From an uncultured Pseudomonadota bacterium (lineage in GTDB: Bacteria > Pseudomonadota > Alphaproteobacteria > Rs-D84): a DNA stretch of 64,000 nucleotides. Every line of letters begins with the position of its first letter. Within the stretch, counting starts at the first letter, position 1. Positions 1 through 64,000 of the stretch are shown piece by piece. The stretch is from positions 1 through 64,000 of the forward strand of contig CADBDF010000002.1 of assembly GCA_902793435.1 (NCBI GenBank), in the 5' to 3' direction. The translations under genes were made by a program, and so were the position numbers. The notes below the pieces were generated by a model, which did not search any database, was not told the DNA's origin, and saw only the letters and a list, made by a program, of their open reading frames with translations.

Positions 1-263
1 ACACAAATCCGCGACAGGTCCACCCCTCCGCTTTCGCTGACGCTACGGCGAGACAATGAACTTCGTATGACAAGCAAAGTGCAGTTGATGCCAAATTTAA
101 CCCCGCCGCAAGGGCGGGGTTGAAATCAGCATTAATTGAATTTTGAAATTTGAACTCTGAACTTTTTTTATTGCCCGCCTGCGCTAGTGCTTAATTGCAA
201 AGAATAAATTATTTTCAAATCATAAATATTTTTCGTTAAACGCATTTGCTACGGCGCGGCGCT

Positions 264-304
264 CAATTTTCTTAATTGCGCTTGACGCGCAATTAAGAAA
301 ATTG
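264..304. repeat. Perfect 18-bp inverted repeat
   Basis: Arms 264-281 and 287-304 are exact reverse complements (CAATTTTCTTAATTGCGC and its complement) separated by TTGAC. There is no T-run directly after it, so it is not a typical terminator. It lies just downstream of the rpsT terminator when read on the minus strand. Confidence 0.8.
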
Positions 305-324
305 GCGGGGCGGAATTTTTGATG

Positions 325-353
325 AAAAAAACGCCCTGTGGGCGTTTTTTTTT
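325..353. terminator. Intrinsic terminator of rpsT
   Basis: A 6-bp stem ACGCCC/GGGCGT (331-336, 340-345) with loop TGT is flanked by A6 on the left and T9 on the right, so it can stop transcription on either strand. It lies 14 bases after the rpsT stop on the minus strand. Confidence 0.85.
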
Positions 354-366
354 AATTGGTTTTTCC

Positions 367-627
367 TTATGCAATCTTGGCAACTTTTTTAGCCAAACGA
401 GATACCTTGCGTGCCGCACGTTTTTTTGGCATAACTTTGCCAGCCGCCTTCATCAATTTGCTTTCCGCAGAACGCACAGCATTTGTTGCAGCAACTTTGT
501 CACCGGTGGCAATTGCCGCCAATGCCTTTTTAGTTTCGGTTTTAACCGCACTGCGACGTGCGGTATTTATCGCGTTTTTCTTGATTGTTACCAAAATTCT
601 TTTTTTAGATGACTTATGATTTGCCAC
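367..627 (-). CDS. rpsT: 30S ribosomal protein S20
   Basis: Small basic protein that binds 16S rRNA early in 30S assembly. The 86-aa product starts MANHKSSKKRI and is rich in Lys and Arg, with the Ala-rich helical body (SAESKLMKAAGKVMPKKRAARK) and length normal for S20. It is monocistronic on the minus strand and ends at a strong terminator. In many alphaproteobacteria rpsT lies beside dnaA; here plsY and dprA come between them, which supports the lineage assignment. Confidence 0.95.
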   Translation of the reverse strand: MANHKSSKKRILVTIKKNAINTARRSAVKTETKKALAAIATGDKVAATNAVRSAESKLMKAAGKVMPKKRAARKVSRLAKKVAKIA

Positions 628-704
628 TTTATTTTCCTTTTATTTTTAACTTGTTCGTGATAATTTTATATTATCAAAAAAGAAAATCAAGGAGAAATAT
701 CAAA

Positions 705-1292
705 ATGTTGTGTTTTTTTATCGTTATGGTTGCATACATACTGGGAAGTGTCCCGATGGGACTGATTTTTACCAAAATGGCTGGACGTGGTGATTTGCGC
801 CAGGTCGGCAGTGGTAATATTGGTGCCACCAATGTTATGCGTGTTGGGGGATTGCGTATGGCAGGGGTTGTGTGGATTCTGGATATGGCCAAGGCTATGA
901 TTGCCGTTGCGTTGGGGTGGTGGGCGTATGGTGTTGGTTTTGGTGCATGGTGTGGATTTTTTGCGGTCTTGGGACATTGTTTCCCAATATGGTTGCGTTT
1001 TCATGGGGGCAAGGGTGTGTCGTGCCTGTTTGGAACAATGTTGGCGATAAATCCTGTCATATTTATTATATGTGGAATAGAGTGGTTGATTGTCGCATTG
1101 GGGTTGGGTAAATCTTCGTTGGGTGCATTGACAGTGTTTGTGTTATTGCCAATTCTGGGATTCGTTATGAATACTTCTGTGGGTTGGGCTTTTTTGGCAA
1201 TATCGTTGGTGTGCCTGGTGCGGCACCGTGAAAATATTATTCGTTTAATTTATGGCACTGAATCCGCAATAGAGTGGAAGTGGAAGAAATAG
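705..1292 (+). CDS. plsY: Acyl-phosphate:glycerol-3-phosphate acyltransferase PlsY
   Basis: Integral membrane enzyme that transfers an acyl group from acyl-phosphate to glycerol-3-phosphate, giving lysophosphatidate, the first step of phospholipid synthesis. The 195-aa protein has the PlsY signatures: an N-terminal membrane helix with GSVPMGL, then GSGNIGATNVMR, then HCFPIWLRFHGGKGV. An upstream in-frame extension to 609 exists, but ATG 705 is chosen because AGGAG lies about 10 bases before it and the family normally starts at this helix. Transcribed divergently from rpsT. The second acylation is probably done by the PlsC at 25214-25921. Confidence 0.95.
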   Translation: MLCFFIVMVAYILGSVPMGLIFTKMAGRGDLRQVGSGNIGATNVMRVGGLRMAGVVWILDMAKAMIAVALGWWAYGVGFGAWCGFFAVLGHCFPIWLRFHGGKGVSCLFGTMLAINPVIFIICGIEWLIVALGLGKSSLGALTVFVLLPILGFVMNTSVGWAFLAISLVCLVRHRENIIRLIYGTESAIEWKWKK

Positions 1293-1294
1293 TA

Positions 1295-1323
1295 TTGAAA
1301 AAAATTGCAATTTGTGATATAAT
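1295..1323 (+). promoter_or_regulatory. Sigma70-type promoter upstream of dprA
   Basis: TTGAAA (1295-1300), a 17-bp spacer and a perfect TATAAT (1318-1323). The expected start near 1330 lies only about 10 bases before the hairpin-T7 at 1339-1361, an unusual arrangement (see findings). Confidence 0.65.
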
Positions 1324-1338
1324 AACTGCAAATCGTTG

Positions 1339-1361
1339 GCACCCAAATGGGTGCTTTTTTT
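1339..1361 (+). terminator. Intrinsic terminator or attenuator between plsY and dprA
   Basis: GCACCC (1339-1344), loop AAAT, GGGTGC (1349-1354), then T7. It can end plsY transcripts. It also lies just inside any transcript made from the 1295-1323 promoter. Confidence 0.75.
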
Positions 1362-1413
1362 ATGGAAAATTTGTGCAGAAAAATGTAATTTCGCCATATG
1401 GGGTATATGTTAT

Positions 1414-2439
1414 ATGAATAGTTTGTTTGATAAATTGTTAATTTTGCGGTCACCGGGCGTTGGCCCCGTTGCATATGAAAAATTGATTCGTCAATTTGGT
1501 TCTGTGGCGGCGGCGGCGGAAAGTTTGCGTGGGGATATGAATTTGTGCGATTCGGTTAAACGCGAAATAGAGGCGGCTGAAAAAATTGGTGCGCGATTCG
1601 TGTGTGATGATGATGCGTTGTATCCGGTCAGCCTGAAAAATATCAAAGGACATTCGCCTGTGATTTCTGTGCGTGGTAATATCGAAACTTTGATGCAACC
1701 ATGTGTTGGTATTGTTGGAACGCGTCATGCAACCGCCGCAGGTATGAATTTTATTGCAGATTTGGCAGAACAATTTGCGTCGCGGTCGGTCGCCGTTGTG
1801 TCAGGTATGGCAATTGGAACAGATACCGCCGCACATCGTGGCGCGTTGCGTGCAGATGGAAATACACAAACAATTGCGGTGCTGGGTGGTGGTGTCGATT
1901 ATATTTGGCCAGTTGAAAACGAATCGCTGTATTGGGAAATTGTCGAACGTGGCGCGGTGTTGAGTGAAATGCCTATTGGGTTTGTGCCACGTGCAAATAA
2001 CTTTGTGCAGAGAAATCGATTGATTGCAGGTATTGCCCAAAAGGTTATTTTGAGTGAGGCTGATTTGAATTCTGGCAGTATGCGGACCGCACAATTTGCG
2101 TTGGATTTTGGTCGTGAATTGTGGGCTGTGCCGTCACATCCAACCGATGCGCGTGCGATGGGACCAAATTCTTTGATTGCACAGCACAAGGCAAAATTGT
2201 GTTCAGGGGCAGGGGATTTTTTCAAAATTGACAATAATGCGATAAAAAAATCTGTGCCAGATGCAAAAAATGATGATGTTGAAAATTTGGTTTTAGATGC
2301 GTTGGGGACTATTCCGGTTTCAGAGTCTGTATTGGCAGAAGTTGTCAAAAAATCTGTTGCGGAAATTAAACGTTGTTTGGTTGTGTTGGAATTACGCGGT
2401 TTGGTACGAAAAACAACAAATGGTTATGTGCGCGTGTGA
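1414..2439 (+). CDS. dprA: DNA-processing protein DprA (Smf)
   Basis: Cytoplasmic protein that binds incoming single-stranded DNA and loads RecA during natural transformation. The 341-aa product has the Rossmann-like DprA core: GIVGTRHATAAG near residue 120, VVSGMAIGTDTAAHRGAL, AVLGGGVDYIWPVEN, and a FVQRNRLIAGI segment. It ends in a winged-helix-like domain (LVLDAL...VLELRGLVRK). The frame is open back to 1336, but the ATG at 1414 gives the usual DprA N-terminus (NSLFDKLLILRSPGVGP). No strong Shine-Dalgarno is visible. The gene suggests competence, although no other competence gene is in the window. Confidence 0.93.
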   Translation: MNSLFDKLLILRSPGVGPVAYEKLIRQFGSVAAAAESLRGDMNLCDSVKREIEAAEKIGARFVCDDDALYPVSLKNIKGHSPVISVRGNIETLMQPCVGIVGTRHATAAGMNFIADLAEQFASRSVAVVSGMAIGTDTAAHRGALRADGNTQTIAVLGGGVDYIWPVENESLYWEIVERGAVLSEMPIGFVPRANNFVQRNRLIAGIAQKVILSEADLNSGSMRTAQFALDFGRELWAVPSHPTDARAMGPNSLIAQHKAKLCSGAGDFFKIDNNAIKKSVPDAKNDDVENLVLDALGTIPVSESVLAEVVKKSVAEIKRCLVVLELRGLVRKTTNGYVRV

Positions 2440-2449
2440 TTAAAATCTT

Positions 2450-2468
2450 GTCTATACAGTGTATAGAC
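2450..2468. repeat. Palindrome GTCTATAC-AGT-GTATAGAC
   Basis: Perfect 8-bp arms with a 3-bp centre, starting 10 bases after the dprA stop. There is no T-run, so it looks more like a protein-binding site than a terminator. Confidence 0.6.
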
Positions 2469-2851
2469 ATTGGGCGAAAAATCGAGAAAAAAACGAATCG
2501 TTGTCAAAATAGAAAAGTTGAAAATCGGTTTAAGATTTTGTTGAAAACGGAACTTTATGTTTTAAATTTACCTGTGTAAAAACAAACAGAGAGAAACAAA
2601 AAATAAGCAGGAGTGTGAGAGTTTTTAAGTCGAATAGAAAATTTGTTTTTGGGCGAATATAAATTTTTTTAAGAAAAATAAAAAATTTAGTTTCGTTATC
2701 AAATAAAACAAATATTCAAAAAAACTTAAAAACAAATATGTGCAAAATAAATATTAAATTTTTTGTTCGTGATAAAAAAATATCAGGATAAAAAATTTAA
2801 TGTTTATGTGCAGGTGGTTTTTACAACTCTTGCGCGGGCAGGAAACTCTTG

Positions 2852-2871
2852 GAAAGGAAGGAAAGGAGAAA
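2852..2871 (+). promoter_or_regulatory. dnaA ribosome-binding region, complementary to the small RNA at 34754-34937
   Basis: A purine-only run (GAAAGGAAGGAAAGGAGAAA) that contains the AGGAG Shine-Dalgarno and ends 4 bases before the dnaA ATG at 2876. All 20 bases are the exact reverse complement of 34874-34893, which lies in a hairpin loop of a predicted small RNA. Base 2851 could add a G-U pair. Confidence 0.7.
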
Positions 2872-2875
2872 CGGC

Positions 2876-4141
2876 ATGCAGGCAGCAACATTAAAACAAA
2901 ACTCAGATGTAGCGACAATTAAAAATATATTGTCTGAACAGATGGATTTTGCGGCTTTTACATCTTGGATTAATCCGTTGAATTTCGAAATCCAAGGTAA
3001 TGTGTTGGTGTTGGCGGCGCAAAATCAATTTTCTGCTGATTATATTTCTGGTGTTTATGGTGCGTTGTTGAAAGATGTTGCGGCATCTTTTGATTTAGAT
3101 GTTAAATTGGTCGTTCGTGGAACAGTTGCAACAAAAATCGCAAATGATAATAATGTGCAATCTTATGCCCCGGTTGCAGAAGTTGCTGCACCAGTTGCGT
3201 TTGATGCGTTTGTTCCATGTGAAGAAAATGCTTTCGTATTGTCTGTGGCAAAAAAGGTCGCATCTGGGGCGGTTGCGTTTTCACCTTTGTTCATTTATGG
3301 ACCGGCGGGTTGTGGTAAAACTTTGTTGGCAGAATGCATTAAATCCCAGGCACAAAATGTTGTTATGATGACAGGTGGTCAATTCGTTGCAGAATTTACA
3401 CGCAATTTACAAAAACGTACAATTTTTGCTTTCAAAGATTATTGCCGTAATTGTGATACATTTATATTGGACGATGTTCAGGCTTTGGGTGGCAAAACCG
3501 CAACAATGGAAGAATTTTTGCAATTAATTATGGATTTGCGTGCAATGGGTAAAAATATTGTTTTGACTTCATCGGTCGCGCCAAATGCTTTGTCCGGCTT
3601 TGACAGACGTGCGCAATCGTTGTTGGCATCTGGTTTGGTTGCAGATGTTGTTGCGCCAAATGCAAATGTTAAACGCGTTATGTTGTTGCGTGCTGGTGTT
3701 AATGCGGATGTCGCAGATGCGGTTGCAAAACGTGTTGCGTGTAATGGTCATATGATTGCTGGGGTTGTGAATAAAATAAAAACATATACTGAATTGATGG
3801 GCGGTACAGTGACATTGGATGTCGCAGAACGTTTGTTGGCAGATACATTGGAAAAATTCAAAACACCAATTTCTATGGTGAAATCTATGGCGGAAAAATT
3901 GGGTGTTTCATACGATGCAATTTGCTCTGCGGGTCGTGCAAAATCTTTGGTATTGGCGCGTCAAATTATTATGGTTGTTTTGAAAAATGCGACACAGTTA
4001 TCATTGGCGGAAATTGGAACATATGTTGGTAATCGTGACCATGCAAGTGTGTTGTATGCAATAAAACAAATTGAAAAATTAAAACAATCAGATTTGATGT
4101 TAAGCGCACAGATAGAAGAACTGATTGCGGATTGTCGGTAA
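2876..4141 (+). CDS. dnaA: Chromosomal replication initiator DnaA, divergent
   Basis: 421 aa. Domain I (residues about 12-80) has the usual pattern FTSWINPL...LVLAAQNQFSADYI. The AAA+ domain has Walker A GPAGCGKT (142-149) and Walker B FILDDVQ (196-202). Domain IV is clear: LVLARQIIMVVLK, then the helix-turn-helix with NRDHASVLYAIKQIE (386-400), matching the DnaA signature RDHTTVLHA. ATG 2876 is chosen for its strong AGGAG. By hand alignment to E. coli DnaA, the box VII arginine finger (R285) falls on Leu249 and the sensor-2 arginine (R334) on His292. Hda is excluded because domains I and IV are present. Confidence 0.88.
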   Translation: MQAATLKQNSDVATIKNILSEQMDFAAFTSWINPLNFEIQGNVLVLAAQNQFSADYISGVYGALLKDVAASFDLDVKLVVRGTVATKIANDNNVQSYAPVAEVAAPVAFDAFVPCEENAFVLSVAKKVASGAVAFSPLFIYGPAGCGKTLLAECIKSQAQNVVMMTGGQFVAEFTRNLQKRTIFAFKDYCRNCDTFILDDVQALGGKTATMEEFLQLIMDLRAMGKNIVLTSSVAPNALSGFDRRAQSLLASGLVADVVAPNANVKRVMLLRAGVNADVADAVAKRVACNGHMIAGVVNKIKTYTELMGGTVTLDVAERLLADTLEKFKTPISMVKSMAEKLGVSYDAICSAGRAKSLVLARQIIMVVLKNATQLSLAEIGTYVGNRDHASVLYAIKQIEKLKQSDLMLSAQIEELIADCR

Positions 4142-4181
4142 ATGTGATAAAATACCCATCATGATAGATGGGGGAGTTTTT

Positions 4182-5135
4182 ATGAAAAATTTCTATGCAG
4201 TGTTATATGGGTGCATGTTTGTAATGTTTGGTTTTGGGGCATATGCAGACGATGTGTCTGGGTTGTCGGTTGCAATTTTAAATGCAAAAAATTCATGTTC
4301 TGGTATTTCTGATTCGATGTCTGATATGAAAAAAATGGCGGGTATAAATACTGCGGTGACGGGCGTTGGAACCGTGACGGCGGGTGTTGCATTGGGGGCG
4401 GGTATTATAAAGTCTGGTGTCGATGAAACAATAGAAACCTGGGAACAGGCATTGAACGATATGATAAAAAAGCAAGAAGAAGAAAATGTGACTTTTTACC
4501 GTATTGATTATACAGATGTTCAAAAATCTTTTAATGAAAAAATAAAATCCACAGATGCAATAAAATCTGATATAGAGCAAGCAAATGAGGTATCTAAAAA
4601 ATTAGGTAATATTCGGACCGGCACATTGGCGGGAACGGCTGTGTTGGATACGGCTGGGACAATTATTGCGGCAAATAACCGCGTTGATGAAGATTTACAA
4701 GGATTGGTTGATAACTGTATAAAATCAATTAAAAATTTACAAAATGAACAAATTCGTGCGCGGACAGAAAATACTGCGTCGGCCGAAGAATTGCAAAAAT
4801 CAGAAAAAATAATTGCAAATTGTCGTGATTGGGAATATCTGGATTTAAGTAAAATAAACAAACGCGCGACGGGTGCGGCGATATCGGGTGGAACCGGGGC
4901 GGCGTTGGCATTGGTTGGTACGGTAACATCTGCATCGGCGAATTCAGATTCTGTGCGGGGTGACAACAGTGATGCCGGAAAACAAAAAGAAAAGAATTTA
5001 AATACGGCATCAAATATATTGGCGGGTGGTGCCACGGCCGCATCGGGTGTCGCGACAATATTTAACGCGACACAAATAAGTGCAATAAAAAAAGCAGTAG
5101 AAGTTGCAGATAAATGCGAGGGGGCGCTGAAATAA
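4182..5135 (+). CDS. Secreted protein of unknown function with four Gly/Ala/Thr-rich segments
   Basis: Not recognised. The 317-aa product starts with a signal peptide (MKNFYAVLYGCMFVMFGFGAYA, cleavage before DD). The mature part alternates charged, probably coiled-coil stretches with four similar small-residue hydrophobic segments: AVTGVGTVTAGVALGAG, GTLAGTAVLDTAGTIIAA, AAISGGTGAALALVGTVTSA and ILAGGATAASGVATI. These could be glycine-zipper-like membrane hairpins. ATG 4182 is chosen over 4125 because GGGGGAG lies just upstream and the signal peptide starts there. The next gene starts one base after this stop, so the two are almost certainly co-transcribed and may work together in the envelope. 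Confidence 0.7.
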   Translation: MKNFYAVLYGCMFVMFGFGAYADDVSGLSVAILNAKNSCSGISDSMSDMKKMAGINTAVTGVGTVTAGVALGAGIIKSGVDETIETWEQALNDMIKKQEEENVTFYRIDYTDVQKSFNEKIKSTDAIKSDIEQANEVSKKLGNIRTGTLAGTAVLDTAGTIIAANNRVDEDLQGLVDNCIKSIKNLQNEQIRARTENTASAEELQKSEKIIANCRDWEYLDLSKINKRATGAAISGGTGAALALVGTVTSASANSDSVRGDNSDAGKQKEKNLNTASNILAGGATAASGVATIFNATQISAIKKAVEVADKCEGALK

Positions 5136-5136
5136 A

Positions 5137-6177
5137 ATGAAAAAAATATTTGTATTATTTTTATTGTGTTTTACGGTGTTATCAAACAACGCGTTTGCGG
5201 ACGATCCATGGGGACAAAGAGTTAATACTAATGCGATTTTGAATGTTATAAAAACATCAAATATAAAACAATATATGAATCGTGATAAGTTTTTGGATTA
5301 TATCGAAAAACATTGGGAGCCAACATTTCAAGATTTATTAGATGCTTGTATAGTAAGTGTTTCACAAGATACAAGAAAAAATTGTGAAACGTTCTTTTTT
5401 GATGTTGTCAAAGAACATAATCGATTGGTTGATGAAAATTCTGCAACAACAACCAAAACCGGGCAACCAGTTCAGTCATCAGAAACACCGAGTGATGGTT
5501 CGGTTATAAAAATTAAAATTGATTTAGATGGTGGAACACCGGTCAGTGGTAATTGCGCAGATGAAATTATTGTAAAATCTGGGACACAGGTGACGTTGGA
5601 TTGTGACGCGGTGAAAAATGGAATGCATTTGTCGGGTTATGTTGATAATTATGGAACCAAGAAAACTAAAAATGGGAAAATTGGTTTTGATGGTAAATTA
5701 TCACAAGCCGAAATTAATGGCGGCGCAGTTCCATTGTCGTTAACAGCAATTTATGAAGGCGATGGTGAAAAACAGAAAGCAGAATCTGCTGATGATTTAC
5801 GTCAACAACTGTCGGATAATCGTAAAGAAAAAATAAGACATTTGCGTCGTAATCCTGGTTCAGAATTTACAGATAAAGAATTAAAATTATATGATGAAGC
5901 AAATGTTTATGCAGGTGCCGCAGTACGTAGATATATGGCGCTGGTTCAATATCGTGATGCATCGGGAAATCTTAAAAAAGGCGATAGAACAAAACTTGTG
6001 ATGTATGATTGTGATGTGAATGCAAATATGTGTGGTTTTACTTTTGTTGGCGAAAAATCCGGTGTAAATGCTTTGGCGTGTTGTCACAATATCAGAAATA
6101 GCGGTGCAACATGCAGTCTTCCATATACATGGAGAAAAGGCGATGTGGAACACACATCTGTATCAGATTGTCGGTAA
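5137..6177 (+). CDS. Secreted protein with an InlB-repeat-like domain
   Basis: 346 aa with a clear signal peptide (MKKIFVLFLLCFTVLSNNAFA). Residues about 122-210 resemble an InlB/Listeria-Bacteroides-type beta repeat: IKIKIDLDGGTPVSG, then VKSGTQVTLD, then GYVDNYGTKKTKNG, then PLSLTAIYEGDGE. The C-terminal part is charged and then Cys-rich (CDVNANMCGF, ACCHNIRNSGATC), suggesting disulfides in the periplasm or on the surface. It starts one base after the upstream gene. A terminator follows. The function is unknown; surface binding is an inference from the repeat type. Confidence 0.65.
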   Translation: MKKIFVLFLLCFTVLSNNAFADDPWGQRVNTNAILNVIKTSNIKQYMNRDKFLDYIEKHWEPTFQDLLDACIVSVSQDTRKNCETFFFDVVKEHNRLVDENSATTTKTGQPVQSSETPSDGSVIKIKIDLDGGTPVSGNCADEIIVKSGTQVTLDCDAVKNGMHLSGYVDNYGTKKTKNGKIGFDGKLSQAEINGGAVPLSLTAIYEGDGEKQKAESADDLRQQLSDNRKEKIRHLRRNPGSEFTDKELKLYDEANVYAGAAVRRYMALVQYRDASGNLKKGDRTKLVMYDCDVNANMCGFTFVGEKSGVNALACCHNIRNSGATCSLPYTWRKGDVEHTSVSDCR

Positions 6178-6184
6178 AATATAA

Positions 6185-6207
6185 CCGCCCGGGTGGGCGG
6201 TTTTTTT
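6185..6207 (+). terminator. Intrinsic terminator
   Basis: CCGCCC (6185-6190), GGGCGG (6195-6200), then T7. It ends the secreted-protein pair and lies at the 3' end of the convergent parE. Confidence 0.85.
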
Positions 6208-8191
6208 ATATGGATAAATCCTTTACAAATTGGGCATGTTCGGTGATGAATCTAAACCGGAATTCAGGTTTTTTACCCATCAATTCTGTCACGATTGTTT
6301 TTGTTTTTTCGGTGTCTTCGATGCCGTCATCGGTACGTGGTGGTAAATCTATACGTATCAAACGACGGGTTTTTGGCGACATGGTTGTTTCTTTTAATTG
6401 ATTTGGCATCATTTCGCCCAGCCCTTTGAATCGTGAAATTTCCGCCTTTTTATTTTTATATTTTCCGTTTTGTAATTTTTCTAATTCTTCATCAGAATCT
6501 ATATAGAACGATTCGCCACCACAGGTAAATTTATACAATGGTGGGCATGATAAATATAAATGTCCCCCATAAATCAGTTGAGGCATATACTGATAGAAAA
6601 ATGCCATCAACAATGCAGCAATATGGTATCCATCAACATCAGCATCGGTCATGATAATAATTTTTTCATAACGCAATTTGTCATCGTTCCAATCTTTTGC
6701 CGTTCCGGCACCAATGATATCAATCAAATCATTTAATTCGCGGTTGGCACTGAATCGTTCGTCAGAATTTGATAGAACATTTAACACCTTGCCACGCAGG
6801 GGCATAATTGCCTGGGTTGCGCGGTCACGTGCCTGTTTTGCGGTGCCGCCCGCCGATTCGCCTTCGACGATAAATAACTCGGTCCCTTCAACACCATGCT
6901 TGGTGCAATCTGCCAATTTTGCAGGCATACGAATTCGTTTAGTTGGTGTTTTGCGTGCGATATCTTTGACCTGTTTGGTTTTTATACGCGCGTTTGCCAA
7001 ATTTACAATAAACGACAATAACGCATTTGATGTTTTTGGGTCAGATGCCAAAAACATTTCCCATGGGTCATGCAAAGCATTTTCAACATAACGCGCAATT
7101 TCGGGGTTAGATAATTTTTCCTTGGTTTGACCCAAAAATTGCGGTGTTTTATAAAATACGGATACAATTGCCGCAACCGAATCAAATACATCTTCGCTGA
7201 CGATTGTACTGGCGGCCTTGTTATTTGTTTTTTCGCCGTATGCCTTGATGCCTTTGGTGATTGCAGATTTGAAACCACTTTCGTGTGTGCCACCATCGAT
7301 TGTTGCAATTGTATTGCAATAAGATGCGAAGAATCCATCATCGGATGCCGCACCATTTTCATCTGTTAAAAATGTTAATGCCCACTCTACACGACCAGAA
7401 TCGTCAGGAAAATCAATTGTCCCAGAAAACATGCGTGGCAAAATACGTGGTTTGGAATCTGTTTTTTCAGCCAAGAAATCAGACAAACCGTTTGGATAAT
7501 AAAATGTTGTTGTCGCTGGGATATTCATGTCTTCGGTAATCAATTCAGGATTACATACCCAATCAATTTTTATTCCACGTGATAAAAATGATTTTGCACG
7601 CGCCATGCGATAAATTTTTACAGGTTTAAATACCGCGGTTTCACCAAATATTTCGTCATCAATTGTAAAACGTATTTTTGTTCCATGATTTTTTGTCGGC
7701 GCACCGCGTTCGATAGGTGATGTTGTTTTTCCGCGTGAAAAAGTCTGGTGCCATTCGTATCCATCACGTGAAATCGTCACATCCATATTTGATGACAGTG
7801 CATTTACAACCGCAGAACCCACACCATGCAGACCACCAGATGTTTTATACACATTATTATTAAATTTTCCGCCAGAATGCAGGGTTGTTAAAATAACCTC
7901 TAATGCGGATTTACCAGGATATTTTGGGTGTTCATCAACCGGAATACCGCGACCATCGTCGGTAATTTCGATTGTTTTTGCATCAATTAAATTAACAGTA
8001 ATTTTTTTTGCAAAGCCGGCAACGGCCTCGTCAATAGAGTTATCCATAATTTCCACAGGTAAATGGTGCCATGCCTTTTCGTCTGTACCACCGATATACA
8101 TACCTGGGCGCAGACGGACAGGTTCCAAGCCTTCCAAGACCTGAATATCTGATGCGTCATAAGATGTTTTATTTTCTGTCATAGTATTCAT
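6206..8191 (-). CDS. parE: DNA topoisomerase IV subunit B
   Basis: ATPase subunit of the enzyme that unlinks replicated chromosomes, partner of ParC (not in the window). The 661-aa protein has the GHKL ATPase motifs EIMDNSIDEA, DDGRGIPVDEHP and GLHGVGSAVVNAL, the QTKEKL loop, and the TOPRIM motifs EGESAGGTAKQARDR and DADVDGYHIAALL. The length and the C-terminus (KKPEFRFRFITEHA) fit ParE rather than GyrB. The start is at 8191 (MNTMTENK); the next Met at codon 4 is also possible. Confidence 0.92.
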   Translation of the reverse strand: MNTMTENKTSYDASDIQVLEGLEPVRLRPGMYIGGTDEKAWHHLPVEIMDNSIDEAVAGFAKKITVNLIDAKTIEITDDGRGIPVDEHPKYPGKSALEVILTTLHSGGKFNNNVYKTSGGLHGVGSAVVNALSSNMDVTISRDGYEWHQTFSRGKTTSPIERGAPTKNHGTKIRFTIDDEIFGETAVFKPVKIYRMARAKSFLSRGIKIDWVCNPELITEDMNIPATTTFYYPNGLSDFLAEKTDSKPRILPRMFSGTIDFPDDSGRVEWALTFLTDENGAASDDGFFASYCNTIATIDGGTHESGFKSAITKGIKAYGEKTNNKAASTIVSEDVFDSVAAIVSVFYKTPQFLGQTKEKLSNPEIARYVENALHDPWEMFLASDPKTSNALLSFIVNLANARIKTKQVKDIARKTPTKRIRMPAKLADCTKHGVEGTELFIVEGESAGGTAKQARDRATQAIMPLRGKVLNVLSNSDERFSANRELNDLIDIIGAGTAKDWNDDKLRYEKIIIMTDADVDGYHIAALLMAFFYQYMPQLIYGGHLYLSCPPLYKFTCGGESFYIDSDEELEKLQNGKYKNKKAEISRFKGLGEMMPNQLKETTMSPKTRRLIRIDLPPRTDDGIEDTEKTKTIVTELMGKKPEFRFRFITEHAQFVKDLSI

Positions 8192-8316
8192 ATTATTAGA
8201 ACATTAATTTTTTTTTCGCAAGTTAGTTTTTTATTGTTTTATTTTGGTGGGTGGGGGCTTGAATTTTTTTACAAAAGAACTATATTTGGTGCATAAATAA
8301 AAGAGAATATTGTATT

Positions 8317-9438
8317 ATGAATAAAAATCCGTATGAAGTTTTGGGTGTTGCGCGTGATGCAACGGATGCAGATATCAAAAAGGCATATCATAAATTGGTT
8401 ATGAAATATCACCCGGATAAAAATCCTGGGGATAAATCTGCCGAAGAAAAATTTAAAGAGGTCAATAACGCGTTCGATATTTTAAAAGACCCACAAAAAC
8501 GTGCGGCATACGACAGATTTGGTGATGCGGCGTTCGCTGGGGGAAATTCTGCATCCGCCGGTGCGGGCAATCCATTTGGTAATGGTTTTTCTGGATTCGG
8601 TGGTGGTGCTGGAATGGACGATATCCTGCGCGAAGCCATGCGTGGTTTTGGTTTTGACGGTTTTGGTGGATTTGGTGGCCGTTCCGGTGCGGCGGCACAG
8701 CAACGTGGTCGCGATTTATTGGATACAATTACTATTTCTTTGCGTGATGCGTATTTTGGTACAACGCATACAGTTAAATTTTCCAGCAATGTTCCTTGTG
8801 ATAAATGTAATGGTAATGGTACAGATGATGGTAAGCCTGCACCGGTTTGTTCGCGTTGCGGGGGCAGTGGATATGTTCATGCACGCCAGGGATTTTTTGC
8901 GGTTGAAACCCCATGCCCAGAATGTAATGGGACGGGACACAAAATTTCAAAGAAGTGTTCCAAATGTGATGGCAGTGGCGTTCAACACAAACAAAGAACA
9001 TTAGAGGTAAAAATCCCGGCTGGAATAATGGATGGTGCGCGGTTGCGTTTGCCTGGTCAGGGCGAGGCCGGTATGTTCGGTGCGCCGGCGGGTGATTTTT
9101 ATATTGATATCAATGTAAAACCAGACGATAAGTTTGAACGTGATGGAAATGATTTAATTTTAAAAGTTGATGTTCCATTTACAACGCTTGCGCTGGGTGG
9201 AGAAATTGATGTCCAGACGATTGATGATAAAGAATTGTCGGTCAAGGTTCCATCGGGAACCCAGATTGGTTCGCGCCTGCGTGTGCGTGGCAAAGGTATG
9301 CCGAATTCACGTGGTGGTTTTGGTGATATGTATATTGAAATATCTATGACGGTTCCAACGAAACTTACCGAAAAACAAAAGAAAGCATTGGAAGAATTTG
9401 CCGGTGCCAAGTCATCAAAAAAATCAGGTTGGTTTTAG
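8317..9438 (+). CDS. dnaJ: Chaperone DnaJ
   Basis: Cytoplasmic Hsp40 co-chaperone that stimulates the ATPase of DnaK. 373 aa. The J domain carries the HPD tripeptide (KYHPDKNPGDKS). A Gly/Phe-rich linker covers about residues 70-125. Four zinc-binding repeats follow: CDKCNGNG, CSRCGGSG, CPECNGTG and CSKCDGSG. The C-terminal substrate-binding domains are complete. The gene stands alone between parE and a bidirectional terminator; dnaK is not adjacent. Confidence 0.96.
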   Translation: MNKNPYEVLGVARDATDADIKKAYHKLVMKYHPDKNPGDKSAEEKFKEVNNAFDILKDPQKRAAYDRFGDAAFAGGNSASAGAGNPFGNGFSGFGGGAGMDDILREAMRGFGFDGFGGFGGRSGAAAQQRGRDLLDTITISLRDAYFGTTHTVKFSSNVPCDKCNGNGTDDGKPAPVCSRCGGSGYVHARQGFFAVETPCPECNGTGHKISKKCSKCDGSGVQHKQRTLEVKIPAGIMDGARLRLPGQGEAGMFGAPAGDFYIDINVKPDDKFERDGNDLILKVDVPFTTLALGGEIDVQTIDDKELSVKVPSGTQIGSRLRVRGKGMPNSRGGFGDMYIEISMTVPTKLTEKQKKALEEFAGAKSSKKSGWF

Positions 9439-9454
9439 GCTTTTTAATTGATGT

Positions 9455-9490
9455 AAAAAAAATCTCCCAATTGGGAGATTTTTTATTTTT
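9455..9490. terminator. Bidirectional intrinsic terminator between dnaJ and pgsA
   Basis: A perfect 20-base palindrome (9461-9480, AATCTCCCAA and its complement) flanked by A6 and T6. It serves the convergent dnaJ and pgsA. Confidence 0.9.
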
Positions 9491-9497
9491 GTTATTC

Positions 9498-10097
9498 TTA
9501 TTTAATCTTTTTTAATTTTTCAGCAAATGTAAATGTATATTGTGTTGCAGACCACAGGGACGCAACCAATGCCAACCATAAACATATAATGCCACATTGT
9601 GATAATAGGTTCATTAAAATCAACAATCTTGATGAAATTGTTTCTGGGGTCACGATTGAACTGATTGCAAATAACATTAAAAATAACAATATCGCAATCA
9701 TTTGAACTGTGGTTTTAATTTTTCCAAGAGAAAATCTTGCCTTGGGAACTGGCATTTCGATTTTCTGGGTGCCCAAAAACTCACGCAGACCACTGATGTA
9801 CAATTCGCGTGCAATCATTATGATAATTGGAATTATGATAAACCAAAAACGCATCATCAATGCCAGCATTATAAATGTAATCACGACCAATAATTTGTCG
9901 CCAATGTGATCCAAAACACCACCCAGTTTTGAACATACATTAAATTTACGTGCCAAGAAACCGTCCATCCAATCACTAATTGCACCCAATGCAAACAAAA
10001 TGACCGATACCCAATACCATTGCATCATCAATGTTGGGATAATCGCAAATGCCGCACAAATGCGAAATACAGATAATAAATTTACAAAAGTTTTCAT
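9498..10097 (-). CDS. pgsA: CDP-diacylglycerol--glycerol-3-phosphate 3-phosphatidyltransferase
   Basis: Membrane enzyme making phosphatidylglycerol phosphate from CDP-diacylglycerol. The 199-aa protein carries the complete CDP-alcohol phosphotransferase motif: DWMDGFLAR, eight residues, then GGVLDHIGD. It has several membrane helices. The start at 10097 follows an AAGGAG site; a longer frame upstream has no family similarity. Transcribed after uvrC on the same strand with a 28-bp gap. Confidence 0.93.
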   Translation of the reverse strand: MKTFVNLLSVFRICAAFAIIPTLMMQWYWVSVILFALGAISDWMDGFLARKFNVCSKLGGVLDHIGDKLLVVITFIMLALMMRFWFIIIPIIIMIARELYISGLREFLGTQKIEMPVPKARFSLGKIKTTVQMIAILLFLMLFAISSIVTPETISSRLLILMNLLSQCGIICLWLALVASLWSATQYTFTFAEKLKKIK

Positions 10098-10125
10098 ATA
10101 TAACTCCTTTTTTTTACAAGATTGA

Positions 10126-11550
10126 TTATAACAACTCTGAATGAAAATGTGCATATATTTTTTTTGCCGCTGATTTTCCCAATGATGGGACGTGTTCCAG
10201 TTGTTGTAATGTTGCGTCCATAATAGAGCGAACCGAACCAAAATGTTGTATTAATGCATGTTTTCGTGTTGGACCAATGCCTTCGATTTCGTCCAGTACA
10301 GATGCGGTCATTTGTTTTGCACGTGTTTCACGATGGTATGTTATTACGAAACGGTGTGCCTCGTCACGAACGGCACGCAACATTAAAAACAAAGGTGAAT
10401 CTTTTGGCATTTCGGTATAAATCGAACCATCAGGCATAATAAAATGTTCATCGCCGTTGCGAACCTCGCCTTTGGTGACACCAAATACAGGAATATTTGG
10501 TGCGGTTTTATGTGCGATATTCCATTGCGCAGGTCCCCCATCAACAATTATTAAATCCAGTTTTGGACCATGTGATACCGCACGATTTACAAATTCAGCC
10601 ATCATACCAATATCGTTGCCGGCATTTGCCTTGTTTTGTAATTTAAAATGTCTATAATCTGTTTTTGTAAAACCATTATGACCAAAGCAAATCATCGCGC
10701 CAACCGCATTTTTACCAAACAGGTGTGAATTATCAAAAACCCCGGCGCGTTCGATTTTGATGTTTAATAAATTTTCCAGTTCTGTGACATTTTTATCCCA
10801 ATCAATATTTTTGTCGTGTTGAATTTTATTTTGCTTTCCACGATTTGCTGTCTGGGTCAGGGCGATGATTTTATCGCGAACCGCGGCGGCACTTTCAAAG
10901 TCCATGTTTTCGGCATGCTTTTTCATGTCTGCGGATAGTTCAGCAATGATTGGTTCGCTGTCGCCAGTCAAGATTCGACGTGCCAATGCGACATTTTTTT
11001 GATAATCGGTTTGTGGCAAACAACATGGCGCACTGCATCGACCAATTTGGTATAACAGGCATGGGCGCGAACGGTTGTGCATAAATGTATCTGTGCATGT
11101 TCGCAGGCGACAAACCTTTTGAATCATTTTAATTGTATCGTTTAATGCACTGACCGAAGGGTAAGGACCAAAAACATCGCGACGTTGGGAAATTTTGCCA
11201 CGAAATTTTAAAATGCGTGGGTATTCGTTCGCTGTCAATGCCAACATAGGATACATTTTATCGTCTGTCAGCATGATGTTATATTTTGGCTTTAATGTTT
11301 TGATTAATTCTTGTTCGCGTATCAGGGCGTCAGCCTCGGTCGCACAAATTTCCCATGTGACATTTGTGACCAAACTGCGCATAACCTGTTTATGTGGTTC
11401 CAGTTTTGATGTGTCGATATATTGCCGCAAACGATTCGCTAGATTTTTTGCCTTGCCGACATATAATAATGTTTTATCCGCCCCGTACATACGGTATGTT
11501 CCGGGCGCATCAGGTGCATTTGAAATCAAATCTGTAAATTGAATATTCAT
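10126..11550 (-). CDS. uvrC: UvrABC excinuclease subunit C, compact form
   Basis: Makes both incisions in nucleotide excision repair. 474 aa, clearly shorter than the usual 600 or so, yet all parts are visible: GIY-YIG nuclease (GTYRMYG...LLYVGKAKNL), the Cys-rich stretch CLLYQIGRCSAPC, the UVR helix pair (AENMDFESAAAVRDKI), the RNase H-like nuclease (DNSHLFGKNAVG, IIVDGGPAQ, RDEAHRFVITYHRETR), and the helix-hairpin-helix end (IEGIGPTRKHALIQHFGS). The loss is mainly between the UVR region and the second nuclease. It is probably functional. Confidence 0.93.
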   Translation of the reverse strand: MNIQFTDLISNAPDAPGTYRMYGADKTLLYVGKAKNLANRLRQYIDTSKLEPHKQVMRSLVTNVTWEICATEADALIREQELIKTLKPKYNIMLTDDKMYPMLALTANEYPRILKFRGKISQRRDVFGPYPSVSALNDTIKMIQKVCRLRTCTDTFMHNRSRPCLLYQIGRCSAPCCLPQTDYQKNVALARRILTGDSEPIIAELSADMKKHAENMDFESAAAVRDKIIALTQTANRGKQNKIQHDKNIDWDKNVTELENLLNIKIERAGVFDNSHLFGKNAVGAMICFGHNGFTKTDYRHFKLQNKANAGNDIGMMAEFVNRAVSHGPKLDLIIVDGGPAQWNIAHKTAPNIPVFGVTKGEVRNGDEHFIMPDGSIYTEMPKDSPLFLMLRAVRDEAHRFVITYHRETRAKQMTASVLDEIEGIGPTRKHALIQHFGSVRSIMDATLQQLEHVPSLGKSAAKKIYAHFHSELL

Positions 11551-11599
11551 GATTTATATGATAGAATATAATTTGATAAATGCAAATAGAGGAGAAAAT

Positions 11600-12037
11600 A
11601 TGAAACAAGAATCTGGTCGTTCTATGATTGAAATGTTGGGTGTGTTGGCAATTATGGGTGTGATTACCGTTGGTGCAATCAGTATGATTTCGTACGCAAT
11701 GCGCATGCAAAAACAAAGCGCCGTTAATGACGAAGTTTATCAAATTGTTTTGGGTGTGCGTCAATTATTGGGCGAATATGATGATTATACCAAAATTGAT
11801 AATTCAACCATATTTACTGCGTTGGCGATGTCTAATAAAAACCCGTATGGCGGAAAATATACTGTGTCGGTAAATCCGTCAAATACACGTCAATTTATCG
11901 TATCAATTGATGGATTGAGCGATGCCGAATGCAAGGCTTTGACAACCAAGGCTTGGACGGATTCTGTTGATGGCGCAACGGGTAATTGTGTCAGTATGGG
12001 ACGTGATAATACGGTGTCCATTGTATATGGGGAATAA
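11600..12037 (+). CDS. Type IV pilin-like protein (PilS-type)
   Basis: 145 aa. After a short basic leader (MKQESGRS) comes MIEMLGVLAIMGVITVGAIS, a hydrophobic N-terminal helix in the style of type IV pilins, with Glu at position 5 of the mature form if cut before MIEM or nearby. The rest (YQIVLGVRQLLGEY..., DGLSDAECKAL, GNCVSMG) has two Cys likely forming the C-terminal disulfide. It resembles T4SS-associated PilS pilins. ATG 11600 follows AGAGGAG. No prepilin peptidase or assembly gene is nearby, so it is an isolated pilin gene. Confidence 0.7.
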   Translation: MKQESGRSMIEMLGVLAIMGVITVGAISMISYAMRMQKQSAVNDEVYQIVLGVRQLLGEYDDYTKIDNSTIFTALAMSNKNPYGGKYTVSVNPSNTRQFIVSIDGLSDAECKALTTKAWTDSVDGATGNCVSMGRDNTVSIVYGE

Positions 12038-12045
12038 TTAAATTT

Positions 12046-13020
12046 ATGGCAGATTCGATTACTGTTTCTTTGGTCGAAGATGGAACAAAATTGATGCGCT
12101 GGTTTTTGCGTAAATTTCCGGCGATGCCTAATCGTGATTTTTTTAAATTATGTCGTGGCGGGCAAATTCGTGTTAATTCGGCGCGTGTTGATTCAAACAG
12201 AATTTTGCGCGCCGGTGATGTTGTTCGTATTCCACCAACAATTTTGGCATACGCAAAACGCGAAAATGCAAAAAAAACAGAAACAGGTTCTGCGTTTTCT
12301 ATGACCGATTTGGAAAAATTAAGACAGACAATCATTTATAATGATGACGATATCGTTGTGTTTAATAAGCCTGCTGGGTTGGCGGTCCAAGGCGGCAGTG
12401 GTATTCGTAAATCCATAGATAAAATGGCAACTGCATTATTTCCGTATGATAAAATTTCTTTGGTGCATCGTTTGGATATGGATACATCTGGGTTGTTGGT
12501 TGTGGCAAAAAATCAAAAGGCTGCGCAAAGTTTATCAAATCAATTTCAAACAAAATTGGCGCACAAAGAATATCTGGCATTGTTAAATGGTAATGTTTCA
12601 CCGGCATTTGGTGTGATTGATAATTATATTGTCAAAGGTCAGGTCTTTGATACGCCAAATCGTATAAATGACGGGGCGGGTCAAAAACCACAACGTGCAA
12701 TCACAGAATATCGTGTGTTGTCCAGTGCGGGTAATATGTCGTGGGTTTTGTTTTCTCCAAAAACAGGCAGAACACATCAATTAAGAATTCACAGTGCGGT
12801 CAGTTTGGGTGCGCCTATTGTGGGTGATGATTTATATGGTCGTGATAAAAAATTGGATTCTGGGTTGGAAACAATATTGGCGACAAATAAATTATTTTTA
12901 TTTGCGTATAAAATCACATTGCGTCATCCGCGAACAAATAAAATAATAACACTGCGCGCAGATGTTCCTGGGTTTATGAAATCTGTGATGAGTTTGTTGG
13001 AATTTCAATTACCGGAATAA
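12046..13020 (+). CDS. RluC/RluD-family 23S rRNA pseudouridine synthase
   Basis: Converts uridines in 23S rRNA to pseudouridine. 324 aa. An S4 RNA-binding domain comes first (FFKLCRGGQIRVNSARVDSN...RAGDVVRIPP), then the catalytic domain with HRLDMDTSGLL (141-151) and the catalytic Asp144, then FSPKTGRTHQLRIH. The S4 domain with its leading helix favours an RluC role, but RluD cannot be excluded. The next gene (AsmA) starts 3 bases after the stop, so the two are co-transcribed. Confidence 0.9.
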   Translation: MADSITVSLVEDGTKLMRWFLRKFPAMPNRDFFKLCRGGQIRVNSARVDSNRILRAGDVVRIPPTILAYAKRENAKKTETGSAFSMTDLEKLRQTIIYNDDDIVVFNKPAGLAVQGGSGIRKSIDKMATALFPYDKISLVHRLDMDTSGLLVVAKNQKAAQSLSNQFQTKLAHKEYLALLNGNVSPAFGVIDNYIVKGQVFDTPNRINDGAGQKPQRAITEYRVLSSAGNMSWVLFSPKTGRTHQLRIHSAVSLGAPIVGDDLYGRDKKLDSGLETILATNKLFLFAYKITLRHPRTNKIITLRADVPGFMKSVMSLLEFQLPE

Positions 13021-13023
13021 AAA

Positions 13024-15090
13024 ATGACAAGACGTAGAAGAGTGAAATTTTGGATGCGATTTGTTGGCCTGTTTTTTATTGGGTTGATTGTTGCGTTTTG
13101 TATTGCTTTGTCCAAGGTAAATTTGGAAACATTGCGCGGAAATGTTTTGTCGGTTTTGCAAAATGCAACTGGGTATCCTGTGGAAATAGATGGTGCGGTG
13201 TCTTGGAAATTTTCTTTGCGACCACGTATTGAATTAAACCAGGTTAGAATTCCTAATGCGGTGTGGGCCAAAGAAAAATATGGATTTTCGGCGGAACGTA
13301 TGGATGTGACTTTGGATTTGTTGTCGTTGTTGCGAAATCGTCCAACAATACGTAGTGTGAAATTATACGATACGGCTGTGCGTATTGAACATAATGATAA
13401 AGGTGAATCGTCATTACAACCAATTGTTGCCGATGAACAACCAGAACCAAAACAAACAGAAGATGTTATAAAAGATAAAATTGAAAAATATCCTTTCCCA
13501 GATGCACCGTTTGGACGGGTCGAATTAGAAAATTTTTCTTTTGATGATGGTGTTTATAAATTTTCTGTTGATGGTATGCAATTGCGTTATTTCCGGACGC
13601 GTCATCATCAAGATTTTCGTGGTTGGTTAAAACCACGTGATGATGTATTTCCTTTTATTTTCTCTATGGGTGAATATAATGCAGAACGGAAAATTTATCC
13701 TGTTAAAATTGCGATATCTACGGGTGGTGACGCATTGATTGCTGATATTGCATTGGATGCAAAAACAAAATTGCCAATCGATTTTGTTATCAAAGGTGAT
13801 ATTGTTGATTTGGGTGCGGTGCGTGATATTTTTGGAATCGATTTAACCGGTATGCCACGATTGTCTGTAAATATTGCAGGTGGTTTTGTCGATAAGGATA
13901 CTTTAAATATTCGTAAATCTGCATTGTCAATGCGCGGAACAGAATTAAATGTTTCAGGAACGTATGATTGGTCAGGTGCAAAACCGTCAGTTAAGGCAAA
14001 TATTTCTTCAAAAAACCTCAGTTTGTTAAAATTGGTGCCGGAAATGTATTCTGGGTGGGTGCGACCAAATCGTGAATTAAATGTTTTTCATGATATAAAT
14101 TTACATGGTGGCGATATTAGAAAATTTGATTTAGATGTGGTTGTAGATTTGAAACATTTGATTGTTTATCGTGATATGGATTTGAAAGATACAAAATTGA
14201 CAATCAAATACAAAAATGAACGCGGGCGCGTTGATGCAATAACAACTATTGCAGGTGGGCCAATGCAGGTCGGTGGTGATTTTTCTATTGCGCCGGACGG
14301 TGATATTTTTGTGCGCGCAGGTGTTAAGGCAAATGATTTTTCCATTGGTCAATTGATGAGCGAGATTAGAATTCATGATTTTATCGTTGGTGTGCCGTTG
14401 GATTTATATGGTTATTTCGAAGCGCATGGTAAAAATATGTCGCAATGGATGAATACTATTACTGGACCTGTGGTTGCATATTCTGTGGGGGGTGGATATG
14501 CGTATCCGCGGTTGGTGGAAAATATTTATGGAACAGATGTTTTGACATCTTTGCGTCATAATATCCAAGATTTTTTCCGGACCGATAAAAAATATGACAA
14601 GGCAACTATTTCTTGTGTGGTGGCAAATTTAAAATTGCGTGATGGTGACATTGAAACACGTAATGGTGTTGCAATTGAAACAAATTCTATAAATGCACGA
14701 TTGGCGGGAGATTTAAATTTAGGTGATGAAACAATCAATTTGGCTTTGACGACGGTTCCATCACGTGGATTAAAATTATCAATAACAGGCAATGTTGTAA
14801 ATACTGTTGAAATTGTTGGTAATTTGGCAGAACCAGATATTCGTATAAATGGTGCGGCATTAACAGGTAAGGTTGTGTCTGCAACTGGGTTGGGATTGTT
14901 ATTGGCGCCATTGACCGGCGGTGTCAGTTTTGTTGCAGGCGTTTTGGCAGGGGGACTTTTGGAAAATTGGTTGGCGGACAGCACGCCTTGCAAAACCGCA
15001 TTGGATAAAGGTGCGCCTGATGAAGATGGTGACCCAGAATGGATGAGTTTGCCTTTGCCAGAATTGGTAGAACCGATGTTAAAACAATAA
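13024..15090 (+). CDS. AsmA-family outer-membrane biogenesis protein
   Basis: 688 aa, an inner-membrane-anchored periplasmic protein. A basic start (MTRRRRVKFW) is followed by one membrane helix (FVGLFFIGLIVAFCIAL) and the typical AsmA beginning (GYPVEIDGAVSWKFSLRPRIELNQVRI). Long beta-rich regions follow, then the conserved C-terminal part (ETINLALTTVPSRGLKLSITGNV...GGVSFVAGVLAGGLLENWLADSTPC). AsmA-like proteins are thought to carry lipids between membranes. It lies between the pseudouridine synthase and the diadenylate cyclase on the same strand. Confidence 0.88.
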   Translation: MTRRRRVKFWMRFVGLFFIGLIVAFCIALSKVNLETLRGNVLSVLQNATGYPVEIDGAVSWKFSLRPRIELNQVRIPNAVWAKEKYGFSAERMDVTLDLLSLLRNRPTIRSVKLYDTAVRIEHNDKGESSLQPIVADEQPEPKQTEDVIKDKIEKYPFPDAPFGRVELENFSFDDGVYKFSVDGMQLRYFRTRHHQDFRGWLKPRDDVFPFIFSMGEYNAERKIYPVKIAISTGGDALIADIALDAKTKLPIDFVIKGDIVDLGAVRDIFGIDLTGMPRLSVNIAGGFVDKDTLNIRKSALSMRGTELNVSGTYDWSGAKPSVKANISSKNLSLLKLVPEMYSGWVRPNRELNVFHDINLHGGDIRKFDLDVVVDLKHLIVYRDMDLKDTKLTIKYKNERGRVDAITTIAGGPMQVGGDFSIAPDGDIFVRAGVKANDFSIGQLMSEIRIHDFIVGVPLDLYGYFEAHGKNMSQWMNTITGPVVAYSVGGGYAYPRLVENIYGTDVLTSLRHNIQDFFRTDKKYDKATISCVVANLKLRDGDIETRNGVAIETNSINARLAGDLNLGDETINLALTTVPSRGLKLSITGNVVNTVEIVGNLAEPDIRINGAALTGKVVSATGLGLLLAPLTGGVSFVAGVLAGGLLENWLADSTPCKTALDKGAPDEDGDPEWMSLPLPELVEPMLKQ

Positions 15091-15107
15091 AAAAAGGAAA
15101 ATAAAAA

Positions 15108-15878
15108 ATGATGCATATATCTGAGTTGATTCAGTTAGTAATAATATTGTTCTGTGTTTGGTATTTTTATAAACGATTAATACAAAATACGGCATCTGAA
15201 AAATTGGTGCGTGGTATTTTGGGATTGGTTGTGTTGTGGGTGTTTAGTTTTGTATGTATAATGTTGCATTTTGATTTGTTGGGAACATTTTTACATTGGG
15301 TGGCTTTGTTTTTATCAATCAGTTTGGTTGTTGTGTTTCAACCAGAATTGCGTAAATTTATGGCATTGATGGGGTCTATCCAAGGGTGGCGGACTTTGTT
15401 TGTTGGTCGTAATGATAATAAAAAAATCCACCAAAAAGATACAACATCATTGGACGCAATTGTTAGTGCGGTTGAATATATGTCGGCAAAACATACGGGG
15501 GCGTTGATTGTTTTTCCGTCTATGTTGGACGAATCTGTAATTGAACGCAAAGGTGTTGTGGTTGATGCAAAAATTACCGCGGAATTATTATTGACTATAT
15601 TTTTTAACAAAACCCCATTACATGATGGTGCGGTCATAGTTGAAAATAACAGGGTTGCGTATGCAGGTGCAATTTTACCGTTGTCACAAAATAACCTGAA
15701 TTGGAAATATGGAACACGACACAGGGCGGCATTGGGGTTAAGTGAAGCCACATCAGCAACCGTATTGGTTGTATCCGAAGAAAGTGGCGATATATCTATT
15801 GCAGAAAAAGGTAAGATAACAAAGTATGATGATTTGAAAAAATTGCGTGCAAAATTAGAAAAAGTTATGAAAATGTAA
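15108..15878 (+). CDS. cdaA: Diadenylate cyclase CdaA (DisA_N domain)
   Basis: Makes cyclic di-AMP from two ATP. 256 aa: three N-terminal membrane helices (about residues 8-75), then the DAC domain with the two catalytic motifs, DGA (173-175 in LHDGAVIVEN) and RHR (204-206 in GTRHRAALG). This is the CdaA architecture. It starts 17 bases after the AsmA gene. No cdaR (YbbR) partner is seen. C-di-AMP synthesis is common in Gram-positives and less expected in an alphaproteobacterium. Confidence 0.92.
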   Translation: MMHISELIQLVIILFCVWYFYKRLIQNTASEKLVRGILGLVVLWVFSFVCIMLHFDLLGTFLHWVALFLSISLVVVFQPELRKFMALMGSIQGWRTLFVGRNDNKKIHQKDTTSLDAIVSAVEYMSAKHTGALIVFPSMLDESVIERKGVVVDAKITAELLLTIFFNKTPLHDGAVIVENNRVAYAGAILPLSQNNLNWKYGTRHRAALGLSEATSATVLVVSEESGDISIAEKGKITKYDDLKKLRAKLEKVMKM

Positions 15879-15893
15879 TTGTTTAAAAATGAA

Positions 15894-15966
15894 AACGCCG
15901 CCAAGTTTTATTTTGGCGGTGTTTTTTTGTGGTGGCTTTTGCCCTTGCACCGAATCGGTGTTTTTT
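15894..15966 (+). terminator. Tandem intrinsic terminators after cdaA
   Basis: The first hairpin pairs the CGCCGCCAA region with TTGGCGG(T)G, followed by T7 near 15927. The second is CACCG-AAT-CGGTG (15948-15960), followed by T6. Together they isolate cdaA from dnaN. Confidence 0.75.
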
Positions 15967-16031
15967 GGTAAAATGCGTCATGAGAATGTAGAAAAGGACA
16001 AGAAAAAGAAAGATAAGTTAGGAGTTTTATT

Positions 16032-17150
16032 ATGGAATTTTCTGTTTTTCGTCAGGTTTTAATTCGTGCATTGGGACATATGCAGTCTATTGTTGAAAAA
16101 CGTGCAACTTTGCCTATTTTGATGAATGTAAAGTTGGAAGTTGCCGAAGATTTGGTTTTGTCTGCGACAAATGTTGATTTGGAATTGGTTGAACATGTGG
16201 CGGCAGATATTACTTTGTCTGGTAAAACAACGGTTCCTGTACAGATGTTGTATGATATCGTACGTAAATTGCCTGATGATGCGGAAATTTCTTTTAAACA
16301 GGTTGGTGATCAACTGGTTGTGTCCAGTGGTCGTGCGGTATTTCATTTGCCAACATTGCCAGCAGAAAATTTCCCAGCCATGGCGGGCAGTAATTTAACC
16401 ACAAAATTCCAGATGACAACTGGTGATTTGGCACATTTGATTAACCAAACAAAATTTGCAATACCAACAGATGATGTTCGTTATCATTTGGGCGGTATTT
16501 ATTTCCATATTGCCGAGGAAGGTAAATCAAAAATGCTGACTGCGGTTGCAACTGATGCACAACGTTTGGCGTTGTGTGCGATGGTGGCACCGGTTGATAG
16601 TGTGGAAATGCCGTCTGTGATTTTGCCACGTCGTGTTATTGGTGAATTGTCTAAATTATTGGAAGATGCCAATGTTGATGATGTTTTGGTTGAATTGTCT
16701 GATACCAAGGCGCGTTTTACCGTTGGTGCGGCTATTTTGACCAGTAAATTGGTTGATGCACAATATCCAAATTATCGTGTTGTTATTCCAAAAGGTAATG
16801 ACAAGATTGCCATTATGGACAGAAAACAATTTATAAATGCTGTTGATTTGGTGTCTGTTGCATCTGTGGATAAGACAAAGTCTGTTCAATTGACATTTTC
16901 AACAAATAAATTGGTTATTAATGCGTCCAGTCCGGATGCAGGAACCGCAACCCAGGAATTAGATATTGAATATAATGGTGATTCTTCATTTACTGTTGTG
17001 TTTAATGTAAAATTCTTGCTTGATGTAGCAGGTCAGGTCGAAGGCGAAAAGTTCCAAATGGAAATGCAGGATTCTTTGTCACCAACGACAATCAAATCTA
17101 CGGATAAAAAGACAGATGCGTTATTCGTGCTGATGCCGATGAGAATGTAA
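16032..17150 (+). CDS. dnaN: DNA polymerase III beta subunit (sliding clamp)
   Basis: 372 aa, the ring that tethers DNA polymerase III to DNA. It starts MEFSVFRQVLIRALGHMQSIVEKRATLPILMNV, with SATNVDLEL and three repeated clamp domains, and ends in the conserved LMPMRM. ATG 16032 has TTAGGAG upstream. In many bacteria dnaN follows dnaA; here it is about 12 kb away and has its own terminator. Confidence 0.96.
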   Translation: MEFSVFRQVLIRALGHMQSIVEKRATLPILMNVKLEVAEDLVLSATNVDLELVEHVAADITLSGKTTVPVQMLYDIVRKLPDDAEISFKQVGDQLVVSSGRAVFHLPTLPAENFPAMAGSNLTTKFQMTTGDLAHLINQTKFAIPTDDVRYHLGGIYFHIAEEGKSKMLTAVATDAQRLALCAMVAPVDSVEMPSVILPRRVIGELSKLLEDANVDDVLVELSDTKARFTVGAAILTSKLVDAQYPNYRVVIPKGNDKIAIMDRKQFINAVDLVSVASVDKTKSVQLTFSTNKLVINASSPDAGTATQELDIEYNGDSSFTVVFNVKFLLDVAGQVEGEKFQMEMQDSLSPTTIKSTDKKTDALFVLMPMRM

Positions 17151-17156
17151 AAAAAA

Positions 17157-17178
17157 TGCGCCATTGGCGCATTTTTTT
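17157..17178 (+). terminator. Intrinsic terminator of dnaN
   Basis: TGCGCC-ATT-GGCGCA followed by T7, 6 bases after the stop. Confidence 0.9.
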
Positions 17179-17306
17179 AATTCCAGGGTGCAATGTGCAA
17201 TAAATGAATTATAATTTATTTTGTGTTGTTTGCATTGGACAATTTTAATTTCTTGAAAAAATTGATATTAGTGTGTATTTTTGTTTGGAATAAAAAAGGA
17301 TAAATT

Positions 17307-17849
17307 ATGTCGTTGGAAAATTTAAACTCTGGTAAAAATCCGCCCCAGCAGATGAACGCTATTATAGAAGTCCCAGAAAATGGTTATGTGAAATACGAAA
17401 TTAATAAAGAATATGGCCTGTTACGTGTGGATAGAGTTTTGCATACACCCATGGCATATCCGGCAAACTATGGTTATTTTCCTGGAACGTTGGGTGATGA
17501 TGGTGATCCGTTGGATTGTGTTGTGGTGTGTAATGCGCCACTGCGTCCGGGCGTGTTGATAGAGATTCGACCGATTGGTGCGTTGGTTATGGAAGACCAG
17601 GCCGGTGGTGACGAGAAAATTATTTGTGTCCCATTGGCGAATATCGACCCATATTATTCAGATGTTAAAACATTGTCTGATTTACCGGAAATATTGAAAT
17701 CAAAAATCAAATATTTCTTTAAGCATTATAAAGATTTACAACCAAATGCGTGGTCAAATGTTAAAAATTGGGTCGATAAAGACGATGCAGAACGTATTAT
17801 TATGGAATCTATTGACCGTTATTGGACGCATAAACGTAATGATGCGTAA
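17307..17849 (+). CDS. ppa: Inorganic pyrophosphatase
   Basis: Cytoplasmic family I enzyme hydrolysing pyrophosphate to phosphate. 180 aa with the conserved blocks PANYGYFPGTLGDDGDPLDC (catalytic Asp cluster), EDQAGGDEKI and FFKHYKDLQP...KNWVDKDDA. Lys and Tyr residues in KYEINKEYGLLRVDR fit the active site. It precedes efp by 69 bases with no terminator, so the two may be co-transcribed. Confidence 0.96.
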   Translation: MSLENLNSGKNPPQQMNAIIEVPENGYVKYEINKEYGLLRVDRVLHTPMAYPANYGYFPGTLGDDGDPLDCVVVCNAPLRPGVLIEIRPIGALVMEDQAGGDEKIICVPLANIDPYYSDVKTLSDLPEILKSKIKYFFKHYKDLQPNAWSNVKNWVDKDDAERIIMESIDRYWTHKRNDA

Positions 17850-17918
17850 TAAAATTCTTGCGTTTAACAATGGTTTATTTATAATTTGGTGGTAAATTTA
17901 AAAATAAAAGGATTTAAA

Positions 17919-18488
17919 ATGGCGACATTTATTGCAAATGATATGCGTGTGGGTTGGGTTATTTCCCACAATGGAAAACGTTATTCTGTGACATCAATTA
18001 CCAAGGTTAAACCGGGCAAGGGTGGTGCGTTTGTCCAGGCAGACCTGCGTGATATCGATTCGGGAAACAAGGGCGGTGATCGTTGGCGTGCCGAAGACAA
18101 GGTTGAAAAATTGATGGTCGAAGATTTGGAATGTCAATATTTGTATTCTGATGGGACTGATGCATATTTTATGAATTTGTCTGATTATGAGCAATTTACC
18201 ATGCCAAACGATTCGTTGGGCGATCAAATGAAATTTTTGGCACCTGAAATGATGGTGCGTGCCAATTTTGTCGAAGGTCACCCTGTATCAATCACTTTGC
18301 CGAAAACGGTTGTTGCGACGGTTGTTGAAACAGAACCTGCATTAAAAGGTCAAACAGCAACTGGCTCTGGGGGAAAGCCGGCGGTATTGGATAATGGTAT
18401 TCGTGTTCAGGTTCCTGTATTTATCGAACAAGATGAAAAAATCGTTGTAAATACAGAAACTTTGGAATATGTCGAACGCGCAAAATAA
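17919..18488 (+). CDS. efp: Elongation factor P
   Basis: Relieves ribosome stalling at polyproline stretches. 189 aa with the three-domain EF-P layout. The modified tip is KPGKGGAF, with Lys34 at the position that is lysylated in many bacteria. ATG 17919 is chosen because it gives the standard MATFIANDMRVG start and follows AAAGGA; the longer frame from 17886 does not fit. A terminator follows. Confidence 0.95.
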   Translation: MATFIANDMRVGWVISHNGKRYSVTSITKVKPGKGGAFVQADLRDIDSGNKGGDRWRAEDKVEKLMVEDLECQYLYSDGTDAYFMNLSDYEQFTMPNDSLGDQMKFLAPEMMVRANFVEGHPVSITLPKTVVATVVETEPALKGQTATGSGGKPAVLDNGIRVQVPVFIEQDEKIVVNTETLEYVERAK

Positions 18489-18510
18489 TGTTTTTTAAAA
18501 AAATCAAGTG

Positions 18511-18541
18511 AAATTGGTGAAATTTTTTCACCAATTTTTTT
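18511..18541 (+). terminator. Intrinsic terminator of efp
   Basis: An 11-bp stem (18511-18521 with 18528-18538, AAATTGGTGAA and its complement) followed by a T-run. Confidence 0.85.
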
Positions 18542-18614
18542 ATGTTTATATTTTTTTAGGTCGCATTTTGTGGTATAATACACTTGCAAACAAACTATAA
18601 CGATGGGGAAAAAA

Positions 18615-19169
18615 ATGAAAAAAATTCTGCTTTTTGCGGGTGTTGCTGGGGTTTTGATGTCCGGCATGGCTGTTGCGTTTGAAACAAATACTGTGACATA
18701 CGCGGCTTTTCCAGAAATTAATTATGATTCAAATCATCCGTATGCGTCAAAAAAACAGGCGGACGGTAGTATTAAAATAAATCATGCAACAACAAAATAT
18801 GTCCAGGCCCGCAAGACCGAGGCAAATAATCTGGTGACGACTTTGGCAACCCGGACAAACACAGATAATGGTGTTGTGACGGCGAATAAAACCGCGATTG
18901 AGGGAACGACCGGTGCAACCACATGGGCAGAGAAAGGTTTGCAAAATAACAGACAGGTGACCGCCGGATTGCGTGATACGGTTTGTGATAATTTAACCAA
19001 CGAATATAGTGGTTGTGGATATATAACAATGGGCGGAACATCTGCGACGGGTGATGCCGGTGCGGTGACCGATGGAACAACCGCCTCAACAGCCAAATAT
19101 AAATGGGTTAAAATAAAAACAAATTGTGGTGTCACAGGTCAGGAAAATGCCGCGAATTGTCAAAATTAA
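18615..19169 (+). CDS. Small secreted protein, unknown
   Basis: 184 aa with a signal peptide (MKKILLFAGVAGVLMSGMAVA). The mature part is Thr/Ala/Asn-rich with a coiled-coil-like middle (TTKYVQARKTEANNLVTTLATRTNTDNG) and a Cys-containing end in which KYKWVKIKTNCG resembles the Trp-bearing end modules of the other secreted proteins here. ATG 18615 is favoured over 18603 because GATGGGG then serves as the ribosome-binding site. A TATAAT lies at 18574-18579. It is followed on the same strand by another secreted protein. Confidence 0.6.
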   Translation: MKKILLFAGVAGVLMSGMAVAFETNTVTYAAFPEINYDSNHPYASKKQADGSIKINHATTKYVQARKTEANNLVTTLATRTNTDNGVVTANKTAIEGTTGATTWAEKGLQNNRQVTAGLRDTVCDNLTNEYSGCGYITMGGTSATGDAGAVTDGTTASTAKYKWVKIKTNCGVTGQENAANCQN

Positions 19170-19229
19170 TTAAGTTTTAGTTTGTTATTACGGGATAAAA
19201 ATAAAAGATAAATAAAAAAAGGAAAACCA

Positions 19230-20726
19230 ATGTTCAAACGAAATTTTTTGGTAAAAATGTTATCTGTGTTGGCGGTTGCGTCAATTACATCGTTTGCTGG
19301 TATTGGTGTATCATACGCGGCGGGCGATGAGGTTGATGAAAATGCTGGGACGGGTTCAACCGAAACACCGACTGGCAATGACCCTGTGGGTGCGGCGACA
19401 GGCATAAAGATTGCAACAAAATCTTTTAATGATGCGCGTTTTTCGTATGTGCGTCGTGATTTAGATAATACAATTGCAACGATTCGTGATGTTGTATCCA
19501 ATGCAATAACAAATACAAACAATATTGCCGCGTTGCAATCTGGTAAGCAAACACGTCCTGACGATAACCATGCATGCCCAGCGGGTAAAACATGTTTGTT
19601 GGTGACAGATACATCAGGCATACGCAATTGGTATGAAATTATTGATTGTAATGAAAGTGCTTTCTTGGCCAATGTTGGTTCGGATTACGGGTTTGGAAAT
19701 AGTGGGTATTATGGTGGGTACACAAATGGTTCGACGGGATATCGTGCGTGTACGGAATCCAATGCAAATTGTGGTGAAAATCAATGGATGCGTTCTTTTG
19801 CAAATGGTGTCGTGTATGGTGAGGCGCGTGCGGTTCAAATATCAAATTCAGAGGGGACAATTGTGACTTTGCCACAAAATGTACAGTCGGGTAATGTTTG
19901 TGTGTGCCGTGCGACGGGGTATCGTGTCAAAAATGGTGATACATATGGTGCATTGCAACCGATTTATACGGATGCTTGGGTTGTTTATCGTAATCATGCA
20001 AATACAGACCAGGCATGTTTGCATAATTGTGCATTTGATGGTGATTCACAAAGTGGTAGTGGTATAGATGTGCCATATTATGCATCTATTTCAAATACAT
20101 GTGTTGGTGGTGGTGCGTCTGTGGCAAATATGTGCACAATTGATCCATGGTTTGCAAGTATTGTGACAACAAATCCGCAAACGGCTGTGATTGGTTATGA
20201 TGGAAATAATGGTGATTGGAATACGGGTATTTGTGGTACTGCAGCCCAGGGTTCGGCGGATTATTTGTGGTGTAAAAATAGTAATGCGGCGAATTCAACG
20301 GTAGAAACGTCTTGGTGTTGGGATGATGGTTCATGTGCGCCAAATTCTTGGATTGTTAATTATTCAGATGTAAATGCGTCTTTGACAGGTGGTGCGAATA
20401 ATCCAAAGTTGTATGGTCGTGCATATTGTACAGATATGGATACAACAAATGTTGCCTCTGGTACGTTGTTGAATGGTACAGAAATAGGAAATAAGATTTT
20501 GCAGGGTTATGATAATGATGGATTGGCATGTGTTTGTCAGGTACAAAAATATAAAAATGCTGCGGCTACGACTATGACAGATGTGCAAAATCCAAAGTAC
20601 ATATATACAGGTATAACTGATGTTAAGTGTCATGAATTCTGTCAATCTTTGTGCGTGAATTATTTCAAAGATAACGCAGATAACAGTTTGTTGCGTGATT
20701 TAGCAGGAACATGTCCGTTGGATTAA
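19230..20726 (+). CDS. Secreted Cys-rich surface protein with CPAGKxCLLV module
   Basis: 498 aa, signal peptide ending SFAGIGVSYA. Residues about 59-135 (IKIATKSFNDARFSY, NTIATIRDVVSN, ACPAGKTCLLVTDTSG, NWYEI) closely match the C-terminal end of the 654-aa protein at 46948-48912. After this module come about 360 residues rich in Gly, Asn, Thr and Cys (CVCRATGYRV, CLHNCAFDG, CHEFCQSLCVNYF), implying many disulfides. No family is recognised; an exported adhesin-like role is inferred. A GNRA-loop terminator follows. Confidence 0.65.
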   Translation: MFKRNFLVKMLSVLAVASITSFAGIGVSYAAGDEVDENAGTGSTETPTGNDPVGAATGIKIATKSFNDARFSYVRRDLDNTIATIRDVVSNAITNTNNIAALQSGKQTRPDDNHACPAGKTCLLVTDTSGIRNWYEIIDCNESAFLANVGSDYGFGNSGYYGGYTNGSTGYRACTESNANCGENQWMRSFANGVVYGEARAVQISNSEGTIVTLPQNVQSGNVCVCRATGYRVKNGDTYGALQPIYTDAWVVYRNHANTDQACLHNCAFDGDSQSGSGIDVPYYASISNTCVGGGASVANMCTIDPWFASIVTTNPQTAVIGYDGNNGDWNTGICGTAAQGSADYLWCKNSNAANSTVETSWCWDDGSCAPNSWIVNYSDVNASLTGGANNPKLYGRAYCTDMDTTNVASGTLLNGTEIGNKILQGYDNDGLACVCQVQKYKNAAATTMTDVQNPKYIYTGITDVKCHEFCQSLCVNYFKDNADNSLLRDLAGTCPLD

Positions 20727-20751
20727 AAAAGTTTCTTTGTGTGTGGGAAAA

Positions 20752-20776
20752 GGTCGTGGGAAACCGCGACCTTTTA
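20752..20776 (+). terminator. Intrinsic terminator with GAAA tetraloop
   Basis: GGTCGTGG (20752-20759), loop GAAA, CCGCGACC (20764-20771), then T4. It separates the secreted protein from the convergent aldolase gene. Confidence 0.75.
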
Positions 20777-20778
20777 TT

Positions 20779-21729
20779 TTAAATCTTGTTATTGCTGTGG
20801 AAAACTTCGCGGATTAAAAATATACAATAATCGCGGATTGCATCGCGTCCCATGTCGAAATATTGGCGTGGATTAAAATTAGATGGGTCGTCGTGTAAAT
20901 TTTTACGAACCGCCGCGGTAAATGCCAAACGTAAATCACTGTCGATATTTATTTTACAGATGTGTGTTTTTGTTGCAGCAAAATTTAATTGCTCTAAACT
21001 GATGCCGATTGCATTTTGTATGTTGCCACCGTATTGATTTATTGTTTTAATGAAATCCGCCGGAATGGATGATGCGCCATGCAAAACCAATGGTGTATAT
21101 GGAATGTTGTTTTGTATTTGTTCCAAAATATCGAATCGTAATTTTTCATCGGCGTTTTTTCGTTTATATGCCCCATGTGATGTTCCAATCGCAATTGCCA
21201 AAGAATCTGTTTCGGTTTGGCGGACAAATTCATAAACAGAATCTGGGTCGGTATAAACGGATTTTGTGCCAAATGTATTTTCGTCTTCGATACCGGATAA
21301 TTCGCCCAGTTCTGATTCGACTGAAACATTACGTGCGTGTGCGTATCGTGCAATTTCAGCGACTGTGGTGATATTATCGTCAATGTCGTGTTTGCTGAAA
21401 TCTAACATTACACTGGAAAAACCGATGTTAATTGCGTGCATGCATGATTCAACCGATTTTCCATGATCCAAGTGCAGGCATATTTGTTCGTTTGGTTGTA
21501 TTTTTGCGCCGCTAATCATTCCCATCAGCATATCGTCACCCATATATTTTAATGCCGATTCGGAAATTGCAATGATAACGGGGCTGTGGGTCAGGCGTGC
21601 CGCCGAAATAATTGCTTGGATAGTTTCCATGTTGTATGCGTTAAATGCTGGGACCGCAAAACCGCCATGTCGCAATGCGTTTTGCAACAGTTTTTGCCCG
21701 GAATTTAAGCCAAAATAACGATATTCCAT
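20779..21729 (-). CDS. fba: Class II fructose-bisphosphate aldolase family protein
   Basis: Zinc-dependent aldolase of glycolysis/gluconeogenesis. 316 aa with the family motifs AVPAFNAYNMETIQAI, ICLHLDHGKS (zinc His), SVMLDFSKHD, VESELGELSG, IGTSHGAYK and LHGASSIP. The conserved HGAYK and HGAS segments fit fructose-1,6-bisphosphate aldolase, but a tagatose-bisphosphate aldolase role cannot be ruled out from sequence alone. Monocistronic on the minus strand. Confidence 0.88.
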   Translation of the reverse strand: MEYRYFGLNSGQKLLQNALRHGGFAVPAFNAYNMETIQAIISAARLTHSPVIIAISESALKYMGDDMLMGMISGAKIQPNEQICLHLDHGKSVESCMHAINIGFSSVMLDFSKHDIDDNITTVAEIARYAHARNVSVESELGELSGIEDENTFGTKSVYTDPDSVYEFVRQTETDSLAIAIGTSHGAYKRKNADEKLRFDILEQIQNNIPYTPLVLHGASSIPADFIKTINQYGGNIQNAIGISLEQLNFAATKTHICKINIDSDLRLAFTAAVRKNLHDDPSNFNPRQYFDMGRDAIRDYCIFLIREVFHSNNKI

Positions 21730-21804
21730 GAAATATCCCCCCCGTTGAAAATTATGTTAGCAAATATAAAAATCTTTGTTCCATAAATTTTTTTGATATA
21801 AAAT

Positions 21805-21834
21805 TTGACAGTCTAAAATTTTGTGCAATAATAT
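21805..21834 (+). promoter_or_regulatory. Promoter of the lipoprotein gene
   Basis: TTGACA (21805-21810), an 18-bp spacer and TAATAT (21829-21834), about 55 bases before the ATG at 21890. The leader contains a short ATCTG-CATAA-CAGAT hairpin. Confidence 0.55.
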
Positions 21835-21889
21835 TTTGTGAAGTAGGTGATAAAACCGTCATCTGCATAACAGATATAAAGGAAACAAA

Positions 21890-22264
21890 ATGAAAAAATG
21901 TTTAGCTTTGGTCGCATTTATTGCTTTGGCTGCATGCGGCGGTTCGTATGATTATTACAAAGGCGATGTTCGTTATGTCCAAGATGGCGAAGATTGCATT
22001 TATTATGCTGGTGAATCTGCAAATCATTATTCACGTGATGTTGATACCGCAGATTTAGATAAAAAGATTGTTTATCGTTACACACGTTGTGCTGATTTGT
22101 ATGCTCGTGATATGGGTGGCAAAACAGTTCGCAACGAACGTCGTGTTATGACACCGGCTGCGGAACCAAAAGCAGAATCTGTGGTCGTTAAACCGGTTGT
22201 TGTTAAAAAATCTTGCAATGCATGTTCTGCCAAGAAAACAACAATCCAATACGTCGTTATGTAA
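21890..22264 (+). CDS. Small lipoprotein
   Basis: 124 aa. A lipobox LAAC with Cys16 follows a short hydrophobic leader (MKKCLALVAFIALAAC), so it should be lipid-anchored. The mature part is Tyr- and Asp-rich (GGSYDYYKGDVRYVQDGEDCIYYAGESANHYSRD) with a basic C-terminal section containing CNAC. No family is recognised. It stands alone with its own promoter and terminator, which suggests separate and possibly strong expression. Confidence 0.7.
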   Translation: MKKCLALVAFIALAACGGSYDYYKGDVRYVQDGEDCIYYAGESANHYSRDVDTADLDKKIVYRYTRCADLYARDMGGKTVRNERRVMTPAAEPKAESVVVKPVVVKKSCNACSAKKTTIQYVVM

Positions 22265-22330
22265 TGACATGGAAATTGGTGCAGCGATGCATCATGTTTG
22301 ATGATTAGGTCTATCCTGATCAATGGTTTT

Positions 22331-22367
22331 GATGATGTGGTGGCGCGTTTGCGCCATCATTTTTTTT
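22331..22367 (+). terminator. Intrinsic terminator
   Basis: Core TGGCGC-GTTT-GCGCCA (22341-22356) with extra flanking pairs, followed by T7-8. It lies between the lipoprotein and the VirB2-like gene. Confidence 0.8.
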
Positions 22368-22437
22368 ATATTTTTTGTTTTGAAAAATATTGTGTTTTGT
22401 GGTAAAATTGCATTGATAAATATAAAAAGGAGATATC

Positions 22438-22800
22438 ATGAAAAATTATACAAAAGTTTTAGTGTTTGCTGCGATTGTGGCTTTGGTTATTGTTCCTGCG
22501 CATGCGGCGGGTACGGATAACAGTGCGTTGTGTTCGTTGGTTGGCAAAATGCAGGGTGTTTTTAAAACATTGCGTATTTTGGCATTTGTTGGTGCTGGAT
22601 TTTATATGGCCGAATGGGCATGGGGTTGGATTTCCAAAGGCGAAGTTAAAATGGACGATGTAAAAAAGAAAGGAACCGGTTTGCTGGTTGGATTTAGTTT
22701 GTTGTTCTTAATCGGTGTGGTTTTGTCTTTCTTGATGTCTGCGGCCAGTGATGGTGGTTCGTTTGGTTGTAAAGAAATCACAACGGGTTGGGGCAAATAA
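22438..22800 (+). CDS. VirB2/TrbC-like small membrane protein
   Basis: 120 aa. A cleavable signal peptide (ending VPAHAAG) is followed by two membrane helices, VFKTLRILAFVGAGFYMAEWAWGWI split by a short basic loop from GLLVGFSLLFLIGVVLSFLM, with Cys residues near both ends. Size and layout match VirB2/TrbC pilin subunits of type IV secretion. No other vir/trb genes are in the window, so the role is uncertain. AAGGAGAT ribosome-binding site. Confidence 0.6.
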   Translation: MKNYTKVLVFAAIVALVIVPAHAAGTDNSALCSLVGKMQGVFKTLRILAFVGAGFYMAEWAWGWISKGEVKMDDVKKKGTGLLVGFSLLFLIGVVLSFLMSAASDGGSFGCKEITTGWGK

Positions 22801-22821
22801 TCCAAACCAAAATAAAATTAA

Positions 22822-22850
22822 AATCGGGTGGGATTCCACCCGATTTTTTT
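22822..22850 (+). terminator. Intrinsic terminator
   Basis: AATCGGGTGG (22822-22831), loop GATT, CCACCCGATT (22836-22845), then T-run. It ends the VirB2-like gene. Confidence 0.9.
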
Positions 22851-22871
22851 GTTGGGTTTTAAAACTTGTTT

Positions 22872-23099
22872 TTATTGTTTGTTGTCTTCGACATTTGCCA
22901 ATGAATATAACACAGACGATATCAAAGATTGATATGGGACGTGTTGTTGGTTTGCCAATTCTTTGATTTTATCCAATATGGCATGTGGAATTCGCATGTT
23001 TATAACGCAATCACTTTTATTAAATGTGCGATAGGCCGCGTATTCTTTTAACAGAGCCTCTATATTCATAATGAATAATTGTTGCATAACATTTGGCAT
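22872..23099 (-). CDS. Ribbon-helix-helix DNA-binding protein (antitoxin-like)
   Basis: 75 aa. The C-terminal half (VINMRIPHAILDKIKELANQ, then VPYQSLISSVLYSL) has the strand-helix-helix pattern of CopG/RHH repressors found in type II toxin-antitoxin systems. No toxin gene lies beside it on either side, so it may be an orphan antitoxin or a stand-alone repressor. The start at 23099 follows AGGGG. The 12-bp tandem repeats at 23127-23234, just upstream, are a plausible operator array. Confidence 0.65.
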   Translation of the reverse strand: MPNVMQQLFIMNIEALLKEYAAYRTFNKSDCVINMRIPHAILDKIKELANQQHVPYQSLISSVLYSLANVEDNKQ

Positions 23100-23126
23100 A
23101 GTTTTTACCCCTATACATTATTCAAC

Positions 23127-23234
23127 ACAAACGTCAATATCCGTGTCTTTACGATTGACTATATCAATGTATTTACATTTGTCAATACATTTGTGAATAC
23201 CGCTGTCAGCACGCGTGTCAGCACTTTTGTAGGG
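23127..23234. repeat. Degenerate 12-bp tandem repeat array, nine units
   Basis: Nine consecutive 12-bp units can be read with no gaps. The clearest are ACATTTGTCAAT, ACATTTGTGAAT, ACCGCTGTCAGC and ACGCGTGTCAGC, with A at position 1 in all units and GT at positions 7-8 in eight of nine. It begins 28 bases upstream of the RHH gene start and ends about 110 bases before tolB. An operator for the RHH protein is the simplest idea. Confidence 0.7.
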
Positions 23235-23342
23235 GCGAATGTATTGTTTAAATAAATTTGATTTTTGGATTTTTTGTGGCTAAACTTTGGGTGCATATTT
23301 ATATGAATTTTATTTTTTAATTTTTTAAGGAAAGGATAAAAA

Positions 23343-24659
23343 ATGCTGAAAAAAATTTTTGCAATGATTTTTTGTGCGCTTTTGGCAATGCCGTCGCATG
23401 CTGAATTAAAGGTTGATATTGTTGCTGGTAATGTATCACCGGTTGCAATCGCGTTGCAAAAAGTTGAATTTGGCAAAGGTGTCGCGAAAGCAGATGCGGA
23501 AATGGTGCGTTCGGTTGTGGAAAATGATTTAAAATCGACGGGACTGTTTCGTTTGATAAACCAAGATGCCTATCCGCAATTTGTGAAATTTAATGATATG
23601 CCTGATTTTAAATTATGGGAAACAATACGTGCCCAGGTTTTGGTTCAATCAAAAATGACTAAACAAAAAAATAATATGTATAAACTGGAATTCTATGTTT
23701 GGGATATGGCTGGCAAAGAACAGATAGAGGCGCAAAGTTTGGCGGCGTCCAAAAAATCTATTCGTCGTATGGCGCATTTGATGGCTGATGCGATTTATGA
23801 AAGATTGACGGGCGAGGTTGGTTATTTTGATACTCAAATCGTGTTTATTGCGGAAACAGGTGATGTTTCTAATCGTGTTAAACGTATGGCAATTATGGAC
23901 CAAGATGGTTTTGGTATGCGGTATTTGTCTGATAAAAATACTTTTGTTATGTCGCCACGTTTTTCGCCAAATATGCGAACAATAGTATTTTTATCTTATC
24001 GTGATGATAAACCTATGATTTGGACATTGGATTTAGATACCGGGGCGCAACGCAGACTTGGTGAATTTGGTGGTATGAATTTTGCGCCACGTTTTTCGCC
24101 AGATGGAACAAAGGTTGCAATGTCTTTGGTGCGTGGTGGTGATACACACATTTTTGAATACAATATAAATACGCATGAATTGAAACAATTAACATTTGGA
24201 CATTCGTTGAATACATCACCGTCTTATTCGCCTGATGGAATGCAGTTGGCGTTTAATTCTGATAAATCTGGCAGCCAGCAAATTCATGTTATGGATTTGA
24301 ATACTGGCACCGAAGAACGTATCACATTTGGGGCGGGGCGGTATGCAACACCGGCTTGGTCGCCAGATGGTCAGTTTATTGCATTTACTAAAATAGCCGA
24401 TGACACATTTTATATCGGTATTATGGGACCAGATGGCAAACGCGAAAAAATATTGGCGGGTGGTTGGTATATGGAGGCGCCTTCGTGGGCACCGGGCTCG
24501 CGCAGATTGGTTTATTATGAAACTGAAAAATCTGGAGATGGCATGGACCGTATGAGTCATTTGCGTAGTGTCGATATTACGGGTATGAATATATATGATA
24601 TTGAATTGCCGGATGGGGTAAACGGTGTTGAGCCAACATGGTCACCAAAATTGCAGTAA
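23343..24659 (+). CDS. tolB: Tol-Pal system protein TolB
   Basis: Periplasmic component of the Tol-Pal system that keeps the outer membrane attached during division. 438 aa: signal peptide (MLKKIFAMIFCALLAMPSHA), an N-terminal alpha/beta domain (LKVDIVAGNVSPVAIAL...), then a six-bladed beta-propeller with repeated PRFSPDGTKVAMSL, PSYSPDGMQLAFNS and PAWSPDGQFIAFTK blocks. AAGGAAAGGA ribosome-binding site. The usual tolQRA and pal neighbours are absent; the next gene is a secreted nuclease 4 bases on. Confidence 0.95.
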   Translation: MLKKIFAMIFCALLAMPSHAELKVDIVAGNVSPVAIALQKVEFGKGVAKADAEMVRSVVENDLKSTGLFRLINQDAYPQFVKFNDMPDFKLWETIRAQVLVQSKMTKQKNNMYKLEFYVWDMAGKEQIEAQSLAASKKSIRRMAHLMADAIYERLTGEVGYFDTQIVFIAETGDVSNRVKRMAIMDQDGFGMRYLSDKNTFVMSPRFSPNMRTIVFLSYRDDKPMIWTLDLDTGAQRRLGEFGGMNFAPRFSPDGTKVAMSLVRGGDTHIFEYNINTHELKQLTFGHSLNTSPSYSPDGMQLAFNSDKSGSQQIHVMDLNTGTEERITFGAGRYATPAWSPDGQFIAFTKIADDTFYIGIMGPDGKREKILAGGWYMEAPSWAPGSRRLVYYETEKSGDGMDRMSHLRSVDITGMNIYDIELPDGVNGVEPTWSPKLQ

Positions 24660-24663
24660 AATT

Positions 24664-25083
24664 ATGTGGTTTAGGAAAGGGTTTTTTGCAGGATTATTAT
24701 TGTCGATGTTTGTATCGGCGGCAGGTGCAGTGCCTGCGGTTGTAAAATATGTCATTGATGGCGATACTTTTTCCGCAGGTGTAAAATTGGCAGATGATAC
24801 GGTTGTGTCTGTTCGTGTTCGTATTCGTAATGTTGATACGCCTGAAATGCATGGTGAATGTGTTGATGAAATTGTTGCTGCAAATGTTGCGAGAAATCGG
24901 TTGGCTGAATTGTTGCCGGTGGATAGCGTTGTTGAATTAGAAAATATCAAAGACGATAAATACCTGGGTAGAATTGATGCAACGGTCAAAGATTCACGTG
25001 GTCGTGATGTTGGTCGCACTTTGATTCGTGAAGGTTTAGGTCGTGGGTATAATGGCGGAAAGCGCAAAACATGGTGTAAATAA
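24664..25083 (+). CDS. Secreted thermonuclease-like protein (SNase domain)
   Basis: 139 aa with a signal peptide (FFAGLLLSMFVSAAGA) and a staphylococcal-nuclease fold: VIDGDTFSAGV, RVRIRNVDTPEMHG, ANVARNRLAELL and DKYLGRIDATV, then GREGLGR-type end (LIREGLGRGYN). The Arg and Asp residues of the SNase active site (RIRNVDTPE, DKYLGR) are present. ATG 24664 comes 4 bases after the tolB stop, so it is co-transcribed with tolB. Probable periplasmic or secreted DNA/RNA hydrolase. Confidence 0.85.
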   Translation: MWFRKGFFAGLLLSMFVSAAGAVPAVVKYVIDGDTFSAGVKLADDTVVSVRVRIRNVDTPEMHGECVDEIVAANVARNRLAELLPVDSVVELENIKDDKYLGRIDATVKDSRGRDVGRTLIREGLGRGYNGGKRKTWCK

Positions 25084-25089
25084 AAATCG

Positions 25090-25192
25090 TATCGAAATAT
25101 AACCGGACATCTGCTTGTTGCTGGCTCGTTTATGTAGCAACACGTACACTGCACTCGCCATCAACGTCGCATCTGTGCGTTATCTTTCGATA
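25090..25192. repeat. Large nested inverted repeat, copy A
   Basis: Outer arms 25090-25103 and 25179-25192 match over 13 of 14 positions. Inner partial arms (GTTGCTGGCTCG against CTCGCCATCAAC) and a central TGTA-N8-TACA complete a roughly 100-bp imperfect hairpin. A T7 run follows near 25198, so it could end the tolB-nuclease transcript. The centre (TTATGTA...GTACACTGC) is shared with copy B at 42529-42630. Confidence 0.65.
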
Positions 25193-25213
25193 TTTAGTTT
25201 TTTTATTTTCTGA

Positions 25214-25921
25214 TTATGCGCTGTGGCGATTGATTGATTCATGAATTTCTTCCAATGTTGCGCTGGCGGGTAATAAGTTTTCAAAATACATGTTTGCTAT
25301 ACCGCTACGCATTTTGCCGCGCTTTGGCCAATATAATCCTGCGTCTGTGCCAACTGGTAAGATTGGTAATTTTAATTCGTGTGCCAAAAACATCAATCCG
25401 CGTTTTAATGCGGGATGTTGGCCTGGCATTGTGCGTGTGCCTTCGGGATAGACAACTAATGTGTATCCGTTCATAATTTTATCTGCAACCCGGTCTGTTA
25501 ATTTACGCATATTTGTTTTGCCACGCGCACGATTTACGCCAATAAATCCAACGCGCCAAAATGCCCAACCGTAAATTGGTATCCATAATAATTCTCGTTT
25601 CAAAATAAAAAAAGATTTTGGAATTGTCATAAATAATATTGCCACTTCCAATATGGACATATGTTTGGCGGCAATTATTGCCTTGCCGTCGGTGCGTGTA
25701 TTTGTGTTGGGTTTTGTTGGAATGCCATTTTCTTCAACCGGTGGATAATGAATCGTGTATGTTATGCCTGCAATTTTTCGTGCCAAAAACAATACGCCCA
25801 TTGTTTCGACACGCATCGCAATTCGTGTCAATTTTTTGTTTATTAAACTAAGCCCCAAAAAAGGAGTCCAAATAATAAAATAAATCGATAATACAAATTT
25901 GAAAATAATTGTTTTTAACAT
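25214..25921 (-). CDS. plsC: 1-acyl-sn-glycerol-3-phosphate acyltransferase
   Basis: Adds the second acyl chain to form phosphatidate. 235 aa with an N-terminal membrane segment. The motifs are KHMSILE (H-x4-E, an alphaproteobacterial variant of H-x4-D), GFIGVNRARGKTNM, and YPEGTRTMPGQ with PILPVGTDAG. It is the last gene of the minus-strand operon ftsE-ftsX-DUF218-plsC, two bases after the DUF218 stop. Together with PlsY it supplies the phospholipid backbone. Confidence 0.92.
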   Translation of the reverse strand: MLKTIIFKFVLSIYFIIWTPFLGLSLINKKLTRIAMRVETMGVLFLARKIAGITYTIHYPPVEENGIPTKPNTNTRTDGKAIIAAKHMSILEVAILFMTIPKSFFILKRELLWIPIYGWAFWRVGFIGVNRARGKTNMRKLTDRVADKIMNGYTLVVYPEGTRTMPGQHPALKRGLMFLAHELKLPILPVGTDAGLYWPKRGKMRSGIANMYFENLLPASATLEEIHESINRHSA

Positions 25922-25923
25922 AA

Positions 25924-26433
25924 CTAACCTTCTTTGATACCAAACAGTGTGACCAGATATTTTACATATTCAATGGTCCATCTTTGTAATCGTTGAGATG
26001 CCGGCATGCCAGTTAATGGTGCGGAACATGTCACCAATTCGGTGTCTGGGGTTTCCAGATGTATTAAATGTGTTGCGCGTTTCATGTGTTCTTCGGTTGT
26101 GACAACAACTATGCGGTGTAAATGTTTCTGTTGAACTATGCGTTCAATTGCCAATGCGTTTTGATATGTTGATTTAGATTTTGTTTCTGTGGTGACGTGT
26201 TGGGTGCCAGTGTCAAATTTATGGCCACCTGCGCCAATGATGTGAATTCGCGCCATTGGATATTGTTTGGTTTGATTTAGTGCGTATGGAACACGACGTG
26301 CATCACCGGTTAAAACAAAAATATTATCATTTGGTAAAATTGGACCGCAACTTAACGGTGATGTCAGTTTGAATATCATTCCGCCTAAAACAAAAAAGCC
26401 CAATATCAAAAAAGATGGTGTGAATATTTTCAT
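25924..26433 (-). CDS. DUF218 (YdcF/ElyC-like) envelope protein
   Basis: 169 aa with one N-terminal membrane segment (FLILGFFVLGGMIFKL) and a DUF218 fold: IFVLTGDARRVPYAL, RIHIIGAGGHK, STYQNALAIERIV and HRIVVVTTEEHMKRA. The conserved acidic and basic positions of SanA/ElyC/YdcF proteins are present in outline. Family members act in cell-envelope processes, with roles poorly defined. It sits between ftsX and plsC with essentially no gap. Confidence 0.8.
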   Translation of the reverse strand: MKIFTPSFLILGFFVLGGMIFKLTSPLSCGPILPNDNIFVLTGDARRVPYALNQTKQYPMARIHIIGAGGHKFDTGTQHVTTETKSKSTYQNALAIERIVQQKHLHRIVVVTTEEHMKRATHLIHLETPDTELVTCSAPLTGMPASQRLQRWTIEYVKYLVTLFGIKEG

Positions 26434-27276
26434 TTAACTGTTTTTTAAAATATTTTTTGTTGTGTGTTTTGTAATATGGGTTGCAAAAATTGTAATTGCA
26501 ACTGGTAATAAAATTAGCAATATCCAGCCAAATGTATTTATGCCTATCATTGCCATTAAACCAACGCGTGCCGAATGTGATGCTGATAAAATCAAAAACA
26601 AAAATGGCAAAGCGATTATAAATCCCAGGATTGTTGCACGTGTGCAAATGCGGGCAACGATTATTTGCATTTGTTTTGCGACAAATGAATCACTGGCACC
26701 GATTTGATTTAATATTTCCAATTCGCGTTTGTGCAACATTGCCGTATTATGTGCGATATATGATACGCATACGGTTATAGACCCCAATGCCACAACCAGT
26801 ACTAATGCACAAATTGCAATTAAATACCAACCTGCGCGAATAGGATTTTGTAATGCGTTTTTGTGTGTCAGGAATTTTGCATAAGGACTGATTTGTTGTT
26901 GTACAGATTTTAAATCGGCGGTGGTTTTAAATTTAACCTCCCACATTTTTGGCAGGTATTTTTGTAGTGCAGAACCCCCAGATACCCATGGTGACATTAA
27001 ATCAGCCATCTGGGCATTTGATATTTCGTTTGACGATTCAATTTTGGATGCATTTTGAGATAAAATTTCGCGAATTTTTGGGGCATCGTTTGCATCGGTT
27101 GTTTGTATCGTTGCGAATAAATCCCACGAAGTATTCATACGGATTGCGCCCGTCCCAATCATTATCGCAATTCCCAAAGTCAAGACCGATAAAAAAGTCA
27201 AAACCGACATAATTGCCGTCATAAATGTACTTTGTTCGCGAATAAGCGAAAAAACAATCGGTTTCTGTTTCATCAT
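26434..27276 (-). CDS. ftsX: Cell-division protein FtsX
   Basis: 280 aa, the membrane partner of FtsE. It has an N-terminal membrane helix, a periplasmic domain and three C-terminal helices, with the FtsX-type segment LGSITVCVSYIAHNTAMLHKRELEILNQIGAS. The FtsEX complex controls cell-wall hydrolases at the septum. Its start overlaps the ftsE stop by 4 bases, showing translational coupling. Confidence 0.9.
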   Translation of the reverse strand: MMKQKPIVFSLIREQSTFMTAIMSVLTFLSVLTLGIAIMIGTGAIRMNTSWDLFATIQTTDANDAPKIREILSQNASKIESSNEISNAQMADLMSPWVSGGSALQKYLPKMWEVKFKTTADLKSVQQQISPYAKFLTHKNALQNPIRAGWYLIAICALVLVVALGSITVCVSYIAHNTAMLHKRELEILNQIGASDSFVAKQMQIIVARICTRATILGFIIALPFLFLILSASHSARVGLMAMIGINTFGWILLILLPVAITIFATHITKHTTKNILKNS

Positions 27277-28058
27277 ATATTCCCAATATCGTCAAATTGT
27301 TTTGATAATTCACTGAAATAATTTTTTGGTGCGGGACCTTTCCATAATTTTTTAGGCGCGTCCCCAGATGCAGATTGATTGGTCACAAATCCCACATGGT
27401 GATTTTCAATGTGGATTACCGGAAATTTATAGGTTTCAATTAAACGGCGACTGTGTGTTGCCAATATTATTGTTGTTCCAAACATTTTATTCATCTGGAT
27501 AAATAAATCCATTAAACGCGATGCGTTTTCATCGTCCAAATTGCCGGTCGGTTCGTCAGCCAATAATATAGAAGGTTGAACAATAATCGCGCGCGCAACC
27601 GATACACGTTGTTGTTGGCCACCACTTAGTGCCAATGGTTTTTCGTCCGCATATTTGCCCAGTCCAACCCAGTCCAAAACCTTGGGAACTAAATTTTTAA
27701 TTTTATTTTCTGGCATATTGCGAACACGTAATGGTAAAGCAACGTTGTCAAACACAGTTAAATGTGACAGTAGTGAATATTCTTGGAATACAATCGCCAT
27801 TTTTTTGCGGATTTCGGTAATTTCATCGCGCGTCATATCGTTTGTGATTTTACCAAATAATTTTATTTGACCGGATTTTGGTTTGTGCAGTTGATAAATT
27901 AAACGCAATAAAGTCGTTTTGCCCGCACCAGATGCACCGGTCAGGAAATAAATCGCGCCACCGGTGATGTTAAATGATACATCTGTCAAGACATCAGCGC
28001 CATTATCATATGATGCCGCCACATTTGTTAAAGATATAGATGATGTTTTTTCTTCCAT
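27273..28058 (-). CDS. ftsE: Cell-division ATP-binding protein FtsE
   Basis: 261 aa ABC ATPase. Walker A is GASGAGKTTLLR, the Q-loop lies in VFQEYSLLSH, the signature is LSGGQQQRVSVARA, Walker B is ILLADEPTGNLD and the H-loop is ATHSRRL. ATG 28058 is preferred to the TTG at 28097 because homology begins about here, although its ribosome-binding site is weak. First gene of the four-gene minus-strand operon. Confidence 0.92.
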   Translation of the reverse strand: MEEKTSSISLTNVAASYDNGADVLTDVSFNITGGAIYFLTGASGAGKTTLLRLIYQLHKPKSGQIKLFGKITNDMTRDEITEIRKKMAIVFQEYSLLSHLTVFDNVALPLRVRNMPENKIKNLVPKVLDWVGLGKYADEKPLALSGGQQQRVSVARAIIVQPSILLADEPTGNLDDENASRLMDLFIQMNKMFGTTIILATHSRRLIETYKFPVIHIENHHVGFVTNQSASGDAPKKLWKGPAPKNYFSELSKQFDDIGNI

Positions 28059-28185
28059 TTCAGGTGGTATCTTAGAAAAAAAATACAGTTTGGTCAAATA
28101 ATAAAAATCTTTTATAAAATTGTGTGTTTTATGGTTTGGAAAAAAATTGAATTTGTGATAAAATTATAAAGATAAGTGGAAGGAA

Positions 28186-29040
28186 ATGTTGTTTAGAAAG
28201 ATTGCTTTTGTGCTGTATCTTGCCTGTTTTGCACCGATAACTGCGTTCGGGACGATGATTTATGTGCCGGCAAATCCATGCGCATGTGATAATCGTCCAT
28301 GCGATGATGTCGTTATTTTGTCACGTGATTTTCGAAAATCAGGGGTTGTGAAAAAGGCAGAAAAGGTTGAAAAGCCGGCGGTTGTAAAGAAAACTAAATC
28401 AAATACATTTAAAAACCAAGACAACGATGCAGAATATAATGTTTATTTGGCTGGAAATCTGGCAATGAATATTTGGAATTGGAAAAATGATTACAATTCT
28501 GATTATACGGGGACAGATTTATTATTCAGTCAAGATGAATATTCTGGGGAAACTGTGTTTGGTGGAAATGTCGCGTTGGGTGTGTATTTGTCTAAAAACT
28601 GGCGCATGGACCTGGAATTGGGTTTGACCAAAGAATTCGAAGATTATGACGAGGCCGCAACATATACTTTGTCTATGCCTTATTTGATGGCAAATGCGTA
28701 TTATGATTTTGATTCTGGGTTTTATCTGGGCGGGGGATTGGGTGTTGTGCGGTCCAAGATTTCGATTGATGGTTTGTTGTTTCAAAATTCTACATCTGGG
28801 GCGAAATATACAGATAATTTGTTCAAGGTCGGTGTTGCCGCCGGATACGCGTTTCGTTTTGGTAATAATATGCACATTGATTTGCGGTATCGGTTGTCTG
28901 GAATCCAAGGTCCAGAAATATCGCGCACGTTTTTGTGGAATCAATATAACGAAGGAAATTATCGGGATTTTTCGTTGAAAATTACCAGCGGATTGGTGTT
29001 GGAAAATGCTTTTTCTGTTGGGTTGAGAGTTAGTTTTTAA
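28186..29040 (+). CDS. Outer-membrane beta-barrel protein
   Basis: 284 aa with a signal peptide (FVLYLACFAPITAFG). A short Cys-rich, then Lys-rich N-terminal linker leads to an opacity-like barrel with alternating strands (YNVYLAGNLAMNIW, FGGNVALGVYLSKNWRMDLELG, YYDFDSGFYLGGGLGVV, NMHIDLRYRLSG) and a C-terminal Phe (SVGLRVSF), the sorting signal for BAM. AAGGA ribosome-binding site. It immediately precedes the 922-aa repeat protein by 17 bases, so they are likely co-transcribed and may interact on the surface. Confidence 0.8.
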   Translation: MLFRKIAFVLYLACFAPITAFGTMIYVPANPCACDNRPCDDVVILSRDFRKSGVVKKAEKVEKPAVVKKTKSNTFKNQDNDAEYNVYLAGNLAMNIWNWKNDYNSDYTGTDLLFSQDEYSGETVFGGNVALGVYLSKNWRMDLELGLTKEFEDYDEAATYTLSMPYLMANAYYDFDSGFYLGGGLGVVRSKISIDGLLFQNSTSGAKYTDNLFKVGVAAGYAFRFGNNMHIDLRYRLSGIQGPEISRTFLWNQYNEGNYRDFSLKITSGLVLENAFSVGLRVSF

Positions 29041-29057
29041 ACAAATGGGCAGATGAG

Positions 29058-31826
29058 ATGAAAAAAAGAAATGGATTTTGTTTAACCTTTTTAACAAGCA
29101 TCGCATGTATGTTGGTGTATTCATCATCTGCGTTTTCGGCGGTTCGTATTTTGGGGTCTGGGGGAAATACAATGGTGGGGGCATCTGGTGCATCGACAGA
29201 ATTAAAAAGCCCAACAGCCACAACAACAACGGCGGTGTCGCAATCAACACGTGGGTCGTCGTTGCGATTTTCTAATCCAACCCAGGTTGCGTCGGCAACA
29301 TCATCACAAAGTTATTCAGGATTGTCCAGTGCCGGTGGAACATCGTCTGGGGTTGCGGATTCTGCATCTTCGCGTTTGTCTATTGGTAAATATTTGAATT
29401 TGTCTCATTCAACAAAGCCAACACCAACAGGCGGTGGAACATCTGGGGGTGGAACTTCAAATGTCGATTTGGATAATTTGCAAAATCAAATTGACAGATT
29501 GCAAACTTCTGTTGATGGATTAAAGGTTAATAAACAAAATGCGTTGATTGTTGGCGATGGTGAATACATCGATATTTCTGGGGACGATAATAATGTAATT
29601 TCTATTGATATAAATGCTTTGAAACATGATTTGCAAGATGCATTGGGAACACAAAAAGATTTGCTGACGGAAATAGACGAAGATTATAAATTGTGGTGGT
29701 GTTATGCCAATAATACAGGTGATGGTTGTGTTGATGAAAAACAGTTAATTGTTGATTTGGGAACTGTTTTAAAAGAATATGATTTGGCAAATGAAAATGT
29801 TTCATTGAGTGAGGCTTTGGTGGGCAAGCAAGGAAAATTAACCACAACTGATGCGGGATATATTGCAATCGATCAAGAGACCGGCACTATTGATGTGAAA
29901 TTTCAAAAGTTAAAAGATGATTTGGGTATATCCAATGCAAAACAATCGGAAATTCAATTTACCCAAGATGGTAAATTGCAATGGCGCTATACGGACGATT
30001 TTGAACAAGACGGTGTGACGAAAAAATGGACAACCGCTGATATCGATGCATTGATGCGCAGAAATCTGGACGGATATGTTCAGTTGGCAATACTGGAAGA
30101 TTATGTCAAGAAAAGCGAATTGGCGGGATTGCAAGGCAATTTAGAGGCCGCAAGTGATAAATATATCGAAATTGTAGATAATAAAATTGGTGTTAAATTT
30201 GCTGAATTAAAAAATGCTTTGAATATTCCGCAAGAGCGCGAAGTTGAAATTGATTTTACAGATGATGGTAAAATAAAATGGCGTTATGTTGGGGATACGG
30301 CATGGCATCAAACAAATCAAAAAGTGAGTGATTTTGTTGATTTAACCGGATATGTGTTGCGTTCGGAATTGGCAGGATTACATGGGGCTTTGACGGCCGA
30401 TGAAAATGGGTATTTGCAAATTAATAATAATAAAATTGGTATAAAGTTCCAAGATTTGAAAAATGCTTTGGAAATTCCAGATGCCCAACGCGATATCGAA
30501 ATGGAAATCACAGATGGTGGTTTGTTGCGCTGGCGGTATTTGGATTCTTTTGAAATTGATGGCACAACAAAAAAGTGGGTTAATGTATCAAACAATATTA
30601 ATACTTTGATAGATAATAAATTGGCCAACTATGTGACAGAAACGGTTTTCCAAAATACATTAAATGATTATCAAAAAACTTTATCTGCGGACGCGGGTGG
30701 TTTTATCACAATCAATAATGATGTGATTGGATTAAAATTACAAGATTTGAAAAACGCACTAAATATTCCAGATGCGGCAGAAAAAATCGAAATGGAAATT
30801 ACCGATGCTGGTAAATTGCGCTGGCGGTATTTAAATGAATTTGAACCAGACGGCACAACAAAAAAATGGACAGATGTTTCGGTAAATATCGGTGATTTGA
30901 TTGATGGTAAATTGGAAAATTATGTTGATAATACATCTTTGACCACGACATTAAATGATTATGTGACGAATAGTGCGTTATCGACACAACTGCAAGACTA
31001 TGCGTTGAAAACATATGTTGATACAGAATTGGCTAAAAAACAGGTTAAATTGACCGAGTCCCCAGACGGATTTATTGCCATTACATCTGTTGATGGTGGT
31101 GGTGAAGAAATCGGTATCAAATTTGATGAATTGAAAAATGCTCTGGGTATCGATAGTTTGAAAACGGCGGAAATTCGCGTTGATAATGGTGTTTTGCAAT
31201 GGCGTTATATGAACGAGTTTGAAACAGATGCGGAAACCGGTGCGGCAACAGATGTAAAAAAATGGACGACTGTTTATGATTTGAAATCTTTGCTGGACGG
31301 ATATGTGACAGAATCTGCGTTGGCAACGGTTGTTGAACGTATCGACAGGGATTTGGCTGGCAAACAAATAAAACTGACCCCGGCCGAAGAAGGTTATATC
31401 ATATTAAATGAACAAACTGGTGAAATTGCTGTTGATATGGCTGGGTTGCGTTCGTATTTGTCTATGGAAGGCGATAGTTCCAGAACAAGTGAAATGCGTG
31501 TGTTTGATGGAAAATTACAATGGCGGTATTTGGACGAATTCGAAACCGAGGCCAATGGTAATCGTGTCCAGGTATGGCATACTTTGGATTTGTCCGCTGT
31601 TGAATTACCGTTATATGTTAAAAAGGCTTATTTGACAGATAATTACTATAACAAGGTTTATATAGATAATTTGGCACGAACCATTGAAAATAATATCAAT
31701 GCCAGTTTGGCGAATATATGGCCAGATGAAGGTTTATATTTATTGAGTGTCAGTGGCAGTGGTGATAATAAAACACCTGTGTGGCAATCTGTGAAGATTG
31801 TTGATGGTGATGGTGTTGTGCATTAA
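29058..31826 (+). CDS. Large secreted repeat protein, seven about 100-residue units
   Basis: 922 aa with a signal peptide (LTSIACMLVYSSSAFS) and a Ser/Thr/Gly-rich linker to about residue 130. A coiled coil follows (VDLDNLQNQIDRLQTSVDGL), then seven diverged units. Each unit runs KQxxLTxxxxGYIxI, (I/V)GIKFxxLKNAL, then an acidic strand ending xLxWRYxxEFExDGTTKKW, then YV-x-(S/T)-xL coiled-coil-like linkers (SALSTQLQDYALKTYVDTEL). The end, LYLLSVSGSG...PVWQSVKI, resembles the end module of other secreted proteins here. It looks like a fibrous surface adhesin, in part reminiscent of phage tail-fibre linkers. No family name can be given. Confidence 0.7.
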   Translation: MKKRNGFCLTFLTSIACMLVYSSSAFSAVRILGSGGNTMVGASGASTELKSPTATTTTAVSQSTRGSSLRFSNPTQVASATSSQSYSGLSSAGGTSSGVADSASSRLSIGKYLNLSHSTKPTPTGGGTSGGGTSNVDLDNLQNQIDRLQTSVDGLKVNKQNALIVGDGEYIDISGDDNNVISIDINALKHDLQDALGTQKDLLTEIDEDYKLWWCYANNTGDGCVDEKQLIVDLGTVLKEYDLANENVSLSEALVGKQGKLTTTDAGYIAIDQETGTIDVKFQKLKDDLGISNAKQSEIQFTQDGKLQWRYTDDFEQDGVTKKWTTADIDALMRRNLDGYVQLAILEDYVKKSELAGLQGNLEAASDKYIEIVDNKIGVKFAELKNALNIPQEREVEIDFTDDGKIKWRYVGDTAWHQTNQKVSDFVDLTGYVLRSELAGLHGALTADENGYLQINNNKIGIKFQDLKNALEIPDAQRDIEMEITDGGLLRWRYLDSFEIDGTTKKWVNVSNNINTLIDNKLANYVTETVFQNTLNDYQKTLSADAGGFITINNDVIGLKLQDLKNALNIPDAAEKIEMEITDAGKLRWRYLNEFEPDGTTKKWTDVSVNIGDLIDGKLENYVDNTSLTTTLNDYVTNSALSTQLQDYALKTYVDTELAKKQVKLTESPDGFIAITSVDGGGEEIGIKFDELKNALGIDSLKTAEIRVDNGVLQWRYMNEFETDAETGAATDVKKWTTVYDLKSLLDGYVTESALATVVERIDRDLAGKQIKLTPAEEGYIILNEQTGEIAVDMAGLRSYLSMEGDSSRTSEMRVFDGKLQWRYLDEFETEANGNRVQVWHTLDLSAVELPLYVKKAYLTDNYYNKVYIDNLARTIENNINASLANIWPDEGLYLLSVSGSGDNKTPVWQSVKIVDGDGVVH

Positions 31827-31831
31827 AAAAC

Positions 31832-31857
31832 AGGGCTTTTTTAAGCCCTTTGTTTTT
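31832..31857. terminator. Intrinsic terminator
   Basis: AGGGCTT (31832-31838), loop TTTT, AAGCCCT (31843-31849), then a T-rich tract. An A6 run precedes it, so it may also serve the convergent methyltransferase gene. Confidence 0.8.
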
Positions 31858-32785
31858 ACTTTTTAAATACAGAAAATATTTCCCAATGGGGGCTGCCGAC
31901 GAATTGGTCGATTGGTGTGACGGTTTGTAATTTGTATCCGCCACGTAATAAAATGTTTTTATCGCGATTCCATGTCCCAGGATTGCAAGATACATATACA
32001 ACGGTTTTCACATTTGATTTTGCAATTTGTTCGGTTTGTGATAATGCGCCTGCGCGTGGCGGGTCCATTATTATTGCATCGTATTGATTTAATTGTTTTG
32101 ATGATAATGGCTTTTTGAATAAATCACGATTTATTCCAATGCCCATAATGTCAAATCCGGTGGCATTTGTTGCAAATGTAAAATTTCCAATTCCACAGAA
32201 TAAATCAACGACATGTTTTGCATCGCCGACATTGGATACAACCCTCTCGCGAATAGATTTTTCTGTGTCGGCGGTTGGTTGTAAAAATGCGGAATCTGGA
32301 AAATCGACAGATGTTTTATCAAAAGAAATTTTGGGTTTCATGTAATTGCGAATAACTGTATCGTTCCATGTGAATCTAATAATTTCGTTCGGTAATTTTT
32401 GAACAGCGGTTTTAAATTCAGGATTAAAATATGGAACATCACTTTGGGTATTGACGACGATTCCGTTGTCACATTGGGTCACCAGGACAGATGCGGTGCA
32501 TTGCCAAGGTAATTTTGCCAAATCTGGGATAATACGATTGATTGAATCCACAAGGTTTGGACATTTATCTATATTTATAATATCCCGAGATGTGTTTTTA
32601 TAAAAACCAAATGAATTAGGATTAACGGCAAAATCTGCGCGTCTGCGTGTGCCAGGTTTTCCCCATATTGCCGCGGTCATATTATCGATTTTTGGTAATG
32701 CGTTTAATTTTTCGGTTTTGTAATTTTGCGCATTAAAATCGAATTTACAACCACCGCATAAACCAAAGAACGGACATTTTGACAT
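31856..32785 (-). CDS. RNA m5U methyltransferase (RlmC/RlmD/TrmA family), short form
   Basis: 309 aa. It starts with an iron-sulfur-type cluster motif (CPFFGLCGGCKFD), then has a SAM-binding core (VVDLFCGIGNFTF), the DPPRAG motif and the catalytic Cys in YVSCNPGTWNRD. These are hallmarks of RlmC/RlmD 23S rRNA uracil-C5 methyltransferases. There is no N-terminal TRAM domain and the protein is shorter than the usual 400 or so residues. The SAM-core region is also compact. Which uridine it targets cannot be told. Confidence 0.88.
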   Translation of the reverse strand: MSKCPFFGLCGGCKFDFNAQNYKTEKLNALPKIDNMTAAIWGKPGTRRRADFAVNPNSFGFYKNTSRDIINIDKCPNLVDSINRIIPDLAKLPWQCTASVLVTQCDNGIVVNTQSDVPYFNPEFKTAVQKLPNEIIRFTWNDTVIRNYMKPKISFDKTSVDFPDSAFLQPTADTEKSIRERVVSNVGDAKHVVDLFCGIGNFTFATNATGFDIMGIGINRDLFKKPLSSKQLNQYDAIIMDPPRAGALSQTEQIAKSNVKTVVYVSCNPGTWNRDKNILLRGGYKLQTVTPIDQFVGSPHWEIFSVFKK

Positions 32786-32867
32786 GTGTTATTTCCTTTT
32801 GTGTTTTTTTATAAGTTTAACATAATTTCTGTTGATTCCAAGTTGTTTTACGCGTAGGATATGATTG

Positions 32868-33701
32868 ATGAAAAAAACAACAGAAAAATTTACAGATAAA
32901 AAAGTTGCACTGTTTGCAGGCGCGTTGTCTTTGCCATTTTTGGCGCGTGATGCGATGCGCAAGCGCGGGTGGGACGTTTATGTTATTGGGTTAAAGAATT
33001 TTTATGACGAGGCATTGAATCCAGATTTGGTAATTCGATTAGGTGGTGGCGGTCGTGCCGCGCGCGAGTGTAAAAAACGCGGTATTCATAAATTAGTGTT
33101 TGTTGGCGCATTGGGACATGTAAATTTGGCTGATATCAGGCCAGATTTTTGGTCGATTGGCGTATTGCTTAGTGTTTTTAAACATCAACGGGGGTATGAT
33201 TCTATGGCGGTTGCATTTAACAAGGCATTGGAAAAACGTGGATATGAAATTGTTGCGGCACAAGATATTGCGCCAGATTTGACTTTTGAAAAACCTGGGG
33301 TTTGGACACGTGTAAAACCGACATCGGCGGACACAAAAAATATTGAACGTGCGGTTGATGTGTCACACACAATTGGGGTTGCCGATATTGGCGCATCTGT
33401 GGTTGTTGATAAACAGGTTATCGCGGTAGAGGCCGCCGAAGGAACCGCGCGTATGTTGGAACGTGTTGTTGAAATGCGTAAAAATAAACGCGGGCGCGCA
33501 TCCGGGGTTTTTGCGAAAATGACAAAACCCGGGCAAGATTTAAGGATTGATATCCCGGCGATTGGTGTTGATACGGTTAATGCGGTTGCGGCGGCGAAAT
33601 TGCGTGGCATTATTGTTAATGCAAAAACTTGCTTTGTTATTGATAAAGACGCGGTGATTGCGGCGGCAAACCGGGCAAAAATTTTTATCAAGGCAGTTTA
33701 A
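32868..33701 (+). CDS. lpxI: UDP-2,3-diacylglucosamine pyrophosphatase LpxI
   Basis: 277 aa, DUF1009 family. It hydrolyses UDP-2,3-diacylglucosamine to lipid X in lipid A synthesis, replacing LpxH in alphaproteobacteria. Motifs seen are ALFAGALSLPFLARDAM, FVGALGHVNLADIRPDF, then IGVADIGASVVVDKQVIAVEAAEGT, and PAIGVDTV near the end. ATG 32868 follows AGGAT; a TTG three bases earlier is unlikely. No other lpx genes are adjacent. Confidence 0.92.
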   Translation: MKKTTEKFTDKKVALFAGALSLPFLARDAMRKRGWDVYVIGLKNFYDEALNPDLVIRLGGGGRAARECKKRGIHKLVFVGALGHVNLADIRPDFWSIGVLLSVFKHQRGYDSMAVAFNKALEKRGYEIVAAQDIAPDLTFEKPGVWTRVKPTSADTKNIERAVDVSHTIGVADIGASVVVDKQVIAVEAAEGTARMLERVVEMRKNKRGRASGVFAKMTKPGQDLRIDIPAIGVDTVNAVAAAKLRGIIVNAKTCFVIDKDAVIAAANRAKIFIKAV

Positions 33702-33734
33702 TCAAATTTCAAAGTTTATTGATGTATTATTATC

Positions 33735-34334
33735 ACAATTACCCCGTCACTTCACCTGCGGTTACGTGCCACCCCTTCTTTCATAAAGAAGGGGACGTCC
33801 GTAATTGCACATTGCGCCCAGATAATATGATATTGATTTTTAATTTTTGTTTGATAATTTTTCATATATGAAATTACCAAAGACTAAATCATTGTCTGGA
33901 TTATCAAAAGCCTTGCGTAACAATTCGACCAAGGCGGAATGTATTTTATGGCGATATTGAAAAAATAAAAATGCGTTTGGTTATCAATTTCATCGTCAAA
34001 AAGTTATTGGTAAATATATCGTTGATTTTTATTGTCCTGGATTGTCTTTGGTTATCGAAGTTGATGGAAATTCGCACGATAATAAATATGAATATGACGC
34101 ACAACGTGATAAATATTTAAAAAGCCTGGGCTTAAATATATTAAGGTTAGATAACAGTGATATTATATTTGGTGTAGATAAAGCCCTGTATGCGATTGAA
34201 ACATATATGCAACATTTAATGCGTGAAAATAATAAACCGGATAAAAGTGTATAATTATGTTGTGTCGGTTGCACTTGCGTGTCCCCTTCTTTATGAAAGA
34301 AGGGGTGGATGCGAAGCAGACGGGGTAATTGTGA
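33735..34334. mobile_element. Inverted-repeat element carrying a broken DUF559 gene
   Basis: The outermost 15 bases, CACAATTACCCCGTC (33735-33749), recur exactly inverted at 34320-34334. Further in, both ends carry CCACCCCTTCTTTCATAAAG plus AAGGGGAC, which is itself a palindrome CCCCTTCTTT-CAT-AAAGAAGGGG. The two ends enclose only the DUF559 open frame. No target-site duplication is evident. This fits a small non-autonomous or minimal mobile unit. Confidence 0.6.
33868..34254 (+). pseudogene. DUF559 endonuclease-like gene interrupted by an in-frame UGA
   Basis: Reading from ATG 33868 gives 128 codons in one frame with a single TGA at codon 31 (33958-33960). Around it the frame fits DUF559 proteins: LRNNSTKAECILWRY, stop, KNKNAFGYQFHRQKVIGKYI, then VDFYCPGLSLVIEVDGNSHD, YDAQRDKYLKSLGLNILRL. 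DUF559 proteins resemble very-short-patch-repair nucleases; the D...E-x-D pattern is kept. At the stop, relatives usually have Leu or Ile (TTA to TGA would suffice), and UGA is a normal stop in this genome, so a nonsense-mutated pseudogene is likely. A fragment from the ATG at 34042 (70 aa) remains open. Confidence 0.8.
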
Positions 34335-34365
34335 AACATTAATTATTTCATAATTACTTTGGTTA

Positions 34366-34593
34366 TTATCGGTCCATGTGTTTTGTAAAATCGCGCAGGT
34401 TTGTATCGGTTGCGCTTAAAATCTTTGCGATACTGTTGGACGATGGCCAACGTGGCTGACCGCATTTTGACCAACGTTTGCTGCGGTTAAAAGTTGTTGC
34501 GTCCAGACCACTGCATTTTGCCAATCCAGAACAAGACATACCATGTTCGCATGCAAATTTTTCGATTGCGTCCCAGACTTCGTCATGTGTCAT
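34366..34593 (-). CDS. Small XRE-type helix-turn-helix regulator
   Basis: 75 aa. The sequence MTHDEVWDAIEKFACEHGMS, GLAKCSGLDATTFNRSKRW, GQPRWPSSNSIAKILSAT is the N-terminal DNA-binding domain found in alphaproteobacterial Cro/CI-type regulators, often fused to an S24 peptidase. Here the protein ends after the HTH, with no peptidase domain. AAAGGGGG ribosome-binding site. It faces away from the small-RNA gene at 34754, whose promoter is about 125 bases from this start, so it could regulate that promoter. Confidence 0.75.
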   Translation of the reverse strand: MTHDEVWDAIEKFACEHGMSCSGLAKCSGLDATTFNRSKRWSKCGQPRWPSSNSIAKILSATDTNLRDFTKHMDR

Positions 34594-34718
34594 TGTTTTT
34601 CCCCCTTTGGTTGATTTTTACTGTAATTTTACATTGTTTGGGGTGGGGCGACAATCGGGCTGATTTCCCAGGAATTCAGGGATAAAAAATTGCCATAAAA
34701 TTTTTTTGACAAAATCAC

Positions 34719-34747
34719 TTGACAAATTAAATAAAATGTATTACATT
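34719..34747 (+). promoter_or_regulatory. Strong promoter of the small RNA
   Basis: Consensus TTGACA (34719-34724), an exact 17-bp spacer and TACATT (34742-34747). A second TTGACA lies at 34706-34711. The same -10 TACATT with TTGACA and 17 bp is seen upstream of acpP. Confidence 0.75.
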
Positions 34748-34753
34748 ACGATT

Positions 34754-34937
34754 CGTCAAAGGGATTAATCCATTTGATAACAGGGGCCCTGGGGATTCAG
34801 ACTCCCTCCTACATTCTCTCTCCTCTGGACCTTGGGACCCCGCCTTTTTGTTGGTTTAGAATGCCCGTTTCTTTTTCTCCTTTCCTTCCTTTCTGGGCAT
34901 TCGAAAAATACCGCCGGCGACGGCGATATTTTTTTTT
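34754..34937 (+). ncRNA. Candidate trans-acting small RNA with C/U-rich anti-Shine-Dalgarno loops
   Basis: About 184 nt between a consensus promoter and a strong terminator, with no credible reading frame. Predicted stems by eye: SL1 TCAAA/TTTGA (34756-34777) around GGATTAATCC; SL2 GGGGCCCTGGGG (34783-34794) with CCTTGGGACCCC (34830-34841); SL3 GAATGCCC (34859-34866) with GGGCATTC (34895-34902). The loops of SL2 (ACTCCCTCCTACATTCTCTC region) and SL3 are pyrimidine-rich. SL3 bases 34874-34893 are perfectly complementary to 2852-2871, the dnaA ribosome-binding region. C/U-loop small RNAs of the suhB and CcsR types are known in alphaproteobacteria; I cannot assign this one to a family. Confidence 0.7.
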
Positions 34938-34938
34938 C
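34908..34938 (+). terminator. Intrinsic terminator of the small RNA
   Basis: ATACCGCCG (34908-34916), GNRA-type loop GCGA, CGGCGATAT (34921-34929) with one mismatch, then T8. Confidence 0.85.
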
Positions 34939-34968
34939 AAAAAAATCCCCCGAAAAATCGGGGGGCAT
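34938..34968 (-). terminator. Intrinsic terminator of the downstream surface-protein gene
   Basis: On the minus strand CCCCCCGA-TTTT-TCGGGGG is followed by T7. It ends the gene at 34993-35949 and lies back to back with the small-RNA terminator. Confidence 0.8.
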
Positions 34969-34992
34969 ACACAAACGTATTTCTGTTTTTTT

Positions 34993-35949
34993 TTACGAAG
35001 CCGGTAATGCGGTCACGCCGTCGGTTTCGATTAAATTCGTCCATTTATAATAAACGGTTGAACCGATTTTATAATATGTCAGCACGCAAGGTGATGCCGC
35101 GGTGCATGTTGCGTTGGTGCTGGCACTATTGACATCTTTGAGGGTACCGTTCATTTTTGAATAGGCGATGTCGGCAGAAGTGCTGATGTCGTCATTAGTA
35201 ATGCTAAGGTCAGTGATTTGTGCGGAACCAACAGCGTCTAACGTTGCCAAGTCGCCTAAATCGGCAGTGTTAGCCTTTAAACCGTCCTTGTAATCAATAT
35301 AACTTTTAACATCGGTTATGGTGTTTGCAACCTGTTTTGGTGTTGCGGTTTTTGTTGTTGATGCACCGTCACCAGATGATGCCACAGTCAAAGTATGGGC
35401 ACTGGAATCATATGTTGCGGATTTTGTGTCTGTGGTCGCAGGAACAGTTGGTATGTTAATTGCCTTAACACGTGCTTCGACCGCGGCAACGGTTGGAACA
35501 TAACTATCACCATCTGCTTTTACTGTGGTATTTGTTGTGAATACGGCAGAGTTAGCGGCAATGTTGGTAACATCAACGTTGGCTGTCTTTGTGTTTGTAC
35601 TGGCTGTGTTGCCGGAATATAAAACAGAACCTTGGACTGCGCTGACAGACGGTGCTTTATCTGTAGCGGCAGTGAGTGACAAAGCAGTGGTACCGTCAGA
35701 GATGTAATTTGATGCACTGGGAGCTGCGTTTTGGATAGCGTTATAAACCGTTTGTTCAGATGGAACGGTTGTTGTGCTGGTTGTGGATAATGTTCCGGTA
35801 TTTAATGCAGATGAGTTAAGTTTTGTGCCGACCTTGGCATCGACGTATGCCTGTGATGCGATGACCGTTGCGGTGTCAGCCCAGGCAGCATCCATTGTCA
35901 CCAATACAGATGCCAATATGCCAGCAATGGCAATATGATTTCGTTTCAT
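34993..35949 (-). CDS. Secreted surface protein, paralogue 1
   Basis: 318 aa with a signal peptide (MKRNHIAIAGILASVLVTMDAAWA). The mature N-terminus DTATVIASQAYVDAKVGTKLN is nearly the same as in the next gene. A long Thr/Ser/Ala/Val-rich middle follows, with PTVAAVEARVKAI. The end (CTAASPCVLTYYKIGSTVYYKWTNL) carries a Cys pair, a strand and a Trp, a module seen in four other secreted proteins here. The start at 35949 follows AAGGAAAGGG; the longer frame to 36024 lacks a signal peptide at its start. Two promoters with a shared 15-bp site lie upstream. Function unknown; adhesin-like by composition. Confidence 0.65.
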   Translation of the reverse strand: MKRNHIAIAGILASVLVTMDAAWADTATVIASQAYVDAKVGTKLNSSALNTGTLSTTSTTTVPSEQTVYNAIQNAAPSASNYISDGTTALSLTAATDKAPSVSAVQGSVLYSGNTASTNTKTANVDVTNIAANSAVFTTNTTVKADGDSYVPTVAAVEARVKAINIPTVPATTDTKSATYDSSAHTLTVASSGDGASTTKTATPKQVANTITDVKSYIDYKDGLKANTADLGDLATLDAVGSAQITDLSITNDDISTSADIAYSKMNGTLKDVNSASTNATCTAASPCVLTYYKIGSTVYYKWTNLIETDGVTALPAS

Positions 35950-36035
35950 TTCCCTTTCCTTCGTTTGTGTGTGTATGAAATATGTGGGTGGATATTTTGC
36001 CCGGTAAATAGCCCCCCAAAACATATCTTAATTTT

Positions 36036-36065
36036 GTTATAGTAAATTTATTTGTATATACGCAA
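36036..36065 (-). promoter_or_regulatory. Promoter of paralogue 1 with 15-bp shared site
   Basis: Minus strand: TTGCGT (complement of 36060-36065), 18-bp spacer, TATAAC (complement of 36036-36041). The site TTGCGTATATACAAA covers the -35 and the bases after it, with a palindromic GTATATAC centre. Confidence 0.6.
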
Positions 36066-36224
36066 GCGAAAAAAGTAAAAAAATTTAAAAATCCCAGATT
36101 TGTGCGGTGTTGCGGTGGTGGTTTTTTTGTGTTTTTTTATGTTTATCGCGTTGTTTTTGTATATACGCAAATGCTAATTGTGAAAATTGCGCTTAGCCTG
36201 ACAATTGGGAATACAGGGTATGAA

Positions 36225-36260
36225 AAATAAAAAAATGCCCCGGCGGGAATGCCGGGGCGG
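36225..36260 (-). terminator. Intrinsic terminator of paralogue 2
   Basis: On the minus strand GCCCCGGC-ATTCCC-GCCGGGGC is followed by ATTTTTTTATTTTT. It lies about 25 bases after the stop of the 36284-37822 gene. Confidence 0.85.
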
Positions 36261-36283
36261 GAACTAACATGTTTTTATATGGA

Positions 36284-37822
36284 TTACATAACCGCGTTTG
36301 TGCTTTCGGTATCCATATTTGTCCATTCATAGACAGGGTTGCCGTTGTCCATAAACATTGTTAATGTGCATGGACTGCCCTGGACACATGCTGCAGAACC
36401 ATCACCGCCCTGGGTATTGATGTTGGACAGGTTGTATTTCAAACCTTGTGCATAGGATATTGTTCCACGAACCGGGGCAACCGCACCGTTGTTTTGATTA
36501 ACCGCGACGACAGGTTGGTTTGTTGCGGTGTCGGTGCTGGTCAAAGCGGTAAGACCAGATGCAGCGGTTGTCTTGACCTCTTTGATGGCAGCGGCCAGGG
36601 TTGTTGAGGTTAATCCAGAGTCTCCGGGTGTAAATGTTGCGCTTTCTGCCTCGGCTTGGATTTTTTGTGAAACGGAACCTTGTGTATTTGCACCACTATT
36701 TAATGTTGTGATATTTGCTGCGTTTGTCGCAATATCGTCGGCATTTGTTTTTGCACGTGTGTCCAATGCAACTAAATTTGCACCGACACCTTGTCCGGCG
36801 GTAATGTAATTACCATTTGATGCCACATATGAATCGCTTTTTGTTTGATATGTGTCTGCTGCGCTATTGCCGGCTGTTTGGATAGCCGTGTTGATTGCGG
36901 ATTGTACACGTTTTTCGACCGCGGCAACAGTTGGAACATAATTATCTGGTGTTGCGTTTGCATTGGTTTCTGTGTTTGTGGTGGCATTATACAAGTTTGT
37001 TGCGTTGGTAGTCTCTGCCGCGGTACTGTCAAACCCTTCGTTCCATGCTTTGGTTAAACTACCTTGTCTTGCGACGGTTGAATGGATTGATGCCACCTTG
37101 GCTAAACTGTCGGCTGCACTTAAACCGTTGCTGTCCAAAGTGTTGTCTGCAAATGCATTATTAACAGCGGTACTGGCATTGCCGATTGCTGTGGCAACGG
37201 CACCAGATGTCACCAGGTTATCTGCGTTTGCGCCCACTGTTGTATCAATGCCGGTGTATGTCACGTCTCCGGCTGTGTTGGTTGCGGTGACAACTTTGCC
37301 AGCAGTGCTGACACCATCTACGGTTCCGCCCAAATTGCCTTGTTTGGCGTCTAATGCACCACGAACGGCGGTTTCGGTTGCCAATTTTTCATTGCTGGTT
37401 GAACCTGTTGCGTTAATTGATGTTGCTATTGCACTGTCTGCGATACCCGCGGTGGTAATTGTGCCAACCGATGCTGCTACTTGACCGTTATCTTGGGATA
37501 CACTGACGATTGGTTTTCCACTTTCTGATACTGCACTTAAATCCAATCCGTTGATTGTGCCAGTAAGGTCCAAAGTGCCCTTTGTGACGGTGACTGTGCC
37601 TTGACCGTCTGCGGTGATTCCTGTGATAACATTACCGTTAGCATCGCCAGCCAATACGATGTTTCCACCGTCGCCACTTTTTAATAAATTTTGTTTCAAT
37701 GCGTCTTTGGCATCAACATATGCCTGTGATGCGATGACGGTTGTGGTATCTGCGCGTGCGGTTCCCGCAACACCCATGATTGCAGCCATTACACCAAAGA
37801 AGGCCAGGTTTTTAATTTTCAT
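36284..37822 (-). CDS. Secreted surface protein, paralogue 2
   Basis: 512 aa with a signal peptide (MKIKNLAFFGVMAAIMGVAGTARA). Its mature start DTTTVIASQAYVDAKDALKQN matches paralogue 1. The body is rich in Thr, Ala, Asn and Val with several short coiled-coil-like motifs (VRGALDAKQGNLGG, VPTVAAVEKRVQSAI, DTRAKTNADDIATNAANITTL split by Gly-rich parts). The end CVQGSPCTLTMFMDNGNPVYEWTNM is the same Cys-pair and Trp module. The start at 37822 lies after GGGAAAC; the frame extends to 37927 without a signal. Its promoter is a near-consensus one bearing the shared 15-bp site. Confidence 0.65.
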   Translation of the reverse strand: MKIKNLAFFGVMAAIMGVAGTARADTTTVIASQAYVDAKDALKQNLLKSGDGGNIVLAGDANGNVITGITADGQGTVTVTKGTLDLTGTINGLDLSAVSESGKPIVSVSQDNGQVAASVGTITTAGIADSAIATSINATGSTSNEKLATETAVRGALDAKQGNLGGTVDGVSTAGKVVTATNTAGDVTYTGIDTTVGANADNLVTSGAVATAIGNASTAVNNAFADNTLDSNGLSAADSLAKVASIHSTVARQGSLTKAWNEGFDSTAAETTNATNLYNATTNTETNANATPDNYVPTVAAVEKRVQSAINTAIQTAGNSAADTYQTKSDSYVASNGNYITAGQGVGANLVALDTRAKTNADDIATNAANITTLNSGANTQGSVSQKIQAEAESATFTPGDSGLTSTTLAAAIKEVKTTAASGLTALTSTDTATNQPVVAVNQNNGAVAPVRGTISYAQGLKYNLSNINTQGGDGSAACVQGSPCTLTMFMDNGNPVYEWTNMDTESTNAVM

Positions 37823-37898
37823 GTTAGTTTCCCTTTTTTTTCGTTTGTTTGTTTGTTTGTTTGTTGTGGGGAAAGTATCCCCCACACCTGTTACACAT

Positions 37899-37927
37899 AT
37901 TATACCACATTTTTTGTATATACGCAA
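37899..37927 (-). promoter_or_regulatory. Promoter of paralogue 2 with 15-bp shared site
   Basis: Minus strand: TTGCGT (complement of 37922-37927), exact 17-bp spacer, TATAAT (complement of 37899-37904). The upstream part is the same TTGCGTATATACAAA seen twice before paralogue 1. Confidence 0.7.
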
Positions 37928-38126
37928 ACCGCCGAAAATGTTTTTTTATGAAATTTTTTATGTGTGTTGTGTTTTTTTATGTGTGCGCGTGTGTGGTGCG
38001 GATTTGTTGCGGTTGCACGTTTGTTTGTGTGTCGTGAAAATTGTTTTTTTGAAAAAATCAAGTGATTTTTTTTCATGTTTTGTATTGGCAAAATTTCGAC
38101 ATGTGGGGGATTGCAGATGTGGCAAT

Positions 38127-38285
38127 AATTCCCCTCCGGCGGAGGGGAGGGCCACGAAGTGGAGGGGAGGGTAAAAAAAGCATAAAAACCCGCCCCGTCT
38201 TGTCGAACAAATGTTCGCCAAGACACCCCTCCTAACCGCGCTAGCGCGCTGGTGGGGAATTAAAGGGTCGCGCTGGTGGGGAATT
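38127..38285. repeat. Palindrome-rich intergenic element
   Basis: Left end AATTCCCCTCC (38127-38137) faces right-end GGTGGGGAATT. The 17-mer CGCGCTGGTGGGGAATT occurs twice as a direct repeat (38245-38261 and 38269-38285). Inside are the hairpins CCCCTCC-GG-CGGAGGGG and CCACGAAGTGG, and a 24-bp near-palindrome CTTGTCGAACAAATGTTCGCCAAG region (38199-38222). Its layout resembles the ends of the DUF559 element. It ends 10 bases before the rbfA promoter. The rest of the gap 37928-38348 shows no gene. Confidence 0.6.
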
Positions 38286-38295
38286 GTGAATGTTG

Positions 38296-38323
38296 TTGCA
38301 TGTCGGTTTTTGTTTGCTATACT
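38296..38323 (+). promoter_or_regulatory. Promoter of rbfA
   Basis: TTGCAT (38296-38301), 16-bp spacer, TATACT (38318-38323) with a TG at the extended -10 position. The expected start near 38330 makes the ATG at 38349 the sensible start codon. Confidence 0.6.
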
Positions 38324-38348
38324 GGGCATGAAATTCAAAGGTTCTTAT

Positions 38349-38711
38349 ATGGTAAAACGCACAAATAATAATGATATGGCACGTCAATCGCCGCGCGGTA
38401 ATCGTATTGCCGCCAAGGTGCAAACTTTGGTCGCGGAAATTCTGCGCGATAAATATATGGACGATGCGGTGTTGAATAAGGTGTCTTTGGTTGGGGCTGA
38501 TGCACATGGTGGATTGTCTTTTGTGCGGTTGTATTTTTATACGCATGGCGACCCAACGGCTGCCCAGGCACGATTGGACGAAATTACGCGTGCGGTCCGA
38601 TTCGAATTGGCGGCACGTTTGAATCAAAAATATACACCTGAAATTAAATTTTGCTATGACGATACCATCGAACGCGCAGAACGTATCGAGGCTTTGTTAA
38701 AAGGTTTATAA
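38349..38711 (+). CDS. rbfA: 30S ribosome-binding factor A
   Basis: 120-aa cytoplasmic factor for late 30S maturation. Family signature: RGNRIAAKVQTLVAEILRDKY, then VSLVGADAHGGLSFVRLYFY, ending YTPEIKFCYDDTIERAERIEALLK. ATG 38349 is chosen because the promoter would start transcription near 38330, so the ATG at 38328 would be leaderless. Not next to infB or truB as in many bacteria. Confidence 0.9.
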   Translation: MVKRTNNNDMARQSPRGNRIAAKVQTLVAEILRDKYMDDAVLNKVSLVGADAHGGLSFVRLYFYTHGDPTAAQARLDEITRAVRFELAARLNQKYTPEIKFCYDDTIERAERIEALLKGL

Positions 38712-38736
38712 TATATATGTATGGGAGAGGGCGGAT

Positions 38737-39309
38737 ATGAAACTGGGTGAATTTATGCTGAAAAAAGCCGATACGAATATGTATTCGTGGTTCGTGTTTT
38801 TGATGACGGTCTGTGAATCTGTATTTTTGTTTATTCCGCCAGAGGTTTTTATGACTCCGCCGATTATTGCAAATAAAAAACGCACCGTTCAAACGGTCTT
38901 GGCGGCGGCATTGGGTTCGATTGTCGGTGGCGCAATTGCATATATGATTGGATTGTGGCTGTTTGATACGGTTGGTGTTTGGCTGATTCAAACGTTCGCC
39001 ACAATGGAAAAATTCGATTTGGCACAACAAATGTTTGTGCAATATGGTGTGTTTATTATCGTTTTAACTGCGGTGACACCGATACCTTATAAATTAATGG
39101 CTATGTGTGCTGGGTTTATGGGATTTCCGGCGGTTCTGTTTTTGGGTGTATCTGCAATTTTCAGGACAGGGCGATTCGCAATCGTGGGGGCTTTGTTGTG
39201 GAAATTCCAAGAAAAAGCAAATTTAATTGTTAAAAAATATTTCTGGCAATTAACCGGTGCCGCAATCGTGTTTGCTATGGTTGGGGTGTTGGTTATGTGC
39301 TTTGTGTGA
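38737..39309 (+). CDS. YqaA/DedA-family membrane protein
   Basis: 190 aa with several membrane helices (SWFVFLMTVCESVFLFIPPEVF, AALGSIVGGAIAYMIGLWLF, GVFIIVLTAVTPIPYKLMAM). The re-entrant-loop-like AVTPIPYKLMAMCAGFMGF and the FRTGRFAIVG segment place it in the DedA/VTT (SNARE-associated) group, YqaA branch. Such proteins are linked to lipid-carrier flipping. It follows rbfA by 25 bases. Confidence 0.85.
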   Translation: MKLGEFMLKKADTNMYSWFVFLMTVCESVFLFIPPEVFMTPPIIANKKRTVQTVLAAALGSIVGGAIAYMIGLWLFDTVGVWLIQTFATMEKFDLAQQMFVQYGVFIIVLTAVTPIPYKLMAMCAGFMGFPAVLFLGVSAIFRTGRFAIVGALLWKFQEKANLIVKKYFWQLTGAAIVFAMVGVLVMCFV

Positions 39310-39379
39310 TAAAATCCCAGAATTTTCATTTGCAAATTGGGATATACCGGTGTATTATTGCCGCAAAAGGTAAAGGTTC

Positions 39380-41173
39380 ATGTCCCAAAAATTTATTAGA
39401 AATTTTTCTATCGTTGCACATATTGATCATGGTAAATCAACTCTGTCTGACCGTTTAATTGAAATTTGTGGTGGATTGCAATCGCGTGAAATGAAGGCCC
39501 AGGTGTTGGATTCTATGGATATCGAACGCGAACGCGGAATCACTATTAAGGCCCAGACGGTGCGCTTGAAATATGTTGCGCGTGACGGAAATGAATATCA
39601 ACTGAATTTGATGGATACACCTGGGCATGTCGATTTTTCTTACGAGGTGTCGCGGTCTCTTGCCGCATGCGAAGGTGCAATTATTCTGGTCGATGCAACC
39701 CAGGGGGTTCAGGCGCAAACTTTGGCAAATGCATATCTGGCATTGGATAATAATTTGGAAATGTTGCCTGTGTTGAATAAAATTGATTTGCCGTCAAGCG
39801 ATGTCGATGGAACGCGACAACAAATTAGTGATGCAATCGGTCTGGACGCGGGTGATGCGATATGTGTGTCTGGGAAAACAGGTGCCGGTGTGCCGGAATT
39901 ATTAGAAGAAATTGTTCATAAGTTGCCCGCCCCTGTTGGAAATGAAAATGCCCCGACGCGTGCGTTGTTGGTTGATTCTTGGTACGATTCGTATTTGGGA
40001 GTCGTTGTGTTGGTGCGTGTTGTTGATGGTGCTTTGCGTCGCGGACAAAAGGTGCGATTCGTTGCCACAGGTGCAGAATACGCGGTTGAAAAAATTGGAT
40101 ACTTTACACCAAAAATGGTTGATGTCGATGTGTTAAATACTGGTGAAATCGGTTTTATTATTACGGGTATGAAAACTATTCATGATTGCAAGGTTGGTGA
40201 CACAATCGTTGATTCGCGTGCCGGTGGTGATGCATTGCCTGGGTTTAAACCGTCTGTGCCGGTTGTGTTTTCTTCGTTTTTCCCAATGGCCGCAGATGAT
40301 TATCCGGCATTGCGTGAAAGTGCAGAAAAATTGGCGTTAAACGATGCATCGTTCGTTTTTACTGTTGAAAAGTCCAGTGCGCTGGGATTTGGATTGCGGT
40401 GCGGATTTTTGGGGTTGTTGCATATGGAAATTATCAGTGAACGTTTGGCTCGTGAATTTAATTTGGATTTGATAAATACTGTGCCAAGTGTGCTGTATAA
40501 AATTCATTTGCGAGATGGCACCGTTATGGATTTGGAAAATCCTGCGGATATGCCAGATGTCACACGTATTGATTATATAGATGAGCCTTGGGTGTTGGCG
40601 ACAATTATGATGCCTGATAAATATATGGGCGGAATTATGGAACTGTGTGCGTCGCGTCGTGGTGTTCAAGATAATATTTCGTATGTCGGTAATCGCGCAG
40701 TTTTGACATATCGGTTGCCACTGGCCGAGGTTGTGTTTGATTTTTATGACCGGGTGAAATCTATTTCTTCGGGGTATGCATCGTTTGATTATGGGTTGTG
40801 TGGTTATGAACGGTCTGATTTGGTCAAAGTGTCTATTTTGGTTAATGATGAAAATGTAGAGCCTTTGTCGTTTATGTGTCATCGTTCGTCGGCGGAATCA
40901 CGTGGTCGTCAAATCGTCGAAAAATTAAAAGATTTAATCCCACGTCATCAGTTTAAGATTCCTTTACAGGCGGCAATTGGGGGTAAAATTATCGCACGTG
41001 AAACTATTGCGGCATATCGCAAAGACGTGACGGCAAAATGCTATGGCGGTGATATCACACGCAAACGTAAATTGTTGGAAAAGCAAAAAGAGGGTAAAAA
41101 ACGTCTGCGGACATTCGGTAATGTCGAAATTCCACAGTCTGCATTTATTAATGCTTTAAAGGTTGGTAAGTAA
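39380..41173 (+). CDS. lepA: Elongation factor 4 (LepA)
   Basis: 597 aa translational GTPase that acts on stalled or maturing ribosomes. G1 is [15 protein letters not shown]3 [13 protein letters not shown]4 NKIDLPSS. The LepA-specific C-terminal domain is present ([45 protein letters not shown]). AAAGGT ribosome-binding site. Two small genes follow closely on the same strand. Confidence 0.96.
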
Positions 41174-41184
41174 AGGTGTGAAAA

Positions 41185-41517
41185 ATGATTGGAAAAAAAT
41201 GGAAAGAATTTCGTACGTCTGTGGCTAATATGCGTGCGGTGCGTGCGGAATTTAATGAACAAGAAAAAAATTTCGGTTGTTTGGAAAATAAAAATTTAGT
41301 TTGTGCGGGCGATCCTTGTGATAATAATGGTGTCGAAATTCCGCGTTGCAGAAAATATGAATTAAGTGTTCATTGTCCGGAAACACAATGTCCTTATCGT
41401 GAATGGAATACGAAACATTACAATACATATCTAAAATTGTGGAATTCAGGAATGGATTGTTTCGAGGCTTTTTTGAATTTGTTTGTTATAAAACGCAGGT
41501 CGTCAAACAGTAAATAA
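41185..41517 (+). CDS. Small Cys-rich protein, unknown
   Basis: 110 aa, no recognised family and no signal peptide. Residues about 32-70 contain seven Cys (GCLENKNLVCAGDPCDNNG, PRCRKYELSVHCPETQCPYREW), which in a cytoplasmic protein suggests a zinc site. The start is basic (MIGKKWKEFRTSVANMRAVR), and the end is RRSSNSK. It lies 11 bases after lepA and 16 before the integrase-like gene, so it is in the lepA transcript. Confidence 0.65.
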   Translation: MIGKKWKEFRTSVANMRAVRAEFNEQEKNFGCLENKNLVCAGDPCDNNGVEIPRCRKYELSVHCPETQCPYREWNTKHYNTYLKLWNSGMDCFEAFLNLFVIKRRSSNSK

Positions 41518-41533
41518 AACAAAGGGGGCATTC

Positions 41534-42535
41534 ATGGCACATCAATTTTTCTTTAATCCGTATATTTTGGATAATCTGCCGGCACCAGAGACGGGATTTG
41601 ATGTTGTTCAAGATATTTCAGAACCTTTGTTGCGTATGTATGTGACATCGCGTGGTGTAAAGACTTTCTTTGTTCGCAAACGCGTTCATGGTCGCGATAA
41701 AAGAATTATTATTGGTTCGTATCCTGATATGGATATTGAAACCGCACGCAGTCAAGTCGCAACAGTTTTATTAGATGCAAAAAAGACAATTCCTGTGCGC
41801 AGAAAAAAATTATCTTTCCACGAATTTTGGGATATTTATTTGAAAAATCAGGTGCGCAGAAGTGAAGATTCTGAAACAAAATTGGTACGTGCGGTGAATA
41901 TGCATTTGAATTCTCTGTTTGATAAAAATATATGTGATATCACGCGCGCAGATATTGAAAATGTTATTAAAAAAATCGAAGGCAAAGCCATTGCTGCACG
42001 TATGCAAGAAGTTTTAAATAGTGTGTTTAAGTATGCGATAGAGCAAGGGTATGTAAAAGAAAATCCTGTGGCGGAAATTAGTAAAATTGTTCAAAAACGG
42101 CGCGTTAGTCCTTTGACTGATGAATCTGTGGTGCGATTGTTAGATGTGATAAAATCACAAGAAAATGAATCTATGCGTGATGCGTTTTTGATGCTGATTT
42201 ATTCGTTTTTATCAAAGCAAAAAGTTTTTACTATGCGCTGGGAAGAATTGGATTTTAATCATTATTTGTGGCGCGATTGGCCTTTGCCAGATGTGGCGGT
42301 TGTGTTGTTGGAAAATATGCCTCAATATGGCGAGTGGGTTTTTATGGGACGTTGCCGGACACATTTGGCGGACCCCAGAACCGCATGGCATAATGTTGCA
42401 AATGCCGCTGGTATGCCGGATTTGCGCATGGACGATGTCCATAAATTCTTTATGCGACGGTTGGTTTGGGCGGCAGACAAGGAAGATTTGCGTGTGAATA
42501 TGAATTCTTTGTTGGAAAAATTTGGCATACAATAA
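41534..42535 (+). CDS. Tyrosine-recombinase-like protein without catalytic residues
   Basis: 333 aa. N-terminal arm-binding-like domain (LLRMYVTSRGVKTFFVRKRVHGRDKRIIIGSYP, given in part), a SAM-like core (SFHEFWDIYLKNQVRR...LNSVFKYAIEQGYVKENPV) and a catalytic-domain remnant (YSFLSKQKVFTMRWEELDF). By hand alignment the box I Arg (TGLRRGE) is replaced by Ser227, box II H-x-x-R is reduced to H303 with Phe at the Arg position, and no Tyr follows. It is therefore probably not a recombinase but may bind DNA. AAAGGGGG ribosome-binding site. Co-transcribed with lepA. Confidence 0.75.
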   Translation: MAHQFFFNPYILDNLPAPETGFDVVQDISEPLLRMYVTSRGVKTFFVRKRVHGRDKRIIIGSYPDMDIETARSQVATVLLDAKKTIPVRRKKLSFHEFWDIYLKNQVRRSEDSETKLVRAVNMHLNSLFDKNICDITRADIENVIKKIEGKAIAARMQEVLNSVFKYAIEQGYVKENPVAEISKIVQKRRVSPLTDESVVRLLDVIKSQENESMRDAFLMLIYSFLSKQKVFTMRWEELDFNHYLWRDWPLPDVAVVLLENMPQYGEWVFMGRCRTHLADPRTAWHNVANAAGMPDLRMDDVHKFFMRRLVWAADKEDLRVNMNSLLEKFGIQ

Positions 42536-42630
42536 ATTTTGTGGGTGCTTGTCGCAGATATTGTTTCTTATGTACGTTTTGTACACTGCGAAACAATCTC
42601 TGCTTCCAATCACCTCATAAAATTTATTGT
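42529..42630. repeat. Large nested inverted repeat, copy B
   Basis: Outer arms 42529-42547 and 42611-42630 share ACAATAAATTTT exactly, then match less well. Inner arms at about 42554-42567 (GCAGATATTGTTTC) and 42590-42603 differ at one base. The centre is TGTAC-GTTTT-GTACA (42571-42585). The left arm includes the stop codon of the integrase-like gene. It shares the centre TTATGTA...GTACACTGC and GCTTGT(T/C)GC with copy A at 25090-25192. Confidence 0.7.
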
Positions 42631-42694
42631 AAAAAAGGATGCGTATCAAATAATTTGATTTTGTCAAGGTTTTGTTATATTTGGTTATAATCTC

Positions 42695-42723
42695 TTGACA
42701 GGTGGCAGGGAAAATGATACATT
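42695..42723 (+). promoter_or_regulatory. Promoter of acpP
   Basis: TTGACA (42695-42700), 17-bp spacer, TACATT (42718-42723). A second possible promoter overlaps upstream: TTGTCA (42661-42666), 19-bp spacer, TATAAT (42686-42691). Confidence 0.6.
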
Positions 42724-42787
42724 TATGTTCAATTAGTGCCCGTTGTATTTGTGGGGCAGTAAATTAACTAAAATAAAGGATTTAAAA

Positions 42788-43024
42788 ATGTCAACTTTGG
42801 AACAAGTTAAAAAGATTATTGTTGAAAAATTGGGTGTTAAACCCGAAGATGTTAAAGAAGATTCGACTTTTGTTAATGATTTGGGTGCGGATTCTTTGGA
42901 CGTCGTTGAATTCGTTATGGAAGTTGAAAAAGAATTCAAAATCACAGTGCCTGATGAAGATGCGGCAAAATTGGAACGCGTTGGTGACGCTGTGAAATAC
43001 ATTGACGAACACAAGAAAAACTAA
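42788..43024 (+). CDS. acpP: Acyl carrier protein
   Basis: 78 aa, acidic, carries growing fatty-acyl chains. The phosphopantetheine Ser is in [15 protein letters not shown]. The start [17 protein letters not shown] at ATG 42788 (AAAGGA upstream) gives the standard length; the longer frame from 42743 is rejected. A strong terminator separates it from fabF, which follows. Confidence 0.97.
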
Positions 43025-43048
43025 AAAATTGTGTATAAGTGTTTTTTT

Positions 43049-43077
43049 AAGTCTGTCATGTTTGACAGACTTTTTTT
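43049..43077 (+). terminator. Intrinsic terminator of acpP
   Basis: AAGTCTGTCA (43049-43058), loop TGTT, TGACAGACTT (43063-43072), then T5 more. Confidence 0.92.
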
Positions 43078-43149
43078 GTTGTAAATTCGGGGTAAAATAT
43101 ATTATCATATGCACGCAATTAAACATATTTATTAAAAGGATATATTATT

Positions 43150-44400
43150 ATGAAAAGAGTTGTTGTGACCGGTATGGGTATTGTTAGCCCTGTGGGAACA
43201 GGTGTTGAATTTGCATGGAAAAATATTGTAAATGGCGTATCGGGCGTGCGAAAAATTGATACTTTTGATGTGACGGACTATGCGTCAAAAATTGCGGGTG
43301 TGCCTGTGCGTGGTGAAAATGACGGTGATTTTAATCCTGATGTCGCAATCGATACACGCGAACAGCGTAAAATGGACAGGGCAATTTTATATGGTTTGAC
43401 CGCTGCAGACGAGGCTATGCGTGATGCGGGATTGATTGATTGGACGGGAAATAAAGACCGTTTTGGTATTTCTATTGGCAGTGGTATTGGCGGGGTTCAG
43501 TCTATTTATGATACATGTGTTGATTTAATCAATGATGGCCCGCGTTTTATCAGTCCTTTCTTTGTGCCAAAGGCGATTGTTAATATGACGGCGGGTTATG
43601 CGTCAATTAAATATGGTTTGCGTGGTCCCAGTATTTCTGTGGCGACGGCATGTGCAACGGGTTCGCATGCAATTGCCGAGGGTGTGAATTTTATTCGTTT
43701 AGGTATGGCGGATTTGATGTTGGTTGGTGGAACCGAGGCTGCGGTGAATCAATTGGGATTGGGTGGATTTTCGGCTATGAAGGCATTATCAACACGTAAT
43801 GATGAACCGGAACGCGCATCACGTCCATGGGACGCAGATAGAGACGGTTTTGTTTTGGGTGAAGGTGCCGGTATTTTGGTTTTGGAAGAATATGAACATG
43901 CCGTTGCGCGCGGTGCAAAAATTTATGCCGAGGTCGCAGGTGTTGGTATGACGGCGGATGCGCATCATATTACTGCGCCGGCGCCAAATGGTGAAGGTGG
44001 TCGTCGTGCAATGGAAATGGCTTTGAAAGACGCTGGGTTAGAGCCAGGTGATATTGATTATGTAAATGCACATGGTACATCAACCGGGTTGGGTGATGTT
44101 GGTGAATTGATGGCTGTGCGTGAATTGTTTGATGCGAAAAAAACATGTATGTCATCAACAAAGTCTATGACCGGACATTTATTGGGGGCGGCTGGCGCAA
44201 TAGAGGCAATATTCAGTATTTTGGCAATACGCGATAATATTGTACCGCCAACAATCAATCTGGAAAAGCCAATAGAAGAAGTTGGTGATTTTAACTTGGT
44301 TCCAAATGTTGCACAAAAACGTGAAGTGAATGCCGCAATCAGTAATTCATTTGGTTTTGGTGGCACAAATGGATCTGTGGTGTTCAAACGCGTAAAATAA
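43150..44400 (+). CDS. fabF: 3-oxoacyl-ACP synthase II
   Basis: 416 aa, condenses acyl-ACP with malonyl-ACP in fatty-acid elongation. Active site: Cys168 in VATACATGSHAI, His in NAHGTSTGLGD, and Lys/His in STKSMTGHLLGAAG. The end SFGFGGTNGSVVFKR is typical. AAAGGA ribosome-binding site. acpP-fabF is the usual pair; mltG follows after the tRNA, as it often does in proteobacteria. Confidence 0.96.
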   Translation: MKRVVVTGMGIVSPVGTGVEFAWKNIVNGVSGVRKIDTFDVTDYASKIAGVPVRGENDGDFNPDVAIDTREQRKMDRAILYGLTAADEAMRDAGLIDWTGNKDRFGISIGSGIGGVQSIYDTCVDLINDGPRFISPFFVPKAIVNMTAGYASIKYGLRGPSISVATACATGSHAIAEGVNFIRLGMADLMLVGGTEAAVNQLGLGGFSAMKALSTRNDEPERASRPWDADRDGFVLGEGAGILVLEEYEHAVARGAKIYAEVAGVGMTADAHHITAPAPNGEGGRRAMEMALKDAGLEPGDIDYVNAHGTSTGLGDVGELMAVRELFDAKKTCMSSTKSMTGHLLGAAGAIEAIFSILAIRDNIVPPTINLEKPIEEVGDFNLVPNVAQKREVNAAISNSFGFGGTNGSVVFKRVK

Positions 44401-44446
44401 AAATATTTGTGTTTTGATTTTTGTGTTGTAATATGTGCGAACACAA

Positions 44447-44523
<77 letters not shown>

Positions 44524-44607
44524 AATAAATTTCCCTGACCAATGTGTCGATTTTATTTTTTTATCATTTTGACAATGCGAAATAATTTTGTTTTAATTTC
44601 AATCACT

Positions 44608-45615
44608 ATGGCAAAACATCATTACACATTTATCAATCGCAGGTTAAAACGGCGTATGGGGCTGGTTATTATTGGTTTTTTGCTGGTGTTGGCTGCGTTT
44701 ATGTTGTTTGGTTTTGTCACGCGCAAGCCTGTGTTGGTGACGGTTGCATCGGGTGCAACGGTGACAGATGTTGCGAATACATTAAAAAAATATGATTTGG
44801 TCGATTCGGCGGCTTCGTTTAAATTGGCTGTGCGCGCCCAAGGTGGCAAGATTCAGGTTGGACAATATGAAATTCCGCGTGGGGCATCGGCCTGGCGAAT
44901 CGCCAAGATGTTGGTAAATGGTGATGTTGCAACAACCAAGATTTTAATTCCCGAGGGTTTGACGATTAAACAGATTAAGATTTTACTGACAAACGATTCG
45001 TCGTTATCGGGTGATGTTGATTGTGTTGTTGGAAATTTGGCGCCGGTGTGTAAAATCCAAGACGGTGATATATTTCCAGATACTTACAAGGTTGCGCGTG
45101 GAACATCGCGTTTGGCGGTGTTGGATTTGGCGCGTCGTAAAATGGAATCTGTTAAACAGAAAATGGCGACACGCAGTTTGCCACGTCCATTAAAAAATTG
45201 GAATGATGTTGTGACATTGGCGTCTATTGTGCAACGTGAAACACCACATACGGCGGAAATGCCCATTGTGGCGAGTGTTTATTTGAATCGTTTGCGCACT
45301 GATATGCGTTTGCAGGCCGACCCGACGGTCGTTTATGTTTTAACAGATGGCTTGGGCGATATGCAGGGCGAACCATTACTGACCGGTCATTTGAAAATCG
45401 ACAGCCCATATAATACATATAAATATAAGGGATTACCACCGGGACCAATCGCAAATGTTGGTTCGGCTGCATTAAAGGCTGTATTGAAACCGGCGGATAC
45501 AAATTATTTGTTTTTTGTTGCGGACGGAAACGGTGGTCATCGGTTTTCAAATTCTTATGAAGAACACTTGAAAAATCATGCAGATTGGCGCGAAATAAAA
45601 AAATTAAAAAAATAA
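44608..45615 (+). CDS. mltG: Endolytic murein transglycosylase MltG
   Basis: 335 aa, one N-terminal membrane helix (MGLVIIGFLLVLAAFMLFGFV) and a periplasmic YceG domain that cuts nascent peptidoglycan strands. Motifs: YEIPRGASAWRIAKML (LysM-like part), ILIPEGLTIKQI, FPDTYKVARG, the catalytic Glu in LASIVQRETP, and SPYNTYKYKGLPPGPI. ATG 44608 is preferred, but 44575 is possible; neither has a strong ribosome-binding site. Confidence 0.92.
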   Translation: MAKHHYTFINRRLKRRMGLVIIGFLLVLAAFMLFGFVTRKPVLVTVASGATVTDVANTLKKYDLVDSAASFKLAVRAQGGKIQVGQYEIPRGASAWRIAKMLVNGDVATTKILIPEGLTIKQIKILLTNDSSLSGDVDCVVGNLAPVCKIQDGDIFPDTYKVARGTSRLAVLDLARRKMESVKQKMATRSLPRPLKNWNDVVTLASIVQRETPHTAEMPIVASVYLNRLRTDMRLQADPTVVYVLTDGLGDMQGEPLLTGHLKIDSPYNTYKYKGLPPGPIANVGSAALKAVLKPADTNYLFFVADGNGGHRFSNSYEEHLKNHADWREIKKLKK

Positions 45616-45779
45616 AAATGTTGAATTCGTCAGTTGTTTGTTTGATTGAAAATTTAATTCGTTAAATTTTTTAATAAAAATTACTGGGATTCTGTGGGAT
45701 TGGTGCGATTTTAATATGTTGTCAAAAAGCATGGGCGGATTATATCACAAAAAATTATAAATGCCAATGAATCTTTTTT

Positions 45780-45809
45780 TTGACATCAGGAACCAAATCA
45801 TAGTAAAAT
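45780..45809 (+). promoter_or_regulatory. Promoter of the outer-membrane barrel gene
   Basis: TTGACA (45780-45785), 18-bp spacer, TAAAAT (45804-45809), about 63 bases before the ATG at 45873. The rest of the 45616-45872 gap is AT-rich with no gene seen. Confidence 0.65.
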
Positions 45810-45872
45810 AGAATTAACAGGAAACGATACCTGTTTCAGTTTTCGATTAACAAATAAAGGAAAGGATTAATT

Positions 45873-46655
45873 ATGAAAAAATTAGCTTTATCTTCTTTGA
45901 TTGCTGTGTTTGCTGTTTCTGGCGCACATGCTGCAAACGTTATCGATGGCAATCCATTGTATATGCCAAAAGCGAATCATTTTTACAGTGTTTCTGATTT
46001 GCATTCTCATTCCGGTGATGCAATCAAATCTTGGACTTTGAACGAAGAATTTGGTTATGGTATCACAGACAGATTGACTGTTGCTGTATCCACAGATGTT
46101 AATAACGAAACATTCTTTAATGAATGGGCTTGGGGTACAACATCTTTTGATGTCGCATTGCGTGCATTGAACATGGGTGGTTGGAAAGCCGATGTTTTGG
46201 GTGGATACACAATCAATGAGATGTGGCCAAATCACAAACCATTCTTGGACGAAGATGACACAGTTTATACATGGACCGCAGGTGTTCGTGGTGGTTATGT
46301 TGGTTCTAACTGGACTGTTGCGGCCAAGGCATTGTTTGGCTATACAGGCTTGGAATCATTTGATTGGGATGACGAAGGTGTTCATACATGGACATTGGGC
46401 TTGGACGGTCAATATGCTTTGTGCGACAAATTGAATTTGGTTGCAGGTGTTGAATATACCGGTGTGACCGATGACGGTGTTAAAAATGCTGGTGTTTGGT
46501 CTGGTATGATTGGTGCGAATTATAACATTGATGCAACAAAGTTTGTTGGTTTGTATATGAATGCAGATATGAACCATCGTGGTGGTGCAAATGCTGACGA
46601 ATGGCACATCAACAATGGCTTTGGCTTTGGTGCTAAATTCGGTATTGATTTCTAA
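45873..46655 (+). CDS. Outer-membrane beta-barrel protein
   Basis: 260 aa with a signal peptide (MKKLALSSLIAVFAVSGAHA). The mature protein is rich in Gly and aromatic residues, with regularly alternating strands (GYGITDRLTVAVSTDV, TWTAGVRGGYVGSNWTVAAKALFGY, KLNLVAGVEYTGV, FVGLYMNADMNH) and a terminal Phe (GAKFGIDF) typical of BAM-inserted barrels. Strong promoter, AAGGAAAGGA ribosome-binding site and terminator suggest an abundant protein; its substrate is unknown. Codon use looks more selective than in neighbours. Confidence 0.8.
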   Translation: MKKLALSSLIAVFAVSGAHAANVIDGNPLYMPKANHFYSVSDLHSHSGDAIKSWTLNEEFGYGITDRLTVAVSTDVNNETFFNEWAWGTTSFDVALRALNMGGWKADVLGGYTINEMWPNHKPFLDEDDTVYTWTAGVRGGYVGSNWTVAAKALFGYTGLESFDWDDEGVHTWTLGLDGQYALCDKLNLVAGVEYTGVTDDGVKNAGVWSGMIGANYNIDATKFVGLYMNADMNHRGGANADEWHINNGFGFGAKFGIDF

Positions 46656-46677
46656 TTTTGTAAATCAAAAGATAAAA

Positions 46678-46708
46678 ACGCCCAACAATATGTTGGGTGT
46701 TTTTTTTA
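46678..46708 (+). terminator. Intrinsic terminator
   Basis: ACGCCCAACA (46678-46687), loop ATA, TGTTGGGTGT (46691-46700), then T8. One G-T wobble in the stem. Confidence 0.9.
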
Positions 46709-46734
46709 TAACCAATTAAATATAGCCTGTTTTT

Positions 46735-46880
46735 GTTGCTTGACCCGGTCTAAAAAAAAACTAGGTTTAAAAGCAACAACTTTTTTCAAAAATTTTAAAA
46801 TTCACTTTTTTTGTAAAAACAATGCGTTATTCAAAATCGCAATTCGCCAGATGTGGTGTCGAAAAAAACCTAGGTTTTTT
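46735..46880. promoter_or_regulatory. Palindromes upstream of the mosaic surface protein
   Basis: A perfect 18-bp palindrome AAAAAACCTAGGTTTTTT lies near 46863-46880 and a related AACTAGGTTT near 46760. The latter sits inside an imperfect inverted repeat with arms GTTGCTT and AAAGCAAC. CTAG is otherwise rare, so these may be operator sites for the 46948 gene. A rearranged phage remnant is an alternative. Confidence 0.4.
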
Positions 46881-46947
46881 GTATATTTATTATATAGCGA
46901 AAAAGCGCGGATTTCTGCCTGTTTATAAAATCGAGAGAGTTGCGAAA

Positions 46948-48912
46948 ATGTCTATAAAATGTGCATTTTTTAGTGTTTTACAAAAAATCATGGTATTTTG
47001 CTGTGCCATGTTTTTTGGATTTGCCGACGCATTTTCCGCAAATTTGCCAAGCGGATATACAGAGTTGGAATATATTGAATCCACCGGTACGCAGTATATT
47101 GATACAGGGATAAAACAGCAAGATGGTGATGAGTTTGGATTAATATATCAACAAGTCACATTGGATACTTCTTATCGTAGTTTGTTTGGGGCGGCTGCTT
47201 CTGGTACTAACAAGACGTTCTATATATCACAAACATCAAGCGCAACTTTTGTTGGTAATGTTTTAAACCCTAATATTCCTCGTAATACAAACAAGCATAC
47301 ATTATCTTGGGCAACGACTTCGTCTTCGTCCCAAAATGTAGTTGTTGATGGGCAAACTTATGATATATCAGTTCAAATTACACCAAACCCCGACTTAAAT
47401 GTTATGGTATTTGCAAGAAATGCTGGTCAGGATAAAATGATTGGTAAAGTTTATGGGTATTATCAAAAACGCAATGGCGAGTATCTAATAAATTTTGTTC
47501 CGGCAAAACAAGGAAACACTGTTGGTATGTATGACCTTGTTTCTGGACAATTCTTTACGAACCAAGGTACTGGTACATTTACCGCGGGTCCGGTGGTGGT
47601 GACAAATTCGGGTCCGATATCGTCGGTGACTGTGGCGGGTTTGGTCGCACAAAACGGAACCCCAACACCAACAACCCCGATTGACATTGTGAGTAATAAC
47701 GGGGTGTTGAAATATGGTGCAATAGGAAAGAATTTGTTTGATAAGGAACAAACATACATTTCTGCGTTTGTTAACGCTAATACAGGTGAGCTTACTGCTG
47801 CTTCAACAAGTCAGAGAAGTTTTGTAGTTGGTTGCTTGCCAAATACTACATATACTTTATCGGGTATGACAGCAGCTAGTGGCTGGGGGTCATTTACATC
47901 ATCAACTATAGGCACAACTGCCACCAGTTTTACAAAAGGTAATGGAACTATAACAACAGGAGCAAATGATAAATACTTAATCGGTTTGGCATATGTAGAA
48001 GGTAGTAGTATATATGATTACAGAAATACATTGCAAATAGAACGTGGCTCAACCGCTACACCATACGAACCATATCAAGAGGGTATCTACACCGATGGCG
48101 AGGTTGAAACCATTGGCGATAGTGCGAATCATACCGCAACGGTGGCGACTTTGTTGGGTGTGGGCGATTATCGTGATACACAAAATATCAACACTGGCGC
48201 AATCACCCGCAATGTCGGGGTCAAGGTATTTGATGGAACGGAAGATTGGGCAATTCATACTTCTGGTGCTATGAAAATAAATGTTTCACACCCGTTGAAT
48301 ATACAAACGATATATGGCATCTGCACTCATTTTGAGGGAGTTCCTGCAAGTGTCACCGCTGCAAATATGACAATTGGTCAATTCAAGTTGGCAAACACTA
48401 CAAACGAAATGTTCTTTAAGACAAGTTATGACAACACAACAAGTTGGAAGAACTGGCTTGCCGAACAATACGCAAACGGCACACCTGTAATCGTAATATA
48501 CCCATTGGCGACGGAAACAACGGAATCTGTTGCGGGACAAACCATGACCACCGCACCTGTCGATAATCGCACAGGTGGTGTGACCGGTATGACCATTACA
48601 ACATTGTTGTCGTCGGGCGCCAGTGTTGTCACAACAATCGCTGCAAACGCAATCAAAATTGCGACGACCGCATACAATGCGGCGCGGTTCAGTCCGGTCG
48701 TAAATGATTTAAACAGTACGGTGGCGACCATACGCGATATCGTGACGAATACGATAAATCAAACCGCCGCAATCGCCAGTTTGCAAGCGGACAAGCAGAC
48801 CCGCCCGGAAGACGCTTGTCCAGCTGGCAAAAAATGTTTATTGGTTGAAACCGAAGAAAATGGTGTTATTGTCCCGCACTGGTTCCCGATTATAGAAACA
48901 CCCGAAGAATAA
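46948..48912 (+). CDS. Mosaic secreted surface protein with phage-like domains
   Basis: 654 aa. A signal peptide ends FGFADAFSA. Residues about 10-160 after it (LPSGYTELEYIESTGTQYID, LVSGQFFTNQGTGTFTAG) resemble LamG/concanavalin-like domains common in gut surface and prophage proteins. The middle (IERGSTATPYEPYQEG, GVKVFDGTEDWAIHTSG, NWLAEQYANGTPVIVIYPL) resembles phage structural or carbohydrate-contact modules. The last 100 residues (NAIKIATTAYNAARFSPVV, ATIRDIVTNTINQTAAIASL, DACPAGKKCLLVETEENG, PHWFPII) are a close relative of the module in the 19230 protein. ATG 46948 gives a signal peptide; the frame is open to 46822. Probably acquired in part from a phage. Confidence 0.7.
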   Translation: MSIKCAFFSVLQKIMVFCCAMFFGFADAFSANLPSGYTELEYIESTGTQYIDTGIKQQDGDEFGLIYQQVTLDTSYRSLFGAAASGTNKTFYISQTSSATFVGNVLNPNIPRNTNKHTLSWATTSSSSQNVVVDGQTYDISVQITPNPDLNVMVFARNAGQDKMIGKVYGYYQKRNGEYLINFVPAKQGNTVGMYDLVSGQFFTNQGTGTFTAGPVVVTNSGPISSVTVAGLVAQNGTPTPTTPIDIVSNNGVLKYGAIGKNLFDKEQTYISAFVNANTGELTAASTSQRSFVVGCLPNTTYTLSGMTAASGWGSFTSSTIGTTATSFTKGNGTITTGANDKYLIGLAYVEGSSIYDYRNTLQIERGSTATPYEPYQEGIYTDGEVETIGDSANHTATVATLLGVGDYRDTQNINTGAITRNVGVKVFDGTEDWAIHTSGAMKINVSHPLNIQTIYGICTHFEGVPASVTAANMTIGQFKLANTTNEMFFKTSYDNTTSWKNWLAEQYANGTPVIVIYPLATETTESVAGQTMTTAPVDNRTGGVTGMTITTLLSSGASVVTTIAANAIKIATTAYNAARFSPVVNDLNSTVATIRDIVTNTINQTAAIASLQADKQTRPEDACPAGKKCLLVETEENGVIVPHWFPIIETPEE

Positions 48913-49178
48913 TTCCACCCCAATCGGGCCCCGCAAAATTTGTAAAATTTTGTGGGTGACGCTTGGGGCGGGGGACCTCGCTGAAGCGAAGCGAAAGCGG
49001 GTGGCGGGGGTTAAAACGCCATCAGGTGTTTTTTTATTTTCAAACTGCAATAGATGCTGAATTAGCAAAACACATTGTTTTTTCATTGATTTTTTGTTTG
49101 TTGTCGTTGTATGTACCGGGTTTGTTGATTGTATTACAAAATCAACCCAATTTTCCGCGGTTTTTTGTGGAAAATTTC
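48913..49178. other. Intergenic region with large hairpin
   Basis: No gene. CCCGCAAAATTT (48930-48941) and AAATTTTGTGGG (48945-48956) form a 12-bp stem with one G-T pair and loop GTA. GC-rich repeat-like sequence follows to about 49015 (GAAGCGAAGCGAAAGCGGGTGG), distantly like bases 20-50 of the window read in reverse. AT-rich spacer leads to the rpsL promoter. Confidence 0.5.
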
Positions 49179-49207
49179 TTGACAATTTAAATGTTGCGGG
49201 TTATACT
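49179..49207 (+). promoter_or_regulatory. Promoter of the str-S10 ribosomal gene run
   Basis: TTGACA (49179-49184), exact 17-bp spacer, TATACT (49202-49207). The 140-nt leader to rpsL contains a short GGCGCC-TTT-GGCG hairpin. Confidence 0.75.
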
Positions 49208-49355
49208 GGATACGCTTTCCGTGTAAATAAGGAGAGTAAAAAACACAGAAAACGGCGCCTTTGGCGGATTTATAAACAGATGCGTGCATTTGTGATAAGT
49301 CCGGTTGGGGTGGTTTTATGTAACAAAAAGTAAAGTAAAAACAAAGAGATTTTGA

Positions 49356-49727
49356 ATGCCAACAGTAAATCAACTGATTCGGAAACCTCGTAAAAAGGTT
49401 GTGAAAAAAAGCACTGCACCTGATATGATGGAAAGTCCGCAAAAACGTGGTGTTTGCACACGTGTTTATACCACAACACCTAAAAAACCTAACTCTGCAC
49501 AACGTAAAGTTGCCCGTGTTAAATTGGCAAATGGACGTGAGGTGACTGCATATATTCCTGGCGAAGGACATAATTTGCAAGAACACAGTGTTGTTATGAT
49601 TCGTGGTGGTCGTGTAAAGGACTTGCCTGGTGTGAAATATCACATCATTCGCGGTGTTTTGGATACCAAGGGTGTCGAATCAAGAAAACAAGGTCGCTCT
49701 CTGTATGGGGCAAAAATTAAAAAATAA
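49356..49727 (+). CDS. rpsL: 30S ribosomal protein S12
   Basis: 123 aa decoding-centre protein. It has [39 protein letters not shown] (with the streptomycin-related Lys in KKPN) and [16 protein letters not shown]. Both usual resistance positions carry Lys, so a streptomycin-sensitive type is expected. First gene of the str cluster; rpsG follows. Confidence 0.97.
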
Positions 49728-49793
49728 TACATCTGTGATTAGCAGGTGAGTAATCCGGAAACCCCGGGTGAAGAAATAAAAAGGATATAAAAT

Positions 49794-50270
49794 ATGTCAA
49801 GACGTAAAGCTGCAACAAAACGTGAAATTTTGCCAGATTCTAAATATGGGAATTTGGTCGTTGCAAAATGTATCAATGTTGTTATGTGGGACGGTAAAAA
49901 AGAAGTTGCCGAAAACATTGTTTATGGTGCATTGGATAAATTAAAAACTTTGGCCAAAGATGGTAAAGATGAATTGGCTTTGTTCTTGGAGGCTGTTGAT
50001 ATGTTAAAGCCTTCGGTCGAGGTCAAAGGTCGTCGTGTTGGTGGTGCAACATATCAGGTTCCTGTGGAAGTTCGCGCCGATCGCCAACAGACATTGGCTT
50101 TGCGTTGGTTGGTTATGTTTGCCCGCAAACGTGGCGAACGTTCTATGCAAGAACGCTTGTTCGCAGAATTGCGTGATGCCTTGAACAGCACCGGTGGTGC
50201 ATTCAAGAAAAAGATTGATACTCATAAAATGGCAGAGGCGAATAAGGCTTTTGCTCATTTCCGTTGGTAA
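49794..50270 (+). CDS. rpsG: 30S ribosomal protein S7
   Basis: 158 aa. Primary 16S rRNA-binding protein of the 30S head. Signatures: [40 protein letters not shown], then [16 protein letters not shown]-type end ([15 protein letters not shown]). AAAAAGGA ribosome-binding site. Between rpsL and fusA as in the standard str operon. Confidence 0.97.
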
Positions 50271-50294
50271 TATAATAAAAGAAAGGGAAAGACA

Positions 50295-52376
50295 ATGTCT
50301 GTTGGAAAAACCGCACCTTTGCATATGTACCGTAATATAGGAATTATGGCACATATTGACGCTGGAAAAACTACAACATCTGAACGTATTTTGTTCTATA
50401 CCGGTAAAACATACAAAATTGGCGAGGTGCATGATGGCGCCGCCACTATGGACTGGATGGAACAAGAACAAGAACGTGGTATTACAATTACTTCGGCCGC
50501 AACAACATGTTTTTGGCGCGATCATCGTATCAATTTGATTGATACACCGGGACACGTGGATTTCACTATGGAAGTGGAACGCTCTTTGCGTGTTTTGGAC
50601 GGCGCGGTTGCTGTGTTTGAATCTGTGTCTGGTGTGCAACCACAAACAGAAACTGTGTGGCGCCAGGCTGACCGTTATAATGTTCCACGTATTTGCTTTA
50701 TCAATAAAATGGATCGTATTGGTGGAAATTTCTTCCGCTGTGTTGATATGATACGCGAACGTTTGGGCGCAACCCCATTGGTCGTGAATTTCCCAATCGG
50801 CGCAGAATCTGACTTCCGCGGTGTTGTTGATGTTGTGGAAATGAAGGGTTTGATTTGGGAAGACGAAACAGGTTCTCACCCAATCACAATCGAAATTCCA
50901 GAAGATTTGAAAGCCAAAGCCGAAGAATTACACAATAAATTGATTGAAGAAGTTGTGACTTTGGATGATGAAATTATGGAAGCATATATGGAAGGTAAAA
51001 TTCCAGATACTGCCACAATTAAAAAATTGATTCGTAAGGGTACAATTAATCAAAACTTTAACCCAGTTTTGTGCGGAACAGCATTTAAGAATAAAGGTGT
51101 GCAACCTTTGTTGGACGCGATTGTTGATTATTTACCATCACCATTGGATATTCCTGCAATTCAAGGAACATTGTTGGATGGTAAAACCCCAGCAGAACGT
51201 CATGCAGATGCCAAAGAACCTTTCAGTGCTTTGGCGTTCAAGGTTGCAAATGATCCTTTTGTTGGAAACTTGATGTTTATTCGTATTTATTCTGGTAAAT
51301 TGCAATCCGGTTCATATATATTCAATTCCAACCGTAATAAACGCGAACGCGTTGGTCGTATGTTGTTGATGCATTCTAATCAACGTGAAGAAATCAAAGA
51401 AGCATCGGCGGGTGATATTGTCACTTTGGTTGGTATGAAGGAAACAATTACAGGTGATACACTGTGTGACGAGGCTAATCCAATCGTTTTGGAATCTATC
51501 CATGTCCCAGAACCTGTTATTTCTATTGCTGTGGAACCAAAGACCAAGGCTGACATTGAAAAGATGTCTTTGGGATTACAGGCATTGGCCAAAGAAGATC
51601 CTTCTTTCCGCGTGTCTGTTGATGAAGAATCTGGTCAAACAATTTTGTCAGGTGTTGGTGAATTGCATTTGGAAATTTTGGTCGATAGATTGTTGCGTGA
51701 ATTTAAAGTCGATGTTAATGTCGGCGAACCACGTATCGCATATCGTGAAGCATTCAGCAGACCAGTGACCGAAGAATATACTCATAAAAAACAGTCTGGT
51801 GGTTCGGGTCAATACGCCCAGGTTAAAATCCAATTTGAACCATTGGAACCAGGCAAAGGCTATGAATTTGACAATCAAATCGTCGGTGGTGCGATTCCAA
51901 AAGAATACATCCCTGGCGTTGAAAAGGGTTTAAAGATAGCACAACAAACAGGTGTTTTGATTGGCTATCCAACTGTGGATTTCAAGGCAACATTAATTGA
52001 TGGTAAATACCACGAGGTCGACTCTAATGTGTTGTGCTTTGAAATTGCGGCGCGCGCATGCTTCCGCGAAGCAATGAAAAAGGCTGCGCCAAAATTATTG
52101 GAGCCGATTATGAAGCTTTCGGTATCAACACCGGAAGAATACGTCGGTGACATTATTGGTGACTTGAACAGTCGTCGTGGTCAAATCAATGGTATCGAAA
52201 CACAATTCGGTAATCAGTTGATTTCTGCGTTCGTGCCATTGGCAAATCTGTTCGGTTATGTAAAAACCCTGCGTTCTTTGTCACAAGGTCGTGCGAATCC
52301 ATATATGGAATTGTCACATTATGCCGAAGTTCCGCAGAATGTTGCTGATGAAGTAATTAAAAAACTGACAAAGTAA
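50295..52376 (+). CDS. fusA: Elongation factor G
   Basis: 693 aa GTPase that drives translocation. G1 is [19 protein letters not shown]3 [17 protein letters not shown]4 NKMDRIGG, with the switch I part [18 protein letters not shown]. The five-domain length is standard, ending in [21 protein letters not shown] ribosome-binding site. Confidence 0.97.
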
Positions 52377-52386
52377 AAAAAGATTG

Positions 52387-52439
52387 CGATTTTCAAATTC
52401 TGGTTTATGATTGTATTCGAAACTGGATTTTGAAAATCG
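52387..52439 (+). other. Long-stem hairpin between fusA and tuf
   Basis: CGATTTTCAAA (52387-52397) pairs perfectly with TTTGAAAATCG (52429-52439), giving an 11-bp stem with a 31-nt loop and no T-run. It may be an RNA-processing or stability element. Confidence 0.6.
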
Positions 52440-52477
52440 GTTTAACAAAACAAAAAAGAGCCTATAAGGAGAAAACT

Positions 52478-53665
52478 ATGGCAAAAGAAAAATATGTAAG
52501 AACAAAGCCACATGTCAATATTGGTACTATTGGTCACGTCGATCATGGTAAAACAACTTTGACAGCTGCTATCGTTCATTATTATGGTGTTGGTATTGAT
52601 GCACAAAAAGGTGTTGATCAAATCGATAATGCACCAGAAGAAAAAGCACGTGGTATAACAATTAACACTGCACACGTGGAATATGAAACAGAACATCGCC
52701 ACTATGCACACGTCGATTGCCCAGGACACGCGGACTATGTTAAAAACATGATTACCGGTGCGGCACAAATGGACGGTGCAATCTTGGTGGTTGCGGCAAC
52801 TGATGGTCCAATGCCTCAGACACGCGAACACATCTTGTTGGCACGTCAAGTGGGTATTCCAAAGATTGTCGTTTATTTGAATAAATGCGATTTGGCAAAC
52901 GATCCAGAATTGTTGGAATTGGTCGAAATGGAAATTCGTGAATTGTTGTCTGCAAATGACTTTGATGGCGACAATGCACCAATCATCCGTGGTTCTGCTA
53001 TTTCCGCATTGGAAGAAAAACAAGACGGTTTGGGCAAAGAATCCATTGACGCTTTGTTGAAAGCATGCGATGAATATATCCCAATGCCAGAACGTCCAGT
53101 CGATAAACCTTTCTTGATGCCAATTGAAGACGTATTTTCAATCACAGGTCGTGGTACAGTGGTCACAGGCCGTATTGAATCTGGTGTCGTGAAAGTTGGT
53201 GACGAAGCTGAAATCGTCGGTTTGCGTCCAACACAAAAAACAACAATCACAGGCGTTGAAATGTTCCGCAAATTGTTGGATCAAGGTGAAGCCGGTGATA
53301 ACGTTGGTTTGTTGTTGCGTGGAACCAAGAAAGAAGATGTTGAACGTGGTCAAATTATCTGCAAACCGGGTTCTATTACCCCACATACAGACTTTGAAGC
53401 AGAAGTCTATATCTTGCAGAAAGAAGAAGGCGGACGTCATACACCATTCTTCTCTAACTATCGTCCTCAGTTCTTCTTCAGCACAACTGATGTGACAGGT
53501 ACAATTACATTGCCAGAAGGTAAAGAAATGGTCTTGCCAGGCGATAACGTTCGTATCAGCGTGCAATTGATTGCACCAATCGCTATGAGCGAAGGTCGCC
53601 GCTTTGCTATCCGTGAAGGCGGACGCACAGTGGGTGCAGGTGTTGTATCTAAAATTAACAAATAA
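52478..53665 (+). CDS. tuf: Elongation factor Tu
   Basis: 395 aa GTPase delivering aminoacyl-tRNA. G1 is [15 protein letters not shown]3 [22 protein letters not shown]4 NKCDLAND. Domains II and III are complete ([30 protein letters not shown]). ATG 52478 follows AAGGAG and gives the family start [17 protein letters not shown]; the frame from 52430 is longer but not used. Codon use is the most biased in the window. Confidence 0.97.
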
Positions 53666-53746
53666 TTAAAACTGACGAAAGGGGAGTTTGGGTAAAACCA
53701 ATCGCCCCTTTGTCGCGAAAATGAAAAAATAAAGGAAACGAACAAA

Positions 53747-54058
53747 ATGGTACCAACATCTAAAATTCGCATTAAATTGACGGCGTTTGATCACCGTGTG
53801 TTAATTGAATCGGTTGATGAATTAGTCAAAACTGCAAAGCGCACAGGCGCAGATGTCGTAGGACCTGTTCGCTTGCCGACATTGATTCAAAAATTTACAG
53901 TCAATCGCTCTCCACACGTGGATAAAAAATCCCGCGAACAATTCGAAATCCGTAATCACAAAGCGGTCGTAGATATTGTTAATCCAACCCCCCAGACAGT
54001 TGATGCCTTGATGAAGTTGGATTTGGCTTCGGGTGTTGATGTGAAAATTAAATTGTAA
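53747..54058 (+). CDS. rpsJ: 30S ribosomal protein S10
   Basis: 103 aa, also a transcription antitermination partner (NusE). It has [29 protein letters not shown] split by usual elements, then [24 protein letters not shown] in part. First gene of the S10 section. The gap before it holds an AAAGGGG/CCCCTTT hairpin (about 53685-53714) without a T-run. Confidence 0.96.
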
Positions 54059-54119
54059 TTGTTAGGTTAATATAGGTGTGTATTTATTAACCTCTGACAA
54101 ATAAAAAAGGCATAAAAAA

Positions 54120-54842
54120 ATGAAACGTAGCGGATTAATTACAACAAAAATAGGAATGACCCGTATGTATGATGATGCGGGTGCGGCACATGCTGTCACA
54201 GTTTTGTCTGTGGGCGATTGTGCTGTGATTGGTAATCGTACAATGGAAAAAAATGGCTATGTCGCCAACATCTTGGGTGTTTGCGAGGCCAAAGCAAAAC
54301 ATGTTGCAAAACCACAAGCAGTGGCAGCGGAAAAAAGCGGTATTAAACCATATCGCAAAGTTGTGGAATTCCGCGTGTCTGACGATTGTGTTATCCCATC
54401 GGGCACACAATTGTCTGCGTCTCATTTCGTTGTCGGACAATTTGTTGATGTCCAAGCGACAAGCAAGGGTAAAGGCTTTCAGGGTGCTATGAAACGTCAT
54501 AACTTTGGCGGTAAAGAAGCATCACACGGTGTTTTGAAGGCACATCGTTCTTTGGGTGGTACAGGTATGCGTGAATGGCCTGGCCGCGTATTAAAGGGCA
54601 AAAAGATGTCCGGTCAAATGGGTAATGAAACAGTGACCGTTCAAAACTTGAAAGTTTTTGGTGTGTCAGCGTCCGAAAATTTAATCTTTGTTGAAGGCGC
54701 TGTTCCTGGTGCAAATGGCACATTTGTATTGGTGACAGATGCAATCAAAAAAGAACAAAAAGAATTGCCAGTTCCAACATCTCAAAAGGTAGAGGAATCT
54801 GCGCCAAGTGTCACAACCGAAACAGAAACTGTTGCGGAATAA
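54120..54842 (+). CDS. rplC: 50S ribosomal protein L3
   Basis: 240 aa. Early-assembly 23S rRNA-binding protein near the peptidyl-transferase centre. Signatures: GLITTKIGMTRMYDDAG, GKGFQGAMKRHNFGGKEASHG and GSLGGTGMREWPGRVLKGKK-like (HRSLGGTGMREWPGRVLKGK). A C-terminal tail of about 30 residues is Glu/Pro/Thr-rich (PVPTSQKVEESAPSVTTETE), a mild extension. Confidence 0.96.
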   Translation: MKRSGLITTKIGMTRMYDDAGAAHAVTVLSVGDCAVIGNRTMEKNGYVANILGVCEAKAKHVAKPQAVAAEKSGIKPYRKVVEFRVSDDCVIPSGTQLSASHFVVGQFVDVQATSKGKGFQGAMKRHNFGGKEASHGVLKAHRSLGGTGMREWPGRVLKGKKMSGQMGNETVTVQNLKVFGVSASENLIFVEGAVPGANGTFVLVTDAIKKEQKELPVPTSQKVEESAPSVTTETETVAE

Positions 54843-54874
54843 AAAGGTCAACGGAATAATATAAGGTGGAAAAA

Positions 54875-55495
54875 ATGCAGTTAGATATTATAAATTTCGA
54901 TGGTAAATCTGTTGGCAAAATTGATTTGGCTGACAGTGTATTCGGTATTTCTCCACGTGCGGATATTTTGCATCGTGTTGTCACATGGCAACGTGCAAAT
55001 GCACGCGCAGGCACACATGCAGTGAAAACAGTGTCTGATGTCGCGGGAAGTGGCCGTAAAGCATTCAAACAGAAAAAGACAGGTAATGCACGTCAAGGTG
55101 AAAAATATAATGTTCATATGCGTGGCGGTGGTGTGGTTCATGGACCAGTTGTTCGCGACCACAGCATTGATTTGCCAAAGAAAATTCGTTCTTTGGGCTT
55201 GAAAATGGCTTTGTCTTCAAAATTACAAGATGGTAATTTAATCATCATTGATTCTGAAAAAATGGGTGCAGCCAAAACAAACACAATTGCAAAACAATTG
55301 AAAAAATTGGATTTGAATTCTGTTTTGTTTGTGGGTGCAACAGAATTGGATGCGAACTTCAAAAAATCTGTGGCGAACATTGCAAATGTTGATGCGTTGC
55401 CAACGATTGGTTTGAATGTTTTGGATATCTTGAAACATGATAAATTGGTTTTGACAGCCGATGCCGTCAAATCTGTCGAAGCACGTTTGGGGTAA
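54875..55495 (+). CDS. rplD: 50S ribosomal protein L4
   Basis: 206 aa. Contains AGTHAVKTVSDVAGSGRKAFKQKKTGNARQG (in part), the loop reaching the exit tunnel, and a globular domain ending VKSVEARLG. ATG 54875 is preferred over the in-frame GTG at 54866 because AAGGTGG then fits as ribosome-binding site. In some bacteria L4 represses its own operon; no such site can be shown here. Confidence 0.95.
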   Translation: MQLDIINFDGKSVGKIDLADSVFGISPRADILHRVVTWQRANARAGTHAVKTVSDVAGSGRKAFKQKKTGNARQGEKYNVHMRGGGVVHGPVVRDHSIDLPKKIRSLGLKMALSSKLQDGNLIIIDSEKMGAAKTNTIAKQLKKLDLNSVLFVGATELDANFKKSVANIANVDALPTIGLNVLDILKHDKLVLTADAVKSVEARLG

Positions 55496-55498
55496 AAA

Positions 55499-55744
55499 AT
55501 GAGTTTGGGAATTTTTCAAGGTAAACGTATAGGACCGAATACATTTGAATATTTTGTTTCTTATGGTTTGTCGGGCAAAAATAATCCAAGTTTTTTTACA
55601 CCGAATTTAATCAAAGCAAATCTTAGGGATAATCTGGGAGATGCTAAGTTTGATTTTGAAAAGCATTATCGTAGAAAGTTAGAACAGGGAAATTCTTTCA
55701 AAATTACGGCAGTGTTTAGAGAATCAAAGGTAAATATAAAATAA
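55499..55744 (+). CDS. Unknown 81-aa protein inserted in the S10 operon
   Basis: ATG lies 3 bases after the rplD stop and the stop is 14 bases before the rplW start, so it is translated within the ribosomal transcript. The sequence (MSLGIFQGKRIGPNTFEYFV, YGLSGKNNPSFFTPNLIKAN, LRDNLGDAKFDFEKHYRRK, GNSFKITAVFRESKVNIK) has no signal peptide, a mixed charge and a pattern of short strands and a helix. I recognise no family, and the S10 operon normally has no gene here. Its codon use appears less biased than that of the ribosomal genes. Confidence 0.7.
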   Translation: MSLGIFQGKRIGPNTFEYFVSYGLSGKNNPSFFTPNLIKANLRDNLGDAKFDFEKHYRRKLEQGNSFKITAVFRESKVNIK

Positions 55745-55758
55745 AAATGAGAGCTAAA

Positions 55759-56094
55759 ATGGCAGAAAAGAAAGTTGAAAATAAAATTGTTGCAGGTGCA
55801 GGTATTTATGATATACTGGTTCGTCCAGTCATTTCAGAGAAATCTGCAAAATTGTCTGAAAGCAATGGCGTTGTGTTCGAAGTTGCAAAAGATGCAACCA
55901 AGGCGGACGTTGCACGTGCGATGCAGGTGATTTATGGTGTTAAACCAACCAAGGTTAATATCGTTATCACCAAAGGTAAGGTTAAATCTTTCCGTGGTCG
56001 CAGTTCAGGCAAACAACGTGACGTTAAAAAAGCGTATGTGTCATTACCAGCCGATGCTAAATTGGATATGGCTGTGGCGGCACAGAGTAAATAA
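55759..56094 (+). CDS. rplW: 50S ribosomal protein L23
   Basis: 111 aa. Exit-tunnel protein and docking site for SRP and trigger factor. Signatures: ILVRPVISEKSAKLSE, VFEVAKDATKADVARAMQVIYGVKP (in part), and GKVKSFRGRSSGKQRDVKKA. ATG 55759 is chosen (GAGAG upstream); an ATG at 55747 is in frame. Confidence 0.95.
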   Translation: MAEKKVENKIVAGAGIYDILVRPVISEKSAKLSESNGVVFEVAKDATKADVARAMQVIYGVKPTKVNIVITKGKVKSFRGRSSGKQRDVKKAYVSLPADAKLDMAVAAQSK

Positions 56095-56161
56095 AACACC
56101 GGGACAGAGAACCCAAAATATTATGGGTGTTATTGTCCAGGATTAAAAAAGGATATAAAAA

Positions 56162-56995
56162 ATGGCATTAAAGCATTTTAAACCAGTGACTGCAGGAACG
56201 CGTGGTTTGACATTGGTCAGTCGCGCTGAATTGCATCGTGGTAAGCCAGAAAAGGCTTTGACCGTTGGGTTAAAATCCCATGGTGGTCGTAATAATTTTG
56301 GTCAAGTGACTGTTTATCACCAAGGTGGCGGTCACAAACGTAGTTATCGTTTAATTGACTTTAAACGTAAAAAATTTGGTATGCCGGCGACAGTTGTTCG
56401 TTTGGAATATGATCCAAACAGAACTGCTTTTATCGCATTGATTGAATATAAAGATGGTATCCGTTCTTATATTTTGGCACCACGCGATTTGAAAGCGGGC
56501 GATGTTGTTATCTCGGGCGAACGTGAAGATATTAAACCGGGTAATGCAATGCCATTAAAGAATATGCCAATCGGTACAATCGTTCATAACGTTGAATTGA
56601 AACCTGGTGCAGGTGGTCAATTGGCCCGTAGTGCAGGTTGCTATGCTCAATTAATGGGTAAAGACGGCGTTTATGCACAGATTAAAATGAACAGTGGTGA
56701 GTTGCGTAAAGTTCATTCTGATTGTTTAGCGACAGTTGGTGTGGTTTCTAATCCTGACCAACGCAATGTGAATTTGGGTAAGGCCGGTCGTGCCAGATGG
56801 TTGGGTGTTCGCCCATCTGTTCGTGGTATGGCAATGAACCCGAACGATCACCCAATGGGTGGTGGTAACGGACATTCAAAGGGTCACGAACCAGTTTCAC
56901 GTACAGGTATTCCAGCCAAGGGATATCGTACCCGTAGCAATAAACGTACTGCCAAGATGATTATTCGCAGCAGACATTTGGCGAAGAAAAAATAA
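56162..56995 (+). CDS. rplB: 50S ribosomal protein L2
   Basis: 277 aa. It binds 23S rRNA at the subunit interface. Signatures: [21 protein letters not shown] (in part), [58 protein letters not shown]-type ([20 protein letters not shown]) with the conserved His. AAAAAGGA ribosome-binding site. Confidence 0.97.
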
Positions 56996-57014
56996 TAAAA
57001 AAACGGAGTAAATG

Positions 57015-57290
57015 ATGTCTCGTTCAGTATGGAAAGGTCCTTATATTCATCCGTCACTTTTAAAGAAAGTTGCGGTTGCAAATGAAAAAAATGACCATAA
57101 ACCTATTAAAACATGGTCCCGCGGTAGCACAATCGTGCCACCAATGGTTGGTTTAACATTTGAAGTGCATAATGGTAACAAATTTATTCCTGTGTCCGTC
57201 GTCGAAGATATGATTGGTCACAAATTGGGTGAATTTGCGCCAACACGTACTTTCAAAGGACATGCAGCAAACAAGAAAGCAGCAAAATAA
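57015..57290 (+). CDS. rpsS: 30S ribosomal protein S19
   Basis: 91 aa: [56 protein letters not shown]. The second of two adjacent ATGs (57015) is 6 bases from GGAG and gives the family start MSRSVWKGP; 57012 is also possible. Confidence 0.95.
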
Positions 57291-57302
57291 GGTAGGGTAA
57301 TT

Positions 57303-57704
57303 ATGACAAGATATGGAATAAAAGACAATCAGGTTCGTGCGTTCAATAAAATGATTCGCATCAGCCACCAGAAATTAAATCTGGTTTGTGATATGGTTCG
57401 CGGCTTGCCAGTTGACCGTGCCGTTGATGTTTTGAAATTTTCAAAGAAACGTGTTTCTGATGAAGTTTTGAAAACGTTGTTGTCTGCGATTGCAAATGCA
57501 GAACACAACAAAAACTTGCCTGTTGATACTTTGTTCGTCAAAGAAATTTGGTGTGGCAAAGCATTGACAATGAAACGCATTATGCCTGGACCACGCGGTA
57601 GCGCACGTCCAATTTTGAAACCTTTTTCAAATTTGACAATCGTGTTGGAATCAGGTGAAGCGCCGGCAAAGAAAAAAGAACCAAAGGCTAAAAAGGCTAA
57701 ATAA
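57303..57704 (+). CDS. rplV: 50S ribosomal protein L22
   Basis: 133 aa: RISHQKLNLVCDMVRGLPVD, VLKTLLSAIANAEHNKNLPVD, and the tunnel hairpin MKRIMPGPRGSARPILKPFS (KRIMPGPRGSARP). A Lys-rich tail (APAKKKEPKAKKAK) extends the C-terminus. Confidence 0.96.
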   Translation: MTRYGIKDNQVRAFNKMIRISHQKLNLVCDMVRGLPVDRAVDVLKFSKKRVSDEVLKTLLSAIANAEHNKNLPVDTLFVKEIWCGKALTMKRIMPGPRGSARPILKPFSNLTIVLESGEAPAKKKEPKAKKAK

Positions 57705-57792
57705 CAAAAAGACAAGTGGTATGGGGGTGACCCTTGAATAAAACCGAACAGGTTTCAAGAACACTTGCTTAAAAACGTAAGGAAAATAAAAA

Positions 57793-58494
57793 ATGGGACA
57801 GAAAGTATCACCTATTTCATTACGCGAATTTATCAATAAAGTGACAGATTCTCGCTGGATTGCTAATAAAAAAGACTATGCGAAATTTGTTGCCGAAGAT
57901 GATAAAATTCGTAAATTTATTGAAAAGAAATTGAAAAAAGCAGGTTTGGCAAAAGTTGTTATCGAACGTTTTGCTAAAAAAGTTGTTGTGACAATTCACA
58001 CATCTCGTCCTGGTATGATTATCGGTAAAAATGGTGCCGATATCGAAGCATTGCGTAATGATATTAAGAAATTGGTTAAAAATGATCAAGTTGTCGTTAA
58101 TATCTATGAAGTGCGTCGTCCTGATTTAAATGCGCAGTTGGTTGCACAACAAATTGCGCAACAAATCGAAGGTCGTGTTTCATTTAAACGCGCAATGAAA
58201 AAAGCAGTTCAAAACGCCCAGAAAGTTGGTGCCCAGGGTATCAAAGTTATGTGTTCTGGTCGTTTGAATGGTGCGGAAATTGCACGTAGCGAACAAATCC
58301 GCGAAGGTCGTATTCCATTACATACTTTGCGTGCTGATGTTGATTACGCGTCAATCCAAGCAAAAACAACATATGGTGTTATCGGTGTAAAAGTTTGGAT
58401 TTATACTGGTGATGTCGTAAATAAAGAAAAGTTGGCTTCTGAAATGGCGCGTCCAACAGAATATGCCGGCACAAGCGAAAGAAAAAGTAAATAA
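57793..58494 (+). CDS. rpsC: 30S ribosomal protein S3
   Basis: 233 aa with a KH domain ([20 protein letters not shown]) and the C-terminal part [40 protein letters not shown] ribosome-binding site. The 88-bp gap before it contains CAAGTG/CACTTG arms that could form a large hairpin. Confidence 0.97.
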
Positions 58495-58517
58495 TTTAAA
58501 ATCAAAGGATTTTAATC

Positions 58518-58931
58518 ATGTTAATGCCAAATAAAACAAAATTTCGCAAACTGCAAAAAGGTCGTATTCACGGTGTCGCCAAGGGCGGTAGTGAATTGGC
58601 TTTTGGGTCGTTTGGACTGAAAGCAATGAGCCCTGAACGTGTGACTGCACGTCAGATAGAGGCTGCACGTCGTGCTATTACTCGTCATATGAAACGTATG
58701 GGTAAATTATGGATTCGTATTTTCCCAGATGTGCCGGTCACAACAAAACCTGCACAGGTTCGTATGGGTAAAGGTAAGGGTGCTGTGGAATACTGGGTAT
58801 GTCGTGTTAAACCAGGTCGTATCATGTTTGAAATTGATGGTGTTAAACCAGAAATTGCACATGAAGCATTTGCTTTGGCGGCGGCAAAATTACCAGTTAA
58901 AACAAAAATCGTTGAACGTAAAATCAACTAA
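58518..58931 (+). CDS. rplP: 50S ribosomal protein L16
   Basis: 137 aa: [60 protein letters not shown]. It sits near the A site on 23S rRNA. ATG 58518 gives MLMPNKTKF, matching the family start. Confidence 0.96.
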
Positions 58932-58947
58932 TTAAAAGGTGAATAAG

Positions 58948-59142
58948 ATGGCAGAAAAAAAAGTAAAATCAGAATCTTTGACACGCGAGGCTTTGGAAAG
59001 CAAATTGGCTGATTTGAAAAAAGAACAAATGAATCAACGGTTTCAATTAGCAGCTGGCCAAATGCCAAAAACGCATGTTGTGCGTAAAACCCGTCGTGAA
59101 ATTGCACGCGTTAAAACAAAATTAAATGCGGCAAAAAAATAA
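58948..59142 (+). CDS. rpmC: 50S ribosomal protein L29
   Basis: 64 aa, two-helix protein near the tunnel exit: REALESKLADLKKEQMNQRF, KTRREIARVKTKLNAAKK. ATG 58948 follows AAAGGTG; the in-frame GTG at 58939 is part of that site. Confidence 0.93.
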   Translation: MAEKKVKSESLTREALESKLADLKKEQMNQRFQLAAGQMPKTHVVRKTRREIARVKTKLNAAKK

Positions 59143-59151
59143 AGAATAAAT

Positions 59152-59203
59152 GTTGATTTTGGTTGTTTTTTCTAAAATTTAGTATATCATAACCAAAATC
59201 GAC
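59152..59203 (+). other. Long-stem hairpin between rpmC and rpsQ
   Basis: GTTGATTTTGGTT (59152-59164) pairs with AACCAAAATCGAC (59191-59203), a 13-bp stem with one G-T pair and a 26-nt AT-rich loop. No T-run follows, so it is more likely a processing or stability element than a terminator. Confidence 0.6.
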
Positions 59204-59228
59204 ATAAAAAAATAGAGGAATAACAGTT

Positions 59229-59498
59229 ATGCCAAAACGTATACTGCAAGGAACAGTTAAAAGTACAGCGAACGATAAAACGGTTGTGGTCGAAGTTGAA
59301 CGCCGTTTCCGTCATCCTTTGTATGGTAAATTCGTGAAGCAAAATAAAAAATATAAAGCCCACGATGAAGCCAATGAATACAAGGTTGGCGACGTTGTTG
59401 CTATTGAAGAACATCGTCCAATTTCCAAGACAAAATCTTGGGTTGTAAAAGGTCGCGTTGGTGTGTCCAAGGACGGTTCTGTGGAAGTGGTTGATTAG
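59229..59498 (+). CDS. rpsQ: 30S ribosomal protein S17
   Basis: 89 aa OB-fold protein: [42 protein letters not shown] (in part), [27 protein letters not shown] ribosome-binding site. The following 114-bp gap to rplN holds a CATGGGG/CCCCATG hairpin at about 59573-59591. Confidence 0.96.
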
Positions 59499-59612
59499 TT
59501 TTAATAAACCACAAACAAGGGTTGGGTTCTTTGAGGTCATAGAATTTTTGACAGTCGGGACCCGTTAACAAAGCCATGGGGGATTGCCCCATGTGCAGGA
59601 AAAGGTTAAAAA

Positions 59613-59987
59613 ATGATACAAAATGAAACAGTTATGACGGTTGCCGATAACAGTGGTGCGCGTAAAGCTATGTGCATCAAGGTTTTAGGTGGTTCACATC
59701 GTCGTTATGCAACAGTTGGTGACAAAATTGTTGTCGCCATCAAAGAGGCTATCCCACGTGGTAAGGTTCAAAAGGGAACTGTGCAACGTGCGATTATCGT
59801 ACGTACAAAATTCCCAGTTAAACGTCCAGACGGTTCAATTATCCGTTTCGATGATAATGCGGTTGTTTTAATCAATAAAAACAACTTTGAACCAATTGGA
59901 ACACGTATTTTTGGACCAATTGCGCGTGAAGTTCGCCGCAAATATGATGTTCAAAAAATCGTGTCTTTGGCACCAGAGGTTATTTAA
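59613..59987 (+). CDS. rplN: 50S ribosomal protein L14
   Basis: 124 aa: [71 protein letters not shown]. It is at the 50S-30S interface. First gene of the spc-type section. Confidence 0.97.
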
Positions 59988-60013
59988 TAGATTAGACACA
60001 AAGGGACAAAAAA

Positions 60014-60316
60014 ATGAAAATTAAAAAAGGCGACGAAGTCGTAGTTATTTCAGGAAAATATAAGGGCGTTAAAGGCAAAGTGCTGGAAGCGCGCCCAGCA
60101 GAATCGCGTGTTGTTGTCGAAGGTGTCAATCGTCATAAATGGCACATTAAACCAACACAGGATCAGGCCGGTCATATTATCGACCGTGAAGCCCCAGTTC
60201 ATGTATCTAATGTTGCATTGGTTGATCCAAAAACCAAAAAAGCAACCCGCGTTGGATATGTGATGAAGGGTGATAAAAAGGTTCGTGTTTCTAAGAAATC
60301 TGGAACAGAATTATAA
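60014..60316 (+). CDS. rplX: 50S ribosomal protein L24
   Basis: 100 aa with a KOW motif ([20 protein letters not shown]) and [19 protein letters not shown]. Early assembly initiator of the 50S subunit. Followed by a conserved-loop hairpin at 60321-60350. Confidence 0.96.
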
Positions 60317-60324
60317 AACAAATG

Positions 60325-60343
60325 TTTCCGCTGTTACGGAAAT
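60325..60343 (+). repeat. TTTCCG-CTGTTA-CGGAAA hairpin, copy 1
   Basis: Between rplX and rplE. The 19-nt sequence is identical, loop included, to 62274-62292. Flanks AATG and AAACATT extend the stem here. No T-run. Confidence 0.75.
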
Positions 60344-60362
60344 AAACATTAAGGAATAAAAA

Positions 60363-60908
60363 ATGCAAAGCAGATTGCGTGAATTTTATGAAAAACAAAT
60401 TGTACCTGAATTGGTAAAAGAATTCGGTTACACAAATGCATTGGCTGTGCCAAAACTCACAAAAATTGTTTTGAATATGGGTGTTGGCGAAGCGGTGTCT
60501 GATAAAAAGAAATTAGATTCTGCGGCCGCTGATTTGACAGCGATTGCTGCCCAGAAAGCAATTATCACACATGCAAAGAAATCGATTGCAACATATCGTT
60601 TGCGTGAAGGTCAAGCCATTGGTACCAAGGTCACCTTGCGTGGTAAAAGAATGTATGATTTCTTGGATAAATTGATTACAGTGGCATTGCCACGCGTGAA
60701 AGATTTTCGTGGGTTGTCAAAATCTAAATTTGATGGTCGTGGAAACTATGCGTTTGGTATCAAAGAACACTTAATCTTTCCAGAAATTTCTGTTGATAAA
60801 ATTGATTCTATCCGCGGTATGGATATTGTCATTGTGACAACAGCAAAAACAGACAATGAAGCACGTGCATTGCTGACAAAAATCGGCCTGCCGTTGGTTT
60901 TGAAATAA
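60363..60908 (+). CDS. rplE: 50S ribosomal protein L5
   Basis: 181 aa, contacts 5S rRNA and the P-site t[62 protein letters not shown] and [11 protein letters not shown] are typical. Confidence 0.97.
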
Positions 60909-60923
60909 TAAAAGGAAATAAAG

Positions 60924-61226
60924 ATGGCAAAGTTAGCGTTGATTAACAAGCAACACAGACGTGAAAAATTGGTTGCAAAATATGCAAAAAAGCGCGAAGC
61001 AATCAAAGAAAAAATGTCTGTTAATGCAACACCAGACGAACGTATGGAGGCAATGAAAAAATTGGCAAAATTGCCACGTAATGCCAATCCAACACGTTTG
61101 CATAATCGTTGTTCAATTACTGGCCGCGCACGTGGTTTTTCACGTATGTTCGGTCTGTGCCGCCAACAATTGCGTACAATGGCGTCCGAAGGTAAATTGC
61201 CAGGCGTACGTAAATCTAGTTGGTAA
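60924..61226 (+). CDS. rpsN: 30S ribosomal protein S14
   Basis: 100 aa, the long zinc-free form: REKLVAKYAKKREAIKEKM, KLPRNANPTRLHNRCSITGR (one Cys, no CxxC ribbon), FGLCRQQLRTMASEGKLPGV. The gap to rpsH holds a CCAGTTG/CAACTGG hairpin (about 61240-61262). Confidence 0.96.
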   Translation: MAKLALINKQHRREKLVAKYAKKREAIKEKMSVNATPDERMEAMKKLAKLPRNANPTRLHNRCSITGRARGFSRMFGLCRQQLRTMASEGKLPGVRKSSW

Positions 61227-61292
61227 AATAAGAAAAACACCAGTTGTGGACAATGCAACTGGGAAATGGATAAATAGTCCAAGGAGTAAAAG

Positions 61293-61691
61293 ATGTCATT
61301 ATCACACCCAATCGGAGATATGCTGACCCGTATTCGTAATGGTCAAGCAGCCGGTAAAGACTTTATAACTGTCCCAAACAGCAAATTGCGTGTTGCAGTT
61401 TTGTCTGTGTTAAAGGACGAAGGTTTCATCACTGATTTTCGCGAAGAAAAAATCGACGAACATCGTTCAAATTTGGTCGTTGAATTGAAATACAACAATG
61501 GTGTTGGCGCAATTCAAGAAATTTCTGTTGTGTCCAGACCAGGTCGTCGTGTTTATTCAGGCTGTGCAAAAATGCCAAGAGTTTTGAACGGATTGGGAAT
61601 CGCAATCGTTTCTACACCATGTGGCGTTATGACTGATCACAAGGCACGCTTGATGAATGTTGGTGGCGAAGTATTGTGCAAGGTTATATAA
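61293..61691 (+). CDS. rpsH: 30S ribosomal protein S8
   Basis: 132 aa: HPIGDMLTRIRNGQAAGKDF, VSRPGRRVYSGCAKMPRVLN, GLGIAIVSTPCGVMTDHKAR. Central 16S rRNA binder and, in E. coli, the spc operon repressor. AAGGAG ribosome-binding site. Confidence 0.97.
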   Translation: MSLSHPIGDMLTRIRNGQAAGKDFITVPNSKLRVAVLSVLKDEGFITDFREEKIDEHRSNLVVELKYNNGVGAIQEISVVSRPGRRVYSGCAKMPRVLNGLGIAIVSTPCGVMTDHKARLMNVGGEVLCKVI

Positions 61692-61710
61692 TAGAAATAA
61701 GGATGAAAAA

Positions 61711-62262
61711 ATGTCTCGTGCAGGAAAATATCCAGTTAAATTACAAGACGGTGTGTCTGCGGAAATCAAAGATAATGCTGTTGTAATCAAGGGCCCAAAG
61801 GGTGAATTAAAGGTTTCTTTGGATACAAAGAATTCTCATTTGGTTGATGTCGAAATCAAAGACGGTATGGTTGTTGTGACACCAAAAGATGCAGAAGATA
61901 AATTTTCACGTGCAATGTGGGGAACCATGACACGCAATATTAAATCTGCGGTTATTGGTGTGACATCGGGCTTTTCCAAAGATATGTATATGAACGGTGT
62001 TGGTTACAAGGCATCTGTCAGTGGCAATAAATTTACATTGGTTGTAGGATTTTCACACGATGTTGTTATGGATATTCCAGAAGGTTTGTCTGTAAAAATG
62101 GGTGAAAAACCAACAGAATTTACAATCAGTGGTATTGATAAATGTGCTTTGGGATTGTTTGCTGACAAAATTCACAAAATCCGTAAAGCCGACCCATATA
62201 AAGGTAAAGGTATCTTCTATAAGGGCGAAAATATCCGTCGTAAAGAAGGTAAAAAGAAATAA
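61711..62262 (+). CDS. rplF: 50S ribosomal protein L6
   Basis: 183 aa with two repeated domains: SRAGKYPVKLQDGVSAEIKD, NVIKGPKGEL-type VVIKGPKGELKVSL, SKDMYMNGVGYKASVSGNKF and the end ADPYKGKGIFYKGENIRRKE. ATG 61711 follows AAGGAT; the frame from 61657 overlaps rpsH and is rejected. Confidence 0.96.
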   Translation: MSRAGKYPVKLQDGVSAEIKDNAVVIKGPKGELKVSLDTKNSHLVDVEIKDGMVVVTPKDAEDKFSRAMWGTMTRNIKSAVIGVTSGFSKDMYMNGVGYKASVSGNKFTLVVGFSHDVVMDIPEGLSVKMGEKPTEFTISGIDKCALGLFADKIHKIRKADPYKGKGIFYKGENIRRKEGKKK

Positions 62263-62273
62263 TAGTTAGGTAA

Positions 62274-62292
62274 TTTCCGCTGTTACGGAAAT
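62274..62292 (+). repeat. TTTCCG-CTGTTA-CGGAAA hairpin, copy 2
   Basis: Between rplF and rplR, identical to 60325-60343 over 19 nt. Flanks AA and TT extend the stem by two bases. No T-run. Confidence 0.75.
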
Positions 62293-62311
62293 TGAAAAAA
62301 AAGGAAATAAA

Positions 62312-62668
62312 ATGTTAAAACATTTGACATCTAATGAAAGACGCACGTTGGCAAATCGCGGTGCGTTGAAAAGAAAAAATCCTGGTAAAATCCGTTTGTC
62401 GGTTTTCCGTTCGGGCCGTCATATTGAAATCCAGGCTATTGATGATACACGTGGCCACACATTGTGTGCAGCATCCAGTAAAGAAAAAGGCTTTGCAGGA
62501 AAAGGCTGGAATATTGCTGGGGCTGAATTGGTTGGCAAGGCATTTGCAGAACGTGTCGTAAAGGCCGGTATTGCAGAAAATTGCTATTTTGATCGTGGTG
62601 GTTATCGTTATCATGGTCGTGTAAAAGCTCTGTGTGAAGCAATTCGCGCAGGTGGTGTAAGAATTTAA
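62312..62668 (+). CDS. rplR: 50S ribosomal protein L18
   Basis: 118 aa, brings 5S rRNA to the 50S subunit. RLSVFRSGRHIEIQAIDDTR, GHTLCAASSKEKGF, YFDRGGYRYHGRVKALCEAI fit the family, with the usual FDRGGYxYHGRVKA block intact. Confidence 0.96.
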   Translation: MLKHLTSNERRTLANRGALKRKNPGKIRLSVFRSGRHIEIQAIDDTRGHTLCAASSKEKGFAGKGWNIAGAELVGKAFAERVVKAGIAENCYFDRGGYRYHGRVKALCEAIRAGGVRI

Positions 62669-62684
62669 TTAAACGGAGATTACA

Positions 62685-63245
62685 ATGGCACGTTTTGATG
62701 ATAAAAAATTGCAAACGGATAATTTGGTAGATAAATTGGTTTCTATCAACCGCGTTTCTAAAACAGTGAAGGGCGGTCGTAATATGTCTTTTTCCGCGTT
62801 GGTCGTAGTTGGTGACAAGGCGGGTCGTGTTGGTTTTGGTAAAGGTAAAGCATTGGAAGTACAAAGTGCTGTCCAAAAAGCAACCAAAGCGGCAAAAGCG
62901 AAAATGGTTCGCGTTCCTTTGAAAGAAGGTCGTACATTGCATCATGATGTCGAGGCAAAATATGGTGCATCTAAATTGGTTGTGCGCAGTGCGGTGCCTG
63001 GTACTGGTATTATTGCGGGTGGTGCTTTGCGTGCGGTATTTGAATGTTTGGGTGTCCAAGACGTCGTTGTGAAATCCCAAGGTTCAAATAATCCAAACAA
63101 CATGATCAGAGCTGCTTTCTTGGCATTTGCAAAAATGAATTCCCCGAAAACTGTGGCTGCACGTCGTGGTAAAACAGTTGCGGAAATTATTGCGGGTCGT
63201 GATGGTAAAAAATTAGAAGCAGCCGCAGTTGAAGAAAATGCGTAA
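62685..63245 (+). CDS. rpsE: 30S ribosomal protein S5
   Basis: 186 aa with a double-stranded-RNA-binding-like N-terminal domain ([37 protein letters not shown]) and [20 protein letters not shown]. Also linked to mRNA unwinding and decoding accuracy. ATG preceded by CGGAG. Confidence 0.97.
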
Positions 63246-63262
63246 ATAAAAGGAGGATAGAT

Positions 63263-63442
63263 ATGGCTAAAATAATTGTAAAACAAGTAAAAAGCATTAT
63301 CGGTCGTCCAGAATATCAACGCAAGGTTGTTATGGCTTTGGGTTTGGGACGCATTGGTAAAACACGCGAAATGAACGATAGCGAAAGCGTTCGTGGCATG
63401 GTCGCTAAGGTTTCTCATTTGGTAGAAATCGTTGAAAAATAA
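63263..63442 (+). CDS. rpmD: 50S ribosomal protein L30
   Basis: 59 aa: MAKIIVKQVKSIIGRPEYQR, KVVMALGLGRIGKTREMNDS, ESVRGMVAKVSHLVEIVEK. The GRP...LGLGRIGK core identifies L30. AAGGAGGA, one of the best Shine-Dalgarno sites in the window, lies 8 bases before ATG. Between rpsE and rplO as in the standard spc order. Confidence 0.95.
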   Translation: MAKIIVKQVKSIIGRPEYQRKVVMALGLGRIGKTREMNDSESVRGMVAKVSHLVEIVEK

Positions 63443-63524
63443 TTAAAATAAACCGAGTACATAGTACTTGTATTATGTGCGAAATAGACTATATCATTAG
63501 TCGTAGGAATAAAGGGATAAAAAA

Positions 63525-63983
63525 ATGAAATTAAATGCATTGATGGATAACAAAGGTGCGCGCGCGGGTATTAAACGCGTTGGTCGTGGTATGGCATCGG
63601 GATATGGTAAAACCGCTGGTCGTGGAACCAAGGGTCAAAAGGCACGTGCGGGTTCACGCAAGCAGGCAACTTTCCAAGGTGGTCAAATGCCAATTTTGCG
63701 TCGTTTCCCAAAATTTGGTTTTACAAATCCATTTGCTAAACATTATGTGACAATCAATTTGGGCGATATTGAAAAATTTATCAAATCTGGCAAAATTGAT
63801 GCAAAACAAACTATCACAATGGATTCTTTGTTGGCTGCAAAAATTATCAACCGTAAATTAGATGGTTTGAAAGTTTTGGCCAAAGGCGAAATCAAAACCG
63901 CTGTGACTGTTGTTGCAGATAAATGGTCCAAAGCTGCCGAAGAAGCAATTGTGAAAGCGGGTGGAAAAATTTCCAACAAATAA
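63525..63983 (+). CDS. rplO: 50S ribosomal protein L15
   Basis: 152 aa, complete, the last gene in the window: GIKRVGRGMASGYGKTAGRG, GTKGQKARAGSRKQATFQGG, MPILRRFPKFGFTNPFAKHY. The next gene in this order is normally secY, which would lie just beyond the edge. A short AGTAC-rich hairpin lies in the 82-bp gap before it. Confidence 0.96.
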   Translation: MKLNALMDNKGARAGIKRVGRGMASGYGKTAGRGTKGQKARAGSRKQATFQGGQMPILRRFPKFGFTNPFAKHYVTINLGDIEKFIKSGKIDAKQTITMDSLLAAKIINRKLDGLKVLAKGEIKTAVTVVADKWSKAAEEAIVKAGGKISNK

Positions 63984-64000
63984 TAAATTAAATTCGTCCT

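Follow-up and report, generated by a model that had tools for sequence, protein, structure and literature searches.

Two genes for secreted proteins, P0001 and P0002, are found in the window, i.e., the whole stretch of 64,000 nucleotides that was analyzed (G000:C2:1-64000), which have in common a module of approximately 80 residues, made up of a helix and the motifs KQTRP, CPxGKxCLLV, and PHWYxI. A further pair of secreted proteins, P0003 and P0004, terminates in a cysteine motif of a different type. The features of these loci are compiled in Table 1. The genome G000 has 898,232 bases in 15 contigs and is 97.8% complete. All genomes compared are metagenome-assembled genomes (MAGs), and the family loci derive from Candidatus Enterousia and alphaproteobacterial MAGs of rumen, goat gut, and horse gut origin. 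Enterousia is a member of the Alphaproteobacteria, and its genomes are reported to be reduced in size, to about 0.75-1.0 Mb (PMC12306168); surface proteins, adhesins, and retroelements are not mentioned in that genome paper.

Table 1. Coordinates of the features at the P0001, P0003/P0004, and P0002 loci (positions in the window).
Feature	Position	Strand	Remarks
P0001, 498 aa	19230..20726	+	Signal peptide, short linker, module, two divergent copies of a Cys-rich domain as in retroelement targets
P0001 module, internal copy	19404..19646	+	Profile E=1e-39
P0001 Cys-rich region	19647..20723	+	Aligns with retroelement-target domains (VYG..., CxC, WVV/WVF, CxxxC)
P0003, secreted protein	34993..36024	-	C-terminal motif C-x5-C-x-L-T ... 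Y-x-W-T, differs from module
P0004, P0003 paralogue	36284..37927	-	Same type of C-terminal motif
Outer palindrome before P0002, AAAACTAGGTTT (one mismatch)	46757..46768	.	Sequence
97-bp segment before P0002	46769..46865	.	Common orientation: 0.99 identical to reference segment, 0.49 reversed
Inner palindrome before P0002, AAACCTAGGTTT	46866..46877	.	Sole exact copy in window
Fixed -10-like hexamer TATATT	46882..46887	+	4 bp past inner palindrome
P0002	46948..48912	+	Likely ATG at 46948 in a frame open from 46822; signal peptide, then LamG-like and phage-tail-like heads, C-terminal module
P0002 LamG/concanavalin-like head	47047..47589	+	Model residues 10-190, pLDDT mostly 75-96
P0002 second head, phage-tail-like	48142..48528	+	Model residues 375-503, pLDDT about 90
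P0002 module	48652..48894	+	Predicted helix (model residues 550-592) and beta hairpin (606-623)

The first-pass annotation had proposed that at least five secreted proteins of the window are linked by a shared, mostly cysteine-containing end module. The motif strings quoted in its support are all present in the sequence as given. The strict Cys motif occurs in P0001, P0002, P0003, and P0004, with a shuffled-sequence expectation of 0.076 for P0001 and of about 0 for the other three, and is missing from P0005 (29058) and P0006 (18603). Homology, however, could be shown for only two of the six genes named, namely those at 19230 and 46948, for which the suggested relationship was confirmed over an 81-amino acid stretch (62% identity, E=1e-22, search with the 19230 stretch). 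P0003, P0004, P0005, and P0006 were matched neither by this 81-amino acid search at E<=10 nor by a 13-row profile at E<=0.001. The ends of the proteins at 29058 and 18603, in which the strict motif is absent, also failed to align at the claimed places and were rejected as relatives of the module. In profile-profile comparison, the motif of P0003 and P0004 comes into register with the module only at E=0.03-0.1, and their N-terminal IASxAYVDAK segment meets the module family at E=0.025; the two proteins perhaps constitute a separate, distantly related family. The pair is present in four of 59 genomes of the genus, all of which contain the module, and absent from the 55 others, which are all module-less.

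A search with the 81-amino acid stretch of P0001 located the module at 26 places in the approximately 0.9-Mb genome G000, corresponding to about 22 genes. Out of 201 genomes examined from the order, 11 (G000 and ten others) were matched by the module profile; they all belong to one genus and contain between 2 and 27 copies each. The expectation that a profile search of this genome and its relatives would recover further members was, thus, amply borne out. Matches to the module were absent from the Pfam, PHROGs, and NCBIfam libraries. Invariant columns in 67 copies are I1, A4, F13, L20, V31, I35, I41, L44-Q45, KQTRP, CP, CLLV, and G; PHW is conserved at 97-98%, followed by either Y or F. The hydrophobic columns in the first half of the module show a period peak of 3.5 residues, i.e., a coiled-coil-like heptad spacing, and two separate models, which are shallow and weak overall (mean pLDDT 47 and 64), predict a single long helix and, after it, a beta hairpin that spans CLLV...PHWY. 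From these predictions, the stem would probably fold into a coiled-coil, oligomeric stalk with a small disulfide-closed hairpin joining head to head or head to partner. Within-genome means of copy similarity range from 0.79 to 0.89, compared to 0.55-0.67 for other lineages, close pairs excepted. Since copies of one genome are generally more alike than those of different lineages, the family would have been expanded or homogenized separately in each lineage.

The module is combined with a variety of heads. Among approximately 50 members in relatives, LamG-like, phage-tail-like, or other domains stand before the module, which is itself either located C-terminally or followed by a second LamG-like or a Cys-rich domain. 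The designation as an end module cannot be maintained, since in about half of the members, and in the same genomes, the module is internal and followed by 130-350 residues. In G000 genes containing both, the LamG heads are on average 36% identical, as opposed to 85% for the modules. Blocks of near-identical DNA cover the 5' leader together with the signal peptide, and the module, and often end at the module boundaries. The proposed domain shuffling with a reused module in a lineage-specific secreted family is, thus, supported by both profile search and architectures. The best-modelled head, that of P0002, was recognized by Foldseek as a LamG/pentraxin beta-sandwich (pentraxins, neurexin, and laminin LG domains; E about 1e-5). 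It also matches phage LamG-type proteins with E down to 1e-15, and no Pfam family reaches its cut-off on it. INPHARED matches to P0002 fall outside the module, and the single IMG/VR match to the module is a piece of an Enterousia genome containing a phage-derived cluster (contig L120). An Rfam search of five loci spanning the shared 5' leaders returned only a tRNA.

About half of the module genes of G000 are located behind a 97-bp segment between two palindromes. Such AAACCTAGGTTT pairs are found upstream of many module genes, with the sites 108-109 bp apart (119 bp in G022). G000 contains 30 exact AAACCTAGGTTT sites versus one for the reversed control pattern; among sixteen other genomes, 64 were counted in G022, 13 in G111, three in G106, and none or one in each of the remainder. 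Palindrome pairs are numerous only in G000, G022, and G111 among the module-bearing genomes tested; in UBA3635, RUG13375, and RUG13827, mostly no palindrome or inverted-repeat pair was found upstream of the module genes. Each of 34 segments was oriented relative to its own gene, and orientations were compared among paralogues in the assemblies. A common orientation was found for 31 of the 34, whose reversed identity is at most 0.63. The remaining three are reversed: after reverse complementation of a paralogous segment, identity is 0.94-0.96, as opposed to at most 0.62 in forward direction. They are distributed as one per genome, i.e., 1 of 12 readable segments in G000, 1 of 6 in G111, and 1 of 16 in G022. 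Comparison of G000 with G111 yielded no clean case of the same locus in opposite orientation. The sole same-locus candidate is L148 (G111:C5:41000-44500) with L034; the two flanks of the L148 pair correspond to flanks located upstream of two separate loci in G000, owing to either recombination between distant loci or misassembly.

A -10-like hexamer is located 4 bp past the inner site in all 34 cases. In G022, flipping clearly completes a promoter, TTGTCA-18-TATACT, while the common orientation offers TCGCAA. In G000, the -35 match is 4/6 as assembled and 3/6 flipped, and both G000 and G111 leave the ON orientation ambiguous. From these sequence comparisons, the segments would flip in living cells, and one orientation, in G022 probably the flipped one, would be ON.

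A candidate enzyme for this inversion is a serine recombinase of the resolvase/invertase family, composed of a catalytic domain and an HTH, which is encoded immediately next to a palindrome pair in G000 (C9:36.4-37.0 kb), G111, G028, and G060. In G028 and G060, no exact site other than the one beside the recombinase is present in the genome. In the module-less genome G055, the recombinase adjoins a pair with an asymmetric core, AAACCAAGGTTT / TAACCTTGGTTT, and this asymmetry identifies the pair as a true inverted repeat. The recombinase would, judging from this arrangement, be cognate to the palindrome pairs. The gene on the opposite side in G000, G028, G055, and G060 has features of a YadA-type adhesin, and a Pfam check on the G000 protein returned YadA_anchor with E=9e-10. 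In G000:C9, this adhesin gene (L136:1103-2551) is divergent from the invertase gene with the palindrome pair between them; in G111, a different secreted protein occupies its position. The arrangement suggests an old invertase-adhesin switch, the sites of which would later have spread to the module genes in one lineage.

The second variation system is a diversity-generating retroelement. In G000, a reverse transcriptase of 345 amino acids (RVT_1, E=3e-12) is encoded at C9:3044-4081 near the repeats. The template region is located near C9:1575-1715, and the variable repeat is present in four copies in the genome; a retroelement reverse transcriptase is found in five of the 11 module genomes (G000, G022, G106, G109, and G111). 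In the best 70-bp windows, all differences between template and variable repeats are at template adenines (G000, 10/10; G111, 14/14; G106, 12/12 and 16/16; G022, 14/14). The Avd-like accessory protein of 126 amino acids beside the G000 reverse transcriptase matches 23S_rRNA_IVP with E=2e-27; bAvd is reached at only 0.004, below the cut-off. Full-length targets in G111, G106, and G022 carry the module beside the variable domain, and the G106 target has a variable domain on each side of the module. The fourth variable repeat of G000 (C2:129.6 kb) lies within a different, module-less protein. Two G000 targets with the order LamG, module, and variable domain (L029:17172-19020 on C3 and L030:14566-16600 on C5) are located behind palindrome pairs; in the assembly, both show a frameshift within the module, which decay, switching, or an assembly error would explain.

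Similar variable domains are found in retroelements of module-less Enterousia genomes, and the variable repeats of five of these loci (L097, L099, L102, L104, and L108) share the scaffold WVF..C...C...C...V. This occurrence suggests a variable head that is genus-wide, for which the module serves as the stem in a single lineage. The variable domain has no match in Pfam or PDB, and the target has none among INPHARED phages; in a low-confidence AlphaFold model of the target, a helix is predicted in the variable region at a pLDDT of about 50. According to published surveys, the C-type lectin fold is near-universal for retroelement targets (PMC8144416). The Cys-rich domain is a candidate non-lectin variable domain. 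P0001, which is not preceded by a palindrome pair, contains such Cys-rich domains. Since its protein sequence aligns with the targets across both the module and the Cys-rich region and the DNA of the latter does not match the template region, it is regarded as a relative rather than a current target of the retroelement.

Taken together, the module is likely to be the constant stem of lineage-specific exported display proteins that make up a phase-variable, hypermutable surface repertoire. According to this model, the signal peptides would direct the proteins to Sec export, followed by display on the cell surface. Since neither a lipobox nor an anchor nor a barrel was identified in the module proteins, and PF03895 (YadA anchor) did not match those scanned, the surface location is deduced from the signal peptides. 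The stem would present one or two interchangeable heads, before and/or after the module. The invertase would flip the promoter segment and, thereby, move a -35 element up to the fixed -10 hexamer, turning the gene ON or OFF, so that only a few module genes would be ON per cell. The retroelement would rewrite the Cys-rich head. As an outcome, three processes, namely head shuffling, phase variation, and targeted hypermutation, would diversify the surface repertoire. A stricter version is conceivable, albeit doubtful, in which dozens of identical promoter segments are flipped by a single serine invertase, leaving roughly one stem protein per cell in the ON state, while a different head class borne by the same stem is hypermutated by the retroelement on a Cys-rich scaffold that is maybe not a C-type lectin; that display would be nearly exclusive is suggested by the proportion of reversed segments in the three genomes.

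Several other explanations have to be weighed against the display model. The CCTAGG palindromes could serve a transcription factor as operators, and the reversed segments could be old, fixed rearrangements, with no active switch being involved. The symmetry of the sites, their tightly held spacing, and the small minority of reversed segments would be compatible with this view. Against a pure operator role, which is rather unlikely, stand the 94-96% identity that the reversed segments still have with their paralogues, their independent presence in each of three genomes, and the link between the sites and a serine invertase, beside which the G055 pair is a true inverted repeat. The first-pass annotation had considered an anchoring, sorting, or assembly tag, and a tag for anchoring, sorting, or secretion by a dedicated processing enzyme would be in line with the invariant short motifs KQTRP, CPxGKxCLLV, and PHWYxI and with the C-terminal location in about half of the members. 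Against it stands the free alternation between internal and terminal location within one genome. Moreover, the search for a co-occurring anchoring enzyme was negative for the sortase type, PF04203 being absent from 10/10 genomes with positive controls, and a tag is considered unlikely. What co-occurs with the module instead is diversification machinery, namely the retroelement and the invertible-promoter segments with the serine invertase.

That the module is conserved chiefly at the DNA level, as a cassette for gene conversion by which heads stay exchangeable, and is devoid of a specific protein function, would agree with the conserved DNA at 5' leader and module bracketing the variable heads, as well as with the closer similarity of within-genome copies. 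This is considered quite improbable, because KQTRP, CP, CLLV, and W are invariant at about 50% divergence between lineages, which points to protein-level selection on the module. Finally, the family could be part of a domesticated phage particle, such as tail fibers, instead of the cell surface, given that heads resemble phage tail domains and that one module gene adjoins the phage-derived head-tail cluster of the IMG/VR contig. Yet the proteins carry Sec-type signal peptides, the module genes are dispersed over most contigs, and the cluster is also present in the module-less genomes G020, G033, and G162; a particle component is, thus, very improbable.

The display model combines traits of several known systems. 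In Bacteroides fragilis, one invertase acts on the promoters of many surface genes, including capsule and SusC/SusD loci (PMC11868660 and general knowledge). Both systems share many dispersed promoters bracketed by the same repeat and an invertase gene in the genome, the cognate relationship being a proposal in the present case. Unlike in B. fragilis, the host is a 0.9-Mb alphaproteobacterium, the 12-bp core is fully palindromic, inversion is read from sequence comparison, and the genes constitute one shuffled constant-stem family, some members of which are additionally targeted by the retroelement. With the surface-display retroelements of Legionella and Treponema there is agreement in the reverse transcriptase, the template and variable repeats, the adenine-only substitution, the C-terminal location of the variable repeat in an exported protein, and, in G000, an accessory four-helix-type protein beside the reverse transcriptase. 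They differ in that the variable stretch here is Cys-rich (WVF..C...C...C...VR) with no match to a known domain, and that the target bears the stem module, in one relative with variable domains on both sides. Trimeric autotransporter adhesins of the YadA type are likewise exported and consist of stalk and heads, as is predicted for the coiled-coil stem, and a YadA-anchor protein is encoded beside the invertase and palindrome pair; in contrast to them, the module proteins are devoid of the YadA anchor domain and their stem can be internal. The main head resembles LamG, pentraxin, and CBM40-like lectin domains in predicted fold, although it does not meet a Pfam cut-off. An account of the combined module, inversion, and retroelement system was not found in the open-licence PMC literature.

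Reduced-genome gut bacteria are usually characterized by losses. Here, a few percent of a 0.9-Mb genome are given to one display family and two unrelated variation machines, and such an investment would imply that phages, the immunity of the host, or attachment to partner cells that change exert a strong pressure. The system would offer a compact natural case of head shuffling, ON/OFF switching, and targeted mutation on one scaffold, and its Cys-rich head is a candidate retroelement target outside the C-type lectin fold. Many of the MAG contigs terminate at modules or palindromes, which could reflect the repeats, real heterogeneity, or both.

Some further observations were made in the window and in its genome. 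The phage-derived cluster of G000:C5:3759-15588 (L031), also seen on IMG/VR contig L120, encodes an endolysin, a scaffold-like protein, a major head protein, two tail proteins, a terminase in two pieces, and a portal-like protein; cellular genes, among them that of a DnaB-like helicase, are interspersed. Its tail protein was detected in 14/14 Enterousia genomes tested, with 46-99% identity. The cluster looks like a domesticated, vertically kept podovirus and is possibly a gene-transfer-agent-like element. In the window, P0005 (29058-31826) is a secreted protein of 922 amino acids with repeated tail-fiber-like units (GYI.I..., KLRWRYLDEFE..KKW) and a weak PHROG tail match. An integrase-like protein (41534-42535) contains arm-binding and central domains, with no match to the catalytic tyrosine-recombinase domain, and is possibly degenerate or repurposed. 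At 22438-22800, a small secreted membrane protein is encoded which, by appearance only, is a putative VirB2/TrbC-type pilin.

Follow-up and report, generated by a model that had tools for sequence, protein, structure and literature searches.

An extra gene of 81 codons lies between rplD and rplW in the window – the whole stretch of 64,000 nucleotides of DNA that was analysed – and was acquired as part of a cassette of ca. 285 nt, which replaced the rplD–rplW spacer after the split from the nearest relative. Comparison with other genomes indicates that this junction (the slot) holds exchangeable accessory genes rather than a fixed ribosomal protein of the lineage. The S10 operon of the window otherwise has its usual gene order. 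The features concerned are:

54875..55495, + strand: rplD (L4), the upstream neighbour; its stop TAA (55493..55495) ends 3 nt before the start of the slot gene.
55499..55744, + strand: the slot gene, an ORF of 81 aa encoding a predicted basic protein (pI 10) with the predicted element order β-β-α-β-(α)-β.
55747..56094, + strand: rplW (L23), the downstream neighbour; first in-frame ATG at 55747, conserved start at 55759 (MAEKK).
55474..55758, + strand: the tract of ca. 285 nt replaced relative to the nearest relative, comprising the last codons of rplD, the slot gene and the rplW leader; borders approximate.

The 81-aa slot gene is a real gene. The slot, taken as the gap between rplD and rplW, has 263 nt in the window, and an ORF as long as the slot gene appeared in one of 2000 dinucleotide shuffles of it; the longest ORF on the antisense strand has only 19 codons. 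The in-frame codon score of the gene (0.142) is higher than that of every out-of-frame piece of the window genes (maximum −0.054) but is within the lowest 10% of in-frame pieces, so the gene is coding, although it departs from what is typical of highly expressed genes. It is AT-rich with atypical codons, and single-copy in the genome of 898 kb. Sub-megabase gut Alphaproteobacteria of the order Rs-D84 have been described (PMC12306168), and the organism of the window is probably among them. The shuffles, the codon score and homologues in the same slot (below) all bear out the first-pass annotation in its claim of an extra gene at this place.

The slot gene starts 3 nt after the rplD stop. Its own stop is followed after 2 nt by the rplW ATG at 55747, which gives an extra N-terminal MRAK, and after 14 nt by the ATG at 55759 that is conserved in relatives. 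The spacing of 3 and 14 bases claimed earlier holds with the conserved start, and the tight placement, within a normally invariant gene order, is suited to translational coupling, as had been supposed. No clear Shine-Dalgarno sequence was found upstream of the slot gene (a GGGG 6 nt upstream is weak at best), while an AAGGA-type site precedes rpsJ, rplB, rpsC and rplP; the AAGGAT-type rplW leader of close relatives is gone in the window. Because the slot gene has no AAGGA-type site, we infer that ribosomes finishing rplD would re-initiate 3 nt downstream on the slot gene and, after its stop, would do so again 2 or 14 nt later on rplW. Such re-initiation would spare the slot gene a promoter or a strong ribosome-binding site, and partial dependence of rplW on its translation may help to retain it. 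The first-pass annotation expected coupling to make the product as abundant as L4; the weak initiation signal and the poorer codon fit argue for a product that is probably less abundant.

112 rplD–rplW junctions were gathered from the same genus. The gap is 11–43 nt in 109 of these; the other three are a spacer of 79 nt in G080, which is repeat-like and without an ORF, one of 229 nt in G139, and the 263 nt of the window. The nearest relative, G028, has L4 and L23 proteins 98% identical to those of the window and flanking DNA 96–98% identical on both sides, with a gap of 16 nt. In all seven closest clade members in a tree of L4 and L23, the gap is 12–16 nt and contains an AAGGAT-type leader, and the end of rplD reads GCCAGATTGGC; both features are lacking in the window. 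Compared with G028 in bins of 30 nt, four consecutive rplD bins match at 30/30 positions, the last rplD bin at 24/30, and the first rplW bin once more at 30/30; within a contig of 140 kb synteny is unbroken on both sides of the slot. Since the drop in identity is confined to this tract, ca. 285 nt, beginning in the final codons of rplD and reaching the rplW start, were replaced, and since the entire spacer and the end of rplD differ from the nearest relative in this way, the slot gene was recently gained. The cassette may have come by recombination across the conserved ends of rplD and rplW, and its donor would have been an unsampled relative that had the gene at this position already. Gain is preferred to an ancestral gene lost many times – the seven closest relatives would each have to lose the gene, and all the losses would have to yield the same type of leader.

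As one possibility, the first-pass annotation had named a novel small ribosomal protein of the lineage, to be given up if close relatives lacked the gene. The gene is missing in G028 and at the same-genus junctions other than a decayed copy in G139, so the proposal fails for a lineage-wide component; with 109 of the 112 junctions only 11–43 nt long, there is no sign of the lineage-wide conservation expected of a ribosomal protein. At one locus of the genus (L105, G170) a 20-nt gap precedes rplW, with a leader, ACGAGAGCAAAATG, that is closer to those of the window and G139 than to the norm of the genus. It may be the remnant of a slot gene since lost.

In G139, the 229-nt gap encodes, adjoining rplW, a peptide like the C-terminus of the slot-gene product (score 56; 1000 shuffles reached at most 41). 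An open frame covers the 36 codons immediately preceding rplW; upstream of them every frame is interrupted, and the copy is therefore considered decayed. G139 is a distant congener in the tree, and its own neighbours there, G025 and G138, have ordinary gaps. When a profile of the window and G139 C-termini was searched against 201 genomes of the order, the best new match (E 8.6e-5) was in another genus, in G202, where it sits in the rplD–rplW slot within an intact ORF of 81 aa. The window and G202 proteins align over most of their length with 29% identity (z 6.0, 0 of 1000 shuffles), and a profile of these two with G139 left out recovers the G139 slot (E 0.001). Ten of the 23 identical residues have different codons, and the third position is the most variable. 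The G202 sequence is MAG record WRKW01000004, isolate Th196P3bin127, a name that we take to mean a termite gut sample. By above-chance similarity and a common position, the window, G202 and G139 copies form one family; the slot of another genus holds an intact homologue, and that of a distant congener a decayed one.

There are 18 readable rplD–rplW slots in other genera of the family, and in seven a same-strand ORF fills most of the gap. These ORFs have 81 aa (G202), 86 aa (G201), 106 aa (G187), 107 aa (G203), 51 aa (G190), 84 aa (G204) and 115 aa (G198). The slots without an ORF comprise two gaps of 59 and 81 nt and nine of at most 24 nt. In other families of the order, a slot ORF was found in one of 11 (G048). 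Except in G201, slot ORFs begin within 13 nt of the rplD stop; those of G187 and G048 overrun into rplW, and five were confirmed in named sequence records. In one genus (g29), three species have three different slot ORFs and one species has none. The slot ORFs are mostly unrelated in sequence, with a clear relation for window–G202–G139 and a suggestive one among the proteins of G201, G203 and G204; profile comparison among the slot-ORF groups found no link, and no profile common to all of them emerged. All slot proteins are basic (pI 9.2–10), as are 30% of the non-ribosomal proteins of the window.

Gaps of more than 100 nt are commonest, among the S10-operon junctions, at rplD–rplW (16 of 79 loci, from 11 genomes, some read twice), followed by rplW–rplB (11 of 79), rplC–rplD (2 of 77), rplB–rpsS (2 of 72) and rpsJ–rplC (0 of 37). 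A few relatives have orphan small ORFs at rplW–rplB or rplC–rplD (L171 in G190, L185 in G048, L165, L169 and L186), so the orphan-ORF habit extends beyond the rplD–rplW slot. At one locus (L143, G122) rplW matches as two overlapping pieces (query 4–37 and 26–110), which may indicate a frameshift, either in rplW itself or in its assembly.

None of the libraries searched contains the slot protein family. No family was found in Pfam, PHROGs or PADLOC for the slot proteins, nor in NCBIfam for the window protein, and no relative in collections of phage, plasmid, IMG/VR and GTDB r220 contigs; PADLOC, PHROGs and the phage and viral collections gave no match to any known protein of phages or of defence against them. 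Sampling 385 genomes across the class revealed no further family member. PDB sequences gave only matches with E above 0.05, and Rfam only a sub-threshold match. Weak matches of the window protein in single genomes were dismissed as chance: those that were read overlap known genes antisense or in another frame, or fall within proteins of no relation, for example a TatC-like one. A G060 match of the window–G202 profile, which has an internal stop and lies in an rsmG–parA region, was likewise taken as chance.

Accessory-gene hotspots have conserved flanking genes and exchanged variable content. The slot shares both properties, but it holds single tiny genes inside an essential co-translated operon, and no integrase or repeats were seen. 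This operon cluster is known to receive insertions (PMC8046335). They too are extra genes within an otherwise conserved cluster, but they are mostly known metabolic genes located mostly between operons, whereas the present slot is inside S10 and is repeatedly filled by small orphan ORFs, placed for coupling and varying in content. Literature searches yielded no description of a gene at the rplD–rplW junction. The gene order of the S10 operon is treated as near fixed, and here one junction in a family repeatedly gains and changes small orphan genes; the recent gain in the window species is a natural experiment in how a core operon tolerates and retains an insert.

Structures were predicted with AlphaFold2 for two groups of slot proteins. 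The model for window and G202 (pLDDT 75, pTM 0.62) has the order β-β-α-β-(α)-β and that for G203, G204 and G201 (pLDDT 67, pTM 0.58) the order β-β-α-β-β. Foldseek found nothing significant in the PDB for either. The top VIA matches of both models were eS24 chains, at Z below 8 and with eS24 represented by many redundant PDB chains: Z 7.3, rmsd 2.7 and 69 aligned residues for the first model, Z 7.8, rmsd 3.7 and 78 aligned for the second, levels of Z also reached by unrelated models. Values below 8 can reflect simply a common arrangement, and the likeness to eS24 is taken as a lead rather than a result because unrelated models reach such Z and the eS24 entries are redundant. S24e, L23 and L15e belong to one SCOPe superfamily (PMC12612674). 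Like eS24 (S24e) and L23 in size and in being basic, the slot protein also has their element order in its predicted structure, finds its best VIA matches among eS24 chains, and is encoded next to rplW. It differs in having no sequence match to them – a Pfam scan found no family at E up to 10, S24e included, and comparison with a profile of 100-odd L23 sequences gave a probability of 0.1% – and in structural scores at background level. The gene is also sporadic and fast-evolving, unlike ribosomal proteins. A viral fold search gave a best E of 0.039, not significant. The predicted fold is compatible with the putative ribosome-associated role that the first-pass annotation suggested.

The reading preferred here, tentatively, is that the slot gene encodes a basic accessory protein that may bind RNA or the ribosome, is translated by coupling and is exchanged in the S10-operon slot. 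Its weakest step is the function assigned to the small basic β-β-α-β-β product, which would be a dispensable accessory factor that evolves fast and binds to RNA or to ribosomes. Ribosomal factors are usually conserved, whereas this gene is sporadic, decayed in G139 and exchanged; there is no Pfam or L23 sequence relation, and a basic pI is common in the window. Almost as likely as a product acting on RNA or the ribosome is hitchhiking cargo, with the slot serving as a safe and well-expressed site where small accessory genes unrelated to ribosomes can land; these could plausibly be, for example, phage resistance or immunity proteins swapped between species under conflict. Sporadic presence, recent gain, decay in G139 and, within a single genus, slot proteins unrelated to one another would all be consistent with cargo, as would AT-rich DNA with atypical codons and the further orphan ORFs at rplW–rplB and rplC–rplD in some relatives. 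The searches of PADLOC, PHROGs, phage, plasmid and IMG/VR collections and of viral folds speak against it, and the same element order in both modelled proteins is unexpected of random cargo. The slot offers a set of small proteins that can be tested directly for a function on the ribosome or for being protected cargo.

A bolder form of the accessory-protein reading, which we consider unlikely, makes all slot proteins members of a single family that evolves very fast, has an S24e/L23-like fold, is translated together with L4 and L23, acts on the ribosome and is exchanged from species to species. If true, it would mean an exchangeable ribosome accessory protein of gut alphaproteobacteria, passed on inside the S10 operon.

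Two further readings are improbable, and to a like degree. The protein could be functionless, a translational relay or selfish spacer whose ORF is kept open because a leaderless rplW needs coupled translation; the lost AAGGAT-type leader, the ATG at 55747 only 2 nt past the stop and the 36 open codons of the otherwise broken G139 copy would fit this, but the residues kept between window and G202 despite codon changes (10 of the 23 identical ones) and the common predicted fold would not. Local origin, as a tandem copy of rplW that has diverged or as a gene that arose from the spacer, would draw on the adjoining rplW and on the superfamily that L23 shares with the best structural match, eS24; the L23 profile comparison (0.1%) leaves duplication unsupported, and a homologue in the same slot of another genus argues against birth in the window species. 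A spurious ORF or assembly artefact, which might be suspected from unique DNA with no homologue in close relatives in what is probably a metagenome assembly, is very improbable given the chance and coding tests, the same-slot homologues and the synteny continuing on both sides in the 140-kb contig.

Other differences between the window and G028 were observed. A cysteine-bearing ORF of 110 aa at 41185..41517 (+), beginning MIGKKWKEFRTSV, is missing at the syntenic G028 junction (a clean difference of 341 nt) and is a second small gene with a clean presence/absence border. A gene of 180 aa at 17307..17849 (+), which reads like a putative inorganic pyrophosphatase gene, has no counterpart at the corresponding position of G028 (a difference of 677 nt). 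A broken ORF at 33700..34360, in a stretch absent from G028, has a C-terminal part that reads like a putative DUF559-like one.
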